Shown: piece by piece, positions 1 to 64,000 of the stretch
Numbering within the stretch: position 1 is the first letter of the stretch
Layout of the letters: the number at the start of each line of letters is the position of its first letter
DNA from: a virus
Length of the DNA stretch: 64,000 nucleotides
IMG/VR virus record: IMGVR_UViG_3300042731_002679
Location: 1 to 64,000 of that record
Strand: one strand, 5' to 3'
Position numbers and translations under genes: made by a program
The notes under the pieces: model-generated
The model's input: the letters and a program-made list of their open reading frames with translations, nothing else
What the model was told of the DNA's origin: nothing
Database searches by the model: none

Positions 1-280
1 CGACCATCAACCGCCGCATGCCGGCCTCGACTTCCGCGGGGTCCTCTTCGTCCGCGTTTTCTTCGACGCCGTGTGAGAAGACGGCCCAGGCCACCTTCAT
101 CAGGATGTCACGCTTGGCCGGGGCTCCGTCGGGAAGGTGCTCGTACTCGTCGAACACCAGATCGGCCAGCCCTTCCGTGCCGCCAAACTTCTTCGACAGA
201 TTGACGAGAAGGTCGCGTTTGGAAATGAACGCGGCCTCACTGAGGACCAGATCACTGACGGTCGTGTCACTCTTCGCCAT
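1..280 (-). CDS. Hypothetical protein, cut by left window edge
   Basis: The first 93 codons are visible from an ATG at 280; the gene runs off the window edge. Its start lies inside the end of the SSB-like gene (14-nt overlap), so the two are probably translationally coupled. The visible part is acidic at its end (NADEEDPAEVE) and mostly helical in look, with no motif I recognise. It is the last visible gene of the capsid operon, where head or neck genes would be expected, but nothing in it shows that role. Confidence 0.6.
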   Translation of the reverse strand, partial: MAKSDTTVSDLVLSEAAFISKRDLLVNLSKKFGGTEGLADLVFDEYEHLPDGAPAKRDILMKVAWAVFSHGVEENADEEDPAEVEAGMRRLMV

Positions 281-572
281 CGGCCAACTCGATGCTTTCG
301 AGGATCAACTGAACGTGATGATTTGCCTGGGCGTTTCCGCTCGACCAGTGATGGGCCGTCAGCCGCCCCTTGCACAACACGCGATCTCCACCCGACAACG
401 CAGCAACGTCTTTGATTAGTTCGCCAGTGGCTACCAGTTCAAATGTCTCCCCCTCCGAGATCACCCCAAATCGACAAATCTGCGAACCGCCTGGAAGGTA
501 GTTGGTTCCAACTGATTCTCGGAGAGTGCCGAGGATTTCACCAACTGCACGATCCGCTTGACTGACAGCCAT
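267..572 (-). CDS. SSB-like OB-fold protein
   Basis: 101 aa from the ATG at 572, which follows a purine-rich GGGGGGAAGG. The order of segments matches single-stranded DNA-binding proteins: EILGTLRES then YLPGGSQICRFGV (strands 1-2), FELVATGELIKD (the position of the usual WFDVVAFGK), then GDRVLCKGRLTAHHW and a final strand before LESIEL. It is at the short end for the family and has no acidic tail of the DDDIPF type beyond ADGEE. The full OB fold needs this start, so its first 112 nt overlap the upstream zinc-knuckle gene in another frame. A GTG at the upstream stop codon is an alternative start but would lose the first strands. Likely role: binding phage ssDNA. Its place in a capsid operon is unusual. 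Confidence 0.6.
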   Translation of the reverse strand: MAVSQADRAVGEILGTLRESVGTNYLPGGSQICRFGVISEGETFELVATGELIKDVAALSGGDRVLCKGRLTAHHWSSGNAQANHHVQLILESIELADGEE

Positions 573-835
573 CCCTTCCCCCCGCATTTCTTGCAGAGCC
601 GTCCGTTGCAATCGCACAGGTCAAACGGCCGTCCGTGGAGGATTTCTTTCAGCAGCGTCTCGCAGGCGTCAATCACCGTGTCGATGTCGATGTCGAGCCC
701 GTACAGTTCCTCGGAGTGCTTGAACAGGCGGCGCTTGATCTCGTTTACGGTGCTTCCCAGCCGGTGAATCTCCCGGCCACCCTCGAAGATCGGCTCCAGC
801 CGTGGGGGTACGTCTTGGTTGCTGGGGGTCTGCAT
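461..835 (-). CDS. Small zinc-knuckle protein
   Basis: 124 aa. Residues 74-90 hold CDCNGRLCKKCGGKGWL, a Cys4 cluster (C74, C76, C81, C84) followed by GKGW, as in DnaJ-type zinc modules. The N-terminal 70 residues look helical. It lies downstream of the decoration gene behind a strong hairpin (853-886) and has no clear ribosome-binding site. Its last 112 nt overlap the SSB-like gene, which lies in the -1 frame relative to it; no textbook slippery heptamer was seen, although a GGGGGG run sits in the overlap. Function unknown; zinc binding is inferred from the motif. Confidence 0.55.
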   Translation of the reverse strand: MQTPSNQDVPPRLEPIFEGGREIHRLGSTVNEIKRRLFKHSEELYGLDIDIDTVIDACETLLKEILHGRPFDLCDCNGRLCKKCGGKGWLSVKRIVQLVKSSALSENQLEPTTFQAVRRFVDLG

Positions 836-852
836 GGTGATGATGCCAACCC

Positions 853-886
853 GCCCGCCCGCGCCAGGTAGGTGGCGCGGGCGGGC
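853..886 (-). terminator. GC-rich stem-loop between decoration and zinc-knuckle genes
   Basis: A perfect 13-bp stem (853-865 with 874-886) closed by an 8-nt loop. No U-run follows on the minus strand, so it is more likely a processing, stability or partial-termination element that favours the highly expressed upstream capsid genes than an intrinsic terminator. Confidence 0.45.
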
Positions 887-919
887 ATTGCGACTGACAA
901 CACGAACTCGGCTGTCGAC

Positions 920-1483
920 TTAGCCGGCGGCCGGCGGCATCGACAGGTTGCCGGATGCGTAGATCAGCGTGTCCGTGTCGGTGGCGGCGGCGTCCTGGTC
1001 CACGGTCCCGACGACGTACTGCCCGGCCGTGGCCGAAGCACCGTCGAGCAAACCCGAGGCATCCGACGCGACCGGATCGCCAGCCGTCAGGCTCACGGCG
1101 CTCGCTTCGCTCGTCACCTTTACGGGACCGATGAGGACCCCGAAGAAGATGTCGTAGGCCGGGATTTCCTTGCCCACGGTGTACTGGTCGTCCAGGGCGA
1201 TGCACACGCCGCCGGCCGTGTCGTTGTACCCCGTGATGACGCCGGCGCGGTACTCGGCCGAGGCCGTGGACAGCTTGACGAACTTCTTGGCGACGGTCAG
1301 GGCCGCCGCACCGTTCTTCAGCGCGATCAGGCACACCGGGGCGCCCGTCTCGTGAACGGTGTCTCGCACCCAGAAGCGCTGGCCCGCCAGGCCAAGCCAC
1401 GAGTTCGCGTCCAGCGTTTTGCTGAACACGTTCCAGTGGCTCATGGTGGCCCCGCGATCGAACGGGAGGTAAGGGAACAGCAT
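920..1483 (-). CDS. Capsid decoration/cement-like protein
   Basis: 187 aa, with AAGGAG a few bases before the ATG. It sits directly downstream of the major capsid gene. The composition is that of a small beta-rich structural protein: Ala/Thr/Gly/Val-rich with no catalytic motif, and segments such as GVITGYNDTAGGV and ATAGQYVVGTVDQDAAA resemble the repeats of phage head-decoration and DUF2190-type proteins. Position and composition support a capsid surface or stabilising role. The exact family is not certain. Confidence 0.5.
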   Translation of the reverse strand: MLFPYLPFDRGATMSHWNVFSKTLDANSWLGLAGQRFWVRDTVHETGAPVCLIALKNGAAALTVAKKFVKLSTASAEYRAGVITGYNDTAGGVCIALDDQYTVGKEIPAYDIFFGVLIGPVKVTSEASAVSLTAGDPVASDASGLLDGASATAGQYVVGTVDQDAAATDTDTLIYASGNLSMPPAAG

Positions 1484-1545
1484 ATTTGGTACTCCTTGAA
1501 ACCAAAGTCAATGAACGAAACGAACCTCTCCGCGGTCGACCGGAC

Positions 1546-2643
1546 TTAGCTGCCGGAAGTGATCGCGGCCAGCTTGCCCATGAAGCCGGGGATTTCGACG
1601 ATCATCTGACCGTAGAAATCGGCGGCGTACAGGTCGTCGCTGGTTTCGATCTTGTGGTCTTCCTCGTACCCGACGAGTTGCGACTGCATGCTCTTGAGGG
1701 TCAGGTTGTCCCAGTTGAACATATAGGCGCAGTCAGCCGGGCAGGCGAACTCGTGGGCCAGTTCGATGCCTTTCCACTGGAGCGTCTTGTGGCCCAGTTG
1801 GGTCAGGCCCGAGTTGTTCGTCACCTCGAACTTCTCGGTCGACTGGAGCGTGTCTTCCGCCTGCCGAAGCATTTCGGTGTGCATGATGCACACTTCCGGC
1901 GCGCGGTCCTGAATCCTGCCCATGTTGAGGTACAGGAAGTTCATCGCAACACGCCACGTTTCGGCCCAGACAGCGTTCGTGATCGAGTGGGCAGCGTAGC
2001 TGGTCCACAACGCGGCCTGGTAGTCGACGACCATCGGGGACCAGGCGCAATAGTCCGTGGTGCCCGTTCCGGTGTGCGGCCACACGCCAGTCGAATCCCA
2101 GGACCCGCCCAAGTCACCGAGCGCCTGCGAGTTGCCGGCGTAGGTGCCATCGGGGTTGCCGACGTAACCGCTGCTGACAAGGCCACTGACGGAGTACACC
2201 GACTCCAACCCGGCGAGTTCGTTCGGGTAGGTTGACGAGTCGGTGTAGTACTTCTTGGGAAGCTCCTTCACGAAGTCCCGGGCGATCCCGTCGACCACCT
2301 TGTCGACGAGGTTGAAGAACGCTGCCTCGCCTTTGTTGGCCAGGCGGTCGATCTTGGCGATCTTTTCGCCGAGGTTGTATGTGACCCAGCCGAGGACGGC
2401 CTTGATCCACATATTTCTCGACGGAAACGACATGCGAACCGCGTAGGGGTCGGCCGCGGTGATCGTTCGGGTGGCGATTTCCGGTCGCCACTCGACATTC
2501 TCACCTTCGGCGTTGTACATGAGCCGGCCGTTCGATTCGAGGCCGGCGTGCATCACGGATCGCTGCTTGAGCGGATCGGTTTTCACGCGAAACCGATCAT
2601 TCAGGGTGGTGGCATCAAGCACCGCGCTGGGTGTCCAAGCCAT
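1546..2643 (-). CDS. Putative major capsid protein
   Basis: 365 aa from the ATG at 2643, preceded by GGAGAG; an in-frame ATG 12 codons upstream lacks a good ribosome-binding site. It follows a scaffold-like gene and precedes a decoration-like gene, the classical head-gene order. The body resembles phage coat proteins: an N-terminal segment with RTITAADPYAVRMSFPS, a long helical stretch around residues 70-110 (GEKIAKIDRLANKGEAAFFN), a beta-rich middle, and a C-terminal segment ending MIVEIPGFMGKLAAITSGS. The call rests on position, size and composition, not on a diagnostic motif. Confidence 0.7.
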   Translation of the reverse strand: MAWTPSAVLDATTLNDRFRVKTDPLKQRSVMHAGLESNGRLMYNAEGENVEWRPEIATRTITAADPYAVRMSFPSRNMWIKAVLGWVTYNLGEKIAKIDRLANKGEAAFFNLVDKVVDGIARDFVKELPKKYYTDSSTYPNELAGLESVYSVSGLVSSGYVGNPDGTYAGNSQALGDLGGSWDSTGVWPHTGTGTTDYCAWSPMVVDYQAALWTSYAAHSITNAVWAETWRVAMNFLYLNMGRIQDRAPEVCIMHTEMLRQAEDTLQSTEKFEVTNNSGLTQLGHKTLQWKGIELAHEFACPADCAYMFNWDNLTLKSMQSQLVGYEEDHKIETSDDLYAADFYGQMIVEIPGFMGKLAAITSGS

Positions 2644-2667
2644 GTTTAACTCTCCGATTTTCAGAGT

Positions 2668-2763
2668 CCGAAAAACCAAGGAGGGTAGCGGAGGGTTTTT
2701 CGGAGGGCCGATGTTTCAAAGCGGTTGGGCCAAGGTCCGCTAAGGATTGTCTCGCCCAACCGC
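2668..2763 (-). promoter_or_regulatory. Two stem-loops in the capsid-gene leader
   Basis: Between the scaffold and capsid genes lie two perfect 10-bp inverted repeats: GCGGTTGGGC (2721-2730) with its complement at 2754-2763, and CCGAAAAACC (2668-2677) with its complement at 2694-2703. The second ends about 25 nt before the capsid start. They could be an attenuator, an RNA processing site or a stabilising 5' structure that sets capsid expression apart from scaffold expression. No clear promoter was seen between the genes. Confidence 0.45.
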
Positions 2764-2816
2764 GAAGCCCAGAAAACGCCCCTCCAACAAAACGCTTCCC
2801 GGGCGTGTTCTCTTGC

Positions 2817-3866
2817 TTAGGTCATCTGTTCCTCGCACCACTGCATGTACTGGAAGGTGCTGCCGTTGGGGTTCTGCCCGAGCCAGTCCGCGTAGCTCAT
2901 GGTCTGCCGCGCGGGCGAGGTGGACGGCCGGGCCAGCGAACGCGGGTGCGGGTCTCGGCTGGGCTGCGGCTTGGGCATTTCCGCCTGGACCGCCTTGATT
3001 GCCCGTTGCACGACCTTCGGCCCCCAGGGCATGCCGTCTTCGACGAGCGCCGCGATCTCGGCGTCGACCTTGGTGCCGAACTCCGTGAGTTGGCCGTTGG
3101 TGTCGCCGTTGACGAACAAGGCTTCGGCGTTCTCCTCCCGAATGCGTCTGATGGCGTCCTGGTCGGCACGTTGCTGGAGGGCGGTGCGGCTTTCGGTTTT
3201 CGCCGTCTCGACGAATTCTTCTTTCGCCTGCTCAATGAGTTCCCTCACCACGGGCTCGATCGCTGCTTTTGGATCGCGGGCGAAAGCGAAGCCGGCCTCA
3301 TTGATCTTGCGGTTGACCTCGGCGATTCGATCGGCAAACCGCGGGTCCACGTCTTGCCGCAGTTGGCCGTTGGCGTCGTAGAGCCGCGATGCCGCCCGCT
3401 CGAAGTCGGAGTAGGTTTCCCAGTCGGCGTCACTGCCACCCCATGAGGGGGGCGGTTTGGTGGGCGCTGGCTCCGGGTGAATCGGCTCGTTCTTCTTCAG
3501 CCGGTCGATGACGGTGTAGAACTCGTCCCGCCGGTCTTCGGGGATGCCGTCCACGAGCCGGTGCCACTCCTGGGCCGCCTCGTCGCGGCGCCCGACCATG
3601 CGGCGGGCCTCGTCCATGCTGCGAAAAGCCGCCTCCTCGGAGTCGAACTGGGAGGAAAGGTCGACTCCAGTGGCGGCTTTGTACCGCTCGAAGAATCCTT
3701 CGCTCGGCCCGCCGTCGCCGTTTCCACCCGGGGACTGGGCGGCGTTTGTGGGTGTGGAGGGCTGGGGCGCTGGAGCGGTTCCGGGGGCTCCTGGCTGCGG
3801 AGACGCCGTGGAGGGTGGCGCTGTCGGCGCTGGGGCTGCGGAGGTTGGTGCTGAAGGTTCCGGCAT
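2817..3866 (-). CDS. Putative scaffolding protein
   Basis: 349 aa. The first ~55 residues are a Pro/Ala/Thr-rich disordered tail; the middle is strongly charged and helical (for example DEARRMVGRRDEAAQEWHRL and QRADQDAIRRIREENAEALF), and the end is short and compact (MSYADWLGQNP, then QYMQWCEEQ). This layout plus the position immediately upstream of the capsid gene is typical of phage scaffolds, whose helical body and C-terminal part contact the coat protein. No protease domain is visible. Confidence 0.65.
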   Translation of the reverse strand: MPEPSAPTSAAPAPTAPPSTASPQPGAPGTAPAPQPSTPTNAAQSPGGNGDGGPSEGFFERYKAATGVDLSSQFDSEEAAFRSMDEARRMVGRRDEAAQEWHRLVDGIPEDRRDEFYTVIDRLKKNEPIHPEPAPTKPPPSWGGSDADWETYSDFERAASRLYDANGQLRQDVDPRFADRIAEVNRKINEAGFAFARDPKAAIEPVVRELIEQAKEEFVETAKTESRTALQQRADQDAIRRIREENAEALFVNGDTNGQLTEFGTKVDAEIAALVEDGMPWGPKVVQRAIKAVQAEMPKPQPSRDPHPRSLARPSTSPARQTMSYADWLGQNPNGSTFQYMQWCEEQMT

Positions 3867-3989
3867 GGGCCTGGGGCTCCAATCGAGGGATCGAAATTCG
3901 CCTGGAGGTAGGCCCGTCAGCGCTGGAGGGGGCGGCGCGTCGTGGGCTTACTTTGAGAATTACCACGTCCCGCCGCCATTTTTTTCTGC

Positions 3990-4238
3990 TTATCCCCGCA
4001 AAACCCCCTTTCTTACGAGAATTGCCCGAATTTTTTCTTCGGGACATTCCGGGGGTGCCTGACCATCGAAGTTGTAGTCAGCACCCCCGCACGCCAGCCG
4101 CTTTGCGCAGTCCCACACCCGGGCGGCGACCGTGGGAAGATCGAAGGTTCCAAGCCAGATGTCCTGGTTGTCGATCTTCAACTTGGCCCGGTACTTGCCC
4201 TTCTGGACGTGGTAGCTGACGCCTCGGAACTTCTTCAT
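3990..4238 (-). CDS. Stand-alone AP2-domain DNA-binding protein
   Basis: 82 aa, almost all of it one AP2/ERF-type domain: FRGVSYHVQKGKYRAKLKI (4-22), then IWLGTFDLPTVAARVWDCA (27-45) and the closing GADYNFDG (52-59). In this fold three strands read the DNA major groove and one helix packs behind. In phages the domain usually sits on the end of HNH homing endonucleases; no nuclease domain is present here. The start overlaps the stop of the upstream gene (ATGA). It may be a transcription regulator of this operon or a remnant of a homing endonuclease. Confidence 0.8.
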   Translation of the reverse strand: MKKFRGVSYHVQKGKYRAKLKIDNQDIWLGTFDLPTVAARVWDCAKRLACGGADYNFDGQAPPECPEEKIRAILVRKGVLRG

Positions 4239-4702
4239 TTCACTGGCCTCGATTGAAGTCGTTTACGGATGGCACACAAGGGGCAGGACTTGGCGTTGTC
4301 GTTGGCAAGGAACTCCCGCAAGTGTTTCGGCAGCTTGCCCAGGATGGCCGCCCGGAGTTTGTCGGGGTGGTAGTCGACCCTAGCAGCGAGTTGATCGACA
4401 GGGATGCGTGCCTCACTTTGCTCCTCGACCCATTTCGTCGCCTTTACGCCAGGGCCGAGCTTGCCGTGGACCTCGGCCAACTGCTCTCGGTAGGCTTTGA
4501 CGGCGTGGGCCAATTCGACGTAGCGAACCCCCAGCATATCCAGGGCTGCCACGCACTCGATCACGTCTTCCCGCGCCCACTCGACAAGCCCCAGGCAGAG
4601 AGCCAAATCAGGGTCCGCGACGTGACGCCTCTCCGCTTCCGGGTCGCTCCACGTCTCGGCGATCTGCTTGGCGCGTTTCTTCTGGCTGGGATTCACCGTC
4701 AA
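4235..4702 (-). CDS. Hypothetical protein
   Basis: 155 aa, not recognised. It looks helical and charged, with SQKKRAKQIAETW near the start, and ends with CPLCAIRKRLQSRPVK (one CxxC, not a full zinc site by itself). It overlaps the downstream AP2 gene by 4 nt and the upstream glycosyltransferase by 95 nt, so one of these boundaries may be off or the genes really overlap. Confidence 0.5.
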   Translation of the reverse strand: MTVNPSQKKRAKQIAETWSDPEAERRHVADPDLALCLGLVEWAREDVIECVAALDMLGVRYVELAHAVKAYREQLAEVHGKLGPGVKATKWVEEQSEARIPVDQLAARVDYHPDKLRAAILGKLPKHLREFLANDNAKSCPLCAIRKRLQSRPVK

Positions 4703-5330
4703 TCCTCGCTGTTCGACGCCCTAACCAGTTCTTTCGGGTGGGTCCGATGTGAAGAACTTCCCAGGGCGGTCTCCGAAGATTCGCCCGCGGCCACTGCTTG
4801 TAGAAAGCCGTGTCGCAGCCCTGGCAGTTGGGAAATTGGGCAGGATAGGCAAGTTCCCCTCTCAGTGACGGATCGCCGGCATGGAATATCTGGCAGTAGC
4901 CGGCGAACTCCCCCGTCTTGCTTTCGCGATCTGCGAAACCGAGCCTGCCCCACTCCTCTTCCGGGGGGATTGCGGCGTGGTTGTCCAGGCTGCGCCGCAG
5001 CGGCGAGTAGAGGAAGCCCGGCTGGTACTCGTAGTCCTTCGCCGCCCGTGGTATCACCACGTCGGCATCGAGAATCGCGATCCAGCCGAAGGGTTCCATC
5101 CACTTGAGGGCCTCATTCAAGCCTGCGCCCTTGTTTATGACAGCATTGTCTGCGAAAAACACGTCGGTTGCCAGCAGACATACCTTCTCGTCCGATTCGT
5201 GGACAAGGGCCTGTGTCCTGGCGTCCATGCTGGCCGTGACCACGATGATCTCCTCGAAGATCGGCAGCCAGCTTGGCAGCACCCGCTGGAGGTAGTCGTC
5301 GTAGCCCACGCAGGTCGTGACGGCTCGCAT
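4608..5330 (-). CDS. GT-A fold glycosyltransferase
   Basis: 240 aa. Features of a nucleotide-sugar glycosyltransferase: an N-terminal Rossmann-like part (MRAVTTCVGYDDYLQRVLP, then IIVVTASMD), and a metal-binding DxD in IAILDADVVIP (residues 84-94). The second half has PNCQGCDTAFYKQWP and EVLHIGPTRKNWLGR, the acceptor side. The last ~35 residues are polar, probably disordered, and overlap the next gene. It is one member of a cassette of sugar-modifying enzymes in the capsid operon. Donor and acceptor cannot be read from sequence. Confidence 0.7.
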   Translation of the reverse strand: MRAVTTCVGYDDYLQRVLPSWLPIFEEIIVVTASMDARTQALVHESDEKVCLLATDVFFADNAVINKGAGLNEALKWMEPFGWIAILDADVVIPRAAKDYEYQPGFLYSPLRRSLDNHAAIPPEEEWGRLGFADRESKTGEFAGYCQIFHAGDPSLRGELAYPAQFPNCQGCDTAFYKQWPRANLRRPPWEVLHIGPTRKNWLGRRTARIDGESQPEETRQADRRDVERPGSGEASRRGP

Positions 5331-5333
5331 GGA

Positions 5334-5546
5334 TCAGTCCTGTCCGCAATCGAACGCTGAGATTCGTTCCCGCTTCATGGCGTTGATGATCTCCCCTACC
5401 CCCTTCTGGACGCTCAGCACGGACGGATGGTTGCGGAAGGCCACAGCGCCGGACCCGATCTGCTGCGGGTGCTTCGCTACCCAGCACACGTCTTCGGTGT
5501 CGATCAGGGCTACGCCGCCGTCTTGCATCTGGACTTCAATGAGCAT
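5334..5546 (-). CDS. Small FlbD-like protein
   Basis: 70 aa from the ATG at 5546. The opening MLIEVQMQDGGVALIDTEDV and later VGEIINAMK have the pattern of short FlbD-type proteins (a small beta structure with a C-terminal helix), though the similarity is slight. It is sandwiched between two glycosyltransferases with almost no spacing, so it is co-transcribed with them. Function unknown. Confidence 0.45.
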   Translation of the reverse strand: MLIEVQMQDGGVALIDTEDVCWVAKHPQQIGSGAVAFRNHPSVLSVQKGVGEIINAMKRERISAFDCGQD

Positions 5547-5551
5547 GTGAC

Positions 5552-6448
5552 TTACCAGTACGGGTTGCTCTCGCACCGCACGCCGGGAATCTCGGGGTAG
5601 TCCTCGACCCGGTCGTGCTGGAGCGGATAGGCGTGCCAGGGGTCCTCTTGCCGGAACCGCTGGCTCGGAAGGTGCGAACGGTAAAACTTACACTTCGGCG
5701 ACAGCATCGCTGCCACGAAGGAGAACGTGCTGTTCGGGGCCAAAATGACTTTACACTGCGTCAGCAGGTAGAAATCCGGGTAGAAGTCCATCTGCGACGG
5801 GTCCTTCTCTTGAAGGTCCCTGGGCAGGTAGTTGTAGTTCGGCAGCGGTTGATCGTAGAGCGACATCCCCAGGTCTTCGGCCGTGGCCGGATCGTACTGC
5901 GAGAACTCACTGACCAGCGACTTGTCTTCGGTGGCAATGAACATTCTCGGCCGGCTCAGGGTCGGCCACACTTCCTCCAGGCAACGCAAGTACCACTCGA
6001 CCGGCGTGATGTAGAAGTGCAGCCGGCCGTAGTCGCCTCGGCGAAGATGCACGCCGACCCAGGTGTCGTAGGTCCCCTTGTTCTTCACCGTCATGGTTCC
6101 GAATCGGAACAACTGGAGGAACCGCTGCTTCCACTTGCCGAAGTAGGACGTGTGATACTGGGCATAGCCGACGAAGTCCCGGTTCACCACGTCGTCGTGA
6201 TCGGGCGGCAAGGCTTGGTAGAGGTGACTGTTTTGCAGAACGGGTTCATGGTAAGGCGGCAACTCACAGTCGATCGGTTGATACCGCGCATAGAGAAGGT
6301 CTTCACCGACCCAGGGCGGAAGCTGGAGTTGGCAGCCGTGTTCTTCGGCGTAGAGCGACAGGAAGGCGTACTGGAAACACTGGTTCCCCCAGCGGCCCAT
6401 CTTGCCGAAGTTCCGCATGGTGATGATGGGTTTGTTGCTTTGGAACAC
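5552..6448 (-). CDS. GT11-type fucosyltransferase-like protein
   Basis: 298 aa, close to the usual length of bacterial alpha-1,2-fucosyltransferases. Three family hallmarks are in order: GRWGNQCFQYA at 18-28 (family GxLGNQxFQYA, with W in place of L), VGVHLRRGDY at 131-140 (the HxRRGDY motif that binds GDP-fucose), and NSTFSFVAAML at 239-249 (family NSTFSxWxAxL). The expected reaction is transfer of fucose from GDP-fucose to the 2-OH of a galactosyl acceptor. The phage shows no GDP-fucose pathway here, so it would use the host pool. It is part of the sugar cassette. Confidence 0.82.
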   Translation of the reverse strand: MFQSNKPIITMRNFGKMGRWGNQCFQYAFLSLYAEEHGCQLQLPPWVGEDLLYARYQPIDCELPPYHEPVLQNSHLYQALPPDHDDVVNRDFVGYAQYHTSYFGKWKQRFLQLFRFGTMTVKNKGTYDTWVGVHLRRGDYGRLHFYITPVEWYLRCLEEVWPTLSRPRMFIATEDKSLVSEFSQYDPATAEDLGMSLYDQPLPNYNYLPRDLQEKDPSQMDFYPDFYLLTQCKVILAPNSTFSFVAAMLSPKCKFYRSHLPSQRFRQEDPWHAYPLQHDRVEDYPEIPGVRCESNPYW

Positions 6449-6460
6449 GGCATGACTCGC

Positions 6461-7996
6461 TTAGGAGGGCTTGAAGAATTGGAGGTAGCCGCCGTGCGTG
6501 TTGATCCGGCCCACCGCCCCGCAGATCGTCGTGGCATCGGGTTCCAGGCCGAGGAACCGGACAACCGACTCCACGAACTGCACGGGCATCGACTTGATCG
6601 CCTCGTAGCTGGTTATCAGGCTCGGGCACTCCACGGTCGACAGGCAGCCCATAAGCTGCGCCAGCAGGTTCGCCGACCGCTCGAACGATTGGTAGGGTTT
6701 TCGCGGGTGCGTGTTATACAGACGCGACTGGGCCAACGCCACCAAGTCACGGAACACGAAGATGCAGCACGGGTTCCGCACGTTCGACGGCAGCATGTCC
6801 AGGGTCACACGCCCGTAGGGATTCTTGAACCCCCACACATCAAACCGCTCGTTGAGTTGCGAGACCTCATATTCCTGATCGGCCATCGACCCACGGACGA
6901 AAATCTTGTTCTCGAAGGACCCGCCGGATGCCATATCCTCGGGCTCGCCCATGTGAACCCCAAGCCCATCGAGGACGGCCGCCACCGACGACGTACCGCC
7001 ACGCGGCACGCCGACAACGAGGACCGTCTTGGGCTCGTCCGCGTCGGCCATTCCGTTGGCGACGAACATCACCGGGGCGGCGGCCCCGATGCCTTCCGTG
7101 GTGCGGTTCGTGGCAAGATCGAACGCCTCGATCTCCGGCATCTTCTCCACCGTTTTCTGCGTAACCGCCTCCAACTCGTAAACCTGCTGCGTGTTGTGGT
7201 GCTGTTGCGACAGCGCCCGCAGTTCCCCCACCAGAATGTCATTGAGCGCCCCCTTTTCTTCCGGGGCGCGGGCGTAGTTACTGGCCTCGCCGCTGGCGTA
7301 GGTGTGGTCGTACTCCAGGCCGCCCAGCACGGCCAGCGTGCGGCCACTGGCAAGCCAGTACATATTGAAGATGAACGAATCGTTGGCGTCGAAGATGAGT
7401 CTTGATCGGTGGCGTTGACGCTCGCCTTCCGGGAGTCCCAACCAGTTGGGCATTTCCAGATCGGCACGCCAACCACGGTACTCCCCGAACACCTCCAAGA
7501 AGGTTTCGCGATGCACGGTTTGGTTGCCGGTATTCAGCATGCAGCCGGCCATCGGCCGATCGACGAGATCGCCCGCTTCGCGTATCGACCAGGCGCCAAT
7601 CAGTTCCCGGTAGTCGAACTCCGGGCGTGCGAACGAAGGGCAATACCACACGTTCGGGTCAAGGCACGGTTCGACCTGCAACAGCCGGTCAATGAACTCA
7701 TGGCTCATGCAGTTGTCGGAATCGCAGTTGATAACCCATTCACCGGAACACTGGGCAATGGCCTCCAGCTTGTTGCCGAAAACGCCGAGATTGACCGTGT
7801 TTTGAAGAAACCGCGCTTTCGGACAGCCTGGACATGCCGTTACGCCGCCGCTCGGCGAAGCATCGTCCACGACGACGATTTCCGAAACAGCAGGATGGCC
7901 GTGGAGAGTTTCAATGGCACGGAAAAGAAGCTCGCCGTGTTCGCGCTCGGGTGTCAACTCGTTGTACGCGGTGATCGCAACGGAGAATTGTGTCAT
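6461..7996 (-). CDS. Fusion of GT2 glycosyltransferase and sulfotransferase
   Basis: 511 aa with two enzymatic halves. Residues 1-~250 are a family 2 glycosyltransferase: FSVAITAYNE at the start, IVVVDDASP (40-48) and the metal-binding DSDN (92-95). Residues ~322-511 look like a PAPS-dependent sulfotransferase: VLVVGVPRGGTSSVAAVL (325-342) matches the 5'-phosphosulfate loop and IFVFRDLVALAQS (412-424) the 3'-phosphate site. A helical linker joins them. The fusion suggests a sugar that is transferred and then sulfated, or a sulfated chain built by one polypeptide. Both domains carry their signature residues; the coupled reaction is an inference. Confidence 0.75.
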   Translation of the reverse strand: MTQFSVAITAYNELTPEREHGELLFRAIETLHGHPAVSEIVVVDDASPSGGVTACPGCPKARFLQNTVNLGVFGNKLEAIAQCSGEWVINCDSDNCMSHEFIDRLLQVEPCLDPNVWYCPSFARPEFDYRELIGAWSIREAGDLVDRPMAGCMLNTGNQTVHRETFLEVFGEYRGWRADLEMPNWLGLPEGERQRHRSRLIFDANDSFIFNMYWLASGRTLAVLGGLEYDHTYASGEASNYARAPEEKGALNDILVGELRALSQQHHNTQQVYELEAVTQKTVEKMPEIEAFDLATNRTTEGIGAAAPVMFVANGMADADEPKTVLVVGVPRGGTSSVAAVLDGLGVHMGEPEDMASGGSFENKIFVRGSMADQEYEVSQLNERFDVWGFKNPYGRVTLDMLPSNVRNPCCIFVFRDLVALAQSRLYNTHPRKPYQSFERSANLLAQLMGCLSTVECPSLITSYEAIKSMPVQFVESVVRFLGLEPDATTICGAVGRINTHGGYLQFFKPS

Positions 7997-8538
7997 GGCT
8001 TGAAGAACCAGAAAGAGGCGTTATCGTCGTGATCTTCGGGAACGGTATGGATGGGGGTATCGAACCGCCGGGCAAACTCGTCGGCGGCCGGCTTGACGGT
8101 CAGGGTGGGGTTGAGGTAGTCGTGGCCCGCCATGATTCCCCCTCGCCGCAGTTTGGGCCAGTAGCACTCCAGGTCACGCATCACGAACTCGTAGTAGTGC
8201 GTGGCGTCGATGTAGACGAAGTCGAGCGACCCATCGGGGATGCGGTCGGCCATGTCGTGCGACCAGCCGCGGAGGATCGCTACGCGGTCGTCGTTGCCGG
8301 CCGTGTTGGCGAGCATCCCCTGGTAGGCTTTGTCGTGGCGTTCGTTTGACCAGCCGCCGAGTTCGGCCTTCATGCCCTCGACGTGCTGCCAAAGGTCGAT
8401 GAGATACAGCAGCGACACACCCCAGGAAAGGATTTCCTTGGAGAACCGACCTTCGGCAACACCGACTTCGGCGGCGTGCCCGAGCAATTCGTGTTCGGCC
8501 AAGAGTTCACCGAACTGGCTGCGGTGTTTGATCTCCAC
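7993..8538 (-). CDS. Class I SAM methyltransferase
   Basis: 181 aa from a GTG at 8538 that follows AGGGGGGGA; a longer in-frame start exists but lies deep in the upstream gene. It matches the Methyltransf_24-type family: AEVGVAEGRFS (the SAM-binding glycine motif), LYLIDLWQH, then LDFVYIDATHYYEFVMRDLE and a GGIMAGHDY segment with the conserved GHDY. Such enzymes usually methylate sugars or small surface molecules in glycan clusters. It overlaps both neighbours by a few bases. Confidence 0.75.
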   Translation of the reverse strand: MEIKHRSQFGELLAEHELLGHAAEVGVAEGRFSKEILSWGVSLLYLIDLWQHVEGMKAELGGWSNERHDKAYQGMLANTAGNDDRVAILRGWSHDMADRIPDGSLDFVYIDATHYYEFVMRDLECYWPKLRRGGIMAGHDYLNPTLTVKPAADEFARRFDTPIHTVPEDHDDNASFWFFKP

Positions 8539-9310
8539 GATCCCCCCCCTTCTCCCAGTCGAACGTGCTGGGGTCGAAGTCTTCCATGCGCTCGGTCCAC
8601 ACATAGGGACCGAGCTTCTTGAAGTGGCTGAAATGAGTGAACCCGCCCGTGCCGATGTCGCTGGCGTTGTCCATTTGCCACGCGGCGCCCGGGACGAGGC
8701 AGTAGCAGTTCAGGGCGTCCCCGATGCGAATGAAGTTGTGGTCGATGCCGTCCGAGTTGGGCAGCATTTCGTCCAGGGCGTCCAGTACCTTGCGGGCGTT
8801 GCGGCCGTTGACGAAGTAAGCGTAGGTTCCCCACTCCCCGAACACCCGCAGGATGTGCGGATCGTCTGTCGGTTCCACGTCGCGACCGCGATGGTGCCAC
8901 GCCGCGCAGTCCGGGTTTGCGTACCACACCCCGGGCACATGAAACGTCGCCCCGAGGTAGAGCACGTCCCAGTCCCAGGTGAGGTGTTCTTCGAGGTACG
9001 CCAGCCGGTCCTGCAAGTCCTCGCAGAAGCACACGTCGTCCTCGAAGACTCCCACGATCCGATCCGAGCCAACGGCCGTGCGGATCACATGGGTCTGCGA
9101 CTGGTAGCAGCCGATCGCTCCGGGCGTCCTGGCGCGGATACGGGCCACCTTCTCTTCCGGCCCCGGCCACTCTTCCGGCAGGAACGCCTCAAAACGATCA
9201 ACCGGCAAGTTAGCGCGCGCGAACTGTTGATTGGCGTGGGCCATGCGATCCGTGCGGTGGGCCAGGTTGATTACCCAGTTATCCAGCCGGAAGCGGTCGA
9301 AGTGGCTCAT
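8507..9310 (-). CDS. Family 25 glycosyltransferase
   Basis: 267 aa. Motifs of the GT25 family (LPS/LOS beta-galactosyltransferases and collagen glucosyl/galactosyltransferases): WVINLAHRTDRM (12-23), GAIGCYQSQTHVI (64-76) and VFEDDV (88-93), where the acidic residues bind the metal. The C-terminal part is polar. It is one of four glycosyltransferases placed before the scaffold and capsid genes. Donor sugar not predictable. Confidence 0.8.
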   Translation of the reverse strand: MSHFDRFRLDNWVINLAHRTDRMAHANQQFARANLPVDRFEAFLPEEWPGPEEKVARIRARTPGAIGCYQSQTHVIRTAVGSDRIVGVFEDDVCFCEDLQDRLAYLEEHLTWDWDVLYLGATFHVPGVWYANPDCAAWHHRGRDVEPTDDPHILRVFGEWGTYAYFVNGRNARKVLDALDEMLPNSDGIDHNFIRIGDALNCYCLVPGAAWQMDNASDIGTGGFTHFSHFKKLGPYVWTERMEDFDPSTFDWEKGGDRGDQTPQPVR

Positions 9311-9969
9311 GCTTCGCCTTTTCTGCGAAAGAGGTAGTTCTCGGAATACTCCCCGATGAGGTCGTGACCTGGCAGCAGGGCGATCAGTTCGTCAAGCGTC
9401 GGATAGCCGAGGTACAACTGACCGAAGGACTGCTGGTTGTGGCACTCCACGTAGACGTAGCGGGTGCGGGCAAGGACTCTCTGCCCGCCGCGCAGCACCT
9501 TGGCCTCGGCGCCCTGCACGTCGATCCATGCCAAATCGACGGGAATGGGCAAATCAAACGTGTTGTCTGCCCACTCGTCGAGAGTCGTCGTCGGCACCTG
9601 GATCGTGGAGTCGAACTTGCACCACGGGCTGTAGCTGAGGTGCCCAGTCGGCAGGCAGAGTGACCCGCTCTTGTCCCAATCTTGCCAGTCTTCCCGCTGG
9701 CAGTTCGGCGGCGTGCCGCCCGACTGGTAGAAGTCGAACTCTCCGCACTCGTCCGACAGGGCCATTTCAACGAGGGTGGCCCGGTTGCCGACGTTGGCGT
9801 GCCACTTGGCGATCGCCCGCGGATCGCACTCGAAGCAGTAAACGTGCGCGTCGGGCAACGCCTCGACGAACCGAAGCGTGTCCTCCCCGTCGTTGGCACC
9901 GATCTCCAAGATGGTCTGGGCGAACGGCCCGAGTAGATCGGGAAGTTCCTCGATGGGAAGTTCGGGCAT
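9307..9969 (-). CDS. FkbM-family methyltransferase
   Basis: 220 aa from the ATG at 9969. FkbM (Methyltransf_21) pattern: ILEIGANDGEDTLRF near residues 20-34 for SAM binding, VYCFECDP (43-50), and VDLAWIDVQGAEAKVLRGG, the family's DVQGxExxVLxG motif. FkbM enzymes O-methylate sugars and related hydroxyls, and sit in many surface-glycan clusters. Its start lies 2 nt after the stop of the upstream glycosyltransferase. Confidence 0.8.
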   Translation of the reverse strand: MPELPIEELPDLLGPFAQTILEIGANDGEDTLRFVEALPDAHVYCFECDPRAIAKWHANVGNRATLVEMALSDECGEFDFYQSGGTPPNCQREDWQDWDKSGSLCLPTGHLSYSPWCKFDSTIQVPTTTLDEWADNTFDLPIPVDLAWIDVQGAEAKVLRGGQRVLARTRYVYVECHNQQSFGQLYLGYPTLDELIALLPGHDLIGEYSENYLFRRKGEA

Positions 9970-9971
9970 CG

Positions 9972-10742
9972 TCACGTCCTCACGTACCGGGCCATGTTGT
10001 CCTGAATGGTCTCCTTCGACCGCCAGCCCTCGGCCATCCGGGGATGCTTGATGTGGAACAAACACATTTCGGGCTCGACCGGCATTTCCGCACGGTACTT
10101 CTCGCCGTATCTTCGCCAGATTTCCCGGTTCATCCACATATCCTCCCATCCCGATCCTGCGAAGGCTTCGCAGAATCTCAGGTCCCCCAAAGTTTCCCTG
10201 GTTATCGAAAACTGGGAATTTCCGAACAGCGGTTCGCCGACCGGCTGATCGAGTTGCGGAAGGACCCGCCCCTCGTGGCGCAGCCGGTGGCGATCGTCAT
10301 CGTACCGTTCCCAGCAGTGATCCACGGCCTTGAGCCAATCCGGGTTGGTCACGTCGACCGAGAACGACACGGACGGCCGGAGGTCCCGAACCCGGTAGCA
10401 GACCTTCGTGATCCGCGGATCGGCCAACCAGCGTGCGGCCTCGAACCACCGCCGGCCGACGAGGATGTCGGCGTCGAGGAAAGTCAGCACGTCGCCGGTT
10501 GCCGCTTCGATCCCCAGGTTCAGGGCCACCGGCTTGTTGTAGAGGTCCCCATCCTGTTCGTCTGCAACGAGCCGTACCGCGTCGTATTCCGTGCCCGGCA
10601 GCAGGCTGGATCGGTTGTCGACCACGACGATCTCGAAATCCCTGATGCGGCACGCCTTGGCCGATTCCACGAGGAAATGAAGGGCGCACGCCAGGTGGGC
10701 GTTGCGTTTCCTGTGCGGAATGATGATCGAGTGCCGAGGCAT
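9972..10742 (-). CDS. GT2 glycosyltransferase
   Basis: 256 aa from the ATG at 10742; an upstream in-frame ATG is less likely. It opens HSIIIPHRKRNAHL, then EIVVVDNRSS (37-46) and LTFLDADILVG (86-96), the nucleotide-sugar and DxD motifs. The C-terminal half has FGNSQFSITRETLGDLRFCE and GWEDMWMNRE, typical of the galactosyltransferase-type C-terminal region (xxGWEDxD). It is the first gene of the leftward operon, next to the divergent promoter region. Confidence 0.8.
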   Translation of the reverse strand: MPRHSIIIPHRKRNAHLACALHFLVESAKACRIRDFEIVVVDNRSSLLPGTEYDAVRLVADEQDGDLYNKPVALNLGIEAATGDVLTFLDADILVGRRWFEAARWLADPRITKVCYRVRDLRPSVSFSVDVTNPDWLKAVDHCWERYDDDRHRLRHEGRVLPQLDQPVGEPLFGNSQFSITRETLGDLRFCEAFAGSGWEDMWMNREIWRRYGEKYRAEMPVEPEMCLFHIKHPRMAEGWRSKETIQDNMARYVRT

Positions 10743-10781
10743 CCTGTGCCACCTTGGAGGGAGCAACCCGTGCGAAGGGAA

Positions 10782-10811
10782 AGCCTACCCGAGTTTTCGG
10801 GGTGCCGTCAA
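10782..10811 (-). promoter_or_regulatory. Weak candidate promoter for the leftward operon
   Basis: On the minus strand TTGACG (10811-10806) is followed 18 bp later by TAGGCT, a poor -10. The spacer contains CCCGA-x5-TCGGG, an inverted repeat resembling the one in the 26114 promoter. It lies 40-70 nt before the first glycosyltransferase gene. The match is weak on its own. Confidence 0.35.
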
Positions 10812-10908
10812 GATGGATTCCAGAAAAAACCTTCTGGCGCAACCCCCGCCCTGGATACACGTTATGTCACGCTGCGGAATTTCCCTGGCAATTTCACGGC
10901 ATCACTGC

Positions 10909-10936
10909 TTGACATCCCCGTCGCGTTCGATACACT
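10909..10936 (+). promoter_or_regulatory. Sigma70-like promoter of the rightward early operon
   Basis: TTGACA at 10909-10914, a 16-bp spacer, and TACACT at 10931-10936, ending about 52 nt before the first plus-strand ATG (10989). The same TTGACA plus 16-bp layout recurs at 16534, 28784 and 35891, and as TTGACG at 27551, which strengthens the call. Confidence 0.6.
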
Positions 10937-10988
10937 TGATGCCTATTCGGATTGGTTACTCCCTGGTGTTGAACGAGGCACACTTCTC

Positions 10989-11285
10989 ATGGACCAACAT
11001 CCCCCCCCGCAGCCCGCGGACTACTGCTGCAACCCCGGCTGCACGAGCGACGGCGAGCAGAAAATCGCCAAGGCCCGAGGAATCTGCAACAACTGCTATC
11101 AGGTCCTTCGCCGCATGATCGCATCGAGCGAAAGCAGCCTGTCCTCCTGGGAAGAGGCGGAAGACCTGGGCTGGTGCCGGCCCCCGCGGCAACCGGGCGA
11201 CACCCGTTTCGATGTGTCAGCTATTTCTGCAAAAAACACGGAATCACCCGACAAAAGTGCTCGTGATGCTTGTTCTGGAAACTGA
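10989..11285 (+). CDS. Small zinc-finger protein, first gene of the early operon
   Basis: 98 aa. Two Cys pairs, CCNPGC (residues 13-18) and CNNC (33-36), could bind one zinc ion. The rest is polar and helical, with a second small Cys-containing segment at the end. The ATG follows GAACGAGG. As the first gene after the promoter at 10909 it may be an early regulator; that is a guess from position. Confidence 0.55.
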   Translation: MDQHPPPQPADYCCNPGCTSDGEQKIAKARGICNNCYQVLRRMIASSESSLSSWEEAEDLGWCRPPRQPGDTRFDVSAISAKNTESPDKSARDACSGN

Positions 11286-11326
11286 CAAGCACTGGGAAAT
11301 CAAGACAACTTGCGCAAGGTGCGGGT

Positions 11327-12079
11327 ATGCGAATCCATCCAGCGGCAAAACTCTTCCCGCTCGACGACGGCGACAACCTGAAAGAGTTAGCCGCCGACAT
11401 TCAAGAGCACGGCCAGCAAGTGCCCATTGAAATCTTCGAGGGACAACTGCTCGACGGGCGACGGCGTTTAATGGCGTGCGAATCCCTGGGCATCGCGTGC
11501 AACTCCGTTGAGGTCGAACCGGAGGACCCCATCGCCTACGTCGTGTCGCTCAATGCCAAGCGGCGACACCTGACGCCGGCTCAGTTAGCCTTCGCAGCGG
11601 ACAGTGCGAGGTCGCTGTACGATGAGCAGGCAAAGGAACGCCAGAAAGCTACCCTCAAACGCGGCAACGCACAGCCCGATGTGACCTCTGGATCACAACG
11701 GGAAAACCAGGGCAAGTCCCGCGATCACGTTGGGGCCGTTTTTGGCGTGAGCGGTCAGTCTGTTGACCGTGCGAAGCGCGTTCGACAGCAGGGTATACCG
11801 GAACTGGAGTCTGCCGTCACGGCGGGCAAGGTGGCGCTGACACGGGCAGTGGAAATATCGCAACTGCCACGCGACGAACAGCCGGCAGCCCTGCAAGAAG
11901 CGATCACTGTAAAACGGCGGCAACGCCCCATAAAGCCACCGCCTGCCGGAAGCATTCGTGGCAAAGGCATTAGGCTTGCCCACGAAGCGATAGCCTGCCT
12001 GAAAAAGATTCCAAAAAACGACGCATTACGGAAGCGCGGCTTCCAGGTCGTAACCGACTGGATCAGGCACAACAAGTGA
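11327..12079 (+). CDS. ParB-like protein
   Basis: 250 aa from the ATG at 11327. The N-terminal 100 residues match the ParB/Sulfiredoxin fold: LKELAADIQEHGQQVPI, then LLDGRRRLMACESLGI, where DGRRR corresponds to the nucleotide-binding GERR motif. A helix-turn-helix-like stretch follows (VGAVFGVSGQSVDRAKRVR), then a basic C-terminal end. This is the usual order in plasmid or phage ParB proteins, but no ParA is in the window. It could be a partition protein, a DNA-binding regulator or a ParB-type nuclease. Confidence 0.75.
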   Translation: MRIHPAAKLFPLDDGDNLKELAADIQEHGQQVPIEIFEGQLLDGRRRLMACESLGIACNSVEVEPEDPIAYVVSLNAKRRHLTPAQLAFAADSARSLYDEQAKERQKATLKRGNAQPDVTSGSQRENQGKSRDHVGAVFGVSGQSVDRAKRVRQQGIPELESAVTAGKVALTRAVEISQLPRDEQPAALQEAITVKRRQRPIKPPPAGSIRGKGIRLAHEAIACLKKIPKNDALRKRGFQVVTDWIRHNK

Positions 12080-12088
12080 GGAACCATC

Positions 12089-12865
12089 ATGGCGAAGTCA
12101 GCAATCACGACAACAAAAAACTACAAGTTGTTTATGTTTAGCGATGAGAATCGCCCGCTTAACTTGAAGAAGCGGAAACGGCTCATGGAGTCGATGAAGC
12201 GGTATGGCTTTCTGCGGTCGTTCCCGATTTCGTGCTATCGCTCTAATGGCAAAATCGTGGTGAAGGACGGTCAGCACCGGCTGGCGGTAGCCGAGGAACT
12301 CGGCCTTTCTGTCCACTATTACGTCGATGATGTCGACTACGACGTTGCGTTCGTGAACGGCTGCCAAGAGAAATGGACCGTGCGCGACTATGCCATGAAG
12401 CACGCCAACGCTGGCATCAAACCGTATCAAGACGGGCTAGAGTTCTCCGACAGGTACGGCCTTCCCATCGGCGTCACGTTTGCCCTGCTGGCCGGCACCA
12501 CAACATTTGCCAACATCCAGCCCGCATTTGTCGATGGCACGTTCACGATCAAGGACATCGGATACGCATCGACCGTTGCGTCCACGTACCGAGCCTTGAT
12601 CGACCTGTCACCAGACATCAAAAATGCTCGCCTGATGGAAGCCTGCATGGCCGTCTGCCGCGTGCCAAAGTTCGACGCAACGAGACTTCTCACCGGGGCC
12701 AAGCGATGCCGGGATAAGCTGGTCGCCTACTCCACACGAGACGCCTACCTGGAACTGCTTGAAACCGTCTACAACTTTGGCCGCAAGGAACTGGTGCCGC
12801 TGAAAATCGAGGCAATCAATGCCATGCGAAAGCGGAGTCCTGTGCTCAAGCCCCCGAAGAAGTAG
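12089..12865 (+). CDS. Second ParB-like domain protein
   Basis: 258 aa, 9 nt after the first ParB-like gene. Residues ~30-80 have the ParB N-terminal pattern (KRKRLMESMKRYGFLRSFPI, then KIVVKDGQHRLAVAEELGL, with DGQHR in place of DGRRR). The remaining 170 residues are helical and show no clear helix-turn-helix. The two adjacent ParB-like proteins differ too much to be a recent duplication. Function unknown; a regulator or modified ParB. Confidence 0.6.
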   Translation: MAKSAITTTKNYKLFMFSDENRPLNLKKRKRLMESMKRYGFLRSFPISCYRSNGKIVVKDGQHRLAVAEELGLSVHYYVDDVDYDVAFVNGCQEKWTVRDYAMKHANAGIKPYQDGLEFSDRYGLPIGVTFALLAGTTTFANIQPAFVDGTFTIKDIGYASTVASTYRALIDLSPDIKNARLMEACMAVCRVPKFDATRLLTGAKRCRDKLVAYSTRDAYLELLETVYNFGRKELVPLKIEAINAMRKRSPVLKPPKK

Positions 12866-12905
12866 TACAACGGAGCCGCACGAAGCGGCATCACAAGGAC
12901 GCGAC

Positions 12906-13097
12906 ATGCTTGTTCTGGAACGCGCGAAGAATGAGGCCGTCCTGGTCCCTTCCGTGTCAATGAAGATCGTCGTCATTTCGATCGACAACGGCAAGGTCAG
13001 GCTGGGATTCGAGGCCCCCCGGGAAGTTGACATCGTCCGCGACGACGCCAAAAACCCCAACCCCAAGGATCGAACCAACGGCGGGGAGCAAAGGTAG
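12906..13097 (+). CDS. csrA: CsrA/RsmA-family translational regulator
   Basis: 63 aa from the ATG at 12906, behind AAGGAC. CsrA pattern: MLVLERAKNEAVLV (family MLILTRRxGExxxI), KIVVISIDNGKVRLGF, then EAPREVDIVRDD (family APKEVxVxRxEI) with the RNA-binding arginine of the last strand in place. CsrA dimers bind GGA-containing hairpins near start codons and block or stabilise mRNAs. A phage copy could rewire host translation or act on the phage's own GGA-rich leaders. Confidence 0.8.
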   Translation: MLVLERAKNEAVLVPSVSMKIVVISIDNGKVRLGFEAPREVDIVRDDAKNPNPKDRTNGGEQR

Positions 13098-13204
13098 CCG
13101 AAGACCCGCAGAGGTGACGGCTCCCGGCTGTAGCAGGGCCTCTTGAGTGAGGTTGCGTCTCCTCCTGCGATGCCGGGCCCCCGCCCTTTTACTGGAGAGC
13201 GAAC

Positions 13205-13957
13205 ATGAGTGAAACCGCCCTACTCAACACGGCCCTCGACGCCACCTACAACGCGCTCGATGGCAAACCAGAACCCGCGTCCTACGACCGCGAACAGCTT
13301 CTCAGTCTGATCCAGGGCAGCGCCGATTGGGAGGCGGCGAGAATCGGCCGAATCACCGGGTCACGCTTTGCCGACATTCTCACCCAGCCGCGGTCGAAAA
13401 AAGACAAGGAAGCCGGCGCCCTGTCGAAGACGGCCGAATCCTACATGCTCGACGTGATCGCCGAGCGACTGACCGGCGAGGCCCAAGAGGCTCCGATCCC
13501 CCAGCGCTACGTCGAGTGGGGCCACGAACACGAGCCCCACGCCCGGGTTGTGTACGAGGATTTGACCGGCAGTGAGGTCAAGCAGATCGGACTGCTGGCC
13601 CACCCGGACGACCTGAACATTGCCGGCAGCCCAGATGGGCTGGTTGGCGCAGACGGCGGCCTGGAAATCAAGTGCCCGTACAACAGCCGAGTCCATCTTG
13701 GCTACCTGCTGGGCGGCGTGCTGCCCAAAGAGTACGAGGCCCAAGTCCACGGCTACATTTGGATGTCCGGCCGCGACTGGTGGGATTTCGTGTCGTTCGA
13801 CCCGCGGTTTGTGGATGCCGGCCTGCACGTCGCCCTGTTTCGCGTTCGGGTGCTTCGCGACGACGACTGGTGCGCCCGGCTGGACGAGGCCGTGTTCGCG
13901 TTCCGCGACAAGCTGGAAGAAACTCTCCAAACCATTCGAGAAAGGACAGCGGCATGA
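13205..13957 (+). CDS. YqaJ-type recombinase exonuclease
   Basis: 250 aa, lambda-exonuclease-like PD-(D/E)xK nuclease. Segments: QGSADWEAARIGRITGSRF (37-55, the family's N-terminal signature), WGHEHEPHAR (105-114), AGSPDGLVG (140-148) with catalytic D144, and GLEIKCP (152-158) carrying the E-x-K pair; a QVHGYIW segment follows. It resects dsDNA 5' ends for the RecT annealase encoded next, whose ATG overlaps this stop. A 107-nt leader precedes the ATG and contains GC-rich stretches and GGA motifs. Confidence 0.85.
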   Translation: MSETALLNTALDATYNALDGKPEPASYDREQLLSLIQGSADWEAARIGRITGSRFADILTQPRSKKDKEAGALSKTAESYMLDVIAERLTGEAQEAPIPQRYVEWGHEHEPHARVVYEDLTGSEVKQIGLLAHPDDLNIAGSPDGLVGADGGLEIKCPYNSRVHLGYLLGGVLPKEYEAQVHGYIWMSGRDWWDFVSFDPRFVDAGLHVALFRVRVLRDDDWCARLDEAVFAFRDKLEETLQTIRERTAA

Positions 13958-15039
13958 GTACCGAACTACAGACCACGAAACCCCAAGCGACCGGCCTGCG
14001 AGCCTGGGTCGAGCGCCCCGGCGTCCCCGAACAGATCGAGGCGGCCCTGGGCGGCGTGATGGCCACCGACACGTTCACGCAGCACATGATGATCGCGTTT
14101 CAGGACCCGGACGTGGCCAGGTGTTCCGACAAGTCCAAGTACACCGCGTTGCACCAGTGCGCCGCGATGGGACTGTTGCCCACGCTCGATCAGGTCAAGC
14201 TGATCCCGTACAAGAATGAGGTCAAGGCCATGCCGCAGTGGCAGGGCTTCAAGGCGCTCATGGAGCGGAACCCGGACATCCTGGAAGTGACCGGGCACCT
14301 CGTCCACGTCACGGACCATTTCGAGATGCACAACGGCGTGCCGACCCACACCTTCAATCCGTTCGACGAGGCCCGGACGATTGCCGGCCCCAAGGACATC
14401 GTGGGCGGCTACTGCAAGATCGTCTACCGCGACGGTCGGCCGCCGAAGTACCATTTTGTGACCCGCAAGCACATCGAGAAGGCCCAGAAGTGCGCCCAGA
14501 CGCAGAAAATTTGGAGCGCGTGGTACGAGCAGATGGCCCTGAAGACGCTCTACCGCGACTGCTACGCACGCCGGGCCGTGGCGTTCGACCCGATGGTTGC
14601 CGACCGAGTGCAGCAGGCGATCGACCTGGACAACCTCAATATGGGCAACGACCCCCGGCGGGTCGAGCCCGACGCGATCGACAGCCTCCGCAAGCAGGCC
14701 CGTCTGGCACACCAGCAGCAGGAGGCCCCAGAAGACGCCCCGGAGCCCCCGGCGCCCGAAGAGGACCCCGAGCCGACCGAACAGCCCGGAGACGCTGAGG
14801 CGAGCCAGGAGGAACCGGAAGCGGGAGGAACGGAGTGGGTCTACGCCCACCTGGACCTGGGCAAGTTTCTCGACGACATCCCCCCGGGCTGGCGACACCA
14901 GCTTCGCGAATGCGATGATCCGGCCAAAGTGGAGTACCTCAAAGCCGCCGCCGGCCGGGACAAGCGGCTGACCGACAAGGCGGTCAAGGCGATCGTCGGG
15001 GCCTGCGACCGGATTCTGGCGGCAGAGATGGGAGGGTGA
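13954..15039 (+). CDS. recT: RecT single-strand annealing protein
   Basis: 361 aa. The core (1-~255) is RecT: YTALHQCAAMGLLPTLDQ, VKLIPYKNEVKAMPQWQGF, VHVTDHFEMHNG, GGYCKIVYRDGRPPKYHFV and WYEQMALKTLYR. The tail (~255-361) is an acidic Pro/Glu linker plus a short helical end, longer than in the minimal family. It anneals ssDNA made by the YqaJ nuclease; the two genes overlap by 4 nt (ATGA). Confidence 0.88.
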   Translation: MSTELQTTKPQATGLRAWVERPGVPEQIEAALGGVMATDTFTQHMMIAFQDPDVARCSDKSKYTALHQCAAMGLLPTLDQVKLIPYKNEVKAMPQWQGFKALMERNPDILEVTGHLVHVTDHFEMHNGVPTHTFNPFDEARTIAGPKDIVGGYCKIVYRDGRPPKYHFVTRKHIEKAQKCAQTQKIWSAWYEQMALKTLYRDCYARRAVAFDPMVADRVQQAIDLDNLNMGNDPRRVEPDAIDSLRKQARLAHQQQEAPEDAPEPPAPEEDPEPTEQPGDAEASQEEPEAGGTEWVYAHLDLGKFLDDIPPGWRHQLRECDDPAKVEYLKAAAGRDKRLTDKAVKAIVGACDRILAAEMGG

Positions 15040-15042
15040 GAC

Positions 15043-15444
15043 ATGGCACACGCCCCACTCGATTCTGACATTCAAGACCTCAAAGACGAGAAGCGACGAG
15101 CAGAGACTCGTCTCAGGGAACTCCGCGGAAAACTCGAAGCCGCAGAAGCCGCGAAACTCGACGCCGAGCGCGACGTTCTGAAACCGCTTGCGATTCGTGC
15201 CCACGATCTGCTCTGCCAGTACAACCATACGGACGGATGCGGGTGGGGATACGAGAGCCAGGGAGGCCAGCACAACTGGCAGAGCCATGCCCACATTCGT
15301 TGGCTAGAAAAGGTTGTTCAGTGGACCGATACCCCCAAGTTCGGTGATCGTCTCACGCCAGAGAAGTTGGGCGAGATACTGGACATCATCGAGCAAGGCA
15401 AAAAGGCCCACCGTGACTTCCTGGTGATCGTGAGGAATATGTGA
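15043..15444 (+). CDS. Coiled-coil hypothetical protein
   Basis: 133 aa. Residues ~8-45 form a charged coiled coil (LKDEKRRAETRLRELRGKLE); the middle holds a Cys/His/Trp-rich patch (HTDGCGWGYESQGGQHNW), and the end is helical. It starts 3 nt after recT. Not recognised. Confidence 0.6.
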   Translation: MAHAPLDSDIQDLKDEKRRAETRLRELRGKLEAAEAAKLDAERDVLKPLAIRAHDLLCQYNHTDGCGWGYESQGGQHNWQSHAHIRWLEKVVQWTDTPKFGDRLTPEKLGEILDIIEQGKKAHRDFLVIVRNM

Positions 15445-15449
15445 CACAA

Positions 15450-15524
15450 CCCAGCGGGGGCGTGGGGTGCAGAAGCCGGCCTATGGGCCGGTCGCGGTAT
15501 CAACCGCAAGACGCCCCCGCTGGG
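15450..15524 (+). ncRNA. Structured element: 14-bp closing stem with two inner hairpins
   Basis: A perfect 14-bp inverted repeat (15450-15463 with 15511-15524) encloses two hairpins: CCGGCC/GGCCGG around 15476-15491 and GCGGT/ACCGC at 15494-15507. It begins right after the stop of the coiled-coil gene and is followed by GGCTTTCC, so it may be a terminator, a processing site or a leader structure for the gene at 15559. The plan resembles the element at 16610. Confidence 0.5.
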
Positions 15525-15558
15525 GCTTTCCAACGTCAAACAACGAAGGAAAAGTTCC

Positions 15559-15894
15559 ATGTTTTTCGTTACACGCGAACAACTGATTGCTCTGTTGGAA
15601 TGCCAACGCACGCACGACGCTGCATGGCGGGAATTTCCCATGCTGTACGAGGACAAGCCCGACTTGCAAATGCACACCCTCGATATAGTCGCCGACATCG
15701 TCGGCGTGCCGGCAGACAACACGGTGGAAACGCAAGCCTGCGAAATTGCCAACGCCACCGGCGAGTGGCCGGAAGATGCCTATTGCCGAGACTGGGTATT
15801 CCACGACTGGGAATCGGTCGAGGATGGCAAACAGACCGCCGAGTGGTTTCTGCGCCAGCTTGAGGAAGAAGCAACTCGACACGCCGCGGGGTGA
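15559..15894 (+). CDS. Hypothetical acidic protein
   Basis: 111 aa, acidic, helical, rich in Trp/Glu/Asp toward the end (WPEDAYCRDWVFHDWESVED). AAGGAA precedes the ATG by a few bases. Not recognised; it lies alone behind the structured element at 15450. Confidence 0.6.
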   Translation: MFFVTREQLIALLECQRTHDAAWREFPMLYEDKPDLQMHTLDIVADIVGVPADNTVETQACEIANATGEWPEDAYCRDWVFHDWESVEDGKQTAEWFLRQLEEEATRHAAG

Positions 15895-15958
15895 CAGACA
15901 GCACGACCCCCGGCCGCTTTGATTTCCGTAGACCACTTTCAACCCAGGGAGAAGAACG

Positions 15959-16240
15959 ATGGCGAAGAAGAAGCCCAGACAGACCCAGACAAGGATCGAG
16001 GGAACCTACGATCCGGTCCCCGAATCCTGCGAGGACGCCGCGCGTGAGTACGTCGATGCGCTCTACAACCGCATGGAGTGGCAGCGCACCGAAGACGAAG
16101 CCCGGCCCAAGCTGGTCGACGCCATGAAGGCGGCCGGCGTCGATGCCTTCGAGTGCGACGGCTACAACGTCGAACTGCGCCACATCAGCGACGACAAGAT
16201 CAAGGTCAAGAAGGTCAAGGCAGCCAAGGCCGATGACTGA
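15959..16240 (+). CDS. Small basic-ended hypothetical protein
   Basis: 93 aa, with GGGAGAAG before the ATG. Starts and ends lysine-rich (MAKKKPRQTQTR and KIKVKKVKAAKADD), with a helical centre (EDAAREYVDALYNRMEW) and a short beta hairpin (DAFECDGYNVELRHI). Not recognised. It overlaps the zinc-ribbon gene by 8 nt. Confidence 0.6.
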   Translation: MAKKKPRQTQTRIEGTYDPVPESCEDAAREYVDALYNRMEWQRTEDEARPKLVDAMKAAGVDAFECDGYNVELRHISDDKIKVKKVKAAKADD

Positions 16241-16424
16241 GCCTGAACCCACTCCCCGGTGCCCGTTCTGCGGGTCGAAGAAGACCTACGCGGAGGGGCA
16301 TCGGAACTACTTCTGCATGTCCTGCAAGCGGGGCTTCGACGACGACCCCGACGAGGGCGGGGATTACTCCACGGACCCGACTCGGCGTATGGAGCAACTG
16401 GAGCGACGGAGGGCGCGACGATGA
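16233..16424 (+). CDS. Zinc-ribbon protein
   Basis: 63 aa from an ATG inside the end of the previous gene. CPFCGSKKTYAEGHRNYFC then MSC gives a clean Cys4 zinc ribbon (CxxC-x14-CxxC), followed by an acidic stretch and an arginine-rich end. Possibly nucleic-acid or protein binding; the partner is unknown. Confidence 0.65.
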   Translation: MTEPEPTPRCPFCGSKKTYAEGHRNYFCMSCKRGFDDDPDEGGDYSTDPTRRMEQLERRRARR

Positions 16425-16537
16425 TCTGCATCTACATCGTGGCCGGCTCGGCGCTGGCCGGGTTCGTGGCCGGCTGGATCACGAACTACGTGCTCTGGGC
16501 GTGGAGCGAGGGGTACGGACGCCGGAATCGTTCTTGA
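16421..16537 (+). CDS. Tiny membrane protein
   Basis: 38 aa with one hydrophobic segment (VAGSALAGFVAGWITNYVLW) and a basic end (GYGRRNRS). Its ATG overlaps the zinc-ribbon stop (ATGA) and its last codons overlap the TTGACA at 16534. Function unknown. Confidence 0.5.
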   Translation: MICIYIVAGSALAGFVAGWITNYVLWAWSEGYGRRNRS

Positions 16538-16561
16538 CAGCCCGGCCGCGGCGCGGACAAT
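16534..16561 (+). promoter_or_regulatory. Sigma70-like promoter
   Basis: TTGACA (16534-16539), 16-bp spacer, GACAAT (16556-16561). Transcription would start near 16568, 150 nt before the replication-initiator gene and about 42 nt before the 19-bp inverted repeat at 16610. Confidence 0.55.
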
Positions 16562-16609
16562 GGCGGATGCCTTAACCAACACGGATGAAGGAATGGTCAG
16601 TCTACGAAC

Positions 16610-16706
16610 AAACCCCCCGACCCAGTGGCCAGGGCGCTCCGCAAGGGCGTCCAAGGCGGCCCTTCACCGCCTGGCGACGACCACTGGGTCGGGGGGTTTC
16701 TTTGTG
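16610..16706 (+). ncRNA. Putative small RNA or attenuator with 19-bp terminator stem
   Basis: A perfect 19-bp inverted repeat, AAACCCCCCGACCCAGTGG (16610-16628) with its complement at 16681-16699, is followed by CTTT. It encloses two more hairpins (about 16631-16652 and GGCGG/CCGCC at 16656-16671). With the promoter at 16534 this makes a ~140-nt transcript ending in a strong terminator. An open frame runs through the stem into the next gene, but a stem this long argues for RNA function. Alternatives: an attenuator for the replication operon, or a plain terminator for upstream genes. Confidence 0.6.
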
Positions 16707-16721
16707 CGCGGAGGCTCTGCT

Positions 16722-17495
16722 ATGGCTGCCGATTGGATCAAGATTGAGCACGGACTGCACACGAAGCCCGAAGTTCTCCAGCTTGCCGATCTTCTCGAAA
16801 CCTCCGAAAACGAGGTAGTTGGCCTACTCGTCCGATTCTGGCTTTGGGCTGACGCGAATCTGTCCCCTGAATGTCCCACCGTCGTCGGGACAACATCAGG
16901 ACTGAATCGGGTCGTCGGGCGGGACGGCTTTGCCGAAGCGATGGTATCGACAGGGTGGTTGATTGCCGACAACGGCTCGGTCTCGGTTCCGAACTACGAC
17001 CACCATTTGTCGCAAAGTGCTAAACAGAGGGCACTTGAGGCGAAAAGGAAGCGAAAGCAACGTGCGAAAATGTCCCGAACTTGTCCCGGGACATCTGGGA
17101 CAAAAGGTGGGACTAGAGAAGAGAAGAGAAGAGAAGAGAAGAAAGAACCCCCTAAGTCCCCCAAGGGGGATCAGTGGTTCGATGCGTTTTGGGCGTCGGT
17201 GCATCTCAAGGTTGGAAAGGCTAACGCGGAGAAGGCTTTCGCGAAGGCCGTCAAGCGCGTAGCCCAGGAACGGGAGTGTCTGATGCATGAAGCGGCCGAG
17301 CACATCGTCGAGCGAATGAAGGCGTTTGCCAGGACGCCGCAGGCCAACCCGGCTGACCACAGCCCGGTCCACCCGGCGACGTGGCTTAACGGTGGCCGGT
17401 ACGACGACGACCCGGCAGCGTGGGGTCGCGGCGACCGCCAGCAGAGCCTTCCCCTGGACAACACCCCGCACCAGCCCACCCGGAGGTACGACTGA
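16722..17495 (+). CDS. Replication initiator / helicase-loader-like protein
   Basis: 257 aa from the ATG at 16722. The N-terminal 110 residues resemble phage replication-initiation proteins with a winged-helix fold: MAADWIKIEHGLHTKPEVLQ, then a VGLLVRFWLWADANL helix and a domain ending NYDHHLSQSAKQRA. A basic, repetitive linker follows (REEKRREEKKEPPKSPKG) and then a helical DnaT/DnaD-like C-terminal part ending HPATWLNGGRYDDD. The stop overlaps the start of the DnaB helicase gene, which supports a role in origin recognition or helicase loading. Confidence 0.7.
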   Translation: MAADWIKIEHGLHTKPEVLQLADLLETSENEVVGLLVRFWLWADANLSPECPTVVGTTSGLNRVVGRDGFAEAMVSTGWLIADNGSVSVPNYDHHLSQSAKQRALEAKRKRKQRAKMSRTCPGTSGTKGGTREEKRREEKKEPPKSPKGDQWFDAFWASVHLKVGKANAEKAFAKAVKRVAQERECLMHEAAEHIVERMKAFARTPQANPADHSPVHPATWLNGGRYDDDPAAWGRGDRQQSLPLDNTPHQPTRRYD

Positions 17496-18940
17496 TGGAC
17501 GACGACCGGCTGCCACCGCAAGACATCGACGCTGAGAAGAGTGTGCTGGGTTCTGTCCTGGTTGACCCAACCTGCCTGGATGCCCTGGCTTTCCTAAAGC
17601 CCGAAGACTTCTACGCCGACGCCCATCAACGGCTCTACCGCCACCTGTCCGCGATGTACGACGAGGGCCGCAAGGTGGACCCGGTGATGGTGATCGACCG
17701 GCTACGGAGCGCCGGGGACCTGGAGGCGATCGGTGGACCGGCCTACATCGCCGAAGTGGCCGCGACCGTCCCCTACGCCAGCAACGCCGCCCACTACGCG
17801 AAGATCGTGAAGAACCGAGCCACCCGCCGGCGAATGATCGACGCCCTGGAAGTTGCCCGGGGGGAACTCTACAGCGACATCGGCTGCGACCCCGACAAGG
17901 TTGCCGACGCCGTTCAGCAGCAACTCACCGAAGCGGCCACCGGGGGGACGGACGGGAAGCCGATCCACGTATCCGCGGCGACCCTGGATTTCCTCGACCA
18001 CGTCGACCGCATCATGGAAGGCAGCGAGCAGGCCGGCATGATGACCGGGCTGCCGCACTTCGATGAGCAGATCGGCGGCCTATTCGCCCGGGAGCTTGCC
18101 CTGGTGGCTGCCTGCACCGGGTTCGGCAAGACGGCGTTCGGCTGCCAGGTGGCTTACCACTTCGCCTCGCACGGCCGGGGGGTGGCCTACTTCTCCCTGG
18201 AAATGGCCGCCCGAGAACTCGCCCAGCGAATCCTGTGCTCGGAAGCCAACGTCAGCAGCCGGCTGATCCGCACGAACACGCTGAAGGCGACCGACCGGGA
18301 ACGGCTTGTGTCGGCCTCGCAGCCAACCACCGAACTGCCGCTGTGGTTCAACGCCCAGTTCAACCTGACCACCCAGGAGATACATCGGTGGGTGAAGTGG
18401 CTGCAACGGGAGCGCGACATCAAGCTGGTCGTCGTCGACTACATCCAACGGCTGACTCCGACGGCGCCGCGTGGTTCGACCAGGGAACGAGAGGTGGCGT
18501 CCCTGAGCGACGGGCTGAAACGGCTGTCGGTCGACACGAACACGGCGGTCCTGGCCTTGTGCCAGTTGAACCGAGAGGCCGATAAGGAGCGGTTTCCGGC
18601 AACGCGGCACCTCAAGGAGTCCGGGGCGCTGGAGCAAGACGCCGATCTTGTGGCGTTCCTTTGGAAGTACGACTGGGATAAGACCGAGTCGGCGACCGAA
18701 GAGGCGGAAGCGGAGTCGCTGAAGGAAGGCCACCAGGATCATCCCTACAGCCGGATGCTGTACGTTCGCAAGAGCCGCAACGGCGAGGTGGGCGACTTCC
18801 CGCTGTCGTGGGTTCCGGCGCGAACGAAGTTCTACCGGCGTGGGGATTACCAGCCCGAGTACACGCCGCACCAGCAAGGGCCGCCGCCTGGTGCTCACGA
18901 AGAGTTTACCCCATACGCACAAGAGAGGATGGACTTTTGA
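17495..18940 (+). CDS. dnaB: Replicative DNA helicase, DnaB family
   Basis: 481 aa, near the usual DnaB length. N-terminal domain (~5-125) opens PPQDIDAEKSVLGSVL as in DnaB. RecA-like motor domain: Walker A ACTGFGKTAF at 206-215 (here with F where S/G is usual), YFSLEMAARELAQR, Walker B LVVVDYIQRL at 311-320, ALCQLNR (354-360) and SGALEQDAD (376-384), then MLYVRKSRNGEVG. All ATPase residues are present. It unwinds the phage fork; the gene upstream is the likely loader. Confidence 0.93.
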   Translation: MDDDRLPPQDIDAEKSVLGSVLVDPTCLDALAFLKPEDFYADAHQRLYRHLSAMYDEGRKVDPVMVIDRLRSAGDLEAIGGPAYIAEVAATVPYASNAAHYAKIVKNRATRRRMIDALEVARGELYSDIGCDPDKVADAVQQQLTEAATGGTDGKPIHVSAATLDFLDHVDRIMEGSEQAGMMTGLPHFDEQIGGLFARELALVAACTGFGKTAFGCQVAYHFASHGRGVAYFSLEMAARELAQRILCSEANVSSRLIRTNTLKATDRERLVSASQPTTELPLWFNAQFNLTTQEIHRWVKWLQRERDIKLVVVDYIQRLTPTAPRGSTREREVASLSDGLKRLSVDTNTAVLALCQLNREADKERFPATRHLKESGALEQDADLVAFLWKYDWDKTESATEEAEAESLKEGHQDHPYSRMLYVRKSRNGEVGDFPLSWVPARTKFYRRGDYQPEYTPHQQGPPPGAHEEFTPYAQERMDF

Positions 18941-19119
18941 ACGGGACCAACACCCTTGCCGACCGAGCGGCAAACCCGACCGGCTATCAGAAGATCACAT
19001 TCGACGACAAGCTGATCGTGATGCTGCGAAACGACCTCGACCGAGATCGAGCCATTCTGCTACTCCACCAGATTGCCGACCGGCTGGAGTTGGCCCGAGA
19101 ACAGGAGTTGACGCGATGA
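18937..19119 (+). CDS. Small hypothetical protein (TTG start)
   Basis: 60 aa from a TTG that overlaps the helicase stop and has GAGAGG upstream. Two short helices (KLIVMLRNDLDRDRAILLL then DRLELAREQEL). It overlaps the rusA start by 4 nt. Not recognised. Confidence 0.5.
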   Translation: MNGTNTLADRAANPTGYQKITFDDKLIVMLRNDLDRDRAILLLHQIADRLELAREQELTR

Positions 19120-19559
19120 TCCAATTCACCGTGCCAGCAGTCCCCGTCGCCCAGCCAAGGCCCCGAGCCTGCATGGTCGGCAGCGGCAAGGGCGCACGCG
19201 CTGGCCTGATTGGTGCGTCAAGCAAACACCCGATCAACAGTTTCAAGGCGGCGGTAGCCCATGCCGCGGCCGAAGCGTACTCGGGGCCGCCGCTCGACTG
19301 CCCGCTGGTAATGCGCATCGTCGCCGTGTTTCCGAGGCCGAAGGCGAAACAGTGGAAAACTCGGCCGATGCCGCGGGAACCCTACATCGCGAAGAAGAAC
19401 GATTGGGACAACGTCGGCAAGGGCGTCTGCGATGCGTTGAATCAGCGGGTGTTCGTTGACGACGGGCTCTTGTGGCGTGTCACGGTTGAACGATGGATTG
19501 CGGCCGGCGACGAACAACCGCACGTCGAGGTGACGATCGAAGCACTTGCCCCGGCCTAG
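19116..19559 (+). CDS. rusA: RusA-type Holliday junction resolvase
   Basis: 147 aa. RusA signature KKNDWDNVGKGVCDALNQRV then VDDG (93-117): D96, D98 and D106 match the three metal-binding aspartates of the KxDxDN...DAL motif, and D115/D116 the conserved YxDD. The N-terminus (IQFTVPAVPVAQPRPR) fits the family beta strand. It cuts branched DNA left by recombination or replication; gene order exo-recT-dnaB-rusA fits a recombination and replication module. Confidence 0.88.
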   Translation: MIQFTVPAVPVAQPRPRACMVGSGKGARAGLIGASSKHPINSFKAAVAHAAAEAYSGPPLDCPLVMRIVAVFPRPKAKQWKTRPMPREPYIAKKNDWDNVGKGVCDALNQRVFVDDGLLWRVTVERWIAAGDEQPHVEVTIEALAPA

Positions 19560-19575
19560 CCGGAGGGAGAAGCCG

Positions 19576-20196
19576 ATGAGTGAATATCCGAAATGTCAAC
19601 ACGGTATCGGTGATCCGAATGGGCTGGAGGAATGCCGAGAGTGCCGCATCGCGGAACTGGAGGGCGACGTCGAGCAACTCCGTAAGGCCCTTGACCATGA
19701 ACACGAACAGAGAATCGAGGCGGCTGTCGAAGGCAGCCGATGGAAGGCGGAAGCGGAGCGGCTGAAGGCGCACGACCCCGAGGGATGGGCCGATTGTGCT
19801 TTGCACGAATACGAGCAGCGGGAAAAGATACAAACCCAACATGCTGCCGAAGTGGCCGAGTTTAACGCTGGCTGGGAGGCGGCCCAACGTGGCGAGCCCA
19901 TGAGCAACGACCCCGAGCCGCCAGAAGATAATTGGCGGAATGGCTGGTGTGCGTTTCACGGGCTGAATCTACAGGCCGAAGTCGAGCGGCTGCGAGAGCA
20001 CAACGCCGGGGCGTTGGGAGCACACCTGGCGGTGTCGGCAGAGCGGGACAAAGCGGTTGCCGAAGTCGAGCGGCTTCGCGGCATCTTCATTCCGTTGGCC
20101 CACAACATCGCCGCCGAACTAGACGGCGGCAACTACGACTATTTGGCCGAGGAGCTACGCGAAGCCGCCGAGAAGGGAGAAGCCGATGCCAACTGA
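19576..20196 (+). CDS. Coiled-coil protein with small Cys cluster
   Basis: 206 aa. N-terminal CQH and CRECR could form a zinc site (residues 6-27); a long coiled coil follows (LEGDVEQLRKALDHEHEQRI...), with a second heptad segment around residue 140 (LQAEVERLREHN). A strong GGAGGGAGAAG precedes the ATG. Likely structural or adaptor; not recognised. Confidence 0.55.
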   Translation: MSEYPKCQHGIGDPNGLEECRECRIAELEGDVEQLRKALDHEHEQRIEAAVEGSRWKAEAERLKAHDPEGWADCALHEYEQREKIQTQHAAEVAEFNAGWEAAQRGEPMSNDPEPPEDNWRNGWCAFHGLNLQAEVERLREHNAGALGAHLAVSAERDKAVAEVERLRGIFIPLAHNIAAELDGGNYDYLAEELREAAEKGEADAN

Positions 20197-20569
20197 CCAA
20201 ACCAACGGCCGCCTGGCATGTAGCTGGATGCGTGACCGCAAACCGCCCGAGCCCGAGCGGCCGAAGGTGGCGCTATGCGTGTGCGGGGGTACGCACCGCC
20301 CCGCTTTCGATCCGGCTGACGTTTCGTGGTACTGCCCGTCGTGCGGGCGCAACGGCCCCGATGGCGACCCAGACGCCGCGAAGTGGAACGCCGACCAGCG
20401 GGCGTTGCGGGAGCATGAGTTACTGCGGGCCTACTTGGCAACCGTTTGCGATCATGCCCCCGTTAGATGGCGCAAGTTCTTTGACAGGTTTGGCATCGAG
20501 CCATCATACCCGGCTGCCGTCAGCGTTCTCGCCCGCCTGGCCGAACTGGAAGAGGAGGCGATGGGATGA
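20186..20569 (+). CDS. Zinc-binding hypothetical protein
   Basis: 127 aa overlapping the previous gene by 11 nt. CVCG (31-34) and CPSCG (50-54) give a Cys cluster with the pattern CxC-x17-CxxC; the second half is helical. Not recognised. Confidence 0.6.
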   Translation: MPTDQTNGRLACSWMRDRKPPEPERPKVALCVCGGTHRPAFDPADVSWYCPSCGRNGPDGDPDAAKWNADQRALREHELLRAYLATVCDHAPVRWRKFFDRFGIEPSYPAAVSVLARLAELEEEAMG

Positions 20570-20730
20570 AAACCCCCAGGCGAATCTTCCTGCAACCTGA
20601 CATGGGTGACGGCGAAGGCCGGACCTGGGCCGGCAACCGCGTAACCCCCGACGACGTGGAGTACGTGCGGGCCGATCAGGTTGCACGGCTGAAAAAGCAC
20701 CCGAAACCCAAGGGAAAGCCGAAGCCATGA
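20566..20730 (+). CDS. Short basic hypothetical protein
   Basis: 54 aa, ATGA overlaps at both ends. It opens MKTPRRIFLQPDMGDGEG and ends in a lysine/proline tail (KKHPKPKGKPKP). The layout resembles small phage proteins with a DDVEYVRAD motif; function unknown. Confidence 0.5.
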   Translation: MKTPRRIFLQPDMGDGEGRTWAGNRVTPDDVEYVRADQVARLKKHPKPKGKPKP

Positions 20731-21305
20731 CCCCACCTGTCCCGATCCCCGACTTCGCAATCCGCCGGTTCCAAGAGACGGGCGAGGTGGCGCTGGTGTG
20801 GCCGGTCGTGCCGCAGCCGCCGGAGTATGCGTTGCCGACTTCCTGGTGGAGCAGCGGCCAGACCCCGGTAGCGATTGAATTCGACCGCATTAGGTACGAC
20901 TTTCCCGTCCGCCCCGGCGATGTGCTGGAGGTGAGGGGCAGTCCATACGGACGGTGCCCCCGCTGTAATGCTCTGGGGGAATTGCGTGAGCGGCGACCAA
21001 ACGGGAACGATACGTGCCACAATGGGCACGTCTATCCCAGCCGTGACGCCAAACCTGACACGCTTCGCCTCCCCGTCGCCGCCGTCGATGCCAAGCGGTT
21101 CTCGGAAGTGACGGAAGAGAAACTGAGACAGGCGGGAGTCGGGAGTCTGATGCCAGAAATGCCCCAAGACCCAGGGGATGATTACCCAGACCCGTGGGAA
21201 GTGTTTGGTCACTGGTGGAACGAACAGCACGCCCACCTCGGCCCGGCGTACCTGGCTGAGGCTGACCCGTATCTGTGGATGATAACTTGCAAGGGAGGTG
21301 GGTGA
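20727..21305 (+). CDS. ASCH-like hypothetical protein
   Basis: 192 aa. FPVRPGDVLEVRGSPYGRC resembles the core of phage ASCH-domain proteins (PGDxLWVRE), a fold thought to bind RNA. A Cys pair (CPRC) and C-x2-HNGH could bind zinc. The C-terminal part has PWEVFGHWWNEQHAHLG, similar to the family's final strand and helix. Confidence 0.5.
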   Translation: MTPPVPIPDFAIRRFQETGEVALVWPVVPQPPEYALPTSWWSSGQTPVAIEFDRIRYDFPVRPGDVLEVRGSPYGRCPRCNALGELRERRPNGNDTCHNGHVYPSRDAKPDTLRLPVAAVDAKRFSEVTEEKLRQAGVGSLMPEMPQDPGDDYPDPWEVFGHWWNEQHAHLGPAYLAEADPYLWMITCKGGG

Positions 21306-21505
21306 TGGACGATTTCAAGTGGGTAGGTATTTGCCTGTCCGTGCTTTTTGTGGGGGTGGGCGTTACTAAGTCGGTGGAAACGTACATGGACAGAGCCAGC
21401 GATCAGAAGGCAATGGAATTGGGCTACGAGCAGGTATGGGATGCTGAGGCCAAACAGGTCTTGTGGAAGCCGATAACCAAACCGCCCAAGGGGCCGGGGG
21501 GGTGA
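21305..21505 (+). CDS. Small membrane-anchored protein
   Basis: 66 aa, TGATG overlap with the previous gene. One N-terminal transmembrane segment (WVGICLSVLFVGVGVTKSV) and a polar C-terminal domain. Function unknown. Confidence 0.5.
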   Translation: MDDFKWVGICLSVLFVGVGVTKSVETYMDRASDQKAMELGYEQVWDAEAKQVLWKPITKPPKGPGG

Positions 21506-21589
21506 TGCCACATGACTCCGCAGCCGGCCTTTAGCCCAGTACCGCGGAACTTGTAACGACGCCCGGCGGCGAAGCCGGGCACAAGACAA

Positions 21590-21685
21590 GGCCCCGTGGC
21601 ATAATTCGAGGTCAAGCCAACGGGATGGACTGGCGGGACTACTTTCCGCTTGCCGCTGGCTCCGGGTTCGACTCCCGGCGGGGCT
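21590..21685 (+). ncRNA. tRNA-like RNA without a normal D arm
   Basis: A 96-nt segment with a 7-bp acceptor stem (GGCCCCG with CGGGGCT, one G-U pair), a perfect T arm (CCGGG, TTCGACT, CCCGG), and a 9-bp central helix with one mismatch (AGCCAACGG with CCGCTGGCT). The helix is capped by a hairpin of 5 bp and a 7-nt loop (GCGGG-ACTACTT-TCCGC) where an anticodon arm would be. The D arm is replaced by about 18 nt. The loop lacks U33, no CCA is encoded, and an ordinary tRNA call fails. It may be a tRNA-like structure or a decayed tRNA. A GCCCGGC hairpin lies just upstream (21561-21580). Confidence 0.4.
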
Positions 21686-21715
21686 TACTTAAACCACTAG
21701 CAAGGGAGGCGAGTG

Positions 21716-22150
21716 ATGAGTAGTTACGAACAGCAAGCCCGTGACCTGCTTGAACAGATGTGCGGTGCTTTTGAGTGGAACTACCCCCAACGGCTGACGG
21801 CCAGCGACGTGGTCGAACTAGCAAACATGCTTGCCGAACTCGCCCGCCTCCGCCAGCGGGTGGCCGAGTTGGAGGCGGAGTGCGATCGGTTGCGGGAAGA
21901 CCTGGCAACCGCCAACGACGATTACAATCGCCAGTTCATTGGGAGAAGCAGAGCCGAAGATGCCCTGAAATTCGCCGTCGGGTTCCTGCGGGCGATGGCT
22001 TGTAAGGCCGTTGTCAATTGGGGCGATCTAGCAGGGATGGTTCGGCCGTATCCGATACCGCCGGATGGTGGACTCTACCGCCACTACGCCCGCCGGGTCC
22101 TCGACCGGATCGCGGAAATGCGGGAGGGAGGGCAGGGCGATGCCGACTGA
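21716..22150 (+). CDS. Coiled-coil hypothetical protein
   Basis: 144 aa with AAGGGAGG before the ATG. A leucine-heptad coiled coil spans about residues 40-75 (LAELARLRQRVAELEAECDR), followed by a helical C-terminal part. Not recognised. It overlaps the next gene by 11 nt. Confidence 0.55.
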   Translation: MSSYEQQARDLLEQMCGAFEWNYPQRLTASDVVELANMLAELARLRQRVAELEAECDRLREDLATANDDYNRQFIGRSRAEDALKFAVGFLRAMACKAVVNWGDLAGMVRPYPIPPDGGLYRHYARRVLDRIAEMREGGQGDAD

Positions 22151-22574
22151 CCTATCAACCATCGACCCCACCACGCTCCAGCCCGGCCCGTCTACGGATG
22201 CCCTGGTTGCCGAGTTGCTGGGGTGGAAGAAATCCAAGCCGCCAAGTTATGTTGACAAACAGTGTCAACGGTGGATCACGCCGGACGGTGACTTGAGGTA
22301 CATTGGCGGGTGCTTCATATATGCCAACTCGTTTCGCCCGAGCCGCGATCCGGACCACGCCGGGGAGTTGCGGAGGGCGGCGGTGGACTTCACGCTCTAC
22401 TACATGCCGAAACTCGCTAGCGTAGGGTGTTATATCTGGCATGACGAAGACGGTAAAGCCTCGCACTCCGCTGCATCCCTGGAGGAAACCAACGGCGACA
22501 AGGCAGCAGCCGAGGCCCTCGCCGTCACCCGAGCGTTCGTCGCGGCGATGATTGCGGAGCAGGAGAAAAAGTGA
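22140..22574 (+). CDS. Phage ABA-sandwich-like hypothetical protein
   Basis: 144 aa. DALVAELLGWKKSK near residue 20 and FRPSRDPDHAGELRRA around residue 65 match the pattern of small phage proteins with an ABA-sandwich fold (a VAxxLGW start and a PSxDxxxA motif). Function unknown; such proteins are common in phage early regions. Confidence 0.55.
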   Translation: MPTDLSTIDPTTLQPGPSTDALVAELLGWKKSKPPSYVDKQCQRWITPDGDLRYIGGCFIYANSFRPSRDPDHAGELRRAAVDFTLYYMPKLASVGCYIWHDEDGKASHSAASLEETNGDKAAAEALAVTRAFVAAMIAEQEKK

Positions 22575-22834
22575 AGAACCGGCAAATAGCCAACCTTGTC
22601 GACCAATCATGCGGTCACGCACGGCACGCATGTTATTTGTGCGCCGCAGAACCCGTCGAGGCAATCGTCGTGATGGGACCGAAGTGGTCGCAACTGGTTG
22701 GTCTTCCGCCCGAGGTAGGGTTGTACCTCGCCTTGTGCGGACGTTGCGAACGGGACTACCTGACTGAGGGACAGGCTATACTGACGGATGTATTCCTTCG
22801 TCGCCACCGCTGTAGGGTGGCCGAACTGAACTGA
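22571..22834 (+). CDS. Cys-rich hypothetical protein
   Basis: 87 aa with CGHARHACYLC and CGRCER, enough Cys/His for one zinc site. ATGA overlap with the previous gene. Not recognised. Confidence 0.55.
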   Translation: MKNRQIANLVDQSCGHARHACYLCAAEPVEAIVVMGPKWSQLVGLPPEVGLYLALCGRCERDYLTEGQAILTDVFLRRHRCRVAELN

Positions 22835-22855
22835 TACCCCAAGGGAGAGGATTCG

Positions 22856-23233
22856 ATGTCGGATGAAATTACCGTGGTGGCTCAGGTGTCCGTGGACAAC
22901 AGCCCGTATGTGTACCGCGACACCAGTCAAAACTTCGAGCACGACCAGGCGACGGCCGGCGGAACCAAGGTCTGCATGGACGTGGGAACCAGCGAAGAGG
23001 ACATCGACTTCGGCGACGTGGACGCCGGTTGGTGCAAGATCACGAACCTCGACGACGCCATCCCCATCCAGATCGGCAAGAAGGACGGATCGGGCAACAT
23101 GCAGGCGATGATCGAGTGCCCGCCCCTGTCCGAGCAAATCTGCTACCGGCCTTCCGGCACGACCTGGAGGACTGCGGCGCCGACGGCCGCCACGCTTACG
23201 GCCCGGCTGATTATCGACGCCCACGATCGGTAG
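22856..23233 (+). CDS. Beta-rich hypothetical protein
   Basis: 125 aa with AAGGGAGAGG upstream. Rich in Asp/Thr/Val, apparently all-beta, no membrane segment (VDNSPYVYRDTSQNF, IPIQIGKKDGSGNMQAMI). It looks like a small virion protein in composition but lies in the early region. Not recognised. Confidence 0.5.
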   Translation: MSDEITVVAQVSVDNSPYVYRDTSQNFEHDQATAGGTKVCMDVGTSEEDIDFGDVDAGWCKITNLDDAIPIQIGKKDGSGNMQAMIECPPLSEQICYRPSGTTWRTAAPTAATLTARLIIDAHDR

Positions 23234-23237
23234 GACC

Positions 23238-23582
23238 ATGCGAAAGCCGAGCGATCCGAAACTGGTGGAAGAGATGCGCCTGTTGGCCGTCGAGCACTTG
23301 AGCCGCTACGCGAGGTTTGACCTGAAGCGGTTCATGCGGTGGTTTGCCCGTCAGGCGGGCGATCGGCAGCGGTACTGGCTCGACCAGGGGATCGTCAAGG
23401 CGGCTCAGCAGGCACGCGAAGCGAAGAAGCGCAAGCAGCGCACTGTGCGGGATCGCGGCAGTGAACTCTACAACGACTTGAAGCGACACGAGGCCGTGTG
23501 CTTGACCAGCGACGGCCGCTACCTCAAGGGTTGGGACGACGTGATCGCTGAACACGAACGACGGATGGGAGAACCAAGGTGA
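23238..23582 (+). CDS. Basic helical hypothetical protein
   Basis: 114 aa, rich in Arg/Lys (for example AREAKKRKQRTVRDRG), with two long helices; likely nucleic-acid binding by charge. Not recognised. It overlaps the next gene by 4 nt. Confidence 0.5.
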   Translation: MRKPSDPKLVEEMRLLAVEHLSRYARFDLKRFMRWFARQAGDRQRYWLDQGIVKAAQQAREAKKRKQRTVRDRGSELYNDLKRHEAVCLTSDGRYLKGWDDVIAEHERRMGEPR

Positions 23583-23833
23583 ACGGCAAAGGCTCAGCCC
23601 GACGCCCGTGCTTTGTCAGCGACGAGCAGTTCAAGGAGAACTGGGATGCTATCTTCACCCATTCCCCCCTGGCGGCCGACGTTCAACAACTGGCTTGCCC
23701 AACGGGACCTGAGCAACCTGACCCCGCAGCGGGCAGCCGAAATGGCCTTCTGCGACGGGTTCACCATCGGACACACGCTGGCCCAGAAGCAGCCGGCAGT
23801 GACGCCCGAGCAGATGAGGAAGGCACTCGATGA
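23579..23833 (+). CDS. Short GKGS-type phage protein, overlapped by another frame
   Basis: 84 aa from a GTG at 23579. The first ~28 residues (MNGKGSARRP then FVSDEQFKENWDAIF) match a widespread short phage protein that normally ends soon after this motif. The remaining ~55 codons look like read-through of a second gene (23646-23978). Either the gene ends in this unusual way or a +1 shift joins the two. Confidence 0.45.
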   Translation: MNGKGSARRPCFVSDEQFKENWDAIFTHSPLAADVQQLACPTGPEQPDPAAGSRNGLLRRVHHRTHAGPEAAGSDARADEEGTR

Positions 23834-23978
23834 AGCCAAAGCAGGCCCCGAGCGAATGGCCGCCGAAATGGGCCGACCTCCCAGACCCGGAAACCCTGGA
23901 GCGGCTGAGCCACCCGGGCGCCAAGCCGCCGAGCAGGAAGAGGCAACTGGCCCGGATTCGACGGGAAATGGGGATTGA
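23646..23978 (+). CDS. Hypothetical protein overlapping the GKGS-type gene
   Basis: 110 aa from an ATG inside the previous gene. FNNWLAQRDLSNLTPQRAAE and KALDEAKAGPERMAAEMG give it a helical, gene-like look; the C-terminal third is Pro/Gly/Glu-rich. The overlap with 23579-23833 is 188 nt. Reading both as genes is uncertain. Confidence 0.45.
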   Translation: MLSSPIPPWRPTFNNWLAQRDLSNLTPQRAAEMAFCDGFTIGHTLAQKQPAVTPEQMRKALDEAKAGPERMAAEMGRPPRPGNPGAAEPPGRQAAEQEEATGPDSTGNGD

Positions 23979-24135
23979 CGATGCCGAAGAACACCAAAGT
24001 CCACAAGTTGGCCGATGCTTTGCGGAAGAAGGGGCACTCGAAGCAGTCGGCGATCAAGATTGCCCAGGCCAAGACCGGCCAGTCCTACAAGACGGGCCGG
24101 AAGACCAGGAAGAAGACACGCAAGTAACCGGGTGA
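23830..24135 (+). CDS. Possible hypothetical protein overlapping its neighbours
   Basis: 101 aa. The first 50 residues (KPKQAPSEWPPKWADLP, then RKRQLARIRREMGIDDAEEH) look gene-like; the rest lies over the basic-protein gene at 23981 in another frame and looks like noise. The true end may be earlier, or the gene may be spurious. Confidence 0.35.
   Translation: MKPKQAPSEWPPKWADLPDPETLERLSHPGAKPPSRKRQLARIRREMGIDDAEEHQSPQVGRCFAEEGALEAVGDQDCPGQDRPVLQDGPEDQEEDTQVTG
23981..24127 (+). CDS. Small Lys/Arg-rich phage protein
   Basis: 48 aa: MPKNTKVHKLADALRKKGH, then KQSAIKIAQAKTGQSYKTGR and a basic tail. The pattern (H-K-L-x5-L-x-K-x-G-x-S-K-x-A-x-K-I-A-Q) is a recurring short phage protein. Probably nucleic-acid binding; function unknown. 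Confidence 0.55.
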   Translation: MPKNTKVHKLADALRKKGHSKQSAIKIAQAKTGQSYKTGRKTRKKTRK

Positions 24136-24160
24136 GGCGTCCGAGCCCGTTAAACGGCGC

Positions 24161-24252
24161 GGCATCTTGGCTTCCAAGTTCACAAGATGCCCTGATTCAT
24201 CCTCGCCAGCCCGCCCCCACTGGTGCCGATCGACGCCCGGGGGCACTTTTTT
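24161..24252 (+). terminator. Stem-loop followed by intrinsic terminator
   Basis: A 9-bp stem GGCATCTTG/CAAGATGCC (24161-24169 with 24183-24191) precedes GTGCC...GGCAC followed by a T6 run (24223-24252). The second unit is a fair rho-independent terminator for the small-gene run that ends at 24127. Confidence 0.55.
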
Positions 24253-24278
24253 CACACCTTCAACCAAGGAGAGACGCG

Positions 24279-24497
24279 ATGAAGAAGAAGCTCTACGAGT
24301 ACGCCGTGCTGGTTCACCCGCGGGACTGCGACACCTGCCTGGACACCGAACTGGTCGTCGGCCCCGCCACGATGCTGGCCGCCAGCGAGCAGGAAGTTAC
24401 CATCAAGGCCCACCGAGCAGTCCCGGGCGACAAGCTCCCCGAAGACCTGGGCCGCCTGGAGGTGCTCGTGCGGCCCTTTTGTGGCTGCTGCTCCTGA
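24279..24497 (+). CDS. Short hypothetical protein with Cys pairs
   Basis: 72 aa with AAGGAGAG upstream. CDTCLD near the start and a C-terminal FCGCCS give Cys pairs; the start MKKKLYEYAVLVHPRDCD resembles small phage proteins. Not recognised. It overlaps the next gene by 17 nt. Confidence 0.55.
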   Translation: MKKKLYEYAVLVHPRDCDTCLDTELVVGPATMLAASEQEVTIKAHRAVPGDKLPEDLGRLEVLVRPFCGCCS

Positions 24498-24933
24498 GTG
24501 GATCATCAGCGTCGACCCGGGGAACCCCGACTGTTGCGTGGCGATCCCAGCGGACTGGGGCGCAAAACCTGAAGACATCCCCGCTGGTTGGGCAAAGGTC
24601 GAAGCGACAGACTACAGCATCGACCGGCACGAGTACGACGCCGTCCTGTCCTGCAATCACACGATTAGCCGAAGCGTGGCTAGCTCGTACCCGCTCGCCC
24701 CGGAAGAACTACTCAACCGCAACCCATTCACGGTCGGGGCTATCGTCGAGTGCCACAAGTGCAAGGACCCCGACGACTGCCAGCGGACAATCGTGGATGT
24801 CGACAACGGCGGCGGCTACTACCGCTACCATCTCAGTTGCGGGCACAGGGAGTACGGCACCTCGCCCCCGCGGTCGCGGTACAGCACCATCAAGTGCTCG
24901 ACTTGCAAGCTGAACCACTCACAACAGAAATGA
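24481..24933 (+). CDS. Hypothetical protein with zinc-binding Cys
   Basis: 150 aa from a GTG at 24481. Cysteines occur as CHKC-x5-C and CGH...CSTC in the second half, so one or two zinc sites are possible. First half polar, beta-rich. Not recognised. Confidence 0.5.
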   Translation: MAAAPEWIISVDPGNPDCCVAIPADWGAKPEDIPAGWAKVEATDYSIDRHEYDAVLSCNHTISRSVASSYPLAPEELLNRNPFTVGAIVECHKCKDPDDCQRTIVDVDNGGGYYRYHLSCGHREYGTSPPRSRYSTIKCSTCKLNHSQQK

Positions 24934-25064
24934 TCCCAACCAGCCTGATCCACTGGATACTCGATTCACCGCGGCTGCCCATGCCGGCAGGGCATGATGA
25001 AGTTGTCGGCGCCCCCCAGATAGAACCTAAACCGCCCAACCAGAAAGCATCCACCTACGGTTAG
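24930..25064 (+). CDS. Short hypothetical protein
   Basis: 44 aa, ATGA overlap with the previous stop. One amphipathic helix at the start (TSLIHWILDS), then a Pro-rich tail. No homology recognised; it is supported mostly by its coupling to the upstream gene. Confidence 0.35.
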   Translation: MIPTSLIHWILDSPRLPMPAGHDEVVGAPQIEPKPPNQKASTYG

Positions 25065-25094
25065 CGCCGCATCAATGTCCGCGGTGCTTTTGAA

Positions 25095-25133
25095 GCCCGT
25101 CCCGTCGCGAAATGACGGGGCGGGCTGCTTTTC
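25095..25133 (+). terminator. Rho-independent terminator
   Basis: A 12-bp GC-rich stem with one G-T wobble, GCCCGTCCCGTC with GACGGGGCGGGC, loop GCGAAAT, then TGCTTTT. It closes the small-gene operon ending at 25064. Confidence 0.7.
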
Positions 25134-25361
25134 CCAAGTGATCACCGCCACCACAGAGGGGTTCCGGTGACCGTAACCGACCTTCTTCGCAAGCATCTAC
25201 TGGATTCGCTCGGCTACGCCCCACCGCGTCGCCGTGGCAAGCCTACTAGACCAGCAGACAGAACAGGTGACCGGGGATTTGGTGAAGGCTCGGAGGGAGC
25301 GGCCCAGGCGGGGGCGGTCTACCTTGAGGGAGGTTCTGGGAAAACAGGAAAGGACGTGACG

Positions 25362-25769
25362 ATGAATGACCCACTGCGCGATTACGAAGCAGGAAGTCGT
25401 AGCAACGCAACCATAGCTGCAATAGCCAGTGCCCTGCGGTCTGCACGGCGGCTGATAGCTGACTTGGAATCGCAAGTACGTCAGCCCAACCCGGCCCGAG
25501 ACATCGTCAACGAGTGCAACGACTTGCTGGCGGCGAAGGATGCTGAAATCGAGCGGCTGCGTGCCGGCCTGCGCGGCATCCGCCGGGAGTTCGGGCACAT
25601 GAGCATCAACAACGGCACGTCGACGCTCGGGCTGTTCATCGACATGCTCGTGAACAACGACGTGGAAGCAGCAAAGGCGTTGGAAGCCGCCGAGGCCGAC
25701 CGCAAGCTCGACCCGTGGGAACCGACAAACCCGTACTACAGAGACAGGGCACGAAAGGATGAGCCATGA
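25362..25769 (+). CDS. Coiled-coil hypothetical protein
   Basis: 135 aa from the ATG at 25362 behind AAAGGAC. Helical throughout (ATIAAIASALRSARRLIADLE, then a second heptad region AAKDAEIERLRAGLRGIRRE). Not recognised. A longer frame upstream from a GTG at 25167 is less likely. Confidence 0.55.
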   Translation: MNDPLRDYEAGSRSNATIAAIASALRSARRLIADLESQVRQPNPARDIVNECNDLLAAKDAEIERLRAGLRGIRREFGHMSINNGTSTLGLFIDMLVNNDVEAAKALEAAEADRKLDPWEPTNPYYRDRARKDEP

Positions 25770-25825
25770 CCTTCCAAGAAGCCCGAGAACGCCGAACCTT
25801 TCCGCCGACGCCGGCAAAATGGTAG
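25766..25825 (+). CDS. Possible mini-protein
   Basis: 19 aa (MTFQEARERRTFPPTPAKW) whose ATG overlaps the previous stop by 4 nt. Short, charged, no homolog known. Listed because the coupling pattern fits this genome. Confidence 0.25.
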   Translation: MTFQEARERRTFPPTPAKW

Positions 25826-25835
25826 GACCGCCAAG

Positions 25836-26027
25836 ATGCACCTTAGAACCATCACAGCATGGGCTCTGATAGCCGCCGGCTTCGCCTGCATCCTGGCTGG
25901 CGGTGCGTATCACCTCTTCTGCCGCCCCGAATGGACGCAGGCCCAGGCGTTCTGGAACCTGTGGTACTTGTGGCTCGCCGGCGTGACCCTGACGATCTTC
26001 GGTTCGTCCATGCAAAGCCGCGGGTAG
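25836..26027 (+). CDS. Small two-span membrane protein
   Basis: 63 aa with two hydrophobic segments, TAWALIAAGFACILAGGAYH (6-25) and about 38-57 (AFWNLWYLWLAGVTLTIF). Function unknown. Confidence 0.5.
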   Translation: MHLRTITAWALIAAGFACILAGGAYHLFCRPEWTQAQAFWNLWYLWLAGVTLTIFGSSMQSRG

Positions 26028-26113
26028 ATCGGCCTGAACCCCCAAAAAAGTTTCTTCTCCCTACCAGACAACGACTTATGACCCAAAATGGCCCACTTCT
26101 CACGGTTTTCTGA

Positions 26114-26143
26114 TTGACACGAACCCCGAATCGGGGCTATCTT
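26114..26143 (+). promoter_or_regulatory. Sigma70-like promoter with palindromic spacer
   Basis: TTGACA (26114-26119), 18-bp spacer, TATCTT (26138-26143). The spacer contains CCCCGAATCGGGG, a perfect 6-1-6 palindrome and a likely operator. It lies just upstream of the structured RNA at 26150-26254. Confidence 0.6.
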
Positions 26144-26149
26144 GCCCGT

Positions 26150-26254
26150 CGTTGGGCCACTGGAAAGGATAAACAGCGATTTTCACGGCCCCGAGCCGAT
26201 CGAAAATAGCCCGCCTCCTTTTCAGTGGCATGAAATTCGGCGGGCTTCTTTTTC
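26150..26254 (+). ncRNA. Structured small RNA candidate with terminator
   Basis: Downstream of the promoter at 26114 the transcript can form: P1, CCACTGGAAAGG (26157-26168) with CCTTTTCAGTGG (26217-26228), 11 of 12 pairs plus a wobble; P2, GCGATTTTC (26176-26184) with GAAAATAGC (26202-26210), capped by CGGC/GCCG (26186-26198); and a terminator, GCCCGCC (26209-26215) with GGCGGGC (26239-26245), then TTCTTTTT. The 3' half of P1 lies in the terminator loop, so P1 and the terminator either exclude each other or form a pseudoknot, as in an attenuator or riboswitch. No known class was recognised. Confidence 0.6.
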
Positions 26255-26311
26255 GCGCCCCTCCACGAAAAGAAGCCCAGCAACGACGCAAGGGTATTTA
26301 TCGTGGAGGGG
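26242..26311 (+). repeat. Interlocked inverted repeats
   Basis: GGGCTTCTTTTTC (26242-26254), which is the 3' part of the terminator above, pairs with GAAAAGAAGCCC (26267-26278). CCCCTCCACGA (26258-26268), lying in the loop and 3' arm of that hairpin, pairs perfectly over 11 bp with TCGTGGAGGGG (26301-26311). Each hairpin thus shares sequence with the one before, allowing mutually exclusive folds. Confidence 0.6.
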
Positions 26312-26352
26312 AGTCTCCGTGCGGATCACAACCAACACCAGCCACCAGAAGC

Positions 26353-26394
26353 AAAGCCCCACGGCCTCAGACGAGACCGTAGGGCTTTCTTTCT
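26353..26394 (+). terminator. Terminator with inner hairpin
   Basis: AAAGCCC (26353-26359) pairs with GGGCTTT (26382-26388) around an inner ACGG...CCGT hairpin, followed by CTTTCT. It ends the chain of hairpins that starts at 26150 and lies 29 nt before the next CDS. Confidence 0.55.
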
Positions 26395-26422
26395 GCGCCG
26401 GCACCAACCCCTGACCAACACC

Positions 26423-26749
26423 ATGCCACGAGACGACTGGGCAAAAGCCCGAAGAAAAGACGCCTCCAAGCAAGCAACCGCAGACGCGGCCAAGAAACGT
26501 CATGGCCAACGCCACGCCGCAAGGAAAAGAATCACCAAGTCTCTCGGACCACACACCAAACTCTGGTTCGGGAAACACAAAGGCCGCCCACTTTCCCAAA
26601 TCCCCCGGCCTTACCTGGCTTGGCTGTCTCAACAGCCGGCCGCCTCTTCCTGGCGACTACAAATCCTCCAGAACTTCCTGCTGGAGACCTATCTCCCACA
26701 AACCTCCGGACAACCGGAAGAAAGGAACTCAAGAGTAAGCCCCTGTTAG
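26423..26749 (+). CDS. DUF3820/ExoX C-terminal-like protein
   Basis: 108 aa from the ATG at 26423. WFGKHKGRPLSQIPRPYLAWL (from about residue 48) matches the small fold of DUF3820 and exonuclease X C-terminal proteins (FGKxKGxxLxxLPxxYLxWL), followed by SWRLQILQNFLLETY. The N-terminal 45 residues are basic and low complexity. The ribosome-binding site is weak. Function: probably nucleic-acid binding; no nuclease domain. Confidence 0.6.
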   Translation: MPRDDWAKARRKDASKQATADAAKKRHGQRHAARKRITKSLGPHTKLWFGKHKGRPLSQIPRPYLAWLSQQPAASSWRLQILQNFLLETYLPQTSGQPEERNSRVSPC

Positions 26750-27550
26750 GCAAACCCAGGCCAGCCGCAGGTTCCCCCAAACGAACAAACGGGAACCAAA
26801 CAGTCGCCAAACCCTCTCGCGACCGGCCAAAGGGTCAAAAAGGCTCCGAGGAGCCTACCGCCAAGGCGAAAGCACAGCAACAATCCCCGATCCAACCAAG
26901 TGTGCGGAGTCGGTTTACCGAAATCCGGGGAACCTGGCCGCACAAAACCAAAGTCTCGGCAAGTCGCCCCACGATTGGCCAACGCCGAGCCGTCGCGAAG
27001 GAACCTGCCAACAAAGGCAGATTGGGGAGGTCAAAAAAACCTCCGTTTGGCTGCGACGATAAATAACACGCCGGGGAATAGGAAGGGAACCTCTGCGCGC
27101 CCGAACCACCTACACCTCCAAAAACCCACCTAAACCCTGCCGTGTTACCAACTTCCACTTCCGTAATATCCTACTCCAGGCAATCTGGGTAAGATGGGTA
27201 GCACCCTGGGAAATGCTCAAAAAGTCCGGGGAGGTAGCTACAATCTGTGACTTGGGGTGGGAAAAAGGGTGCTGCCCCGGGTGGGTTGGGCACGGGTTTG
27301 GCCGATACGCCTAGACGTTTCGATCCGACGCGGCCGGAATCCGGTGGCGCGTTCGCACGGAACTAATTTTCGCAGCGTTTCCTGTCTAAAACGTAAGCCG
27401 ACTCACAGCCTAGACTTAGCCCAACCACTAATGGGGCGAATGGCCCAACAAGCCTACTTCTGAGGGGCATGATAACCTGGTTCGGTTCTGCCGGTTGTCC
27501 CGAATCCCAAGTGTCCACATAACGTGTAGTCGCGTAACGGAGGGGTTTAC
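26750..27550 (+). other. About 800 bp without a convincing gene
   Basis: The sequence is rich in A and C on the plus strand in its first 350 bp and lacks a gene with good start and coding pattern; open frames here are low-complexity Lys/Arg/Pro text. It contains small hairpins (GGTTCCC/GGGAACC near 26770, AGGCTC/GAGCCT near 26840). The region lies between a terminated operon and the promoter at 27551. It could hold a replication origin or a packaging or regulatory site; nothing diagnostic such as iterons was identified. Confidence 0.4.
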
Positions 27551-27578
27551 TTGACGTAACCGATTGTTGGGATATACT
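27551..27578 (+). promoter_or_regulatory. Strong sigma70-like promoter
   Basis: TTGACG (27551-27556), 16-bp spacer, TATACT (27573-27578), the best -10 of the set. It drives the gene at 27720 through a ~135-nt leader that contains CGGGCGACTTGCCCG (hairpin), TTTCAAGTTGAAA (palindrome) and two copies of GCCGATCGG, so the leader may be regulated. Confidence 0.65.
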
Positions 27579-27719
27579 TGAGTGTATGACTTCGGGCGAC
27601 TTGCCCGTGGTCCGTTCTTTGACAACCTATCCGAGTTTTCTGCCGATCGGCCGGCGAGTTTCAAGTTGAAACTGGTTGTTCTCGCCGATCGGTTCACCCG
27701 TAGCAAAGGGAGAGAGAGA

Positions 27720-28682
27720 ATGAAAGCCGTAAGCGCGATGGTCGCGGAGTTCGGCAACTTGTCGCGGGCGAAGCAAGAGAAGGGTATCGTGGACCGGGAG
27801 TTGTCGAAGGACAAGGCCGACCGGAACCATACCCGCGAACAGTCGGCGGCTGTCTATGCTGCCCTCTTGCACGCGACGCGGAACCCGGCAGAACAGGGTG
27901 ATTCGGCGGCTTTGTGTCGTCAGTCCCTATTCGCCCGACTGGCCGACAAGACTAAGAAGGACGGAAAAACCTTCTATACCTATGCAAAGCAAGGCTTCGC
28001 TATGGTGAAGGTTCCCCTTCTTGACCGCGACGGGATGACGGCGCAGCTACGCGAAGCTTGCCGGTTGCTGGAGTTCGACGACAAGGACTCCGACAATCCG
28101 GTGAGAGAGTGCAAGGCCGGCGCGTTGTCGAAGCTTTCCGGGTTCTTGGCCGACTGTGAGTCGGACAAGGACAAGGACGGTTCCGCGGCAGAGTTCCGCA
28201 AGATTGCGGAGACTGTCAAGCCGCGTGCGGGTCGTGAGCCGCGGACGGGTGGAACGGAAGCCCCGAAGGATTCGCCGAATCCGGTTGAGGGCGAACCCGG
28301 CTTGACTTCCCGCCCTGAAGGATTCGCCACGGACCCGTTTATCCGCATGCTGGCGAAAATGCGGGGCGATGCTGCCACCGATACCGTTTACAAGCTCTCC
28401 GAAGTGGTGGCAGGGCATGAGGAAGTGGAAGCGCTTATCATGTCGCAACTGGCAGCTATCCGTGATAGCTGGAGTACTTCGGTGGAGGGATTCGCCAAGT
28501 GGGAGTGGTTTGTGGATGCGGTCACGCATGAATGTTCCACACACTTCACCGAAGCGCGTCTGGAAGCGCTGCAGGAAGCCGAAGCCGCCAGCAAGGGTGA
28601 GGCGAAGCGCAAGGCCGAGAAGCTCCGCAAGGGCGGAGCTACTCCCCAGGAAGTCGAAGAAGCGCTTGCGGGCGCGGCATAG
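27720..28682 (+). CDS. Unknown protein, monocistronic, own promoter
   Basis: 320 aa from the ATG at 27720, behind GGGAGAGAGAGA. Not recognised. Residues 1-~140 are helical and basic (SRAKQEKGIVDRELSKDKAD); the middle is acidic and disordered (CESDKDKDGSAAE, then EPRTGGTEAPKDSPNPVEG); the C-terminal third is helical with a final charged coiled-coil stretch (LEALQEAEAASKGEAKRKAE). A good promoter, long leader and strong terminator at 28691 mean it is expressed alone. Candidate: a DNA-binding or host-takeover protein; no direct evidence. Confidence 0.6.
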   Translation: MKAVSAMVAEFGNLSRAKQEKGIVDRELSKDKADRNHTREQSAAVYAALLHATRNPAEQGDSAALCRQSLFARLADKTKKDGKTFYTYAKQGFAMVKVPLLDRDGMTAQLREACRLLEFDDKDSDNPVRECKAGALSKLSGFLADCESDKDKDGSAAEFRKIAETVKPRAGREPRTGGTEAPKDSPNPVEGEPGLTSRPEGFATDPFIRMLAKMRGDAATDTVYKLSEVVAGHEEVEALIMSQLAAIRDSWSTSVEGFAKWEWFVDAVTHECSTHFTEARLEALQEAEAASKGEAKRKAEKLRKGGATPQEVEEALAGAA

Positions 28683-28690
28683 TCAACCTA

Positions 28691-28723
28691 CCCCCTGCCC
28701 TACCTTGGGCAGGGGGTTTGCTT
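28691..28723 (+). terminator. Rho-independent terminator
   Basis: CCCCCTGCCC (28691-28700) pairs with GGGCAGGGGG (28707-28716) over 10 bp with a 6-nt loop, then TTTGCTT. It follows the stop at 28682 by 8 nt. Confidence 0.8.
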
Positions 28724-28783
28724 ATGCGCTTTTCTGGAGTGTGCAAGCAAACCCCCTGTATTCTCGATTATTGTCAATTCTGT

Positions 28784-28811
28784 TTGACATACCCCCCTGC
28801 CGTGGTAGAAT
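28784..28811 (+). promoter_or_regulatory. Sigma70-like promoter of the small-gene array
   Basis: TTGACA (28784-28789), 16-bp spacer starting TACCCCCC, TAGAAT (28806-28811). The first bases after TTGACA (TACCCCC) are the same as in the promoter at 35891. A TACCCC/GGGGTA inverted repeat spans spacer and -10 (28790-28818). It leads into a 25-codon leader ORF and then the array of small genes. Confidence 0.65.
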
Positions 28812-28827
28812 AGGGGTATCGTCGAAC

Positions 28828-28905
28828 ATGAGTGAGGCGGTTGTGAATTTTCAAGCGGCGCGCGGTTGTCCCGTCTGCCGCTTGCTCCCTTGGCAGCGAT
28901 GCTAA
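28828..28905 (+). CDS. Short leader peptide candidate
   Basis: 25 aa (MSEAVVNFQAARGC then PVCRLLPWQRC). It is the first ORF after the promoter at 28784, with little ribosome-binding sequence. The segment TCAAGCGGCGCGCGG inside it (28851-28865) recurs exactly at 28944-28958 just before the next gene. It may be a translated leader or just spacer. Confidence 0.35.
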   Translation: MSEAVVNFQAARGCPVCRLLPWQRC

Positions 28906-28982
28906 GGTTTTCTTGTGCGCCGTGTTCGCGGGTTTGCGAACGGTCAAGCGGCGCGCGGCCCCGTAGCTTGGAGGGTGGAATC

Positions 28983-29243
28983 ATGGCAGTTCTCAGACTG
29001 GTGCGGGTGTATTTCCGGCCGGAGGATCATCCGGCGGTGCGCCCGGGGATCATCGCCAAGACCTTGCGCGAATTTCCAGCGGCCGATGGTCTGGAGTTGC
29101 ACGACGACTCGGACGTTGTGCGGATCATTGACCGGAAGGGTCGCGCGGTTTCCTGCGATGGCGAGCAGTATGTCGCGGTAATCAACCGGCGGCACGAATC
29201 GGACGGTCGCGGGTGTTTCGTGCCCGCGGCGCTGTACGGGTGA
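28983..29243 (+). CDS. Hypothetical protein
   Basis: 86 aa, behind the start-associated motif (GGAGGGTGGAATC before ATG). Looks like a small alpha/beta protein (MAVLRLVRVYFRPEDHP, VVRIIDRKGRAVSCDGEQY). Not recognised. Confidence 0.55.
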   Translation: MAVLRLVRVYFRPEDHPAVRPGIIAKTLREFPAADGLELHDDSDVVRIIDRKGRAVSCDGEQYVAVINRRHESDGRGCFVPAALYG

Positions 29244-29254
29244 AGGGAGGCGTC

Positions 29255-29482
29255 ATGGACTTTCCGATCTACAACCAGATTGTCGAATTGCCCGATGGGC
29301 GCTGGCAGGCGTTTTTGCAGTCGGCGTCGGGCGCAGTCCACCAGAAGCGCTTCCGGTTGCTGGAAGAGGCGCAAGCGTGGGCGAAACACCGGGCTTTGAC
29401 CGCTCTGCCGCGGGAAAACTGGGTGAGCGAGATCATTTCCCTGGACGCCGCGCTCTTCTGCCGCGGCTACCTGATCTTCTAG
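29255..29482 (+). CDS. Hypothetical protein
   Basis: 75 aa; AAGGGAGG precedes the ATG. Compact alpha/beta composition (QIVELPDGRWQAFLQSASG, then EEAQAWAKHRALTAL). Not recognised. Followed by a GCGGCC/GGCCGC hairpin and the next start motif. Confidence 0.55.
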   Translation: MDFPIYNQIVELPDGRWQAFLQSASGAVHQKRFRLLEEAQAWAKHRALTALPRENWVSEIISLDAALFCRGYLIF

Positions 29483-29546
29483 CGCGGCCCGCGTGTGGCC
29501 GCGTTTCTGTTTCCTGTCCCCCGTAGCTCTATTGGAGGGTGTAGCG

Positions 29547-29732
29547 ATGAAACGCTGGAATGTGATGCAGTTTCGGGCTTCGGCGATGTCCTGGTTCTGG
29601 GTGGATCAGGTCGAAGCCCGCAGCCCGCGTGAAGCGGCGAGGATCGCCCGCGCGAAGCATCCGGGCCTGGGGCTGCTCGTGAAAGTGGTGGCGACCGATC
29701 TGGTGGCCGAGCCGGTTCGGGTGGCTGGCTGA
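29547..29732 (+). CDS. Hypothetical protein
   Basis: 61 aa behind the start-associated motif (29521). MKRWNVMQFRASAMSWFWVD then VEARSPREAARIARAKH; the last part resembles the amphipathic helix of small RNA- or DNA-binding phage proteins. Not recognised. Confidence 0.55.
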   Translation: MKRWNVMQFRASAMSWFWVDQVEARSPREAARIARAKHPGLGLLVKVVATDLVAEPVRVAG

Positions 29733-29733
29733 C

Positions 29734-29784
29734 GACCTGGCCGTGAGGGGCTCGGCATCGCGCTGAGCCCCGATCGGGCTGGCC
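29734..29784 (+). repeat. Intergenic hairpin module, copy 1
   Basis: GACCTGGCCGTGA, then the stem GGGGCTC (29747-29753) with GAGCCCC (29765-29771), then GGGCTGGCC. One of five related modules that share GACC(C/T)GGCC...stem...GGGCC and lie directly before the next gene's start motif. Confidence 0.55.
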
Positions 29785-29832
29785 GTTGGTGCGGCTGGTT
29801 GCTGTTTTCCTGTAGCCCTGGAGGATGAAGTT

Positions 29833-30015
29833 ATGGCGAAATTGGACCTGGACGAAATCATGGCGGCGTGCGAATCGGGCGACAACATGGGCTTTTGCAC
29901 GGCCTGCGGGGCCGAAGCCTACGGCGTGGAACCGGACGCCCGCCGTTACGAGTGCGAAGAGTGCGGCGCCCGGGCGGTGTACGGGGCCGAAGAGTTGCTG
30001 ATCGGTTGCATCTGA
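29833..30015 (+). CDS. Zinc-ribbon protein
   Basis: 60 aa. CTACG (22-26) and CEECG (40-44) make a Cys4 zinc ribbon; the rest is acidic. Behind a start-associated motif. Likely protein or nucleic-acid binding; not recognised further. Confidence 0.6.
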   Translation: MAKLDLDEIMAACESGDNMGFCTACGAEAYGVEPDARRYECEECGARAVYGAEELLIGCI

Positions 30016-30020
30016 CGTGC

Positions 30021-30080
30021 GACCCGGCCGTGAGGGCTTCGCTTTGCCGAACGGTGAAGCGGAGCCCGACCGGGCGGGCC
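30021..30080 (+). repeat. Intergenic hairpin module, copy 2
   Basis: GACCCGGCCGTGA, stem GGGCTTCGCTT with AAGCGGAGCCC, then GGGCGGGCC. The most regular of the modules; followed by the start motif of the gene at 30131. Confidence 0.55.
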
Positions 30081-30130
30081 GGCGGCGTGCTGGCCCTCGG
30101 TGTTTCCCGTAGCAAGGGAGGATGTTCTCT

Positions 30131-30469
30131 ATGACACGCAAGGCCAAGGTTCTCTACGTGTTCCTGGCCGACGATGAGTGGGGCAACTTCGCGATGGAGC
30201 AGGTTGCCCAGGTCGCGTTCCACAAGTATCCGTGGCTGGACGCCGTGCATGTGTACAAGCACGGCGGCTGGTGGCTGATGTGGGACCGCGATCTAAACAT
30301 CGTCGGTACGGCGAACGACATGGCCCGGATGAGCGAAGCCGCGAACGAGTTCTGGCGTGCCTATCCCGACTACGAGATTGTGGCGACCGTTCGCCGCGAT
30401 CAGCCTGGTTGGGAGTGGCCCGAACTGAACCGTCGAGCGGAGCGCGAACGAGAGGGGGTGGCCGCATGA
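30131..30469 (+). CDS. Hypothetical protein
   Basis: 112 aa; an upstream ATG (30122) is part of the GGAGGATG motif. Features KVLYVFLADDEWGNFAMEQV and WWLMWDRDLNIVGTAND, mostly alpha/beta, ending in a basic segment (RRAEREREGVAA). Not recognised. Confidence 0.55.
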   Translation: MTRKAKVLYVFLADDEWGNFAMEQVAQVAFHKYPWLDAVHVYKHGGWWLMWDRDLNIVGTANDMARMSEAANEFWRAYPDYEIVATVRRDQPGWEWPELNRRAEREREGVAA

Positions 30470-30681
30470 GAGTCGCCCTCGAAGTGAACGTAATGCGGCT
30501 TCGGTTCGACCCGGTGATGAATCGCCCGACGCTGTTCGTGTGCCTCACCCTCATCTGGTGGACGTTCTGGTTCCAGTGGTGGGACACGGAGCGATGCCGG
30601 GACAAGCGGATTCTTTGGCGCAGTTGGGACCGGCTCATGTGCGCCACTGGAGGGGTGCATGTTCATCGAAGCAGCGTATGA
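30466..30681 (+). CDS. Small Trp-rich protein, possibly membrane-anchored
   Basis: 71 aa; a hydrophobic, Trp-rich segment (LFVCLTLIWWTFWFQWW) sits in the middle and the end is basic (RDKRILWRSWDR). ATGA overlap with the previous gene, 23-nt overlap with the next. Function unknown. Confidence 0.45.
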   Translation: MRVALEVNVMRLRFDPVMNRPTLFVCLTLIWWTFWFQWWDTERCRDKRILWRSWDRLMCATGGVHVHRSSV

Positions 30682-30895
30682 ACGACCGGACCCGCGCGCC
30701 GAGTGCGCTGCCCGCATGGCCCGCAACGGGTCGCATCTGGGCAAGCCGGCGAACAACGAGTCGGCCGATTACTACTGCGTGGACGGGAAGGTGTGGCTGA
30801 TTACGCCGGAGCGATCCGTGCTGTTGGGCTGCTACTTCCTGTTTATGAACGAAGTGCGGCTCGGGATTCGAGCCGTCTCGCCGCCTGGAGACTGA
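30659..30895 (+). CDS. Hypothetical protein
   Basis: 78 aa from an ATG with GGAGGGG upstream. MFIEAAYERPDPRAE, then KVWLITPERSVLLGCYFLF. Not recognised. Followed by the intergenic module at 30899. Confidence 0.5.
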   Translation: MFIEAAYERPDPRAECAARMARNGSHLGKPANNESADYYCVDGKVWLITPERSVLLGCYFLFMNEVRLGIRAVSPPGD

Positions 30896-30898
30896 GAC

Positions 30899-30957
30899 CT
30901 GCGCTGCCGACCCGGCGTGCCGCTCCGGTCCCCCGACCGAGGCGGCGCAGCGGGCCG
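30899..30957 (+). repeat. Intergenic hairpin module, divergent copy
   Basis: CTGCGCTGCCG pairs with CGGCGCAG and the segment ends AGCGGGCCGA, as in the other modules, with GACCCGGC inside. It is more divergent than the other four copies. Confidence 0.4.
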
Positions 30958-30998
30958 ATGGGCGGTTCGCGTGTCACCTGTAGCGAAAGGATGAATCC

Positions 30999-31214
30999 AT
31001 GCAAGCGTACCTCAAGCCCGGCAGCGGGTACTGGGACATCACGGTTCTCGGTATCGGCGGGCACTTCCGGCGGGTCGGCGAGAACCGGATGCCGGTTCAC
31101 GACATCGAGGTGATCCCGAAGTGGCGCGGCGTAGACCGCAAGGCGATCACCGACGACGGCCGAAAGGTGGCTTTCCAGTCTTACCTGCTGGAGGAGGTTG
31201 CCGATGAGCATTGA
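30999..31214 (+). CDS. Hypothetical protein
   Basis: 71 aa behind a start-associated motif (30977). Small beta-rich protein (GYWDITVLGIGGHFRRVG, then PVHDIEVIPKWRGVD). Not recognised; overlaps the next gene by 11 nt. Confidence 0.5.
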   Translation: MQAYLKPGSGYWDITVLGIGGHFRRVGENRMPVHDIEVIPKWRGVDRKAITDDGRKVAFQSYLLEEVADEH

Positions 31215-31446
31215 CTGGGAGCAGATCGAACAGGAGGACCGGCTGTGGCCGTGGTTGGCCGATGGGTCGATGGGCGATGAAACCTGCGATCCATCGTTCG
31301 ACGACCTCTACGGCGATCCCGAGCCTTACTACTTCTGCGATTCGTGCGACTGCGGCTTGTCGGACGATGAAGCGGAGGGCGACAAGTGCCCCGAGTGCGG
31401 GGCGGTGTTCGACAACGAGAACCCGCTGGTGACGAACGGAGGATGA
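31204..31446 (+). CDS. Acidic zinc-ribbon protein
   Basis: 80 aa, very acidic. CDSCDCG (45-51) and CPECG (63-67) form a zinc ribbon with CxxC-x14-CxxC spacing. The ATG overlaps the previous gene. Not recognised further. Confidence 0.55.
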   Translation: MSIDWEQIEQEDRLWPWLADGSMGDETCDPSFDDLYGDPEPYYFCDSCDCGLSDDEAEGDKCPECGAVFDNENPLVTNGG

Positions 31447-31447
31447 A

Positions 31448-31615
31448 ATGATCTACTTTTGCATCCGTGGAGTTCGATGCAATCCCAAAACCCGATGCAA
31501 CTGGATTCCGGCCAGTTGCCTGGAGCGATCTGCGCGATGGACTCACTACGCCCATTCCTACAGGGCGTGGACCTATGCCCCATGCGAAACGACACGAGCG
31601 GCGATCTTCGGATAG
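31448..31615 (+). CDS. Small Cys-rich hypothetical protein
   Basis: 55 aa starting at an ATG directly after GGAGGATGAA. MIYFCIRGVRCNPKTRCNW then PASCLERS; five cysteines in all. Not recognised. Followed by the module at 31618. Confidence 0.4.
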   Translation: MIYFCIRGVRCNPKTRCNWIPASCLERSARWTHYAHSYRAWTYAPCETTRAAIFG

Positions 31616-31617
31616 CC

Positions 31618-31672
31618 GACCCGGCCCCGAGGCGTCTTAGAACGATCTAAGGCGCCGAGGGAGCGGGCCGAC
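31618..31672 (+). repeat. Intergenic hairpin module, copy 4
   Basis: GACCCGGCCCCGA, stem GGCGTCTTAGA...TCTAAGGCGCC, then GGGAGCGGGCCGAC. The GGCCC near the start can pair with GGGCC at the end, closing the structure. Confidence 0.6.
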
Positions 31673-31739
31673 CCGCGAACCGGGCCACCGGGTTGACAGG
31701 TGGCAACGATCGAACGCCCTATGGGCAGGAGACGCAGCG

Positions 31740-32045
31740 ATGGCACGGTATCGGATGGACGACGGCAGCGTGGTGGACACCGACAGGGCCACGCAGTCGT
31801 GGGAGGAGGAGACCGATTGGGACGGTAGGAACCACATCAGCCGGGCGACCGGCTCGCAGTGGGACCACGAGACCCTGTATCGGTCCCGTAAGGGGCGGTA
31901 CTACGTCGAGCACACCTCCCAGTGGCAGGGCAGCCGGCCGCACGTCGAGTGGCTCAGCCCCGAAGCGGCGGCCCGGTGGCTGCTGCTGATGGACGAGGAA
32001 CTGCCGGAGGACCTGGCGCAGTACGCCGACGAGATCATCGAGTAG
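31740..32045 (+). CDS. Conserved small hypothetical protein
   Basis: 101 aa. TLYRSRKGRYYVEHTSQW and EAAARWLLLMDEELPEDLAQY are segments seen in small bacterial and phage proteins (a short beta hairpin with a C-terminal helix). Function unknown. Followed by the module at 32049. Confidence 0.6.
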   Translation: MARYRMDDGSVVDTDRATQSWEEETDWDGRNHISRATGSQWDHETLYRSRKGRYYVEHTSQWQGSRPHVEWLSPEAAARWLLLMDEELPEDLAQYADEIIE

Positions 32046-32048
32046 CGC

Positions 32049-32100
32049 GACCCGGCCCCGACCCCTCCGGTGTGAGCGGAGGGGAAGGGAGCGGGCCGAC
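32049..32100 (+). repeat. Intergenic hairpin module, copy 5
   Basis: GACCCGGCCCCGA, stem CCCCTCCG with CGGAGGGG, then GGGAGCGGGCCGAC. Same frame as copy 4 but a different inner stem, which suggests that the stem structure, not its sequence, is kept. Confidence 0.6.
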
Positions 32101-32138
32101 TGAGAGCCCGCGTTCCTGTAGCAAGGGAGGATGAGCGA

Positions 32139-32897
32139 ATGGAAACGAAGACGCGGCGGGTCCGCATCGTGCAAGACTGCGATGCCGACAGCCCGCGGAC
32201 CTGGGACAACATGGGCGTCATGGCCTGCTGGCACAGCCGGTACACCCTTGGCGACGAACAGCCGAAGGTGGACTCCGGCGAGTGGCTGCGCGACCTGGCT
32301 GTCGAAGCCTGCCCCCGGCTCGGTGAAATCATCGAGTATTGGGAGAACGAGGGCTGGGACTGGTTGCAGTCGAAGCTCGGCACGTACAGTGAGGCCGACC
32401 AAGCGATCATTCCCCACCTCGACGACCTCATCGGTCGTGTGCTGGTCAAGCATTTCGTGATCCTGCCGCTGTACCTGTACGATCACAGTGGCATCACGAT
32501 GAACGTGGGCGGGTTTTCCTGCCCGTGGGACAGTGGCCAAGTGGGCTACATCGTGTGTTCGCTCTCGAAAGCCCTGGAGTGCTGGCTTCTCTCGGAGGGC
32601 GATTGGGATACCGAGGTCGAGTACACCGATGGGCCGGTCACTCTGCGGGAAGGGACCACGCGCAACCTCAAGTGCGAAGTGGAGACCTACGCCCAGTTCC
32701 TCGAAGGCAACGTGTACGGGTTCATCGTGGAAGAGTGCGAAGAGTGCGACTGCTGCGGTCACGCCGAGTGGGAGCACGTCGATTCGTGCTTCGGCTTCTA
32801 CGGCTACGACCCCGAAGAGAACGGCATGGCGGATCATCTCGACGATGATCTGCTGGAGATGGCCAAGGACGCGGAACCCGAGTATCGGAGATACTGA
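32139..32897 (+). CDS. Conserved phage hypothetical protein
   Basis: 252 aa with the start-associated motif before it. DADSPRTWDNMGVMACWHSR (15-34) and YDHSGITMNVGGFSCPWDSG are hallmark segments of a protein family common in large phages; residues ~200-230 add CEECDCCGHAE, a possible zinc site. No function is established that I know of. Confidence 0.6.
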   Translation: METKTRRVRIVQDCDADSPRTWDNMGVMACWHSRYTLGDEQPKVDSGEWLRDLAVEACPRLGEIIEYWENEGWDWLQSKLGTYSEADQAIIPHLDDLIGRVLVKHFVILPLYLYDHSGITMNVGGFSCPWDSGQVGYIVCSLSKALECWLLSEGDWDTEVEYTDGPVTLREGTTRNLKCEVETYAQFLEGNVYGFIVEECEECDCCGHAEWEHVDSCFGFYGYDPEENGMADHLDDDLLEMAKDAEPEYRRY

Positions 32898-32900
32898 CCC

Positions 32901-33296
32901 ATGAAGCAGAACCCACCCAACGCCCGGTTCTGGGTGTACCTCAACGGCAGCCCGGTCAAGCTGACGCTTCGGCCGGGCGCGGAGTTGCACCACTACTGGG
33001 GTGAGCCGAACGACGAGGGCGGCTGGTCGAGCGCGGCGCATCGCTGGGAGTACGTGGTCAACGACCCGGACTTCCCGCCGCATGTGCTGCGAGAGTGTAC
33101 CATTGACGGCCGCGATTGCGACGGTCGTTTGACGCAACACTACGACTCGGTATGCTCGGTGGAAGACCTGGCGGCCCACGTTGTCGAGGGGGCCGAGTAC
33201 AAGGACTTTCACGACGGGCGGGAGATTTGCTACCCGAAGTGGGAGCGGACGACCGCTTGGAACCGCGACGAGTTCGCGGAAGCGATGGGGTACTAA
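32901..33296 (+). CDS. Hypothetical protein
   Basis: 131 aa, 3 nt after the previous gene. Compact beta-rich text (NARFWVYLNGSPVKLTLR, then ELHHYWGEPNDEGGW). Not recognised. Confidence 0.55.
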   Translation: MKQNPPNARFWVYLNGSPVKLTLRPGAELHHYWGEPNDEGGWSSAAHRWEYVVNDPDFPPHVLRECTIDGRDCDGRLTQHYDSVCSVEDLAAHVVEGAEYKDFHDGREICYPKWERTTAWNRDEFAEAMGY

Positions 33297-33336
33297 CGGG
33301 CCGCGTGGCCCTTTCTTTCCTGTAGCATGAGGACCA

Positions 33337-33525
33337 ATGCAAATGGACAACCAATGGTGTGTGCTGGTCAAGAACGACCCTATCGTGTCGGTCGGCCAGT
33401 CTGTCGCCGGTCCCTTTGACTCGGCTGGCAAAGCAGAAGGGTGGATCGCGGAGGACTTGGACATCAACAATGATGTGCGGGACAACTACCTCATTCTGCC
33501 TTTCTTCGATACGCGGGACGACTGA
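33337..33525 (+). CDS. Hypothetical protein
   Basis: 62 aa with the start motif at 33319. WCVLVKNDPIVSVGQSVAG then PFDSAGKAEGWIAEDLDI; looks like a small alpha/beta fold. Not recognised. Confidence 0.5.
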   Translation: MQMDNQWCVLVKNDPIVSVGQSVAGPFDSAGKAEGWIAEDLDINNDVRDNYLILPFFDTRDD

Positions 33526-33563
33526 TCGTTACTACTTTTCCTGTAGCATGAGGAGGATGAAGA

Positions 33564-34157
33564 ATGAGCAAAGTGACCGAGGCGATTGATCGGCTCGCAG
33601 AAACCCCGAGCCGACCGGCCGACGAGTTCTGGACTCACGAGCAGGCCCAGGCTTCGATCAACGAGTTCTGGGAGGTGCGAACCGACAAGTCGATGAGCGA
33701 GGATTCGCGGGCCGAGCGGTGCGCGGAGATCATCGCTAGCTCGAAGCCGATTCGGAACGTGTCAGAGAACGACAGCGGCAACACGGTGGTCCGCTCGAAC
33801 GCCGATTCGCTGGGGGTATCCCACGAGCGGTACGTGTTCGACTTCGACGACGACTTTCGAGCGGCCGGGTGGTTGCAGTTCGACACGAACCAGGACGCCT
33901 GGTACTTCGGCGTGTGGGTCAATCCCAAGACCTTTCAGACATTGACCTACGCGGAGGGCGACGTGACGCTGGTATTGTGCCGCGATGCCGAGCACTACAA
34001 CGCCGAGATTCGTGATGCGTGCGATTTCTACGGCGAGGGGTTTCAATTCTTGGAGTGCAACATGGAAGGTCTGCAAAGCGTGCTGCTGGGAACGCATGAC
34101 CGAGACGCTTCGGTTGTGGCCCATCGTCAGCAGCGGGAGAAGTTCCTGGTTTCGTAA
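33564..34157 (+). CDS. Hypothetical protein
   Basis: 197 aa behind the last clear start-associated motif (33540). Acidic, alpha/beta (DEFWTHEQAQASINEFW, VFDFDDDFRAAGWLQFD). Not recognised. Followed by a terminator at 34156. Confidence 0.55.
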   Translation: MSKVTEAIDRLAETPSRPADEFWTHEQAQASINEFWEVRTDKSMSEDSRAERCAEIIASSKPIRNVSENDSGNTVVRSNADSLGVSHERYVFDFDDDFRAAGWLQFDTNQDAWYFGVWVNPKTFQTLTYAEGDVTLVLCRDAEHYNAEIRDACDFYGEGFQFLECNMEGLQSVLLGTHDRDASVVAHRQQREKFLVS

Positions 34158-34213
34158 CACCCCACCACGAACCCGCCCTCGCAAGGGGGCGGGCTGTTGT
34201 GCGGTGTTTCTTC
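34156..34213 (+). terminator. Terminator after the small-gene array
   Basis: Inner stem CCCGCCC/GGGCGGG (34172-34178 with 34187-34193) inside an outer AACACC/GGTGTT, then TCTTCT. It ends the gene array that begins at 28983. Confidence 0.65.
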
Positions 34214-34240
34214 TCACCTCGTAATACGAAGGAGGATGTG

Positions 34241-34615
34241 ATGCACAGACAAGCCGTTAAGCGATTGCGAGACCAGATTCAAGCCATGTTTGACGCGGCC
34301 GACCTTGGGGGCTACCACGTTACTGTTGGCAACGCAACGTATTGCGACAACAACGCGACGTTCAAGGTGGAGTTCGCCGAGAAGGCCGCCGATGGGACTG
34401 TGTTGACAAAGGACGCGATCGCCTTCAAGGAGTTGTGTAGCCTGCACGGGCTGTCCGCAGACGACCTGGGGAGGGACTTCACCTGCCAGGGAAGGACCTT
34501 CAAGATTGCCGGTCTGAAACCTCGGGCGACGAAACGCCCGATTCTTTGCGACGGCGACGACGGCAAGCAATACAGCTTTCCGGCAAAGGCCGTCATCATG
34601 GGTCTTAAGAAATGA
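34241..34615 (+). CDS. Hypothetical protein
   Basis: 124 aa from the ATG behind GGAGGATGTG. Beta-rich start (GGYHVTVGNATYCDNNATF), then a basic C-terminal part (FKIAGLKPRATKRPILCDG). Not recognised; ends overlapping the methyltransferase-like gene by 4 nt. Confidence 0.5.
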   Translation: MHRQAVKRLRDQIQAMFDAADLGGYHVTVGNATYCDNNATFKVEFAEKAADGTVLTKDAIAFKELCSLHGLSADDLGRDFTCQGRTFKIAGLKPRATKRPILCDGDDGKQYSFPAKAVIMGLKK

Positions 34616-35244
34616 AATCCATTCTCAGCCTATGCGACCTGTCGGGCTCGTGGAGCTTGCCATACGTCGAGGCGGGCTACGAGGTCGTGCAGGTGGATGT
34701 GCTGCATCCTTCAGGGTGCAGGAAGGTGGCCCCCAACGTGTGGCGTGTCGGGTGTGATCTTCTCGACGTTACGCAACAGACATGGTATCGGGGTTTACCA
34801 TTTCATGGAGTTCTCGCAGCGCCGCCGTGTACTTGCTTCTGTCGGCCGGCGGCTCGATGGTGGGCACGGCAGGATGCCGAGGGGAAAACGGATCGAGACG
34901 TGGCGCTTATCCGTCGATGCCTCGACTTGTGCCAAACTGCCACCGCATGGTGGGCACTGGAAAATCCACCGGGTCGGGCACCGAAACTCATACCGGAACT
35001 AGGTCGTCCAGCCTGGCAATTTCACCCGTGGCACTACGGAGACCCGTGGCGCAAGCAGACCTACATTTGGGGCACGGCAGTCAAACCTCCCCCGACCGTA
35101 ACTACTGAACCGCCGCGGCTAACGTACCGGACGCCTAATGGGAGACTGCAAGGACGCATTTCCAGAATGTCCTCTTCATGGCAAAACCAACGCAGCGAGA
35201 CTCCGGCAGGATTCGCCCGCGCGTTTTGTCTTGCAAACCCTTAG
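34612..35244 (+). CDS. C5-cytosine DNA methyltransferase-like protein
   Basis: 210 aa. LSLCDLSGSWSLPYVEAGY (5-23) is the SAM-binding motif I, AAPPCTCF (69-76) carries the catalytic PC dipeptide, and WALENPPG (114-121) is motif VI-like (ENP). It is shorter than most and lacks a clear target-recognition domain, so sequence specificity may be low or given elsewhere. It likely protects phage DNA or serves another SAM-dependent modification. The ATG overlaps the previous stop. Confidence 0.7.
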   Translation: MKSILSLCDLSGSWSLPYVEAGYEVVQVDVLHPSGCRKVAPNVWRVGCDLLDVTQQTWYRGLPFHGVLAAPPCTCFCRPAARWWARQDAEGKTDRDVALIRRCLDLCQTATAWWALENPPGRAPKLIPELGRPAWQFHPWHYGDPWRKQTYIWGTAVKPPPTVTTEPPRLTYRTPNGRLQGRISRMSSSWQNQRSETPAGFARAFCLANP

Positions 35245-35273
35245 TCCCTAACCACAGCAAGGAGACCTTGCCC

Positions 35274-35888
35274 ATGAGTGAAACCACAGTGACCCTTCCC
35301 AGTCACGCCGAGATCGAAGCCCTGATCGAAGCGGCCGGCGATCGCATCAACGGACTGACGTTCGTTGAAGAGTATGTGATCGAAGACTACCCGATCAGCT
35401 TCCGCGACCGCGGCCGATGCTACATGGCCGTGGAGTTCAAGTCGAAGAAGGGCTGGCGTACCGTGAAGCGGACGACCAACCGGCGCGGGACGTGGTGCAA
35501 GCCGAAGTCCTGCACCTACGACGGGCTGCCGATCGCCGTCGTCACCGGGGAGGACATCGAGAAGGAAGCCGCCTGGCTGCGTGTCAGCAGCCACGGCCAA
35601 GCGGCGATCTACCTGCAAGCGGCCAACGGGGACTGCGAGGACGTGATCCTGCGGCGCCCCGATGGGATTCCTGGCATGCAGCCCCGGCGCGAGCCGCATC
35701 GGTATTCGATGAAGGTCGAGCGGTTTACGTTCGGCGACGACCACAAGGAGTCCGAGGTCGAACACCACGAGTTCCCGGCCGACCCGCCGGAAGTGTGCGA
35801 TGCCTACGACGTGTGGGTCGATGGCCTCACGCGGCTGGTCAAGCTGGTGAAGCAGAAGATGCCGCAGGCGGTGTCGAGCACCGCCTGA
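35274..35888 (+). CDS. Hypothetical protein
   Basis: 204 aa. Alpha/beta, with CYMAVEFKSKKGWRTVKRT in the first half and LVKLVKQKMPQAVSSTA at the end. Not recognised. It ends 2 nt before the promoter at 35891. Confidence 0.5.
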   Translation: MSETTVTLPSHAEIEALIEAAGDRINGLTFVEEYVIEDYPISFRDRGRCYMAVEFKSKKGWRTVKRTTNRRGTWCKPKSCTYDGLPIAVVTGEDIEKEAAWLRVSSHGQAAIYLQAANGDCEDVILRRPDGIPGMQPRREPHRYSMKVERFTFGDDHKESEVEHHEFPADPPEVCDAYDVWVDGLTRLVKLVKQKMPQAVSSTA

Positions 35889-35890
35889 GT

Positions 35891-35918
35891 TGACATACCC
35901 CCTTGCGGGTGTATAAAG
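35891..35918 (+). promoter_or_regulatory. Sigma70-like promoter
   Basis: TTGACA (35891-35896), 16-bp spacer, TATAAA (35913-35918). The spacer ACCCCCTTGCGGGT has an inverted repeat. A TTGACACCCCCTTGC stretch repeats at 35959, inside the structured element below. Confidence 0.65.
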
Positions 35919-35924
35919 CAGACA

Positions 35925-36004
35925 ACTCCTTTGCTACGGGGAGTGGCGGCGGTCGGGCTTGACACCCCCTTGCCGGCCTTGGCCGGGGCCGCCGCCTTTT
36001 TCTT
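35925..36004 (+). ncRNA. Promoter-proximal small RNA candidate with terminator
   Basis: A transcript starting near 35925 would hold ACTCC/GGAGT (35926-35930 with 35940-35944), then GGCGGCGG (35945-35952) paired with CCGCCGCC (35989-35996), followed by TTTTTCTT. That gives a ~75-80-nt RNA with a strong rho-independent end and no ORF. The next gene (36324-36043) faces the other way, so this unit cannot be its leader. Alternatively it is a terminator for the gene at 35274. Confidence 0.55.
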
Positions 36005-36042
36005 CCCTCCCCAGAAGCGGGGGCATCTTGCCTATCTTAACC

Positions 36043-36324
36043 CTAAAGTGGCTGTTTTTCGTCCGATGTACTTTGGGTGGCTCGGGAATCGCCTTGACCC
36101 TCATCCCGAGTTTTCCCCTGCGGTAGCTTGCGAGCTTTTCGCAAGGCGTCGACGTTCCCCTGCCTGCCGGCCATCGCAGGGTTCTTCCCGAGCCGGTACG
36201 GGTAGAGGGGGCACAAACCAGACTGGGTTCCGTCACACGGGCACAGCTTGACCTCGTTGGACGAGCCACAGCAGCAGTCGAGGCACTTGGCACGGATCGC
36301 CTTGATGGGAGTCAGTCGCTTCAT
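36043..36324 (-). CDS. Conserved small Cys-rich phage protein
   Basis: 93 aa on the minus strand within the plus-strand region, from the ATG at 36324. MKRLTPIKAIRAKCLDCCC, then ELxx-like VKLCPCDG and CPLYPYRLGKNPAM, is a widespread phage protein pattern with a cluster of cysteines; likely zinc binding. Its own promoter was not identified; it transcribes toward the element at 35925. Confidence 0.7.
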   Translation of the reverse strand: MKRLTPIKAIRAKCLDCCCGSSNEVKLCPCDGTQSGLCPLYPYRLGKNPAMAGRQGNVDALRKARKLPQGKTRDEGQGDSRATQSTSDEKQPL

Positions 36325-36427
36325 CGGGTAGTTCTCCTGGGGCAACGGGAAAGTGGACTGCCATAGGGTAACGCACCCGCCGTTTTGGGTACAAGATCAG
36401 TTTTCTCTTTTCAGTGGAGGATGAGCG

Positions 36428-36943
36428 ATGATTACCATTCGCAACGCCAACAGTTCCTACGGCATGGCCGTGGACTTCACCGCCGAAGACCTGCCCTCGG
36501 CCGTGGCTGAAATGCAGGACACGATCCGCATGTGCGGTGAGGAGTTCGCCGACGTGGTCGTGACCGAGGATGACTACGAGATCGTGGAGTCGCACGAAGC
36601 GAAGCACACACCGGGACCGTGGAAAGCCGAACACGACAACTACGGCGACGAAATTTGGTACGGCGGCAACGCTTGCGGGATGTGGACAATCCGCGGTCCT
36701 AATGGTTGCTACATGGCATCCTGCGACAACGGGAGCGAAGCCGAACGCGCTCGATGCGAAGCTGACGCCCGGCTGATCGCGGCCGCGCCGGAGTTGCTGG
36801 CCGTCTTGCGAGAGTTTGTCCCCCCAGGATCGGCAGCCCACGACCCCACCTGCCCCCGCGTCCGGCACGGGGATTACGAGTCGTGCAACTGCCGCGCTGG
36901 CCGTGCCCGCGCCGCCATCGCCAAGGCCGAGGGCAACCACTAA
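36428..36943 (+). CDS. Conserved phage hypothetical protein
   Basis: 171 aa with GGAGGATGAGCG before the ATG. The second half has HTPGPWKAEHDN, GMWTIRGPNGCYM and ARLIAAAPELLAVLREF, the pattern of a short protein found in many phages. N-terminal 60 residues differ. Function unknown. Confidence 0.65.
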   Translation: MITIRNANSSYGMAVDFTAEDLPSAVAEMQDTIRMCGEEFADVVVTEDDYEIVESHEAKHTPGPWKAEHDNYGDEIWYGGNACGMWTIRGPNGCYMASCDNGSEAERARCEADARLIAAAPELLAVLREFVPPGSAAHDPTCPRVRHGDYESCNCRAGRARAAIAKAEGNH

Positions 36944-36964
36944 CCAACCACCCGGAGAAGTAGA

Positions 36965-37249
36965 ATGGAAGCAAACACTCCACCAACCACGATGGACCGG
37001 ACCATGCCATTCGACAAGAAGAGCCGCAAGATGTGGCTCACCCCGGAAGCCTACATGGGGCTTCAAACCGCAGCGATCCGGCAGGCAACACTACGCCATG
37101 CCATCACGCTGGCAGAGAACACCGTAACCAACTTCGAGCGGCTATCGAAATGCCGCGGCAGCATCAACCCCGACGAAGCGCTGGACTTGCTGCGGTCCAT
37201 CGTCGCTCGCTTCGCCGACATTCTGGAAGGAGGTGAGGAGGATGAGTGA
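36965..37249 (+). CDS. Hypothetical protein
   Basis: 94 aa. Helical (KMWLTPEAYMGLQTAAIRQA, then DLLRSIVARFADIL), acidic end. Not recognised; overlaps the next gene by 8 nt. Confidence 0.5.
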   Translation: MEANTPPTTMDRTMPFDKKSRKMWLTPEAYMGLQTAAIRQATLRHAITLAENTVTNFERLSKCRGSINPDEALDLLRSIVARFADILEGGEEDE

Positions 37250-37460
37250 GATTCGCTTGTATGGGCACACCACCGACGGCGGCGCACAGTATTTGTGCGA
37301 TCAGTTCGTCGAGTGCCCCAACGGAGAACGGGAGGGAGTATTTCAGGGCTCCAACATTATCGTCAGGCTGGACGGCGAGCCGGAGGTCATGCTTCGGGGT
37401 GAATATGCCTCCGCATCTTTAGACAGGAGGATGAACCTTGCGACTGATCGGTCAGGCTAA
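37242..37460 (+). CDS. Hypothetical protein
   Basis: 72 aa. Beta-rich (IRLYGHTTDGGAQYLCDQF). The last 23 nt overlap the start of the methyltransferase gene. Not recognised. Confidence 0.45.
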   Translation: MSEIRLYGHTTDGGAQYLCDQFVECPNGEREGVFQGSNIIVRLDGEPEVMLRGEYASASLDRRMNLATDRSG

Positions 37461-38472
37461 GGGTGGCTTCTACGCAGCCGCCCCGGAGGCGATCGCCGAA
37501 GTCCTCACAAGACTCAGGCGACCGCCCGACGACCAACCCTGTACCCTCATCGACCCGTGTGCCGGCGAAGCTGCCGCCCTGTTGCAGCTTGCCGAAGGGC
37601 TCAACGCCGAACCCTACGGGATCGAACTCTCAGAAGACCGGGCTTCGGAGGTGGCCCGCTTGCTCCCCGAGGGGCAGTTCATCGCCCCCGCCGACCTCCT
37701 GGGCTGCGTGATCCAGTCCAGGTGCTTCTCGTTCGTGTGGTGTAATCCCCCCTACGATTACGCCACCGGGAGTCTCGGCCGAGTCGAGTGGCATTTTCTG
37801 GACAAGTGCCTGCCGCTGCTGGTCGACCACGGGATCATGGCCCTGGCCTGCCCCGAGTCGGTCGCCGACAAGCACGAGACTCAGGTGTGGTTCGAGACCT
37901 ACTGCGAGGACGTGTCGTGCTTCCCCTACCCCGAGGACGTTCGCCACTTCAACGAAATGGTGATCGTGGGACGGAAGCGGGAAGCGGTCAACCCGCGACC
38001 GCAGACGTGGAACGCCCGCCGAGAGTGGCGGGAACGGCACCTCGTCTACGATCTTCCACCAGGCAGACGGCCCGAGACGTTCATCAAGAACGAACCGACC
38101 GACGCCGAAGTGATCCGCATGCTGGCGGATAGCCCGCTGCAACCGAAGCCGATCCGTAACATCGACCGCCGCCCCCGGCCACCGATGAGTCCTGGCGAAG
38201 GACACCAGGCCATGCTGCTGGCGTCGGGGTTCCTCAGCGGTCTGATCTGCCCACCCGATGAACCGCCCCATGTGATCCGGGGCCTTGCCAGAAAGGAGAA
38301 GTTCCTACGGGAGCAAACCGAAGAGGAAAACAAGGATGGTAGCGTGACCACGCGAACGGTCTACAGTGAGAAGATCAACCTCGTTGTTCGCACGGTAGAC
38401 TCGTTCGGAAACCTCGTAACCCTTGGGGAGGATGATGATGAAGCGAGTGGACACACTGAAGACGGGGGATAA
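37438..38472 (+). CDS. DNA adenine-methyltransferase-like protein
   Basis: 344 aa from a TTG behind ACAGGAGG. The N-terminal 170 residues have methyltransferase features: FYAAAPEAI, LIDPCAGEAAALLQLAEG (37-54, SAM-binding motif I), YGIELSEDRA and CNPPYDYATGSLGR (102-115) with the catalytic NPPY. It matches the DUF6094-type proteins that are often found next to SNF2-type helicases; one follows here at 39523. The C-terminal half shows no known domain. Likely N6-adenine methylation of phage DNA. Confidence 0.7.
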   Translation: MRLIGQAKGGFYAAAPEAIAEVLTRLRRPPDDQPCTLIDPCAGEAAALLQLAEGLNAEPYGIELSEDRASEVARLLPEGQFIAPADLLGCVIQSRCFSFVWCNPPYDYATGSLGRVEWHFLDKCLPLLVDHGIMALACPESVADKHETQVWFETYCEDVSCFPYPEDVRHFNEMVIVGRKREAVNPRPQTWNARREWRERHLVYDLPPGRRPETFIKNEPTDAEVIRMLADSPLQPKPIRNIDRRPRPPMSPGEGHQAMLLASGFLSGLICPPDEPPHVIRGLARKEKFLREQTEEENKDGSVTTRTVYSEKINLVVRTVDSFGNLVTLGEDDDEASGHTEDGG

Positions 38473-38662
38473 GGTAGACCTCGACTCCTGCCCGTTTCTC
38501 CATGACGAACCGGCAGCCGAGTTCGAGTATGCCGTAGTTGGGGAGATTCGCCCAGAAGGCCCCGTGCTTGTCGTGGACTACGACAATCTTGGGTTGTGCT
38601 GCGCGTATCACCCTGAGCAATTACTGGAGGTGGCCGATGATAGCAGCACCACCGATGAGTGA
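38438..38662 (+). CDS. Hypothetical protein
   Basis: 74 aa from an ATG behind GGGGAGG. Acidic alpha/beta (MKRVDTLKTGDKVDLDSC, VLVVDYDNLGLCCAY). Overlaps both neighbours. Not recognised. Confidence 0.45.
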   Translation: MKRVDTLKTGDKVDLDSCPFLHDEPAAEFEYAVVGEIRPEGPVLVVDYDNLGLCCAYHPEQLLEVADDSSTTDE

Positions 38663-39251
38663 ACCGGAGACGGACAACACCCTCGCCAGGCTCAGGGCCA
38701 CGTCGGAGAACTCCCGGTTCACCGTCAAGGTCGAGTCGGCCGCGTGGCATCACAAGTATTACTACGAACCCCGGCGGCTGCTGACGCTCTCCTGCGTCGG
38801 CTCGGACACCGCCATCAAAGCCATCCGGGCCATGTTGTTGGACCCGGAGATTCCCGTGCGGCTCGACTTCTGGGACGACGACGCCGACCGCACCACCATG
38901 CTCGCCAAGGCGTCCGAGAACGGAGGCCGGAAGCTGTGCAAGTACGCCACCCGGGTCGCCCGGCTGGCACGCGGGGCAACCCACTTGGTTGCCACAGCGA
39001 AGATGGATGGTCTACTGCGTGAACTCTCCGACGATGCCCTCTGGCTGGCGTTCAGCGGAGACGACTTCGATACCCCGGTCCTGCGTGGCTGGGTGCCGTG
39101 GCTTCGCAAGAAGCTGGAAGAGAACGACCTGTTGCAATCCTGCGATGGGTACAACCAATCCGTCGGCGTCCTGCTGGCCAGCAGCGCTCAACTCGATGAG
39201 CTTGTGTCCCGCGGGGTGAAGACGGGGAACCTCAAGATGGAGGATGAGTGA
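38637..39251 (+). CDS. Hypothetical protein
   Basis: 204 aa. ENSRFTVKVESAAWHHKYYY, then LLTLSCVGSDTAIKAIRAML; the rest is helical and charged (AMLLDPEIPVRLDFWDDDA). Not recognised. Confidence 0.5.
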   Translation: MIAAPPMSEPETDNTLARLRATSENSRFTVKVESAAWHHKYYYEPRRLLTLSCVGSDTAIKAIRAMLLDPEIPVRLDFWDDDADRTTMLAKASENGGRKLCKYATRVARLARGATHLVATAKMDGLLRELSDDALWLAFSGDDFDTPVLRGWVPWLRKKLEENDLLQSCDGYNQSVGVLLASSAQLDELVSRGVKTGNLKMEDE

Positions 39252-39533
39252 ATGGCAACACGAAGCGCTGACGGATACCAACTTTTCTACGGGGCGTTCG
39301 TCTACATCCGGGTTGGCGGCGAGTATCCCCCTGGCAGGTATCGCGCAAGTTCCATGAAGATCGCGTCGATCAACCCAAACCGACGCAAGAGCCTGCGTTT
39401 AGAGCCGCCCCCGGATTCTGGCAGGACAAAGGGCTGCTGGCGATCACCCGACGAGGTGTACCGCAACGGAGACGTTGCCAGGGGGCTGAGGCCCAATGGT
39501 TCACAGCGACAGGAGGATGCCCATGCAAGCTAA
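39252..39533 (+). CDS. Short hypothetical protein
   Basis: 93 aa from an ATG 1 nt after the previous stop. Basic (PNRRKSLRLEPPPDSGR). Its last 11 nt overlap the helicase start. Not recognised. Confidence 0.4.
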   Translation: MATRSADGYQLFYGAFVYIRVGGEYPPGRYRASSMKIASINPNRRKSLRLEPPPDSGRTKGCWRSPDEVYRNGDVARGLRPNGSQRQEDAHAS

Positions 39534-41745
39534 GACACTCGACGACTACCTCGCCCGCTACGGCGGTCTCATCGCCGCCAAGACGGCCGAGGCGTTCGTG
39601 CCACTCCACGTCCCCAGCCGGGACAAACCCTGGCACGTCGAACTGGAACGTGCCCCCTTCGGCGCCCAAGCCCACGCCATGACGGCCATCGCCAAGGCGT
39701 GGGACAAGCGGAAAAGCATCATGCTGATCGCCGAGATGGGGACCGGCAAGACGCTCATGGGAATTGCCGCCGCCCACATGCACGCTCGGGGCAAGCCCTA
39801 CCGGGCCATCGTCATGGCACCGGATCACCTGCCCAAGAAGTGGTGCCGGGAAATCCAAGAGACGATTCCCGGGGCGACGACCAGGATCATCAAGACCTGG
39901 AAGGATGTCGTCCGCATGACAACCGACCCGCCCACCGGGTCCGAGTGGGTTGTGATCGGCCGCAACAAGGCCAAGCTGGGGGCCAAGTGGAAGGCCGCCT
40001 ACTGGAAGGCCAAGGCGTGCTTCAAGTGGGAAGGAACCCGCTACCAGCCCGAGACTCTGCGTTGCCCGTCCTGCGGTGCCCCGCTCATCAAGAAGATCGA
40101 GGAAGATGGACGGACATCGTTTTGGGAAGTCGCCGAACTGGACAAGACCAAGCGGGCTTGCCGGGACTGCGGCGGCGCCCTCTGGCAGTACCACGGCGAA
40201 CTGCGGCGCTGGGCTCCGGCGCAGTACATCCACAAGCACCGGAAGAACTACTTCGACTACTTCGTGCTTGATGAGTGCCACGAGGAGAAGGGGGAGAACA
40301 CTGCCCAGGGCCTTGCCGCCGGAAGCCTGGCCGCTGCCTGCAAGCGGGTGATCGCCCTGACCGGGACGCTCATCGGAGGGTACGCCCACCACATCCGGCC
40401 CCTGCTGTTCCGCCTCGCCCCGCACTCCCTGGTCGAAGAAGGACTGGGATGGAAGGACTCGACGGAGTTTAATCGGCGCTATGGCCGCCTGGACACGATC
40501 ATCACCCAGAAGGACGGTACCGTGGTAAGCAACCGGCAGTCCCGTGGGTCCAAACGGAACAAGGACGAGAAGGTACGGCCCGGGGTGATGCCCACGCTCT
40601 ACGGCCGACACCTGATCGACAACACCGTGTTCCTGTCGCTGTCCGAGGTGGCCGCCGGTCTGCCGGGGCTGCACGAGGACGCCATCGCCGTGCCCTTGCC
40701 GCCCGACCTGGAAGGGGCCTACAAGGTGGTCGAGGACGATCTCAAGGAAGAGGTCAAGCGGATGATGCGGAAGCGAAACACCCGCCTGCTGGGGACGATG
40801 CTGCAAACCCTGCTGGCTTACCCAGATTACCCATACGACTGGAAGGAGATCGGCTACTACGACAAGGACGAGGACTCGGGCACGATGCGGTGGGTCGGCG
40901 TGACCACGCCCCTGAACTTCCCCAAGTCCCGAAGCTACGATCCGAAGGAAATGAAGCTGCTGGAAATGGTGAAGGAAGCCAAGGCCAACGGGCATCAAAC
41001 CTGGGTGTACGTCCAGTTCACCGACAAGCGGCCCGTGCCCGACCGGCTGCTGGCGATGTTCGAGAAGCACGGCATCAAGGCGAAGTGGCTCAAGTCGTCC
41101 GTCCAGTTGGCCAAGCGGGAGGACTGGATCACCGAACACGGCAAGGACGTGGACGTGGTGATCTCCCACCCGAAGCTGGTGGAGACCGGGCTGGACCTGT
41201 TCGACAAGGGAGGCGGCCACAACTTCTCCACGCTGATCTTCTACGAGACCGGCTACGCCCTGTTCACCCTCCGGCAGGCGGCACGCCGGGCATGGAGAAT
41301 CGGGCAGCGGCGCAACTGCAAGACCTACTACCTCTACTACCAGAACACCATGCAGGAACGGGCGATGGAACTGATGGGCAAGAAGCTCACCGCCTCGCTC
41401 GCCCTGGAAGGACAGTTCTCCGAGGAAGGGCTGGCCGCCATGACCGAAGACTCCGGCTCGGTGGAAATGGAATTGGCCAAGTCGCTGTCGAACAACCTGG
41501 AGTTCGGAGAGACCCAGCGGGTGTGGGAGAAGGCGGGCCAGGCAGCCAGGAGAAGCAACGTCACCCCGCAGTCTCTACGCAAGGCCAGGGAAAGGCTGCG
41601 CAAACGAAGAAAGTCGTTGACACAAGCCAACGGCAATGGACAATTACCACCACCTGCACCACCGGGGGACGACGAGGAACTCTCTGCCGCCGATCGCCTT
41701 CGCCGCCGACTGAAGCGCCGCAAAGTCAACTGCTTCGCTTCCTAA
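39523..41745 (+). CDS. SNF2-type superfamily 2 helicase
   Basis: 740 aa from the ATG at 39523, 6 nt behind GGAGG. Motor motifs: Walker A LIAEMGTGKTLMG (68-80), DECH in YFVLDECHEEKG (246-257), ALTGT (278-282, motif III), and RQAARRAWRIGQRRN near the end (motif VI with arginine finger). Between motifs I and II a zinc module holds CPSC (181-184) and CRDC (213-216), an insertion not present in most family members. The C-terminal ~100 residues are basic. It may translocate on DNA together with the methyltransferase at 37438. Confidence 0.85.
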   Translation: MQAKTLDDYLARYGGLIAAKTAEAFVPLHVPSRDKPWHVELERAPFGAQAHAMTAIAKAWDKRKSIMLIAEMGTGKTLMGIAAAHMHARGKPYRAIVMAPDHLPKKWCREIQETIPGATTRIIKTWKDVVRMTTDPPTGSEWVVIGRNKAKLGAKWKAAYWKAKACFKWEGTRYQPETLRCPSCGAPLIKKIEEDGRTSFWEVAELDKTKRACRDCGGALWQYHGELRRWAPAQYIHKHRKNYFDYFVLDECHEEKGENTAQGLAAGSLAAACKRVIALTGTLIGGYAHHIRPLLFRLAPHSLVEEGLGWKDSTEFNRRYGRLDTIITQKDGTVVSNRQSRGSKRNKDEKVRPGVMPTLYGRHLIDNTVFLSLSEVAAGLPGLHEDAIAVPLPPDLEGAYKVVEDDLKEEVKRMMRKRNTRLLGTMLQTLLAYPDYPYDWKEIGYYDKDEDSGTMRWVGVTTPLNFPKSRSYDPKEMKLLEMVKEAKANGHQTWVYVQFTDKRPVPDRLLAMFEKHGIKAKWLKSSVQLAKREDWITEHGKDVDVVISHPKLVETGLDLFDKGGGHNFSTLIFYETGYALFTLRQAARRAWRIGQRRNCKTYYLYYQNTMQERAMELMGKKLTASLALEGQFSEEGLAAMTEDSGSVEMELAKSLSNNLEFGETQRVWEKAGQAARRSNVTPQSLRKARERLRKRRKSLTQANGNGQLPPPAPPGDDEELSAADRLRRRLKRRKVNCFAS

Positions 41746-41764
41746 CACACGGAGGACCAGGACC

Positions 41765-42022
41765 ATGCCATACGCAAGCGTCGACCCGGAAATACTCACC
41801 CCGAACCAGACCGTGTACTTCGACCCAGCCTGCCCCCACCGTGAATGGAGAAAGCAACGGCTGTGGCTCGTGGAGGACTACAAGGCGAAGAACATCGTCA
41901 AACTCTACATCGAACGGATCAACCTGCCCTACGTTCTCGGGCTCCGCAAGCGGCTTCGCAAGTTCGTGACCGTCGTTGTGGACACCCGAGTCTGCCAACT
42001 CTTGCAAAAGGAGGATGAGTAG
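41765..42022 (+). CDS. Hypothetical protein
   Basis: 85 aa. LTPNQTVYFDPACPHREWRK then a helical basic half (VLGLRKRLRKFVTVVVD). Not recognised. Ends directly at the recombinase start. Confidence 0.5.
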   Translation: MPYASVDPEILTPNQTVYFDPACPHREWRKQRLWLVEDYKAKNIVKLYIERINLPYVLGLRKRLRKFVTVVVDTRVCQLLQKEDE

Positions 42023-42895
42023 ATGCCCCAAATCTACGGCTACGCACGAGCAAGCACGAAGAAGCAAGAGGACTCGCCGACCGTGCAGGCCGACAAGATC
42101 GTGGCCAGGGCCACGCAACTGATCGAGGACGACCCCACGCTGTCGCCCCTGGACCCCGAAGAACACATCGCCTCCGAACACAAGTCGGCCGACCGAATCT
42201 CATGGGAAGACCGACCGGCCTTTCAGTCGCTCATGCGGACGATCGAAGAAGGAGACGTGCTGATCGTCACCCACTACGATCGCCTCGACCGCAACCCGCT
42301 ACGGTTCATCGCCTGCCTTGCCGAGCTACAAAGGAAGAAGATCAGGCTGATCCTGCTGAACTGCGACTTTATGATGCTCAACAAGGAGTTCGATCTGGAC
42401 GATGCCCAGTGCGTGTTCCTCGCCTTCCAGTGGGCCTTGTTTCTGAAGATGTGGTCCGACTACAACAGGCAGCGCCTCCTCGACATGAACGTCTGGCTGA
42501 AAAAACAAGGGCGGTGCCGAGGGCGAGTGCCGTTCGGCATGGTGGCCTACAAGAAAACGGACGGCAAATACTACCTCCGCTGGGACAAGCAGCAATGCAC
42601 CTACATGCTGGAACTCTACAACCGAATCCAGTGTGGCGAGACGTTCATTGAAATCGGACACGACTGGCACCAACGCGGGCTCACTCGCCAGCGAGTTCCC
42701 GGGGGTGAACCGGAGCCCTGGGTGGCACGCAACTCCCGCTGCGACCGGAACAACCCGAAGTGGCAGCCCCACGCCCACCGGATAAAGGACGCCTACAAGC
42801 GAGCCGCCAAGATGATCGAAGAAGAGGGCATGGTCGGCTGCGTGCCCTACGATCCTACCGTGGGAGTTGAGTACGCATGTTCTGCAACTCCTTGA
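42023..42895 (+). CDS. Serine recombinase (resolvase/invertase type)
   Basis: 290 aa behind GGAGGATGAGTAG. N-terminal catalytic domain: YGYARASTKKQEDSP (5-19) with nucleophile S11 and the arginine R9, then VLIVTHYDRLDRNPLRF (79-95), the conserved DRxxRN. A longer C-terminal part (~135-290) contains a RCRGRVPFGMVAYKKTDG segment and a recombinase-type end, but is shorter than in large serine integrases (~450-700 aa). Possible roles: integration, DNA inversion or resolution. The gene is last in the plus-strand block and its 3' end overlaps the convergent gene by 41 nt. Confidence 0.8.
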   Translation: MPQIYGYARASTKKQEDSPTVQADKIVARATQLIEDDPTLSPLDPEEHIASEHKSADRISWEDRPAFQSLMRTIEEGDVLIVTHYDRLDRNPLRFIACLAELQRKKIRLILLNCDFMMLNKEFDLDDAQCVFLAFQWALFLKMWSDYNRQRLLDMNVWLKKQGRCRGRVPFGMVAYKKTDGKYYLRWDKQQCTYMLELYNRIQCGETFIEIGHDWHQRGLTRQRVPGGEPEPWVARNSRCDRNNPKWQPHAHRIKDAYKRAAKMIEEEGMVGCVPYDPTVGVEYACSATP

Positions 42896-45800
42896 TTCGC
42901 TGCAATCGCTGCAACGTGCTGGGCATCGCGTCGGCCCGCAGGTGCTTCGGAACGTACATCTGCTCGTACTGCCGCACCGTCTCGTCCTGTTCCAGTTCCG
43001 CTTCCTGGGCGTTGATCGCGTCGATCAGTCTCCACTTGGCCGGGTTGTAGGTCGAGAACCGCAACCCGGTCAAGATTTTGACCGCCCGCAAGGCCGGGTG
43101 CGTGTCCTTGTCGACGTACTTGCCGACTTCCCCGATCGCGCGGGACCACGGGCCGACGCCCTCCAGCCGCCGCAAGACGGCCGGCATCTGCGACCCGGTG
43201 AGTTCCTTGTAGTACGGGGCCAGCCGGCTGCGAAGGTGCTTGAGTTCACGGCCGCTGTACGCCTGCCGACCGGACGGGAACTCGTAAAGCAACGCCGTGG
43301 CCAACGGGTTGAAGTTGCTGATGAAACTCTCGCCCGTCCTGCGAGCCGTCTCCGTCAGGCTGCCACGCAGCTTGAGCATGTTGAGGTCTTCGGTCGGCAG
43401 CCCGAGCGACGTGAGGTAGGACATCGCACGGTTGTTGCCGAGCACCGGGAACCCGCCACGCTCTCGCAGAAACGCCGGCGTCCACCCGGAGCGGTTGCCC
43501 TCCCGCTGCGGGTAGGTGGTCGCCAGGATCGCCTGTCCCTTGGGGCCGAACGGACGCTCGAACACCTTGCGCAACGTGTGCGGTACGCTCTTGCGGAGCC
43601 ACGAGTAGAACAGCAAGCCACGCCGGCCAACCAACTTCTCGGCCTTGGCCAAGTCCCGGTAGTTGAAGTGCGTCTTGTTGACGATCTGAGACGCATGCCC
43701 CACCGAATAGCCCGCCTTGCGCAGGCCCTCGAAGTAGCCCGCCCGCAGAATGAACTCGGTTACGTTGTTCAGGTTCTCGCCCCACTCGGCCGTCCACGAC
43801 AACGGAACCTTCTCGCCCGGCTTGACCTTGGTGGGATGCTTGTACCAGCCACGCACGGCAAACGGGTTCCACGCCTTGCCCTCGGTGGCTGCTCGCTTGA
43901 AAGGGCCGCCCATCAGCTTGCCGAGGCTCCCCTTCGTCGGCAGCCGGAAGGCATGCTCGGCCCCCTCCTCGCCAACCACCTCGGCGATCCTTCCCAGCCC
44001 GGCCAACGCGCCGCTGTCGATCGCCTCTTGCAGGTGGTCGAGGTCGCCCTTCCCGCGAAGGAACTGGATGGCCTTGAGCTTGGCCTTCCTGATTTCGCGG
44101 AACCCCAGGTGGGCGTCGGTCAACTCCTGGAAGATGCCCGAGGCCATGTTTCGTGTCTGGAACGAGACGCTCAGTGGGCCGAAGCCGGTTGTCAGCCACC
44201 CGCGGTAGAGTGCGTTCAGCTTGTCGACCATCTCGGTCAGTTCCGACATTTTCCCGGGCTTGATGACCTCGGTGTACGCCCGCATCGCCTTGGCCACGTT
44301 CTGCGGGACGTACAGCGTGTGGGCCTGATTCAGGGGAATGCCCAAGTCCTCCATGAACTTGTTCAGCCCGTGCTGAGTCAGCCCGGCGCCGGGGACGAAA
44401 TCGCCCGTCTCCCGGGCAGCCTCCAGGGCCTTGCGGCTCTGCGGCAACCAGGCAGCAGCCAGGGGAACGCCGTCCGTGATCTCGTTGGCCGTGCCCAGGT
44501 TGCCGCGGTAGCGAAGCAACTCGTGCATGGACCGGACGGTCGCCAGCTTGTCGATCTTGGCCGCCGTGTTCTGCCCCCACACCCGATGCCACTCCGGGTC
44601 GAACAACCCGTCCGGGTACTTCTCGGGATCGATCTTGGCAATCGACTCTCGCAGCCAGTCGATTCGCGACTGCGTGCGTCCAACTACTTTCTCGGCGCCT
44701 TCTTCGGCGGTCTCCTTGACGAACTGGAGGGTCGCCGACTCTCGCCAATACTTTTCCAAATCATCCAGCCCCAACTCCCGAGACCCGGGAATCAACCGCC
44801 CTGCCTGGTCGAAGTCGCCCAGGATGGGGCCGCTGGTGTCCATCGCATCCCGGTAGCCTGGCAGGACGTAGCGTTGCAGCAGGTACTCGCTGTCGAGTGC
44901 CTCGCCCTTGAGCGGCTCCCTCGTGACCGGGTGCAGCAGCCCCTTCCTGCCCCGCTCCGTCGCATTGATCGGAAGATCGGCGTTCTCCCGCAACCACTGG
45001 TACATCTGGGCACGGTTGGCCCCCAGTTCCTTGCCCTGCCGCAACGCTTGTCCCATCAGGTGCGGGTCGCGCGACGCCTGTTGCAAGCCCACGTCCCCGC
45101 CGGGGAAGTGGCGGTAGACGTTGTCGCGAACCGCCGTGGCGTCCTTCAACTTCCCGAGGTGCTCCGCTCCGTACCGGGGGGAGTATTCCTGCATCAGGTC
45201 CCACAGGTACTCGGTGGGAATCCCGGCGTCGTGAAGCTGCTTTTGCAGGTAGTCATTGACCCGCTTCGTACCGACGACGTAGTCGCCCAGCGCCTTCCGC
45301 ATCGGCTCCAGGGACGCCGGCCTGATGTTCTCGGGGATGGCGTTGCCCAGGCGGGTGAGGATTTCGTTCTCCACGTCCGTCATGCGGGCGGCGTCCATCA
45401 GTTCGCCGTACTCGGGCCACAGTCCCTTGATCGTCTGAACGTCGTGCAGCGTCTCGGCAAAGGCCCGCTGCATGTGGGGGAGCTTGTCGCTGTCGCCAAG
45501 CTGCGACTTCATCACGTCCGTAAAGGCGTCCATCGCCTGACGGTAGTTCTTCGACGCCACGGCGGCCATGTTGTGACCAGCGGCCGAGAGGTGTTGGAAG
45601 TTGGCGTAGCGAAGATCAGCGAGCCTGTGGTACTGACCGTTTAGAATGCCGGCCCGTTTTCCGCCGGCGGAAGACGAAACGAGGGACCGCAAACCGATGA
45701 TGGGTCGTGACATCATCTTCCAAAGCAGACTGTTTTCGCTGCTGTAGAAGAACTTGTCGACGGTGTCGGCGATCGCGTTGGCTACCTTGCTGTCCTTGGC

Positions 45801-46592
45801 GGCGTTGCCAGGCGTCCATCCGATCCACTGCTCCGTGCTGAATGGTTTGCGCATCCCGAGCAGGCCCCGTTCACCGCTACGGATGCCTTCGGTCCACGTC
45901 CCGGGAACGTCGGTGAGAATCTCCTTGGGCTTAGCCCCCTTGGTGAATGCCGCGATCGCCTGGGACGTTGCTTCGGCAACGTCGTCCGCTTGCTTGATCG
46001 CCGCCCGGGTGCCGATCTTCGACCCCTTGGCCACCGTACCCAGCGGACCCGTGATGTACGACGCCGGCAGCGATGTGGCGATCTCCGTGGCCAAGCCGCC
46101 CCAGAAGTTTCCCCAGGTATCTTCCTCGCCGGCCCAGCCCAGCGCCCGGTTCAGAGCACGCCCGGAGGTCCGGTTGCCGGCATCCCGCCACCACGCCGTC
46201 CCGAACTGGTCGATCGGGTTGTACTGATCCCAGTCGCCGGTCGCCACCCCGCCGATCACGTCACGAACGGCCGAGAACGGAAGATCGAGCGTGTTGCCCA
46301 GCGCCGCAACGCCGCCGAGAACCGTCCCAAGTACGCTGCGCTCCTCTTTACGGGAAATAGGGCGGGGGAGGCTGCGGTCTGGTTGCTGTCTCGGCGGGCG
46401 TTGTAGCGCCGGTAGCCCCAGTCCTGCGACCGGGGGCGGCATCGGAGGAACCGGCGGCGCTGGTGCCATCGGAACGGGCATCGTGGGAAGCATGCCGGGA
46501 AGAGTCTGCATGCCGACCGGGACCGGGCTCGACGTAACCGGGGGCGGCACGAAGCGGCGTTGCCACGGCGGGTTGTAGGCGAAGGGTGGCAT
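42855..46592 (-). CDS. Large internal virion protein with LPD38-like end
   Basis: 1245 aa. The first ~95 residues are Pro-rich and disordered (PVPMAPAPPVPPMPPP). The body is helical. Around residues 940-1010 it has FILRAGYFEGLRKAGYSVGH then THFNYRDLAKAEKLVGRRGL and FYSWLRKSVPHTLRKVF, matching the LPD38 domain of large polyvalent phage proteins (FNY-x-DLT...PFYxWxR). Such proteins are virion cargo ejected with the DNA in short-tailed and other phages. It is the last gene of the minus-strand virion block. Confidence 0.65.
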   Translation of the reverse strand: MPPFAYNPPWQRRFVPPPVTSSPVPVGMQTLPGMLPTMPVPMAPAPPVPPMPPPVAGLGLPALQRPPRQQPDRSLPRPISRKEERSVLGTVLGGVAALGNTLDLPFSAVRDVIGGVATGDWDQYNPIDQFGTAWWRDAGNRTSGRALNRALGWAGEEDTWGNFWGGLATEIATSLPASYITGPLGTVAKGSKIGTRAAIKQADDVAEATSQAIAAFTKGAKPKEILTDVPGTWTEGIRSGERGLLGMRKPFSTEQWIGWTPGNAAKDSKVANAIADTVDKFFYSSENSLLWKMMSRPIIGLRSLVSSSAGGKRAGILNGQYHRLADLRYANFQHLSAAGHNMAAVASKNYRQAMDAFTDVMKSQLGDSDKLPHMQRAFAETLHDVQTIKGLWPEYGELMDAARMTDVENEILTRLGNAIPENIRPASLEPMRKALGDYVVGTKRVNDYLQKQLHDAGIPTEYLWDLMQEYSPRYGAEHLGKLKDATAVRDNVYRHFPGGDVGLQQASRDPHLMGQALRQGKELGANRAQMYQWLRENADLPINATERGRKGLLHPVTREPLKGEALDSEYLLQRYVLPGYRDAMDTSGPILGDFDQAGRLIPGSRELGLDDLEKYWRESATLQFVKETAEEGAEKVVGRTQSRIDWLRESIAKIDPEKYPDGLFDPEWHRVWGQNTAAKIDKLATVRSMHELLRYRGNLGTANEITDGVPLAAAWLPQSRKALEAARETGDFVPGAGLTQHGLNKFMEDLGIPLNQAHTLYVPQNVAKAMRAYTEVIKPGKMSELTEMVDKLNALYRGWLTTGFGPLSVSFQTRNMASGIFQELTDAHLGFREIRKAKLKAIQFLRGKGDLDHLQEAIDSGALAGLGRIAEVVGEEGAEHAFRLPTKGSLGKLMGGPFKRAATEGKAWNPFAVRGWYKHPTKVKPGEKVPLSWTAEWGENLNNVTEFILRAGYFEGLRKAGYSVGHASQIVNKTHFNYRDLAKAEKLVGRRGLLFYSWLRKSVPHTLRKVFERPFGPKGQAILATTYPQREGNRSGWTPAFLRERGGFPVLGNNRAMSYLTSLGLPTEDLNMLKLRGSLTETARRTGESFISNFNPLATALLYEFPSGRQAYSGRELKHLRSRLAPYYKELTGSQMPAVLRRLEGVGPWSRAIGEVGKYVDKDTHPALRAVKILTGLRFSTYNPAKWRLIDAINAQEAELEQDETVRQYEQMYVPKHLRADAMPSTLQRLQRIKELQNMRTQLPR

Positions 46593-46604
46593 GGCGCTAT
46601 TGGG

Positions 46605-48641
46605 TTAGGCCCCTTGGAAAGAACCCATCGAAGGAATGAACCTGTTTCGGGGGACCGTAAACCCTGGCTGCGGGACGGTGATGGGAAGCAGGCCAGCCGC
46701 GGCCGGTGCAACATTGGGCTGAATCAATGGCTTGGGCTTGATGGATTTCTTCTCGGCCTTGTTCTTCGGCGCTGGCTTTGTTGCGTTTTCCCCACCGGCC
46801 GGCGACATCCCCATCAAGCCCATCCACTCGTTTAGCCCCATCATCGGCTCGCGTTCTTCCGGCGGGATGCCCTGCATGGACGCTTGCCAGCCGGTGACGT
46901 AGTTGCCGTAGGACTCCATTGCGGACTGCCGCATCTGGGCATCGTAGTAGGTCTGGATTGTGTCAGGATGCTGGTTTGCCGGAAGTCCCACGCCGACCCA
47001 CTCACCGATCGTCGGGGTCTTCTTGTTTCGGACGGCAATGTCGAACGCCGCCCGTGTCGGGTCGGGCGTGATCCCGTTGGCCCGCTGCCTGACCATTTCG
47101 GCCCGAATCTTGGGGTCCTTGATGGCCGTGCGATCCCGCATGGCAGCTACGTCTTCGCGATGTTGCAGCAGTCGCTCAAGCCTCGTCGGGTCAGGATCAC
47201 TCCGAGCCCGGTCAACTGCGGCCTCCCACGACGACATCGGGGAGCCAAGGCCAACCTTAGCCCGTTCTGCATCAATCGCCTCTCGCTTGGCGCGGGCCTC
47301 TTCCATCGCTCTCGTGGACTTCTCTGCCTGGGCGTCGAGGTCCCTGGCCAGCTTCGCCTTCTTCCTTGCGGAGAGCTTCTCTTTCTTCGCCCTCGTCTGG
47401 GCAATCGCCGCCTCGCCCATGCGGGGATCGCGGGCAAGCTGCCGCTGAAACGCCGGCGTGCTAATGTAGCCATCGTCCATGCCGGCCTGCCACATGCCAA
47501 GACGTTCTTCGGTGTCTCGGGGCTGGTCGGTCCAGGTGCCATCTTCCGTCTGGCGGAACCCCATTCGCTGCAACTGGGCGGCGTTGTGCTGACGCTGGTT
47601 CTGGAGCGAGGCGATGGAGTCGGCGGTTTGCGCCGCTTGCGGCGACCCCAGGTAGTCTTGGACGCCGGCAGCAATCGACGGCGCGGCCGCCTCCTGCGTC
47701 GAGGGCAAGACATCGCCCCTGGCTTCCACCTGATTGAGCGTGGCCATCTGCTGGGCGTTCCACCAGTCCTGAGTGAGCTGCTCATTCGACGGCTGCGGGT
47801 AGAACCGCCGGTGAATTTCTTCCGGCAGCGGCGGGTCCTGGTTTCGGAAGTCGCTGTTCAGCGATGCCTGCAACCTGGCGCTGCCCTCCGGGGTCGACCA
47901 GTAATCCGTTCCCGAAGTGTCAACCCAGTCGGGAACCGCCCCCTGCTGGATCGGCGGGTTCAGGTACGGGTCGCCTTCGACCGGGGGCTGCCACGTCTGG
48001 ATCGGCCGGTACATATTGGCGATCTGATCCAGTTCGGGGGACAGCCCAGTCGCAGGGACCGGCTGGAATGCCGGGCCTGTCCCTACGCCGACATCCTGGC
48101 TGTATTGAGTCGCCTGTGGTTGCTGCTGCAACCCGACTTGAGGCTGCTGCGGCGTCAGCCTGCCCCAAGGCCCAGCGGTGCCAGTATCAATGGCTCTTTG
48201 CCGATACGCTTCGATTCTGGCGGCCTCATCCTCCGGTTGCAACCCGACTCGCTGCTGCTTCGCCCGGCGGCGGTAGTATTCCATCGGGTCCGGGTTGAAG
48301 GCGTCGTAAGGCATCGCTATCTCCTTTCCCATCGGGGAAATGGACTGGGCTTGACTGTTTGCTGGGGCCGCAGTGGCCCCCTTGGGTCGTGAATAGTACC
48401 GACCATCATCCCCTTGGTATATCTCGTATCCAGCTTCACGCTCACCTTCTTCCAGCAAGTCCCATGTTTCATGCTGACGACCCTTGAGAAGAACGCCAGT
48501 TTTGGGATCGCGACTGGACCAGTGGCCCGTTTCGTCTGGACCTATGCCAGATGCTACTGCTGTCCGATAGTCGTAGCCGCTGCCCTCGGGGTCAAACGGC
48601 TCGAAGAAGCCGAACAGTTTTTTCAACATGGAGCCGGGCAT
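46605..48641 (-). CDS. Internal virion protein with YDY-type N-terminal module
   Basis: 678 aa. Residues ~17-90 (GSGYDYRTAVASGIGPDE, GHWSSRDPKTGVLLKGRQH, ETWDLLEEGEREAGYEIYQG) match a module found at the N-terminus of phage internal virion proteins and structural proteins. The middle is Gln/Pro-rich and disordered, followed by coiled-coil segments (ARAKREAIDAERAKVGLG). Together with the 1245-aa protein it likely makes the ejected internal complex. Confidence 0.6.
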   Translation of the reverse strand: MPGSMLKKLFGFFEPFDPEGSGYDYRTAVASGIGPDETGHWSSRDPKTGVLLKGRQHETWDLLEEGEREAGYEIYQGDDGRYYSRPKGATAAPANSQAQSISPMGKEIAMPYDAFNPDPMEYYRRRAKQQRVGLQPEDEAARIEAYRQRAIDTGTAGPWGRLTPQQPQVGLQQQPQATQYSQDVGVGTGPAFQPVPATGLSPELDQIANMYRPIQTWQPPVEGDPYLNPPIQQGAVPDWVDTSGTDYWSTPEGSARLQASLNSDFRNQDPPLPEEIHRRFYPQPSNEQLTQDWWNAQQMATLNQVEARGDVLPSTQEAAAPSIAAGVQDYLGSPQAAQTADSIASLQNQRQHNAAQLQRMGFRQTEDGTWTDQPRDTEERLGMWQAGMDDGYISTPAFQRQLARDPRMGEAAIAQTRAKKEKLSARKKAKLARDLDAQAEKSTRAMEEARAKREAIDAERAKVGLGSPMSSWEAAVDRARSDPDPTRLERLLQHREDVAAMRDRTAIKDPKIRAEMVRQRANGITPDPTRAAFDIAVRNKKTPTIGEWVGVGLPANQHPDTIQTYYDAQMRQSAMESYGNYVTGWQASMQGIPPEEREPMMGLNEWMGLMGMSPAGGENATKPAPKNKAEKKSIKPKPLIQPNVAPAAAGLLPITVPQPGFTVPRNRFIPSMGSFQGA

Positions 48642-48674
48642 TAGCCTTTCCCTCTCGGGGGGTATGACCTCATT

Positions 48675-49037
48675 CTACCGCGTCGGCGGTTCCTTTTCCT
48701 CGCACCCCTCGTTGTGACCGATCAGCCGAAGCAGCGCCAGCTTAGCCTCAGACGCCGCCAGGGACGCCGTGTCACGCACCCAGGCGTCCAGGCGGTTCAG
48801 CTTCTTCCGCCGCTTGCCGCAGCCACACGGGCGCCCTAGCCACGCTGAGACCCGTTCTTCGGTGATGCCGATTGCCGACAGGGCAGCGTGGATGTGGTCG
48901 CCGAGTAGCTTGCGGGTTTCCTTGGGTCGGTTGGGGCACCGCTTGCGGGGGGGCTTTGGTCGCTTCTTCGGGTAGACGTATCCGCACGTCGGGCACTCCC
49001 ACAGTTCGTCGTCGTTCAGGTTGAATGGGCAGTCCAT
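48675..49037 (-). CDS. Small zinc-binding protein
   Basis: 120 aa. CPTCGYVYPKKRP (15-27) is half a zinc ribbon; GDHIHAALSAIGITEERVSAW then RPCGCGKRRKKLNRLD is a short module that occurs in many phages (CGCGxRxxxLN). Single-copy, between virion genes. Function unknown. Confidence 0.6.
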   Translation of the reverse strand: MDCPFNLNDDELWECPTCGYVYPKKRPKPPRKRCPNRPKETRKLLGDHIHAALSAIGITEERVSAWLGRPCGCGKRRKKLNRLDAWVRDTASLAASEAKLALLRLIGHNEGCEEKEPPTR

Positions 49038-49633
49038 TATGGTGTTTCGACAGTCACGGTGAAGTTGTCCATGTCGCAGCAGTACAGGGCAGGCTTGGCA
49101 AAACTCCAGGGAACATTCTGGGCACCGCTGAAGTTACACGGTATGTCTTCCGTAAGGGCAGAGACACCTGTGTCGTACCAGCCTTCAAATAATTGCGACT
49201 CAGCATCACCTGGCCCCGCAGCCGGCCTACAACCAGAAGCTCCAACACACTGCTGAGAGGTGATGTTTACCCGCACCTGCCATGTGCCTCCTTTTGCTTC
49301 CCATACCACCCAAATTGTAAACGTCCGCGCTACCGTGTAGCCGGTCGGACAGCACGCGGTCATTGAACCCTTGTATTCCCAGCGACACGTCCCCTGAGCA
49401 TCGTAAAGGTCTTCGTCAAATTCGCAGACGAACGAATCGTTCAGTGTGTCACAGTCGGTGCAGTAGTCATTGTCGTGGGTATCGGCCCCGCTGCAAGTGA
49501 CCGTGTACGTGCTAGGCGTAGCGCCCCCCGAATCACAGCCGCAGTCCGCTGTTTCGCAGCAGCAGTCCGAGTGAACCGCAACATCACCGCCCGGCGTAAT
49601 CAGTGGGACACCGCCCCAAAGCTGCACCGTCAT
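49037..49633 (-). CDS. Cys-rich virion protein
   Basis: 198 aa from the ATG at 49633. Very rich in Cys (for example SDCCCETADCGCDSGG), with a beta-rich body (YTVARTFTIWVVWEAKGG). It lies 2 nt after the stop of the preceding virion gene. Cysteine pairs may form disulfides in an exposed tail or fibre part. Not recognised. Confidence 0.5.
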   Translation of the reverse strand: MTVQLWGGVPLITPGGDVAVHSDCCCETADCGCDSGGATPSTYTVTCSGADTHDNDYCTDCDTLNDSFVCEFDEDLYDAQGTCRWEYKGSMTACCPTGYTVARTFTIWVVWEAKGGTWQVRVNITSQQCVGASGCRPAAGPGDAESQLFEGWYDTGVSALTEDIPCNFSGAQNVPWSFAKPALYCCDMDNFTVTVETP

Positions 49634-49635
49634 GG

Positions 49636-51228
49636 TCAGCACTCCGTACCCGTGAACACCGTGGAGTCGGAGCCAGAGCCAGCGCAAAGGATCGTCAGCG
49701 TCTTCTTCGTCTGCGTTAGGACGCCAGCGCTGTAGCTCACGTCGGTCACAACGGATTGCGTGACGGTTGGCAGGGCTATCGTCACGACCTTGCCGGCCAC
49801 CGTGACGGTGAGCCAAGTGCTATCGAAGATGATGTCGGTAACGTCCGTGGTCTCCACGTCCGAAGCCGAGCCGCTGCACCCGCTGCGGGTCGCACTGCCG
49901 GTCACGTCAAGGTCGCCAACGCCCGAACTCTCGTAGGGTCCGATCAGCACGTAGCCACCGCTGTCGCTATCGTATGTTGCCGGGCACTCGCCGCTGCTGT
50001 CCTTCGAGCATCCGAACGGGTTGCCAACCGAAGTAACGGCACCGGGGGACAAGTCGCCCGCCCGGTTCATCTTCGTCGGCCCGCTGCACCCCACCGGGTC
50101 GTCGTTGTACTCGAATGGCCCGGCCGTGACATAGATTAACTGCGGGTACTGCTGACACGTCACGACGACGTACTTCTGGTCGTCGTCGTTCCAGCACGCC
50201 AATCCCTTGCCGCCCTGCTTGCCGCGCGGCCACAGGCCAACCGTGTCGTGGACTTTGAAGCCACCTTCTCCCCAGTCGATGTCGTCGGGGTCGTGCCCGT
50301 CCCAGAAGTCCTGGACCGTCGCCGTGGCCTCGTTGGGGTTCGTGTTCCCCATGTCTTCGTCAAGGTAGAACAGCACCCAGCGGGCTAGGTTCTCCATCAC
50401 CAGGATTTCCCAGTGCTCGCTGTCGGGCCACTTGCGGGCCACCCCGAAGAACGGCGTCGATTCCGCCTCGCTTGTCGGCTTCGAGTAGATGTTCAGCGTC
50501 TCGTAGATGCTGAACGTCGTTGAGCCACATTCCCATTGGCCGTAACCGTCGCAAGCCTCGTCGTTCCACTCTTTCAGGTAGGCCGTGGCCGGGTCGTCGC
50601 AGTTCAGCTTCGTCACTTCGTCGTAGACGCAGAAGTAACGATAGTCCGGGTCGGTCGTCTCGCTGGCCGGCGGCGGCGGGTTGCTCAACCGCAGCCGAGC
50701 CCACACGTAGCCGGTCCCTGACTCTTTCCAGAGAATGTGGGCGTTGCCCCGCTCCGCAGAAACAAGGTGCTGCGTGTCCGTGTCAGCGTCCACGTCGCAG
50801 TAGTCGTGGTTCTCATCTTGGACGTAGATGTATGCCGAGCACTCCCCCGAGACCACCACGCGGCCGTCACAGCCCTGCCCAATCCCCTCGTCGATGATGA
50901 CCCCGTACTTGGAGACCAGATCAGAACTTCCCTCAGACCCGCTGTAGGCGGCTTCGGCTTGGAACCGCTTCAAGCCCTGGGTCGGAGTGTACCCGTCACT
51001 CAGATTGTCCAAGCAAAGGTATTGGCCGTGCGTAAGGTTGGCACTGCTGTTGTTGCGGACCCACACAATGCGATGGTCGATAGGCTGAGGAGCGCTGGCG
51101 TCCGTGGCAGAATCCAACGAGTGATTGTGGCCGATGGTCGTGCGCCCCAGGAGTTCGCGCAGAATGTTCTCCTCTTCGGCGCTAATGACATCGCCAGGAG
51201 ACACGCGGCCTAAGTGATCGGGGATCAT
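49636..51228 (-). CDS. Cys-rich virion protein, beta-rich
   Basis: 530 aa. The N-terminal 45 residues (SPGDVISAEEENILRELLGR) are helical and likely anchor it; the rest is beta-rich with scattered cysteines and a C-terminal repeat-like region (VTDVTDIIFDSTWLTVTVAG). Candidate tail fibre or spike, from composition and location. Not recognised. Confidence 0.5.
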   Translation of the reverse strand: MIPDHLGRVSPGDVISAEEENILRELLGRTTIGHNHSLDSATDASAPQPIDHRIVWVRNNSSANLTHGQYLCLDNLSDGYTPTQGLKRFQAEAAYSGSEGSSDLVSKYGVIIDEGIGQGCDGRVVVSGECSAYIYVQDENHDYCDVDADTDTQHLVSAERGNAHILWKESGTGYVWARLRLSNPPPPASETTDPDYRYFCVYDEVTKLNCDDPATAYLKEWNDEACDGYGQWECGSTTFSIYETLNIYSKPTSEAESTPFFGVARKWPDSEHWEILVMENLARWVLFYLDEDMGNTNPNEATATVQDFWDGHDPDDIDWGEGGFKVHDTVGLWPRGKQGGKGLACWNDDDQKYVVVTCQQYPQLIYVTAGPFEYNDDPVGCSGPTKMNRAGDLSPGAVTSVGNPFGCSKDSSGECPATYDSDSGGYVLIGPYESSGVGDLDVTGSATRSGCSGSASDVETTDVTDIIFDSTWLTVTVAGKVVTIALPTVTQSVVTDVSYSAGVLTQTKKTLTILCAGSGSDSTVFTGTEC

Positions 51229-51231
51229 CGA

Positions 51232-52011
51232 CTAGAACACCGTCTTGGGGAACATGAGCAGTTGCCGGCCGCCAGGGTCCTTGATAAAGCAGTCGTCGTA
51301 GCCGCCGAACACGCCCTTATCGAGCCGCCACACCTTGTTCCAGCCGTCGTACTTGTAAAGGAACCGGCGGCTGATTGACCACTTCTGCGAACCACCGGCA
51401 GATACGCGACGGCGAAGCGTGCAACCGCCGTAAAGCAGCGTCTCGGCACCAAAGATGCGATTGAAGGTGTAGCACGCCACTGCATTGGCGTTGATGTATC
51501 CAACAAAACTCAGCGTGTCGGCCGGGGGCGTGGTCAACTGGGTGAACTTCTGGACGTAGACGATTCCGTAGTAGGTGCCCGTGGGGGCCTCGTTGGGACG
51601 AAGCCCCTGACCATTCACGCCATCCCATGCCAGCTTCGTCCAGTCGGCCTGGTGCCGTTCCTGCCAGGGCTCGAACCACTCTTCGACGTAGTTGCCGTTT
51701 ACATAGGTCGGTCCCTTCGTCGTATACCGTACCGTCAGCAAGGCGTGCTGGTAACTGGCGCGCGGGTCAAGAGTCGTCCCCGCCTGGGTGATCCGGGCAG
51801 GGAACGGGCGGCTCTCGATGTCGAAGGCCAAAGCATCCGAACTGCCACCAGGGTACGGCCACACGTTGTTCGGATACGTGTCGAGTTCCTGGGCAAGCGT
51901 GGCCTGATCGTCCCAGGCGCAGAGCAGCTTCCGTTCGCCGTAGAACTCGCCCTGGCGCCAGCGCCAACGAGGCCAACCGTGCCATTCGGAATGTTCGATC
52001 GTGAACGCCAT
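51232..52011 (-). CDS. Virion protein, unknown
   Basis: 259 aa, mostly beta, Trp/Tyr-rich (EHSEWHGWPRWRWRQGEF, RRFLYKYDGWNKVWR). Lies between two other virion genes with short spacing. Not recognised. Confidence 0.5.
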   Translation of the reverse strand: MAFTIEHSEWHGWPRWRWRQGEFYGERKLLCAWDDQATLAQELDTYPNNVWPYPGGSSDALAFDIESRPFPARITQAGTTLDPRASYQHALLTVRYTTKGPTYVNGNYVEEWFEPWQERHQADWTKLAWDGVNGQGLRPNEAPTGTYYGIVYVQKFTQLTTPPADTLSFVGYINANAVACYTFNRIFGAETLLYGGCTLRRRVSAGGSQKWSISRRFLYKYDGWNKVWRLDKGVFGGYDDCFIKDPGGRQLLMFPKTVF

Positions 52012-52026
52012 GCTTCCCTCGCTCGG

Positions 52027-52518
52027 CTATGGGCCGTAAGTTCCGGCCTGCTGTTCATCAAGCTTGTCGCTGATCTCTTGCAAGAGGTCGCGAATCTCGG
52101 TGACGATCCCCACAAGTTGCGAGGCTCCGTCACCGCCGAGATCGCCGCCGGGAGTGGAGGGGGGTTCGGGCGCTTGCGGAACGACCTGGATGCCAGTGTC
52201 CGCGAAGGTGTTGAAGAGAGGGTCTTGCGGGCTGGCGGCCTGTGGAGGAGGACCGGGGATGCGCTGGTACTGCGGACCCGGCTGCGGTGGAGGTTGGGAA
52301 GGCTCAGGTGGAGGGGCCTCCATGCCCGGCTCCACCAGATCGTCTGCGGTCAGGTCGGTATCTGCCGGCGTGGGCAGTTTGAACGGGCTGTCCGGGTGCA
52401 TCCCGATGCCCTGGGGAATCTCCGGCGGGATCGGACCTTCGACCTCGGCCGGCTCGGGGGCTTCCACCTTGTCGGCGTAGTCCCGCGGAATCGCGTTTTC
52501 TGGGCGTTGTTCGTCCAT
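52027..52518 (-). CDS. Pro-rich virion-associated protein
   Basis: 163 aa. Pro/Glu-rich disordered body (APPPEPSQPPPQPGPQYQR) and a short C-terminal coiled coil (LVGIVTEIRDLLQEISDKLD). Perhaps a linker or assembly factor between tail parts. Not recognised. Confidence 0.45.
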   Translation of the reverse strand: MDEQRPENAIPRDYADKVEAPEPAEVEGPIPPEIPQGIGMHPDSPFKLPTPADTDLTADDLVEPGMEAPPPEPSQPPPQPGPQYQRIPGPPPQAASPQDPLFNTFADTGIQVVPQAPEPPSTPGGDLGGDGASQLVGIVTEIRDLLQEISDKLDEQQAGTYGP

Positions 52519-52521
52519 TGC

Positions 52522-53343
52522 TTAGGTCCCCGATCCGCCCCACCACTGCTCGCCATCGGGGGCGGTGATGAAGCCTACGTTGCCGTCGCTGTCCACTTGG
52601 GTCCACCGACCGGCGATCGACACGGCGTTGCCGACCGCATGGCCCTGCTGGTTCCCGCCGGGAACGATTGTCGGAGGCGACTTCTCGATGAAGCCGTACT
52701 CGATGCTGAAATACTTCGTCTTGTCCCGCCGGGTGTAGAACGCCAGCTTCTTGTACTCGCCACGTCTGGGGTACTCTGCCGGATCGGCGAAGTAGGCGTC
52801 GAAGCTGAACTGCACCCGGCTGTTGCCCCTGGCTCGCGCCGTGAACCCTTGCGTGTCCGTGTCGTTGTACGCTGCGTTGAGGTCCAGCAGCAGCAGGCGG
52901 TAGTTGCGAACCGAGTAGTCCACCCCGTCGATGCTGATGCCGATGGCCCGCGCAGCAACCGGCGAAGGAGTCCCGCTGTCCGTGACCGAGGTGGTCCCCA
53001 CCGTCAACTCCCCGTTGCCCGAGAAGTAGTAGAAGTGGTACAGCAGGTTGGCGTCTTCCACGTCGGCGCGGATGTCCACCGCATCGACGATCGCCGGCCC
53101 CGACAGCGACTTGCCGCTGCGAGTCGCCCCCGTGAACGTGAAGGTCTCGCCCGGCAGCTTCACCGGCTCCGCACCGTAGGCGCGTGCCCGAACGTGCCAG
53201 TCGTAGTTCCCGCCGTCGACGAACTCCCCGCCGTCGCCCGAAGAACAGAACCCCGAAGCGGCCACCTGTTCGTCGGGGATGGAAAAGTAGTCGATGCAGG
53301 AAATGCCGTCAATTGCGGCTTGGCGTCCAGTTTCAAACCCCAT
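52522..53343 (-). CDS. Virion protein, possibly tail tube-like
   Basis: 273 aa, beta-rich with no catalytic motif (GETFTFTGATRSGKSLSG, VDYSVRNYRLLLLDLNAAY). Its place directly after the putative completion and connector genes is where a major tail protein would be expected. The call is from position and composition only. Confidence 0.45.
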   Translation of the reverse strand: MGFETGRQAAIDGISCIDYFSIPDEQVAASGFCSSGDGGEFVDGGNYDWHVRARAYGAEPVKLPGETFTFTGATRSGKSLSGPAIVDAVDIRADVEDANLLYHFYYFSGNGELTVGTTSVTDSGTPSPVAARAIGISIDGVDYSVRNYRLLLLDLNAAYNDTDTQGFTARARGNSRVQFSFDAYFADPAEYPRRGEYKKLAFYTRRDKTKYFSIEYGFIEKSPPTIVPGGNQQGHAVGNAVSIAGRWTQVDSDGNVGFITAPDGEQWWGGSGT

Positions 53344-53344
53344 C

Positions 53345-53857
53345 TTATGTGCCTCCTTCGGCGGCGTAGATCATGTCGTTGATGAGCCACTGGCAGAGGG
53401 CTTCACCCCTCCAAACCGTAGCCCACGACTTCAAGCCGCGTGTCTGGTCGTTGCTCAGTGTCGTGTCGGAGGGGATGCACCGCACGTCCTTGACCATGTC
53501 GGGCTCGTTGAAGAAAGCCAGGTCGGTCAGGTAGTCGGCCCAGTTTTCCAGTGCGCACTGGACGTACCAGGACACGTCGGCCATTTCGTCTTCCTGCTGG
53601 TCGGCGGTTGCCACCTGGATGGCAATCTGAAACCAGGCCCGCGTGTGCGAACTGTCGTCGGCGACGTGGTTGCGGATTCCGGTAAACACAACTCTCGTGG
53701 AGGGGAAGTTGGAGTCCATGCCCCCGAACAGTTCGGGCTGGTCGATCCCGCTGTACTCCTTGATGCGGTTGCCTTCTTTCACGGCAGCCGCAAACGAGGG
53801 ATGCCCTTCCAGGCACGCCCACAGAGCGTCATGCACCAATCGTTGCGGTGTGGTCAT
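53345..53857 (-). CDS. Putative tail terminator/completion protein
   Basis: 170 aa between the connector-like gene and the putative tail protein. The pattern (helical start QRLVHDALWACLEGHPSF, a beta core STRVVFTGIRNHVADDSSH, AWFQIAIQVAT, then WYVQCALENWADYLTD) fits small tail-terminator or completion proteins. Weak. Confidence 0.4.
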   Translation of the reverse strand: MTTPQRLVHDALWACLEGHPSFAAAVKEGNRIKEYSGIDQPELFGGMDSNFPSTRVVFTGIRNHVADDSSHTRAWFQIAIQVATADQQEDEMADVSWYVQCALENWADYLTDLAFFNEPDMVKDVRCIPSDTTLSNDQTRGLKSWATVWRGEALCQWLINDMIYAAEGGT

Positions 53858-54240
53858 TACAGGATCGCGTTGAGCTTGATCGAACCGTCTTGAATCCTAC
53901 GGAGGGTCTCGTAACAGCGCTGCCTCCGGGCCGAGTAGATGTGGCCATGCTCGGGGCCGACCGCCTTGGGGCCGGTCGCCTCGAACAGCCACACCGACAC
54001 GAGTTCCGCACACAGCCACTTGATCGAGGTCGGCGTATCGCCATCCGGGTCTTGGAGGGGAATGAAGTACGCGGACGCGCCCCTGGCGTAGTTGTCGATC
54101 TCCTCGGTGGCCCACTCGATGCCCCGATTCACCTGGGTCGTCACGTCGGCCGCCAAGCCGGTCTTGTTGAGGTCGGCGTACTGGGCGACGTTGTTTACGC
54201 CCGTCACCGCTTCCACGTCTGCTTGTTCGCAATAGCTCAT
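53857..54240 (-). CDS. Head-tail connector-like protein
   Basis: 127 aa. MSYCEQADVEAVTGV, then NRGIEWATEEIDNYARG and IKWLCAELVSVWLFEAT match the small helical connector (DUF1320/gp6-like) proteins that bind the portal ring. It overlaps its neighbour by 1 nt. Confidence 0.6.
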   Translation of the reverse strand: MSYCEQADVEAVTGVNNVAQYADLNKTGLAADVTTQVNRGIEWATEEIDNYARGASAYFIPLQDPDGDTPTSIKWLCAELVSVWLFEATGPKAVGPEHGHIYSARRQRCYETLRRIQDGSIKLNAIL

Positions 54241-54243
54241 GGC

Positions 54244-55446
54244 TTACTCCACGACGTAACGGTCGGCGAGCCGGGTAGGCGTCCTGCTTCGCCGGCCCAT
54301 GATTCGGTCAGGTTGTTCCACCGCATCGTCGCCCTTGGCCTTGTTGATCGCCACCATGTAGGCCCGCTCGTGTTCGCGAACCGTTTTCAGCCCCCGCGCC
54401 CGGGCCAAGTGCAGTTCCGCGCACCTCCGCAGGGCGTTCCAGGCACAGCGGCCGACACTCAGGGGATCAGAGATTCGGTAGCCCACGTCAGTCGCCGTCG
54501 TGCCGGAGACCGCCAGGGTGAGGGTGGTCGCGTCCGTGACACTGGAGATCAGCCGTTCTTCGGCGAACAGGTTGTCCGTCATGCCGGCCACACCATCGGG
54601 AGGCGCCGAGGTCGACGACACGCGGAGGATCGAACCCGCCATTGCCGAAGTGAACGCCGTGTCGGTGCCCGTGACTGTCGTGCCAGAGACGCTGATCGTT
54701 CCGGCCCGGTGGGCTGAACCGACCCCGGTGATCGCCACGTCACGGGGACGCTTGCTGTAGGGGAGGTCGATCCGGGTCGCCGAGGTCAGCGCCGGGTAAA
54801 CGTAGAGCGCATGACCGCCGTTCGGGTTCAAGCCGATGCACCAGTAGCGGAAGTCGCCGGTCGTCTGGTCCGATTGATGGATGTACGGAAACTGCGAGAA
54901 CGGAAGATGTCGCCCCAGCCGGCTCAGGTCTTCGGCTGTTGGGTCCTTGGTGTCCATGAAATCCTGCGGCAGGGCGTACCAGTGCTTGAACAGCTTGTAC
55001 GACTCGGCGGTCAGGTCGGTCTCCGGGTTGCGGTTGGTTCGCAGCCGCACCGTGGTCGACGACAGCCTCGCCTCGATTTCGCAGATCACGTCGTCAACGT
55101 AGATCGCCCCGCCCTGGCCATCGGCCCAACTGGGGAAGGTGGCATCGGTAAGCGTGGCGACCCGGGTGGAACTGTTGTACGACAGCGTCCCATCCGTCTG
55201 CGTGGCGTACCCGTAGATACGTTCGACACCGCGGAGAAACGACCAGTCGTGGGCCTGAATGACTTCCTCGTATGCCGAGACCACCGCACCGCGGATCACG
55301 GCGGTTGGTGCCCCAACATTGGAGCCCTGCGAAAAGTTGAACAGGTGCTCGTAGAGGTCAGAGTACGTCAGCCACGGGGCTGCGGAGGTGCTGTCTGCCA
55401 GTGGGGAGGATACAGCGGACCCTTCGTTGATGATTGTTTCGCCCAT
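54244..55446 (-). CDS. Neck or tail-accessory protein
   Basis: 400 aa. The N-terminal half has LTYSDLYEHLFNFSQG, EVIQAHDWSFLRGVERI, and the segment around residues 160-220 (KHWYALPQDFMDTKDPT) resembles phage neck or tail-accessory proteins; a beta domain follows (AGTISVSGTTVTGTDTAF), and the end is helical. It lies next to the connector gene. Function by position. Confidence 0.5.
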   Translation of the reverse strand: MGETIINEGSAVSSPLADSTSAAPWLTYSDLYEHLFNFSQGSNVGAPTAVIRGAVVSAYEEVIQAHDWSFLRGVERIYGYATQTDGTLSYNSSTRVATLTDATFPSWADGQGGAIYVDDVICEIEARLSSTTVRLRTNRNPETDLTAESYKLFKHWYALPQDFMDTKDPTAEDLSRLGRHLPFSQFPYIHQSDQTTGDFRYWCIGLNPNGGHALYVYPALTSATRIDLPYSKRPRDVAITGVGSAHRAGTISVSGTTVTGTDTAFTSAMAGSILRVSSTSAPPDGVAGMTDNLFAEERLISSVTDATTLTLAVSGTTATDVGYRISDPLSVGRCAWNALRRCAELHLARARGLKTVREHERAYMVAINKAKGDDAVEQPDRIMGRRSRTPTRLADRYVVE

Positions 55447-55452
55447 CGGTGA

Positions 55453-57252
55453 CTACTCCGTAACCGTGAAGGACTGCGGGTTGGTGAAGTTGTAGCCGCC
55501 AAGTTGGCGCCAGGCGTAGTACGTTCCCGCATCGAGCATGAAGTCCACCTCGCCGGCACTGTCGGTAATCAGGGTTCCGGCAATGACGTTGGCGCCATCT
55601 TCGTCCGTCGTGACCCAAACTTCCACGCCCTCAATCGGCGTGCCCGCCACCTGGCACTCGATCGTCCAGGCAATTGCCCCCGACCCAGCCTCGCCCCCGA
55701 CCAGGGCCAGCACTTCGCTGATCGCCTCGGTCGAGTCGGCCGCCGGGCTGAACGTACCGCCCACGTCGCTGGGGGTGTCGGCAGTCTTCGACAGCAGGGC
55801 TTTGAAGAAGCCAAGCACCGTGTTGACGCCGGAGCCAGTAAAGGCGCCGAGGCGGGAGAGAATGGTCGTCTGGTTGGCTGCCGTAGCCAACCCGCTCACG
55901 TCAGCCTTGTAGGTCGCTGCTGCGTCCGAGTGCGCCAGTGTCCCCGACACGTTCAGCTTGTCGAGGTAAGCAGCACGCACCGCCGATAGTCTGGTTTCCA
56001 ACTCGTCGACATAGGCGAGGATCGTCACCTGATTGGCGGCTGTGGCGTCCCCGCCACCGCCACCAGGGGCAGCCGCCAGGGCTTCCGCCGTGAAGTCGTA
56101 GACCGCACCGTCCTGAACCAGGGCCGTGTCGAGCTTATCCGTGACCTCCTTGATCGCGTCAATGAGAGCATCAACAGCAGCCAGCGCGGCGGTGGTCGCC
56201 AGGGCCGACACATCTGCCTTGCTGGCCGTGCGGCTGGCGGCATCGGTCGTGACTTCCGGCAGGCTGGTGAACGTCGAGCCGTCCAGGGTTGCGGGCAGGC
56301 AGTCGACGTAGCCGTTGATCGTTGACAGCGTGGCGGGCAGCGTGGTCCCGGTGTCTTCAACAATCGCTGCTAACTGAGTCGAATTGGAATCCATTTCCGT
56401 GCGGATTTGTTCGACGGTAGGAGGCGTGGTGGTATTCCAGTCCCCCTTGCCGTTCAGCGACGATGCCGCAAACGTAGCCGCAACCAAAGCCCCGGCCGCA
56501 AACGCATCGGCCGTGAATGCCCCGGTGTTGATGCTGGCCGCGGTGATGATGTCCGCCGGCAGCGTCACGCCATCCAGTCCGTCCGCTGCGAGTGAGTAGC
56601 CGGTTTTGGCCGTTACGCTGGCCGCCACCACCTGCCCGCTAAACGGGTCGGCGGCCGTTGTGCCGACGAAATCCTGGGCGTTCGTGACCCAGGCGTTGCG
56701 GTCGGTGTTGTAGTTGGTGGCGAAGTCGGTAGAAAAGACGATCTCGGCATTATCGGCGGAAGTTACGCTGTTGCTGATCGAATAAATATCAACCTGGGGA
56801 TAACCATTGCCGCTAGTGCTGGCGGGCGCACCGTCCCACGCTTTCACGTCGGCGTACCAGCGGTCATTCGTGGCATCGTAGTTGCTCGCAAAGTCCGTAT
56901 GGAACACCACCTCGACGTTGTCGGCCGCCGTGGTCGAGCCGCTGATAGCTCCTACGTCCACCGTTCCGGCCACTGCCGTTGCCGTCGTGACCACCGTAAT
57001 CGAAGCCGACGTGCAGGACGCCTTGTAGACCAGCACCATGAACGACGTGTAGTTCGTCTCCGCTTGGGTAGGAGTGTAGTGCCAGATGCCACTCGTGGAG
57101 TCGCAGGCCAGCGTACCGCCACCGGCCCCGGCGGCCCCGCCCTGCGGCATCACCCGCACACTCGCACCGGCCGTCTGGATCGCTCCATCGCTGATCTGGT
57201 AAATCGCACCGACTGCGATGCGTTCGGGGGATGCAGCGTTCTTGGGGTACAT
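55453..57252 (-). CDS. Fibre-like protein with C-terminal beta-sandwich
   Basis: 599 aa, Ala/Thr/Val-rich. A repetitive middle has heptad-type segments (DVSALATTAALAAVDALIDA, ADVSGLATAANQTTILSRLG) as in fibre shafts. The last ~90 residues (SGAIAWTIECQVAGTPIEGV, then EVDFMLDAGTYYAWRQLGG) form a carboxypeptidase-regulatory-like (prealbumin-type) sandwich, a domain common on surface proteins. Likely a tail fibre. Confidence 0.6.
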   Translation of the reverse strand: MYPKNAASPERIAVGAIYQISDGAIQTAGASVRVMPQGGAAGAGGGTLACDSTSGIWHYTPTQAETNYTSFMVLVYKASCTSASITVVTTATAVAGTVDVGAISGSTTAADNVEVVFHTDFASNYDATNDRWYADVKAWDGAPASTSGNGYPQVDIYSISNSVTSADNAEIVFSTDFATNYNTDRNAWVTNAQDFVGTTAADPFSGQVVAASVTAKTGYSLAADGLDGVTLPADIITAASINTGAFTADAFAAGALVAATFAASSLNGKGDWNTTTPPTVEQIRTEMDSNSTQLAAIVEDTGTTLPATLSTINGYVDCLPATLDGSTFTSLPEVTTDAASRTASKADVSALATTAALAAVDALIDAIKEVTDKLDTALVQDGAVYDFTAEALAAAPGGGGGDATAANQVTILAYVDELETRLSAVRAAYLDKLNVSGTLAHSDAAATYKADVSGLATAANQTTILSRLGAFTGSGVNTVLGFFKALLSKTADTPSDVGGTFSPAADSTEAISEVLALVGGEAGSGAIAWTIECQVAGTPIEGVEVWVTTDEDGANVIAGTLITDSAGEVDFMLDAGTYYAWRQLGGYNFTNPQSFTVTE

Positions 57253-57255
57253 CGT

Positions 57256-58941
57256 TTATGCTCCAATCCCGATACCGGAACCGAGAATGTGTGATCTGCT
57301 TGTCAGTGCCCACCACGGCACGCCGCTCGGCGGTGCTTCCCCCGTCGCCACCGGGAACCACCGCAGCGAGCGGTTGAGGGCGCGCTGGTAGCCGGTGCGG
57401 GAGTCGTCGTAGACCTGGCGGACTTCGGCGGCAGACAATCCGCGATTCCAAAAACGAACGTCGGAAATCTGACCGTCGAGATGCGAAGACAACCCCGCAA
57501 TAGCATCAGCGTAGGAACTGGTTGTGTGATTGTATGTATTGCTGCCAAAACTGACACCTGCTGGGCTGTCAAAATGTCCGTTGAGGCTAATTTGGATTGT
57601 GTCGTTACTGTAGTCGAGGATGCCAACGCAATGATTCCACCCATCTGCAACAGTTGTGCCGCTTGATATTGTGGATTGAAAAGCATCACCGTTCTGGCTT
57701 CGCCCCCCAGCTAAAATTTTGGTCCCGCCGGTGACGTTAATCCAGATATTGTTGTTGTTTCCAATAGAACCAGCGAAAAGCACGTTGTCCCAATAACCAG
57801 CGTCTAAGGTGCCGGAGGCATAGTAAAACCAGAGCGAGAAACAACTAGCTGAAGCACCCTGGAGTAGGTTCCCAACGCAGTTTGTTCCCAATGACACATA
57901 GTCATTGCTGCCGTCGAAGTCCAGAGCGAAGTCGCCCCTGGGAGTCGGCACCCAGTCCGTTGCCGGGTCCATACTGGTGAGCGTGCCGTCATGCTGCTTG
58001 GCCAGGTCACGTGCCAATCCACCTCCGCTGTACGTCGGTAGACCGAGCCACCAGAATTGCAGCCCATCATTCAGCCCCTCCCCCCAGTTGACCGGCTGGG
58101 CGGGGTCAACGGATGCGAGAGACCTACTGGCAGGGAACGGGGCGATACCGACTGTCGCGGCTTCCTCTTCTTCCGCTACTGCTACCGGGAAGTAGGTCAG
58201 GCTGCGGTTTAGCGTGCGGGTGTAGCCGGTGCGGGAGTCTTCGTAGATGTTCCATAGTTCGGCGTCCGACAACGCATGGTCGAAGACACGAACATCATCT
58301 ACGAGTCCGTCCCACCAGTTGTAGTTGGTGGACAAAATACGCAGTCGGCCAATCGAAAACAGGTCCGGTGTGGCCGGTGTCAGGTCGGTAGTGGTGCCAT
58401 TTTCGATTATGCCATTGACCGCGATTCGCCGCAGAGTCGAGCTATAAAATACGGCGGCAACATGAAACCAGGTATTGGCTACAACGGAGGTTAACGACAA
58501 GGCCGAGCTAACCGAACCACTTGCCCTAACCACTGCGGCAAACTTGTTGCCATTGGTCATCTGCAACTGAAACCCGTTGTTGCTGCCTCCCGCTGACAGC
58601 GAGACAGCATCACGGTAATTCCCCAGCGACCCCGCCTGGACCCAGGCTGTAATCGTAAACGGCACCGAAACATTGTGAGCATTTCCGCCATCGACGTAAT
58701 CCGACGAACCGTTGAATTCAGCAACCTGCCCACGGTCGCTAGTGACCAGCGTTGCTCCGTAGTTTGTGCCGATATTTCGGGCGGTCAGGTCGCGGCCAAT
58801 GTTGCTGCTGGGCAACATTTTGAATTGGGCCTTGAGCCCACTATTCAACGCCTCCCCCCAGTCAACCGGCTGGGCGGGGTTGACGGAGGCGAGGCTGGAA
58901 GGCAGCCATAGCTTTCGAGTTGGAGCGATGATGTTCGCCAT
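57256..58941 (-). CDS. Tandem LamG-type lectin-like virion protein
   Basis: 561 aa with two related halves. Each starts PAQPV(D/N)WGE (22-30 and 280-288), contains a concanavalin/LamG-like jelly roll (TITAWVQAGSLGNYRDAVSL in the first, VADGWNHCVGILDYSNDTIQ in the second) and ends DSRTGY-x-R-x-LNRSL-x-(Y/W)FPVA. LamG_3-type domains bind carbohydrates, so a receptor-binding role is likely. The internal duplication is clear at protein and DNA level. Confidence 0.75.
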   Translation of the reverse strand: MANIIAPTRKLWLPSSLASVNPAQPVDWGEALNSGLKAQFKMLPSSNIGRDLTARNIGTNYGATLVTSDRGQVAEFNGSSDYVDGGNAHNVSVPFTITAWVQAGSLGNYRDAVSLSAGGSNNGFQLQMTNGNKFAAVVRASGSVSSALSLTSVVANTWFHVAAVFYSSTLRRIAVNGIIENGTTTDLTPATPDLFSIGRLRILSTNYNWWDGLVDDVRVFDHALSDAELWNIYEDSRTGYTRTLNRSLTYFPVAVAEEEEAATVGIAPFPASRSLASVDPAQPVNWGEGLNDGLQFWWLGLPTYSGGGLARDLAKQHDGTLTSMDPATDWVPTPRGDFALDFDGSNDYVSLGTNCVGNLLQGASASCFSLWFYYASGTLDAGYWDNVLFAGSIGNNNNIWINVTGGTKILAGGRSQNGDAFQSTISSGTTVADGWNHCVGILDYSNDTIQISLNGHFDSPAGVSFGSNTYNHTTSSYADAIAGLSSHLDGQISDVRFWNRGLSAAEVRQVYDDSRTGYQRALNRSLRWFPVATGEAPPSGVPWWALTSRSHILGSGIGIGA

Positions 58942-58950
58942 CGGGCGATG

Positions 58951-59400
58951 CTAGCTTGCGGGAATAACGGTCTTCGGCGTGGCTTTCAGGTCCCAGCCAG
59001 CCGACAAGTTCTGGTCGGTGCTGTTCTTGATCGAGAACTGGCAGTCCGCGACAATCGGTATGCCGTCTAACGGATAGCTGGCCGATGCCGATGCCCCCGA
59101 CGGAATCTTGAACGACCCGACGTACAGGTGCGGGCAGCTTGCCGACGGCGCAGGGGCATCGTTCGCCCCGTCAATGTTCAGGTCTTGGCGAAACAGATCA
59201 ACGGTCGAACCGGCCGCCACCGCCGCACCGAAATCGCAGGTCAAGACGAAGTCGGCCAGCGGGTAGTTGTTGTGCACGCCGCTTTCCAGCGTGTCGTCAT
59301 CGGCTGCCACGTAGGCATCCGACGCCGCCGAAGTACCACTGTCTTCCAGCGTCACTTGGGACGCATACTCGTAAATCACACTATTGGTCGTTGCAGCCAT
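58951..59400 (-). CDS. Small beta-rich virion protein
   Basis: 149 aa. Ala/Ser/Thr/Val-rich, all-beta (YPLADFVLTCDFGAAVAAGS, ASYPLDGIPIVADCQFSI), no motif. Location between LamG and glycosyltransferase genes suggests a virion part. Its first 20 nt overlap the next gene upstream. Confidence 0.5.
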   Translation of the reverse strand: MAATTNSVIYEYASQVTLEDSGTSAASDAYVAADDDTLESGVHNNYPLADFVLTCDFGAAVAAGSTVDLFRQDLNIDGANDAPAPSASCPHLYVGSFKIPSGASASASYPLDGIPIVADCQFSIKNSTDQNLSAGWDLKATPKTVIPAS

Positions 59401-60061
59401 CGGCTGTTCTCCTTTTCTCTAATTCGTCTGCCAGGGCATCGCGATAGGTGTAGTGCCTTGGGCCAACATGGAACAACTTCTTACTCGCATCGTGGTCCAC
59501 ATGCAGGCTGAATCCAGCCTCTCGGGCACGCTGAGAGAACACATAGTCCTGGGTGACGTGGCCATTCTCTTCCGACCAACCCTGGCAGTACCAAGGCCGG
59601 GGGATCGTCTCGTAGACCTCACGCCGAACCAGCGTCAGTCCTTGCGGCAGCAGGTCCACCTCTTCGACGCCGGTGGATTCCTCGGTCGTCAGCACCGTCT
59701 TGCCACCCTTCTGGGCTGTAAACCGCAGCGGGCTGCCCTTGTTGACCGAGTAGTTGGCCCCAACGATGTCGAGCCGCCTACTTGCCAACAGATGCAGCAC
59801 GTCGGGTGCAAACCCCATGTCGTCCTCGATGGAAAGGAAATGCGTCCATCGCAGCCGGTCGTCTTCGAGGTACTTGTCGATCATCCGCTCGTAGTTTGCC
59901 CCGATGCCGCTGCCCTCCACGCCGTCGGTGACGAGGTGCTGTGTCTCCTCGTCGGCGTAGATTCGCTGCTGGGCGAAGTACGCCACCAGCTTCGCCAAGC
60001 TCTGGGCATAGCAGAGTCGGCAAAGTCCGGTGGACGGTGTTAGGACAGCGACGTTGAACAC
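59381..60061 (-). CDS. GT-A type glycosyltransferase in the tail block
   Basis: 226 aa. A VAVLTPSTGLCRLCYAQSL start, HFLSIEDDMGFAPDVLHLL (74-92) with the metal-binding EDD, LDIVGANYSVNK, and LPQGLTLVRREVYETIPRPW then VDHDASKKLFHVG. This is a nucleotide-diphospho-sugar transferase fold. It lies inside the fibre and spike gene cluster, far from the main sugar cassette, so it may decorate tail proteins. Confidence 0.7.
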   Translation of the reverse strand: MFNVAVLTPSTGLCRLCYAQSLAKLVAYFAQQRIYADEETQHLVTDGVEGSGIGANYERMIDKYLEDDRLRWTHFLSIEDDMGFAPDVLHLLASRRLDIVGANYSVNKGSPLRFTAQKGGKTVLTTEESTGVEEVDLLPQGLTLVRREVYETIPRPWYCQGWSEENGHVTQDYVFSQRAREAGFSLHVDHDASKKLFHVGPRHYTYRDALADELEKRRTADGCNDQ

Positions 60062-60063
60062 GG

Positions 60064-60369
60064 CTAGCTCCCGTCGGCGAAGACATCCACGGCGGCGTCC
60101 ACCTTGGTCTGGATCGCGGCGTCCGACGCACCCTGAATCACGCTGGCATCCAGGTCTTTGTTCGCGGCGAGCATGGCCATGAGCATTTCGCTGGCCGCCC
60201 CGACCGGGTTAGCGAATGCCTGCTTGGCCCAGATCAGCCGGTTGGCGTGATTCGCCGTCCCGGCATCCTCGTTGCGAATCGCTTCTGCCGCAACGATGCA
60301 CGCCACAGCGGTTCGGTTCTTCAAGGCGCTGTCGCCCATCAGGGACTTCAGTTCGTTATAGCTAGCCAT
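60064..60369 (-). CDS. Small helical virion-block protein
   Basis: 101 aa. MASYNELKSLMGDSALKNRT, then AVACIVAAEAIRNEDAG; helical, Ala-rich, C-terminal DVFADGS. Not recognised. Confidence 0.5.
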   Translation of the reverse strand: MASYNELKSLMGDSALKNRTAVACIVAAEAIRNEDAGTANHANRLIWAKQAFANPVGAASEMLMAMLAANKDLDASVIQGASDAAIQTKVDAAVDVFADGS

Positions 60370-60532
60370 CGGTTTCTCCTATTGGTTCGATGGTCGCGGA
60401 GATCACGTCAACCCTGCCTGCCAGGACGATGACGCACTGCTCCGCTTCTTCACGGTCAGCGAAAGGCCCGTACAAAGGACCGTCCGCACGAACGTCGTAC
60501 ACCGCACGGACGTTGTATTGCGGTTTTGGCAT
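60362..60532 (-). CDS. Short hypothetical protein
   Basis: 56 aa from the ATG at 60532, with AGGAGAAA upstream. MPKPQYNVRAVYDVRADGP, then EEAEQCVIVLAGRVDVISA; small alpha/beta fold. The stop overlaps the next start (ATGGCTAG). Confidence 0.5.
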   Translation of the reverse strand: MPKPQYNVRAVYDVRADGPLYGPFADREEAEQCVIVLAGRVDVISATIEPIGETDG

Positions 60533-60551
60533 CGGATTTCTCCTGAATTGG

Positions 60552-60983
60552 TTATCCGTGAATGTTCTCCGGGTCGTCGCCCCGCCGGTGGATGCCGGAC
60601 TGTGCGGCCAGGTTGGCCGATATTTCCGACCGGGTTCGTGAGCACGTTTCCGTCATCGCTCGGAGGGTGTCGTTCAGCTTTTCGCTGTCAGCGTGCAACT
60701 GCTGCCGCCATTCGTTCTGGTTTCGTTCCTGCCGCTCGGAGATCGTGTCCAGCGTTTTGCGAAAGTTGTCGCGGGACCGTGGCATTTCCTTCGCCAACAG
60801 ATACCACAATGCCCAGGCCAATACGCCGAAGGCCGATAGCTGAACGCCATCGTTGAACCAGGGGGGCGTAGGCATGGATTGGGAAATGGCGGCCGTGTAG
60901 AGCGCGGCGGGAATCGACACCATCGCTATTGTGAGTAGGGCGCTGTGCGTAAACATTGTTCTGGTTCCTGTGTTGGTATTCAT
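60552..60983 (-). CDS. Holin-like membrane protein
   Basis: 143 aa. Two hydrophobic segments, about 14-34 (ALLTIAMVSIPAALYTAAI) and 48-64 (LSAFGVLAWALWYLLAK), then a long charged helix (KTLDTISERQERNQNEWRQQ). Holin-type or membrane-anchored adaptor. It lies between the spike gene and short virion genes. Confidence 0.45.
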   Translation of the reverse strand: MNTNTGTRTMFTHSALLTIAMVSIPAALYTAAISQSMPTPPWFNDGVQLSAFGVLAWALWYLLAKEMPRSRDNFRKTLDTISERQERNQNEWRQQLHADSEKLNDTLRAMTETCSRTRSEISANLAAQSGIHRRGDDPENIHG

Positions 60984-60998
60984 CGCCGCAGCCCCCTG

Positions 60999-62621
60999 TT
61001 AGGTGCTTCCGGCCTCGTAGGGATGGTCTCTGTCGACGAACACCCGCGTCCCGTCCGGCTCGACTACCCAGAAGTTGTTCACCGCGCTGCCGATCCACTC
61101 GACCAGGCCAAATGACGCCCCGCCTTCCAGCGTCGTGCCCTCGAACTCCGTGCCGGTGCTGCCGTAAATCCAGAATCCCGCCCGCAGGGTCGAGTAGCGG
61201 GGATCGTTGCCCGTGCGGACCAGTGTGCAATCCTCGATCCGGGCCGAATGGCCGACGCCCCCGGGCTCGCCCAGCAGCACGTTAGCCAGCGGTGACTCCA
61301 TGCGAATGTCGCGGTACAGCACGACAGGGTGAGGGCCGGGGTCGCTTCCGTTTCCCATCACGCTCATGCACGCGACTTGCTGGTGGAAGTCGTCCCACAG
61401 GTCCTCCGTCTCGACCGTGACCGAACCGCCCTGGACGACGATGTTGTGGTTCGTCAATCCGCCGCCGACCCAGTAGCCGGTGCCGTAGGCTTTACCGGCC
61501 AAACGAATGATGATCTCGTTGTCCCGAATGTCGAGGTTGCTGCTGTCGTCGCGGCAACGGATACCATGAGCACTCGCACGGTCGCCGTACTCGCCAGATC
61601 GGTTGATCGGCCCTTCCATCGACAGTTCGACGTAGTTGCCGACCGCCTCCGAGTCGGACCCGCCGCCGGTGAAGCTAATCGCGATGACATGCTCGCCCCT
61701 GCCGTAAATATAGTTGTAGTTGGCCGACACGTTCGTCTTGCCGTAGGCCAGCACCGCCCCAGCGTTGGTCGCCCAGGAGTCGATCATAAACTCGTTGTGC
61801 TGGATCGTGTCCCCGCCCTGGAGGTTGAACGCCCGATGCCGGGTGGTGATGACGTTGTGCTCGGCGACGATGCCGGTCCCGAGGATGCCAATCGTCGTTA
61901 CTCCGACGTGCCGATTACTGATGCCCGTACCGCGATCCCGGACGACGCTGTGATGGAGATACCCGGCATGGCCATCACGCAAGTAGATGGCCATAGAGTC
62001 GTCGCCTGCGTATTCAATCTCAACACCCGCGATTTCTGCACCCTGCATGGCAATGGAGTAGATTGGGTGCTGGTTCGTGCGCGATACCCCTTCACGAATG
62101 AAGCCATTGAACACCTCCAATCCCGAACGGTTCCAGGTGTCGCCGTGAACCCCGTATCCAAACTCACTGTTGCCGTAGGTGATCGTGTGGCCATTCAGGT
62201 CGAGCGTGACCCCGCTGGCCTGGACGGTGATTGCCGTGCCGGGCGCGTCGATGTCGGCCGTCAGGTGGTAGTGGCCGGGGGTAGCAATCGTTGTCGGGGA
62301 ATCAATGGGCGTCGAGTTGGCGAATGCCACCGGCTGGAGCGTGACGCCCTGCCCAGTCGGCTGGCCGTCCTGGTAGAACACCGCGTCGACCGCCTCGCCG
62401 GGCAATAGTCCGTCAACGTGCCAGAAGTGGCCGTGCTTGCCGCTGAATGAGGGCCGGGCCGACGACTCGCCTTCGATCTGCAAGTGAACCGACGACGGCT
62501 CGGCGGTTTCGCAGTAGACCACCGCCGCGTCCTGGCTGTCGTGCTGCCATACGTTCATCACCGAGAGAAGCGTTCGCGTCTCCAGTGGTTCGATTCGGCA
62601 TTGACGGGTTGCGGTCAGCAT
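60999..62621 (-). CDS. Beta-helix spike with planctomycete-type N-terminal motif
   Basis: 540 aa. Residues 9-20 are RIEPLETRTLLS, the LE-x-R-x-LL motif seen near the N-terminus of planctomycete surface proteins. Residues ~100-490 look like a right-handed parallel beta-helix: repeated short strands (GVTLDLNGHTITYG, ATTIGI-type turns, EVFNGFIREGV, HNVITTRHRAFNLQGG). This is the fold of many phage tailspikes and pectate-lyase-like enzymes. No catalytic residues can be set from sequence. Likely a receptor-binding or depolymerising spike. Confidence 0.65.
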   Translation of the reverse strand: MLTATRQCRIEPLETRTLLSVMNVWQHDSQDAAVVYCETAEPSSVHLQIEGESSARPSFSGKHGHFWHVDGLLPGEAVDAVFYQDGQPTGQGVTLQPVAFANSTPIDSPTTIATPGHYHLTADIDAPGTAITVQASGVTLDLNGHTITYGNSEFGYGVHGDTWNRSGLEVFNGFIREGVSRTNQHPIYSIAMQGAEIAGVEIEYAGDDSMAIYLRDGHAGYLHHSVVRDRGTGISNRHVGVTTIGILGTGIVAEHNVITTRHRAFNLQGGDTIQHNEFMIDSWATNAGAVLAYGKTNVSANYNYIYGRGEHVIAISFTGGGSDSEAVGNYVELSMEGPINRSGEYGDRASAHGIRCRDDSSNLDIRDNEIIIRLAGKAYGTGYWVGGGLTNHNIVVQGGSVTVETEDLWDDFHQQVACMSVMGNGSDPGPHPVVLYRDIRMESPLANVLLGEPGGVGHSARIEDCTLVRTGNDPRYSTLRAGFWIYGSTGTEFEGTTLEGGASFGLVEWIGSAVNNFWVVEPDGTRVFVDRDHPYEAGST

Positions 62622-62654
62622 GACACTTTTATTGAACTCGTTCCGCTTTGCGTG

Positions 62655-62765
62655 TTATCGGATTAGCTGCCAGGCTAACCACCAGCCAAGTCCGTAGATG
62701 GTAGCAGCAGCAGCCAGGATAACACCAACCAGCCACAGCAGCCATTTCGGGATAAAGATGTTCAT
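62655..62765 (-). CDS. Tiny single-span membrane protein
   Basis: 36 aa (MNIFIPKWLLWLVGVILAAA then ATIYGLGWWLAWQLIR), almost all hydrophobic. Its start is 1 nt after the stop of the upstream membrane gene. Possibly part of a lysis unit. Confidence 0.5.
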   Translation of the reverse strand: MNIFIPKWLLWLVGVILAAAATIYGLGWWLAWQLIR

Positions 62766-62766
62766 G

Positions 62767-63111
62767 CTACTTTTCGTCCTGCCGTCGCTTCCACCACTCA
62801 TAAAGTTCCATGATGAGGATGCGGATCAGCATTCCCACCACCTGCATCACAATGAAAATGACGATCGGGTTGCGGGTCTTGTCCCGCGCCCGCTTGATTG
62901 CTCGCTCTTTTACCAACTCACCGAACTGGTCGATGCCAAAGTCGTCGGGCTGTTCGCCAACCGACATCGCCTCATCGACAACGATCTCGGTAAGGTTCCG
63001 CAGCCGGTTAAGACTCAGCCGCCGCATGAGAAACGACTTCTCCCGGGCGGTCGAGACCTTCGCCCAGGCGTCCATCTTCTGGGCGAGGTAGGGGGGCTGT
63101 TGGTGGCTCAT
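62767..63111 (-). CDS. C-terminal membrane-anchored protein
   Basis: 114 aa from the ATG at 63111. Charged helical body (AKVSTAREKSFLMRRLSLN) and one transmembrane segment near the end (PIVIFIVMQVVGMLIRILIM). The start overlaps the previous stop (ATGA). Perhaps a lysis accessory. Confidence 0.45.
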   Translation of the reverse strand: MSHQQPPYLAQKMDAWAKVSTAREKSFLMRRLSLNRLRNLTEIVVDEAMSVGEQPDDFGIDQFGELVKERAIKRARDKTRNPIVIFIVMQVVGMLIRILIMELYEWWKRRQDEK

Positions 63112-63335
63112 CACTTCTCCCTCCAACCGACCATGAGGATTACGCCGAACGCAAATACCCGGAAGCTCTCTTGGGCAACGGACCCTGTCAATCTTTTGAT
63201 CCACTCCGTTTCCGGCTGGCACGTCACGACCAGAGTTACTACCGCCACCAGCGCCGCACCAATTCCGGTTATCAACACGCCCGGTATGAAGGCCAGCACT
63301 CGCAGCACAACGTACAGGGCGTCACTCAGCATCAT
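63111..63335 (-). CDS. Small two-span membrane protein, holin-like
   Basis: 74 aa from the ATG at 63335. Hydrophobic regions at about 10-38 (VLAFIPGVLITGIGAALVAV and onward) and about 58-70 (FRVFAFGVILMVG). Small size, membrane segments, and neighbours suggest a holin. Overlaps the peptidase stop. Confidence 0.45.
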   Translation of the reverse strand: MMLSDALYVVLRVLAFIPGVLITGIGAALVAVVTLVVTCQPETEWIKRLTGSVAQESFRVFAFGVILMVGWREK

Positions 63336-64000
63336 GCGGCCTCCACAACGGTTCGTGCCGCCCAGGCACCGTACCGCCAGTTGACGTTGCTGGGGCTGGC
63401 CCACTCGCCGAACCCGCCATTCTTCCAGTTGGTGCCCCAGGAATTCACGTCCAACGTCCGACCGTTCCCAAGGTACTGCAACTTCAACACACTATGCCCC
63501 CGTGCACCGTAGACGACCGGGTAGCCTAGTGCAAGAGACGATAGCAGTTCACGGACGGTTGTGATGTCGTAGAACTCTTCCACACGGTACTTGAGTGCCT
63601 CGGCGATTGCCTCTTCGCTCGGCTTGCGGCGGAAGCCTCCGCTCCGTGGATACAGCGACTCGGGAGCGATGCCCTTTTCACGCACGAACCGCAGGTTCTC
63701 GTCGATGCTGCTTCCGGCGTCGCGACCGTGCGACGTGGTGTTGTAGATGAACAGCGGCGACAAGAGGACGAACGGCTGCCCGGAGAACGCCCGAATGACC
63801 ATCGTATCCTGCCCGGTCGATTCGGTGGCACACGAACCGTGGCCATTCTGGTCGAGGACCTCTTCCACGAACTGCTGATTGTTCACCAGCGGCCCGATCT
63901 CTTCGATCTCTGCATCGGTCAGCACGTCAAGCCGCTCGCTGTAGAGCGGGAACCATTCACCCGGCCGGCTCACACGCGGCAGGCATCCCGTCGCCCGGCC
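63332..64000 (-). CDS. Papain-like cysteine peptidase, open at right edge
   Basis: At least 222 codons; no stop separates the visible frame from the window edge, so it probably starts beyond 64000 (a GTG at 63973 is an alternative start). C1-family residues: QNGHGSCATES with catalytic Cys, GARGHSVLKL with His, and VNSWGTNWKNGGFGEW with Asn. LSPLFIYNTTS matches the family's hydrophobic helix. It may process virion proteins or cut host surface proteins; its place next to small membrane genes also fits a lysis role. Confidence 0.75.
   Translation of the reverse strand, partial: GRATGCLPRVSRPGEWFPLYSERLDVLTDAEIEEIGPLVNNQQFVEEVLDQNGHGSCATESTGQDTMVIRAFSGQPFVLLSPLFIYNTTSHGRDAGSSIDENLRFVREKGIAPESLYPRSGGFRRKPSEEAIAEALKYRVEEFYDITTVRELLSSLALGYPVVYGARGHSVLKLQYLGNGRTLDVNSWGTNWKNGGFGEWASPSNVNWRYGAWAARTVVEAA

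Follow-up and report, generated by a model that had tools for sequence, protein, structure and literature searches.

A gene cassette opening the late operon

The phage examined here is represented by a linear IMG/VR record of 68,303 bases, of which the first 64,000 are referred to as the window; the remaining bases were retrieved as well. Two gene blocks diverge near 10.75–11.3 kb, an early block reading rightward and a late block reading leftward from position 10742. The late block opens with seven minus-strand genes (4608–10742) that nearly all overlap or lie at most 12 bases apart, just as the first-pass annotation had described. The first, at 9972–10742, encodes a 256-aa GT2 glycosyltransferase (Pfam PF00535 Glycos_transf_2, 1.6e-9) with the DxD motif FLDAD. 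It is followed by an FkbM-type O-methyltransferase (9307–9969; PF05050 Methyltransf_21, 5.6e-16; NCBIfam fkbM_fam, 1.9e-24, above cut-off; motifs EIGANDG and IDVQGAE), a GT25 glycosyltransferase with homologues in the huge phage LR756501 (8507–9310; PF01755 Glyco_transf_25, 7.7e-13; PDB GT25 entry 8xlz, 1.3e-4) and a Methyltransf_24/TylF-like O-methyltransferase (7993–8538; PF13578, 8e-17) matched by 54 phage records, e.g., cyanophages. The remaining genes encode a two-domain fusion protein (6461–7996), a GT11 (alpha-1,2-fucosyltransferase-like) enzyme with an HLRRGD motif (5552–6448; PF01531 Glyco_transf_11, 1.1e-6; PHROG 2644, 3.3e-12) and a putative GT-A glycosyltransferase recognized at motif level only, by its DxD motif ILDADVV (4608–5330). 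The interval is not filled by these seven genes: a further gene call that the first-pass annotation had passed over, a small ORF of 70 aa without a family match (5334–5546), sits inside the cassette with gaps of 3–5 bases. From 10742 downward, the spacing is 2, −4, −32, −4, 12, 5 (to the 70-aa ORF) and 3 bases.

The cassette runs on into the capsid genes. Specifically, 4608–5330 overlaps by 89 bases the next gene of the same transcription unit (4235–4696), which overlaps both of its neighbors and leads to a small AP2-like protein, also in this unit (3990–4238), a scaffold-like protein preceding the major capsid protein (MCP) and weakly homologous, by profile, to counterparts in the related loci L125 and L127 (2817–3866), the MCP itself (1546–2643; a match to the major head protein family PHROG 9953 at 1.5e-9, with homologues at 46 relative loci) and a conserved head protein of decoration or vertex type, whose position after the MCP is kept in relatives (920–1483). 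A scan for terminators between the cassette and the MCP returned no strong candidate, its counts equaling chance. The AP2 domain named in the first-pass annotation falls below the Pfam threshold (PF00847, 1.4e-4; 22.5 bits vs a cut-off of 33.3), but the gene has a homologue in a related phage (L117, 7666–7923; 2.6e-13).

In five genes (GT2, FkbM, GT25, Methyltransf_24 and GT11), the full family assignment scores above the Pfam cut-off, and the fusion passes it in its GT2 part; the GT2, GT25 and GT11 genes combine a score above the gathering threshold with a metal- or donor-binding motif. The earlier family calls therefore hold for these six genes, the fusion in its GT2 domain, but find no such support for 4608–5330, which had no relative in Pfam, PHROG, phage, planctomycete or PDB searches. 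The PDB sequence matches that it returned (E 0.27–0.83, to unrelated proteins) were rejected as noise. With the fusion included, the count of four glycosyltransferases given earlier becomes five glycosyltransferase domains. None of the cassette enzymes showed a hydrophobic or membrane segment when scanned for one.

The fusion protein joins an N-terminal GT2 domain (approximately aa 1–240; PF00535, 2.3e-12) to a C-terminal sulfotransferase-like domain (approximately aa 315–511; P-loop VPRGGTSS). Searched in isolation, the C-terminal domain scores 21.4 bits against Sulfotransfer_3 (E 3.5e-4), under the Pfam cut-off of 27; the sulfotransferase reading of the first-pass annotation thus misses the formal threshold, but all families and PDB chains that the domain resembles are sulfotransferases. 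That is, only sulfotransferase families match it in Pfam, and a profile that combined the domain with its Planctomycetota homologues (present in three of 392 genomes, at 1.7e-14 to 7.9e-12) retrieved 33 PDB chains with E < 1; every one is a sulfotransferase and each is a weak match (best, 0.014). The PAPS-binding P-loop PRGGTSS is present and the nearest homologues are sulfotransferases; an AF2 model of the fusion, made from the single sequence with no alignment, reached a pLDDT of 35, too low to be informative, and together with the sub-threshold Pfam score this counts against a role in sulfation. Judged from homology, sulfation by this domain is nevertheless likely.

The phage group and its glycan genes

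The phage is tailed and previously unknown, and belongs to an unstudied group defined by portal and MCP. No DNA, MCP or portal match to it occurs among 50,697 named phage records, and single-sequence searches with the MCP, portal, fusion and last cassette glycosyltransferase returned no relatives from IMG/VR or the named phages. Relatives were instead reached by way of the phage CsrA gene (12906–13097), which has two matching loci among 84,980 genomes, both Planctomycetota, and genome searches were limited to this phylum once CsrA had pointed to it. The CsrA match led to an MCP homologue in one planctomycete genome (G371)—a single contig of which carries homologues of the MCP, the portal and the largest late protein—and from there to portal profiles, which recovered approximately 90 IMG/VR loci. 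In addition, the protein encoded at 60999–62621, which had no match in an NCBIfam scan, contains near its N-terminus the segment IEPLETRTLLSV, which we take to resemble the LEPR-XLL motif of planctomycete proteins. Together, the CsrA loci, the homologues in the planctomycete contig and the LEPR-XLL-like motif make a planctomycete the likely host. The phage also represents a new portal/MCP-defined group whose probable host belongs to the planctomycetes, a phylum with few known phages.

The head genes of relatives follow the order scaffold–MCP–head protein–(GT-A)–terL–portal. As the MCP lies at the left end of the window and the portal at its right end, and terL was sought in this phage record and not found, terL most likely sits in an unassembled gap of the record.

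Within the close clade (portal 35–42% identical), just two loci, L117 and L128, are readable over any length upstream of the scaffold gene. The nearest readable relative, L117 (G395), carries a different cassette in the slot preceding scaffold and MCP: the 8 kb before its MCP encode an EDD-motif protein, a radical-SAM/SPASM protein, a Sulfotransfer_2 protein (26.4 bits, above cut-off), two GT2 enzymes, a further sulfotransferase (21.4 bits, narrowly below cut-off), an epimerase/GDP-mannose-dehydratase-like protein (i.e., an NDP-sugar dehydratase) and another GT2, for totals of three GT2 enzymes and two sulfotransferases. Seven of these genes, from the radical-SAM gene through the last GT2, are separated by −26 to 8 bases. 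No gene of the window cassette matches the L117 cassette by phmmer at E 0.01, and the two have only broad families in common. The L128 locus starts with the C-terminal part of a GT2 that is related to the last L117 GT2 and stands directly before scaffold and MCP, and Glycos_transf_2 has no match in any of the ten distant groups whose sequence extends beyond 5 kb on the upstream side of the MCP. The presence of GT2 genes in the same slot of both readable close relatives, with none in these ten distant groups, argues that, judged by gene content, the slot is conserved in kind with its content exchanged. The synteny comparison that had been proposed hence recovers a cassette of similar function at the corresponding position, but not the same genes.

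Across the wider group, glycan tools turn up repeatedly within the head module. Members of a GT-A-like family (alignment A8) are found between head protein and terL in 8 of the 28 distinct groups of relatives, the window member being displaced to 59381–59998, and three relatives have a methyltransferase gene immediately after the portal (FkbM in L119 and L120, Methyltransf_24 in L124). When the exact cassette genes were sought in relatives, no further homologues emerged except for FkbM and Methyltransf_24. The suggestion that the cassette forms a complete system does not survive this comparison: its exact genes are not conserved, the L117 set differs, two of its enzymes (the NDP-sugar dehydratase and the radical-SAM protein) having no equivalent in the window phage, and the methyltransferases are not tied to the cassette, as they are also found elsewhere, beside the portal. 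The module is therefore better described as a set of exchangeable parts than as one fixed pathway. What does gain support, from the same-place cassette of L117 and the head-module glycosyltransferase and methyltransferase genes, is the broader proposal of a late-operon, capsid-linked glycan cassette that has to draw on host sugar nucleotides.

Candidate targets of the cassette

With moderate confidence, we read the cassette, which opens the late operon, as an islet for virion glycosylation that is exchangeable and specific to its clade. Its overlapping genes run into scaffold and MCP, and the simplest role for soluble enzymes made with capsid proteins would be to modify virion proteins as particles assemble. 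Under this model, soluble glycosyltransferases would work in the host cytosol during particle assembly, taking host NDP-sugars as substrates and building short glycans on at least one virion protein (capsid, decoration or tail); the FkbM and Methyltransf_24 enzymes would cap these glycans with methyl groups, the fusion C-terminal domain would add sulfate from PAPS, and the modified surface would shield the particle or change how it adsorbs. Enzyme families, operon layout, the differing cassette of L117 in the same slot and the head-module glycosyltransferase gene of other relatives are observations; we infer that the cassette is expressed and active, which acceptor and sugars it uses, that it adds sulfate and what the phage gains from it. 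A narrower version—a capsid-side locus, exchangeable among planctomycete phages, that gives virions clade-specific methylated and sulfated oligosaccharides—is possible, and we put it forward tentatively.

Phage virion glycosylation is, to our knowledge, firmly shown in just a few mycobacteriophages. The nearest documented case, by analogy of gene content and placement, is Corndog (cluster O), in which an O-methyltransferase and three glycosyltransferase-type genes lie between portal and protease; proteins of this gp35–gp38 module were seen in infected cells and not in particles, and capsid modification was suspected (PMC4351075). According to PMC12363180, which cites Freeman 2023, capsid glycosylation requires Corndog gp38 and Che8 gp110. 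Both modules place an O-methyltransferase and several glycosyltransferases in the head-gene region, and glycosyltransferase genes within or adjoining the structural genes, one mark of a Corndog/Che8-type module, are found in the window. However, the window cassette has seven enzymes, lies upstream of scaffold and MCP, adds sulfotransferase, GT11, GT25 and FkbM functions, and belongs to an unrelated phage with a probable planctomycete host and a putative virion glycan. The cassette may thus represent a known kind of module in a larger, exchangeable form, probably one that adds sulfate.

Of the two targets originally proposed, capsid or host surface, the virion is the better supported. A less likely alternative is that the enzymes modify a polysaccharide or glycoprotein on the surface of the infected host, e.g., to block superinfection by other phages. 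Serotype-converting phages offer a comparison: their gtr operons encode a membrane flippase (GtrA) and a membrane glycosyltransferase (GtrB) and supply phage-encoded glycosyltransferases that alter surface sugars, as those of the present cassette may. Glycosyltransferase clusters that vary among related jumbo cyanophages have been read in the same way, as modifiers of host O-antigen (PMC7824862), which counts against a virion target, and they resemble the window cassette in being paralogous glycosyltransferase sets that vary between related phages. Sulfotransferase-domain homologues in Planctomycetota genomes further indicate that host glycans may be sulfated. Against this alternative, the cassette enzymes all lack a membrane segment, no GtrA- or GtrB-type gene (membrane flippase or membrane glycosyltransferase) was recognized among the larger genes of the phage that were scanned, no strong terminator candidate interrupts the run from the cassette to scaffold and MCP, and relatives carry glycosyltransferase and methyltransferase genes in the head module; it is the absence of membrane segments and of a recognized flippase-type gene, together with the late-operon position, that leads us to favor the virion. 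The cyanophage clusters also differ in including sugar-nucleotide synthesis enzymes (PMC7824862), whereas the window holds a capsid-gene islet with methyl- and sulfotransferases.

It is improbable that the genes are unrelated morons accreted one by one without a joint product: gene content does differ between the window phage and L117, yet the tight overlapping layout and the functional coherence of two independent sets at one position speak against piecemeal gain. Base glycosylation by the cassette is unlikely, and hypermodification of phage DNA bases with sugars against restriction has very little to recommend it, for although DNA-glycosylating phage glycosyltransferases are on record (Pyle 2024, as cited in PMC12619734) and sulfotransferase-based phage modification systems are mentioned in PMC10829341, neither a thymidylate synthase/hydroxymethylase family nor Tet_JBP (with a weak control) was found in the genome, of which a small part is missing, a scan of the larger early genes showed no acceptor-base enzyme, the cassette belongs to the late and not the early region, and the FkbM and GT25 families have glycans or small molecules as substrates.

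Should the narrower version with methylated and sulfated oligosaccharides hold, it would provide the first sulfated phage virion glycans—we know of no earlier case—and the particle itself would show a polymorphism resembling serotypes. That related phages differ at a single locus in cassettes with sulfotransferases, much richer than the mycobacteriophage modules, suggests that phage particles may vary their surface glycans in the way that bacteria vary O-antigens.

The GT-A gene in the tail region

The displaced member of the A8 family, a minus-strand gene in the tail region (59381–59998), had been missed by the first-pass annotation. It has profile matches in the 8 of 28 relative groups noted above, and a GT-A fold is predicted for it by AF2 and Foldseek. 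A profile comparison of the GT-A families aligned nothing beyond the DxD region and was set aside. Built from 10 sequences, the AF2 model (pLDDT 63, pTM 0.63) matched glycosyltransferases in the PDB by Foldseek (LH3, ColGalT1, KfiA and GlfT2), the first matches being the collagen hydroxylysine glycosyltransferases LH3 and ColGalT1 (7.5e-6; TM approximately 0.5 by query), and a BFVD search with the same model returned many viral glycosyltransferases.

Late proteins

The late gene at 60999-62621 encodes a protein of 540 aa that begins MLTATRQCRIEPLETRTLLSV, a start resembling the LEPR-XLL N-terminal motif known from planctomycete surface proteins. This start may possibly serve the phage protein as an export or surface signal of host type; an NCBIfam scan returned no match for the protein. 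A second late protein, encoded from 63332 to the end of the window at 64000 and on to record position 64045 (333-1046 in L002, the segment that carries the rest of the record), resembles a C1-type cysteine peptidase on visual inspection. Pfam gave nothing for it, and it is kept in two IMG/VR loci of relatives, L117 (8.3e-47) and L119.

Planctomycete connections and record ends

The early region carries a gene for CsrA (12906-13097; Pfam 2.6e-13), a global regulator that acts post-transcriptionally, whose top genome matches are planctomycete MAGs. In the Planctomycetota genome G371, positions 105000-145000 of contig 14 are prophage-like, with related MCP, TerL and portal genes, and are without a glycosyltransferase cassette ahead of the MCP. 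No terL was found in the phage record (ends 1 and 68303); as relatives carry terL between MCP and portal, the record seems to be broken at its ends, where the gene would be expected.

Features of the cassette genes

At 4608-4696 the putative GT-A gene overlaps the next gene with its final 29 codons; in the GT-A frame these are RE-rich and of low complexity, as if this tail had arisen by loss of the original stop codon. The GT25 and Methyltransf_24 genes both have homologues in LR756501, an uncultured phage of 735 kb, where the two lie no more than 3 kb apart (about 330.6-333.7 kb).

Follow-up and report, generated by a model that had tools for sequence, protein, structure and literature searches.

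A predicted GT2 glycosyltransferase–sulfotransferase fusion protein encoded in a capsid-side glycan cassette of a phage

The window analysed here comprises nucleotides 1–64,000 of IMGVR_UViG_3300042731_002679, an IMG/VR virus record 68,303 bases long. On its minus strand, a single open reading frame (ORF) joins a predicted GT2 glycosyltransferase to a predicted sulfotransferase (ST), with the following features.

6461–7996, minus strand: fused GT2-ST gene, a single ORF of 511 aa with an ATG start and a TAA stop
7211–7990, minus strand: predicted GT2 half with a GT-A fold, residues 3–262 (PF00535, leave-one-out profile and model)
7712–7723, minus strand: DSDN, the DxD metal/nucleotide-sugar motif, residues 92–95
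7067–7210, minus strand: linker, residues 263–310 (pLDDT <50 at 284–308)
7139–7141, minus strand: in-frame ATG (M286) with GGAG 3 bases upstream, a candidate internal start
6497–7060, minus strand: predicted ST half, residues 313–500 (leave-one-out profile and sub-threshold Pfam Sulfotransfer_3/1)
6989–7012, minus strand: 5'-phosphosulfate loop GVPRGGTS, residues 329–336
6725–6751, minus strand: 3'-phosphate site RDLVALAQS, with R416 and S424

An initial annotation had placed both transferases on one protein at this locus, and the 511-residue ORF bears this out while adding the strand, which had gone unstated; the plus-strand reading of 6461–7996 is interrupted by a stop. The motifs on which that annotation drew, namely VVVDDASP (D44/D45) and DSDN (D92-S93-D94-N95) for the GT2 half and GVPRGGTSS (residues 329–337) and VFRD (with R416) for the ST half, were all located in the ORF. 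The start of the gene overlaps the upstream methyltransferase gene through an ATGA. Across the linker (residues 259–312), G+C content by codon position is.65/.37/.87, a pattern like that of coding DNA, and one frame is kept throughout. Initiation at M286 could conceivably yield a free ST of 226 residues. An AlphaFold2 model of the fused protein, built from a 16-row alignment, reached a mean pLDDT of 84.0 and a pTM of 0.56, and folding from the single sequence gave a mean pLDDT of only 34.7.

The N-terminal half is readily assigned. Residues 5–107 match Pfam PF00535 (Glycos_transf_2) with an E-value of 2.3e-12 and 47.6 bits against a cut-off of 23.3, and a GT2 profile built from four viral relatives, with the window left out, covers residues 3–262 at 1.2e-104 (Z=1e6; 355 bits), with a best reported score of 4.0 bits among 200 shuffled GT2 halves. 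Fold prediction, which had been proposed as a check on the annotation, gave a model whose residues 1–270 match GT-A enzymes with Z up to 17.1, including GalNAc-T2 (Z 17.1; 220 residues, rmsd 3.7) and RmlT (Z 16.9; 197 residues, rmsd 2.9). The DxD residues D92-S93-D94 do not vary in the four rows of alignment A8. Profile and model alike confirm residues 3–262 as a predicted member of the GT2 glycosyltransferase family.

The C-terminal half is a more distant relative of known families. An ST profile made without the window and its viral relatives L049 and L045 nevertheless finds the window half at 6.8e-36 (Z=1e6; 129 bits), a profile from bacterial rows alone finds it at 6e-35, and the best reported score among 200 shuffled ST halves was 0.6 bits. 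Against Pfam, the half gives sub-threshold matches only, to Sulfotransfer_3, _1 and _4; taken alone it misses the gathering score of PF13469 (Sulfotransfer_3) with 21.0 versus 27 bits, and it is therefore filed as a divergent relative, not a member, of that family. Its matches are to stand-alone bacterial and viral proteins. Five ST relatives do score above the Sulfotransfer_3 cut-off (L006 with 32.0, L007 with 32.4, L013 with 31.0, L045 with 31.2 and L046 with 42.6 bits), and 17 of the 20 rows of the ST family match that domain at an E-value of 0.01 or better. Searched against the PDB, a 20-row ST profile that includes the window matches SULT1A1 (9.7e-8) and TPST1 (5.1e-7). It also matches retinol dehydratase, a member of the same superfamily as sulfotransferases, and the other entries among the 60 PDB matches listed are Clp proteins only, with E >0.1. 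An identity as a P-loop kinase was rejected, as no kinase occurs among those 60 matches.

Conservation within the family points the same way. In the loop G-x-x-R-G-G-T, the first G, G334 and T335 are near invariant across the 20 rows; the 3'-phosphate arginine is likewise near invariant, with the serine varying in part of the rows, and the spacing from R416 to S424 (Ser at +8) is presumably SULT-like. Other conserved features are a WGxKxP motif with K391 and a near-invariant glutamate, E362, which we assume by analogy to be the catalytic base. An ordinary P-loop kinase or the lack of a PAPS pocket would have counted against the initial annotation; instead, the profile matches PAPS sulfotransferases and PAPS-binding residues are there. 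No ST was found among the matches listed in the fold searches; since the GT2 half fills these lists, this is no argument against the ST half. These sequence comparisons confirm residues 313–500 as a putative, divergent PAPS-type ST and not a kinase.

The fused gene lies within a compact run of minus-strand genes for glycosyltransferases and methyltransferases that leads into the capsid genes of the virus.

9972–10742, minus strand: GT2 glycosyltransferase (PF00535 1.8e-9; homologue in L049)
9307–9969, minus strand: FkbM methyltransferase (PF05050 1e-15; TIGR01444 3.5e-24)
8507–9310, minus strand: GT25 glycosyltransferase (PF01755 7.7e-13; identity 60% in L045, 49% in L049)
7993–8538, minus strand: class I methyltransferase, Methyltransf_24 (PF13578 7e-17; identity 47% in L045 and L049)
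5552–6448, minus strand: GT11 (fucosyltransferase-type) glycosyltransferase (PF01531 1.1e-6; 49% identity in L049)
4608–5330, minus strand: glycosyltransferase (GT)-like protein (no Pfam match; homologues in the L049, L052 and L053 cassettes)
2817–3866, minus strand: downstream scaffold-like gene (function from position; a 25% identical stretch beside the L049 capsid gene)
1546–2643, minus strand: major capsid protein gene (PHROG 9953 1.6e-9; 38–39% identity in L049)

The order along the minus strand is GT2, FkbM, GT25, Methyltransf_24, GT2-ST, GT11, a 70-residue ORF, GT-like, a 155-residue ORF, an AP2-like ORF, scaffold-like and major capsid. Intergenic spacing is −32 to +12 bases for the cassette genes from 10742 to 5334, and −95 to +12 bases from the first GT2 through the AP2-like ORF. 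No membrane-type segment was found in any of ten cassette ORFs (hydrophobic window >1.6, with two control ORFs positive), which leaves none of the ten as a flippase or Gtr-type membrane protein. A serotype conversion cassette of the Gtr type, with its membrane flippase and membrane transferase, was rejected on this count (0/10 ORFs). An APS kinase was not found in the record by a search that was positive in 11 of 14 control genomes, and PAPS must therefore be supplied by the host. The AP2-like ORF (3990–4238, minus strand), which lies between the cassette and the scaffold-like gene, scores 22.5 bits against PF00847 with a cut-off of 33.3; an ORF of L049 (11683–12015) resembles it and has no Pfam match.

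Whether the fusion is conserved had been left to a homology search, and among the relatives found it is not. Two scans of IMG/VR with the GT2 half yielded eight viral contigs (L045, L049, L050, L051, L052, L053, L054 and L058), among which L050 and L051 have the same coordinates and identities and are for this reason probably one cassette. The ST family occurs in seven viral contigs (L006, L007, L045, L046, L048, L049 and L059). A GT2-ST fusion was seen in none of the eight contigs with the GT2 subfamily and in none of the seven with the ST family, so that the fusion is probably real but not conserved; separate or missing partners in these relatives rule out a conserved one. The stretches compared around the viral matches extended up to 8 kb per side, and a more distant ST could therefore be missed. 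Within them, the ST is absent from six of the eight GT2-bearing contigs, with only L045 and L049 having one, and the two enzymes are therefore not an obligate pair. Searching 50,697 phage records by tblastn with the whole protein and the ST half gave no match, and a P-loop DNA pattern in viral contigs picked out five stretches with no ST among their ORFs.

The most informative relative is L049 (IMGVR_UViG_3300009506_000025), where most of the cassette genes recur, likewise ahead of scaffold-like and capsid genes and, but for the ST/GT2 pair, in matching order. It has a continuous run of homologues of the window GT2 (the gene at 9972), FkbM, GT25, the methyltransferase, ST, GT2 (the fused half), GT11, the GT-like protein, the scaffold-like protein and the capsid protein, with identities to the window of 52.7% for GT2, 43.5% for ST and 38–39% for the capsid protein, and the ST halves of the two viruses pair with a support of 99/98. 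Unlike the window, however, L049 has additional genes, one of the GT34 type, and encodes ST (7962–8624) and GT2 (8621–9409) separately, with ST first and a 4-base overlap. The fused gene of the window stands directly before GT11, the slot taken by GT2 in L049. Had a stop simply been lost between the two L049 genes, the product would read ST-GT2; the window has GT2-ST, and the fusion therefore needed a rearrangement; a tandem copy of the ST/GT2 pair followed by loss is one conceivable route. The fusion would appear to have arisen in the lineage of the window from two genes kept apart in its relatives. A second relative, L045 (IMGVR_UViG_3300024518_002040), has ST, GT25, the methyltransferase, an FkbM-like gene (by eye) and GT2 in one run, with 31% identity to the window for ST and 51% for GT2, but here ST and GT2 are separated by three genes. 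When the window capsid protein was sought in ten related virus records, it was present in L049 only, with none in L045, so the link to the capsid rests on the window and L049. Querying IMG/VR with the capsid protein alone gave no match, a limit of the pattern method, given that L049 carries a capsid relative.

Several other viral cassettes combine related domains. An ST of the window family is fused to a class I methyltransferase in L046 (1537–2808, plus strand), with GT2-like genes on its flanks, while in L053 (6984–9473, plus strand) an 829-residue viral protein carries a GT47 exostosin domain together with the window GT2 subfamily. L052 has a Sulfotransfer_2 gene (13560–14117, plus strand; 5.8e-10) in a cassette with the window GT2 subfamily. 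In L006 (4832–8359, plus strand), a distantly related phage that has several virion-side gene homologues in common with the window, a stand-alone ST of the window family lies near an NDP-sugar epimerase gene.

Twelve matches spanning the ST half were found in 10 of 248 genomes from the family of HTCC2150, and one further genome of that family has a short match at 287–351; among 244 cyanobacterial genomes, three ST-half matches occur in two, the remaining matches being to the GT2 half. Small stand-alone bacterial sulfotransferases (L002, L013 and L015) have 30–33% identity to the window ST half and the same loop and WGxKxP motif, but they lie in bacterial genomes or plasmids without a GT2 half. 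The Sulfotransfer_3 domain was matched in 32 of 98 cyanobacterial genomes. Nine long cyanobacterial ST frames (L061, L062, L072, L085, L090, L091, L093, L094 and L096) and, as a tenth protein, plasmid locus L004 were scanned with Pfam; L086, L092, L095 and L097 are among the long frames left out, and the long frames L035, L038, L040 and L042, which come from a separate set, were compared with a narrow GT2 profile only and did not match it. The only true GT2-Sulfotransfer_3 fusion among the nine scanned frames is L062, a protein of 581 aa (1291–3036, minus strand) with the same domain order as the window protein and both Pfam domains above cut-off. The GT2-ST architecture is therefore not unique, being already in a cyanobacterium. 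L062 is, however, cellular and not phage; its best BLAST E-value to the window protein is a non-significant 0.04, its ST half is distant (37.7 bits by the ST profile) and its GT2 half has no match above noise to the phage GT2 profile, on account of which the two fusions look independent. Other architectures among the scanned proteins include ST-GT4 (L090), ST-polysaccharide deacetylase (L094), methyltransferase-ST (L093) and TPR with ST.

Taken together, the locus suggests a soluble two-domain phage enzyme within a cassette that would build a methylated glycan, possibly with fucose and sulfate as well and most likely attached to a virion protein, a reading to which we give a probability of about 0.5. 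The N-terminal GT2 domain would transfer a sugar from a nucleotide-sugar donor and the C-terminal domain would transfer sulfate from PAPS, with both PAPS and the nucleotide sugars made by the host. The cassette comprises some five glycosyltransferases and two methyltransferases and continues on its strand into the capsid genes; its glycan would be built in the cytoplasm and attached, most likely, to a virion protein; the virion is favoured as the target because the cassette is capsid-side in two viruses, the window and L049. We infer the activity of the enzyme with its donor and acceptor, the order of its steps and its co-expression with the capsid genes, as well as the virion as its target. 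Sugar addition followed by sulfation, as the initial annotation had it, is plausible. Such sequential action is made less certain by the three genes that part ST and GT2 in L045 and by the several viral cassettes with GT2 where ST is absent from the compared stretch. Mycobacteriophages are reported in PMC11256854 and PMC12619734 to have glycans on their capsids, and phage-encoded glycosyltransferases are proposed there as the enzymes responsible. The phages Che8 and Rita resemble the window in encoding glycosyltransferases, proposed there to act on the capsid, but the available text on their virion glycosylation mentions neither an ST nor a fusion. More tentatively, and on balance doubtfully, the virus may decorate its own capsid with a glycan that is both methylated and sulfated, by means of a dedicated two-domain enzyme coupling sugar transfer to sulfation, and sulfation of virion glycans would then be a recurrent phage trait, given that sulfotransferases of two families occur in related cassettes.

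There is a lesser though appreciable chance that each half has a substrate of its own and the fusion does no more than tie their expression or stoichiometry, or that the M286 start also gives a free ST. This would fit the ATG at M286 with GGAG three bases upstream, the low confidence of the modelled linker, the three genes between ST and GT2 in L045 and the order of ST then GT2 in L049 as against GT2-ST in the window, but in L049 the two genes are direct neighbours sharing 4 bases, and in the window they are fused, which speaks for a closer tie. That an assembly or frameshift error joined the two genes is an origin we consider highly improbable. The fusion is known from one metagenomic record, and all eight viral contigs with the GT2 subfamily are without it; on the other hand, the codon-position bias of coding DNA stays in frame across the linker, the fused gene occupies the slot before GT11 as GT2 does in L049, and a stop lost between the two genes as arranged in L049 cannot produce GT2-ST, since they stand there in another order.

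Two other destinations for the glycan are possible and less supported than a virion protein. The cassette might remodel the surface polysaccharide of the host (through receptor masking or superinfection exclusion), with the fused enzyme sulfating a host glycan, and bacterial ST relatives do occur in loci with polysaccharide genes, as on Roseobacter plasmids; this is nevertheless rather unlikely, as the ten cassette ORFs have no membrane segment and thus no flippase or Gtr-type protein, and the cassette runs into scaffold-like and capsid genes in the window and L049 alike. Still less probable, and well below the host surface in our estimation, is hypermodification of DNA, in which modified bases would be glycosylated and sulfated. 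Phage systems for base hypermodification are said to exist in the available text of PMC10829341, which cites Iyer 2013, but the record holds no member of the thymidylate-synthase family (PF00303), for which nine of 14 control genomes were positive, and the cassette lies among structural genes on the strand opposite the recombination and helicase genes. A search for Tet/JBP oxygenases gave zero matches in the record and zero in the controls too.

Phage sulfotransferases are already on record, with their function given as unknown in the available text of PMC10580990. That record, together with the bacterial fusion L062, qualifies the earlier statement that no phage example is well described, which holds for the fusion itself insofar as no phage GT2-ST fusion was found in the literature searched, subscription papers lying mostly outside that search. 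In the window the ST is joined to a glycosyltransferase, and its nearest ST relative neighbours that same type of glycosyltransferase in a glycan cassette on the capsid side. This suggests a role for phage sulfotransferases that can be tested: the enzyme would sulfate a glycan, probably one carried by the virion. If true, the glycans known from phages would gain a charged modification, and sulfated sugars could be made with a compact enzyme.

Elsewhere in the record, in which about 85 ORFs were called and some 35 compared with a family library, the virus also encodes RecT and YqaJ-type recombination proteins, a helicase and a serine recombinase/invertase. A CsrA-family gene (12906–13097, plus strand; PF02599, 2.6e-13) lies directly before the YqaJ and RecT genes. 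A virion-side protein encoded at 57256–58941 (minus strand) contains two Laminin_G_3/ConA-like lectin stretches (1.1e-36). Another protein, encoded at 60999–62621 (minus strand), opens with the leader CRIEPLETRTLLS, which is reminiscent of a planctomycete surface-protein motif.

Follow-up and report, generated by a model that had tools for sequence, protein, structure and literature searches.

Is the gap between the end of a 63-aa ORF (26027) and the start of a 108-aa gene (26423) in an unclassified phage a regulatory RNA unit, or only the place where terminators close an upstream operon? An earlier note had read it as a switch with alternative folds: an attenuator, a riboswitch or a regulatory RNA. 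We examined the gap within the window, that is, the 64,000 nucleotides at positions 1-64000 of a 68,303-base virus record, whose identity as a phage rests on a DnaB-like gene at 17420, another helicase gene at 39496 and a DNA-invertase/integrase-like gene at 42023. The genes flanking the element are all on the + strand, and no tRNA was found in the 64-kb window. The likeliest reading of the region is a non-coding unit controlled through terminators, the mechanism of which we infer from the features collected in Table 1.

Table 1. Coordinates of the features in and next to the gap, as positions in the window
Feature	Position	Arms	Strand	Details
Sigma70-like promoter	26114-26143		+	TTGACA 26114-26119, 18-nt spacer, TATCTT 26138-26143; 10/12 match
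13-nt palindrome CCCCGAATCGGGG, candidate operator	26124-26136		+	In promoter spacer; read from the sequence
P1	26156-26229	26156-26169/26216-26229	+	14 pairs, one G-U; inner helix ~26176-26210
T1, terminator-like hairpin and U tract	26203-26253	26203-26215/26239-26251	+	Repeat search, folds
H3, second partner of T1 3′ arm and U tract	26242-26278	26242-26252/26268-26278	+	11 perfect pairs
B, GC-rich hairpin	26258-26311	26258-26268/26301-26311	+	11 perfect bp; fold z -6.45
T3, terminator-like hairpin, T-rich 3′ side	26346-26395	26346-26368/26373-26395	+	83% in the repeat search; fold z -5.79
Downstream gene	26423-26749		+	108 aa; PF12843-like, 26.8 bits versus cut-off 22

The five helices listed in Table 1 behind the promoter all exist, as judged by direct reading and a repeat search, and most of them are interlocked. 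P1 and T1 cross, with arms that touch at 26215/26216, in agreement with the sharing noted earlier between P1 and the T1 loop. T1, the core of which is 8 bp (26208-26215/26239-26246) followed by TTCTTTTT, has one strand in common with H3, and the downstream H3 copy CGAAAAGAAGCCC resembles the T1 5′ strand CGAAAATAGCCC. The 3′ arm of H3 lies inside the loop of hairpin B; the arm that these two helices had been said to share comes down to a single base of overlap, and they otherwise cross in pseudoknot order. The final terminator, T3, is present and ends 27 nt before the start codon of gene 26423, but it is separate from the chain and has nothing in common with the other helices. Both T1 and T3 consist of a GC-rich stem and then a T-rich tail, as intrinsic terminators require; a terminator scan with a loop limit of 3-8 listed neither of them on the + strand and only T3 on the - strand.

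This amount of structure is not what chance would give. The fold z of the region, calculated on a stretch that includes 26144-26150 and so probably some bases upstream of the transcription start, is -7.04, with none of 200 shuffles as low, while the short RNA taken by itself (26150-26254) stands out less (z -2.94, 2/200 shuffles). At a fixed helix score we counted four strong helices (T3, P1, B and H3), compared to a mean of 0.22 and a maximum of 2 in 300 shuffles, and in a GC-corrected fold scan of the 64-kb window 26201-26320 ranks second among + strand segments and third among those of the - strand. These results confirm that the intergenic region is strongly structured and non-random.

A rival account of the region is that T1 and T3 are plain tandem terminators closing the upstream + operon, with B and P1 as bystanders, a promoter that is a chance match or a local start, and no switch. 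Bystanders, however, would not be expected to give the pairings that we found. The downstream sequence that complements the T1 3′ strand exactly over 11 nt, corresponding to the second partner that the earlier note had assigned to this arm (H3), has an equal in only one of 5,000 shuffles of 26254-26345. Similarly, nested T1 pairing is 0.148 natively, whereas shuffling 26151-26202 while keeping 26203-26253 raised it to a mean of 0.945 (median 1.0), with 15 of 500 shuffles as low as the native sequence. The elements, their non-random complementarity and the competition predicted between them are what the sequence shows; complementarity exceeds chance for H3 and, more weakly, for P1 versus T1.

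Whether P1 and T1 exclude one another depends on the folding model. For a start at 26151 the nested model gives 0.85 for P1 versus 0.15 for T1, and nested T1 pairing varies with the start, from ~0.02 at 26148-26150 to 0.30-0.34 at 26152-26153. In folds of the growing chain P1 appears once ~26228 has emerged, T1 never forms under the nested model, and H3 appears over a short length range and is followed by B. Forcing the nested T1 fold costs 2 kcal/mol (-34.7 versus -36.7 for the P1 fold). The nested model cannot represent pseudoknots, and a rough pseudoknot sum puts P1 and T1 together at about -44 versus -36.7 nested; this value adds the T1 helix (-20.7) to a P1 fold in which the T1 arms are free (-33.0), applies a pseudoknot penalty of 9.6, and is uncertain in that a 9-nt linker must span the 14 bp of P1. 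The same sum is neutral for H3 with B (~-69.4 versus -69.9). P1 and T1 together may therefore be the best fold in this approximation, and P1 may act as an antiterminator or may instead belong to a pseudoknotted terminator; a true value near -44 would make it no antiterminator. Because a pseudoknot would let both helices coexist, they may not be mutually exclusive. Of the labels offered for the element, a riboswitch of the ligand type has no support, and 'attenuator or regulatory RNA' is the best, if unproven.

Upstream of these helices, the promoter-like sequence with a palindrome in its spacer is present as had been described, and its spacing leads us to expect a transcription start near G26151. 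Its significance is only moderate, as sites this good number 2 in 3.2 kb versus 0.7 expected by chance, and 5 versus 3.8 expected over 20 kb. The palindrome CCCCGAATCGGGG has one exact copy within the 64-kb window, and the 21-nt motif around it has no match under 3 mismatches in 384 Planctomycetota genomes. It had seemed to recur among the loci of a Planctomycetota DNA search, but we rejected it as a recurrent motif: the matches in 66 of the 384 genomes are all at 3 mismatches, and a reversed control gives matches too, if fewer. No promoter-like site above 6/12 lies between T3 and the start codon at 26423, so that gene 26423, as read here, needs read-through or another type of promoter.

We therefore favour, tentatively and at somewhat under an even chance, a non-coding unit in the gap before gene 26423 in which transcription, termination and any effect on the gene would be connected as follows. 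The promoter at 26114 would direct an RNA starting at ~26151, a fraction of which would end at T1 to give a ~103-nt RNA with its 3′ end at ~26253, while the read-through fraction would run to T3 (~245 nt) or on into gene 26423. The fold around P1 would set the ratio of termination at T1. The B loop offers the T1 3′ strand another partner, so that the short or the read-through RNA could pair with that loop. In the predicted P1 fold the last 12 bases of the short RNA, which hold the H3 arm, are unpaired, and opening this tail costs 0.3 kcal/mol for a start at 26151 and 2.5 for a start at 26149. The B loop, however, takes 9.7 kcal/mol to open, and because of these opening costs pairing in trans would be weak (a duplex of -15.6 against 10.0). 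In addition, the predicted dimer uses pairs other than those between the short RNA and the B loop, and H3 has a probability of 0 in the nested read-through fold. Two further pairings were discarded: that of 26149-26155 (GTCGTTG) with 26281-26287, where the longest match of 6 was reached by 724 of 3,000 shuffles, and the minimum-free-energy pairing between 26144-26150 and the 3′ arm of T1, which uses bases probably upstream of the start. Against the proposed mechanism we count the moderate promoter score, the lack of a homologue and the strong hairpins in other gaps of the same phage.

These other gaps, together with promoter-like sites that are not clearly above chance over 20 kb, are what make plain tandem terminators a serious rival, although one somewhat less likely than the reading that we favour. 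At 15450-15524 and 16597-16712 on the + strand, long stems enclose two hairpins in a three-way junction before the start codons at 15560 and 16722, and further strong intergenic hairpins lie at 25094-25126 and 28690-28717 (11 pairs, terminator-like). The hairpins at 15450 and 16597 and T3 are each followed, at a distance of 9 to 35 nt, by the start of a + gene, with no promoter-like site above 7/12 in between. This recurring pattern makes the element less singular; it also speaks for habitual use by the phage of terminators that are leaky or controlled, or of processing sites, and the position of T3, directly ahead of a + gene and followed by no promoter, counts against simple closure of the upstream operon. 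A second possible unit was seen at 28784-28911 on the + strand, with a promoter-like site of 11/12, ~100 structured nt (z -2.85) and a hairpin with a T tail; the hairpin at 28690-28717 precedes it.

We consider it unlikely that the element is a true attenuator of gene 26423, in which P1 would be the default antiterminator, a factor (ribosome, protein or other RNA) would free T1, and T3 would act as a second gate. The growing-chain folds, in which P1 can already be in place while the T1 3′ arm is still to be made, and the small difference between the two nested folds are consistent with this arrangement. T3, however, has no competing helix, and therefore read-through of T1 alone would not reach gene 26423. 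The pseudoknot would moreover allow P1 and T1 at once, and we identified no signal or factor.

It is very unlikely that the hairpins serve to process or stabilise a polycistronic message, as the RNase III sites between T7 early genes do. Stems of 14 to about 20 pairs, and similar hairpins directly ahead of the + genes at 15560 and 16722 without an intervening promoter, are in favour of this reading. The T-rich tails of T1 and T3 do not suit such a role, which also leaves H3 unexplained, and the stems of P1 (14 bp) and B (11 bp) are short for RNase III. A DNA-level element, with inverted repeats serving as cruciforms or protein sites of a replication origin or recombination site, is highly improbable: an A+C-rich, apparently non-coding stretch adjoins the gap and the phage has the invertase/integrase-like gene, but cumulative skews have no global extreme here, which led us to reject an origin at the element, no iteron-like repeat family is found in 26000-27600, and T-rich tails suit termination.

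The non-coding unit that we favour has no recognisable kin among the sequences searched. Rfam 15 gave no match in the 64-kb window at the gathering threshold, in line with the earlier remark that the element matches no known class, and relaxing the limit to E 5 brought only three matches in 26000-26430, all of them below threshold. C4, isrK and riboswitches would be among the Rfam 15 families. Searches of a phages collection, IMG/VR and Planctomycetota, from which very near records may be absent, found no relatives of the element. In the phages collection a DNA search returned nothing, and three proteins returned distant matches only (five records for the 39496 helicase, one for the 46605 protein), with none for the 27582 protein; in bacterial and archaeal genomes nothing was confirmed for the 27720 protein. 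Among five proteins searched in IMG/VR only that of gene 26423 gave loci, five in number. The nearest relative of gene 26423 (L005) supports the start of this gene, with 85% DNA identity over 41 bases beginning at the ATG; in its 4200-5300 region we found one 10-nt inverted repeat with near arms and none comparable. An exact 16-nt pattern matched 12 stretches of IMG/VR, the surroundings of all of which we inspected; the best of the 12 is identical over 21 bases and lies near small phage genes that run on the opposite strand, the remainder of the element has no counterpart there, and we regard the match as chance. In IMG/VR, a 20-nt pattern drawn from the loop of B had no match.

In Planctomycetota, a DNA search gave matches in 9 of 392 genomes at E up to 0.01 per genome, with ~4 expected by chance; seven of eight loci that were realigned did align, each piece being 23-48 nt, and gene 26423 had four weak matches in the 392 genomes. 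A covariance model (R1) built from the single sequence as two identical rows gave 11 matches at E up to 1 in 372 Planctomycetota genomes, the best at 0.014 per genome, and no homologue; across 16 sources its hits were the window itself, the minus strand of the window at B-T3 (E 0.0006) and a single further match at E 0.92. Among the papers listed in literature searches, none was on this element.

Its layout nevertheless recalls known phage RNAs. The C4 antisense RNA of phages P1 and P7 is short and is encoded in one unit with its target, as is predicted here, but our element has no Rfam match to it and no ant or icd neighbours were recognised. C4 is described as regulating ant expression (PMC8201110). 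For IsrK of the Salmonella prophage Gifsy-1, the account in PMC4825925 has some transcripts passing their own terminator and the short form pairing with the long form. The element shares with that account, as far as predicted from sequence, a promoter, a short self-terminated RNA, partial read-through with complementary sequence, alternative folds and a phage gene downstream (PMC4825925). It differs in that it has no Rfam match to isrK, and in that the pairing of IsrK makes the ribosome site of an ORF upstream accessible and the gene that follows encodes an antirepressor (PMC4825925), whereas we recognised neither such an ORF nor an antirepressor. The P4 CI RNA, in the same source, pairs with seqA upstream and seqC downstream in a leader with controlled termination (PMC4825925). 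Here likewise one strand, 26239-26253, is complementary to sequences on both sides, 26203-26215 and 26268-26278; CI, however, is made by processing, while in our case the strand is a terminator arm and the short RNA would arise by termination, and there is no demonstrated sequence kinship between the two. By analogy of layout, the best reading is that the element would work like the IsrK and P4 CI RNAs. We do not claim membership, since there is no Rfam match, the RNA is predicted, and no antirepressor or replication gene was recognised directly downstream, where gene 26423 is PF12843-like and gene 27582 has no Pfam or PHROG match.

A bolder version is quite unlikely. In it, a tandem-pseudoknot switch would use one terminator 3′ strand and U tract in common for T1, crossing P1, and H3, crossing B, and the short terminated RNA would act back on its own read-through transcript, an independently arisen circuit of the P4/IsrK type in an unclassified, perhaps planctomycete, phage. 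If transcribed as predicted, the element would give a phage that has no known relatives a compact RNA regulator and would place a double-duty terminator arm outside enterobacterial prophages; if it consists only of tandem terminators, it is ordinary.

Some observations concern the phage at large. The ORF at 60999-62621 on the - strand carries ...IEPLETRTLLS at its N-terminus, which we take to resemble a motif of planctomycete proteins, and the host may accordingly be a planctomycete on this sequence hint. Several ORFs at 4600-10770 on the - strand resemble glycosyltransferases or sugar-related proteins, as judged by eye. The phage has a CsrA-like gene at 12906-13097 on the + strand (49 bits versus cut-off 27); csrA genes are reported in phages, with a count of 30/2517, and CsrA is described there as preferring GGA in a loop (PMC7366521). 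Control of P1 by CsrA was set aside and kept as a weak idea, as the two GGA triplets in P1 are paired rather than looped. Beyond T3, 26396-27170 on the + strand is rich in A+C and poor in T; 26750-27066 has no clear 3-base periodicity, and as far as the next gene, at ~27588-27720, the sequence seems not to code. The C-rich, G-poor RNA of 26396-27170 could be a Rho loading region.
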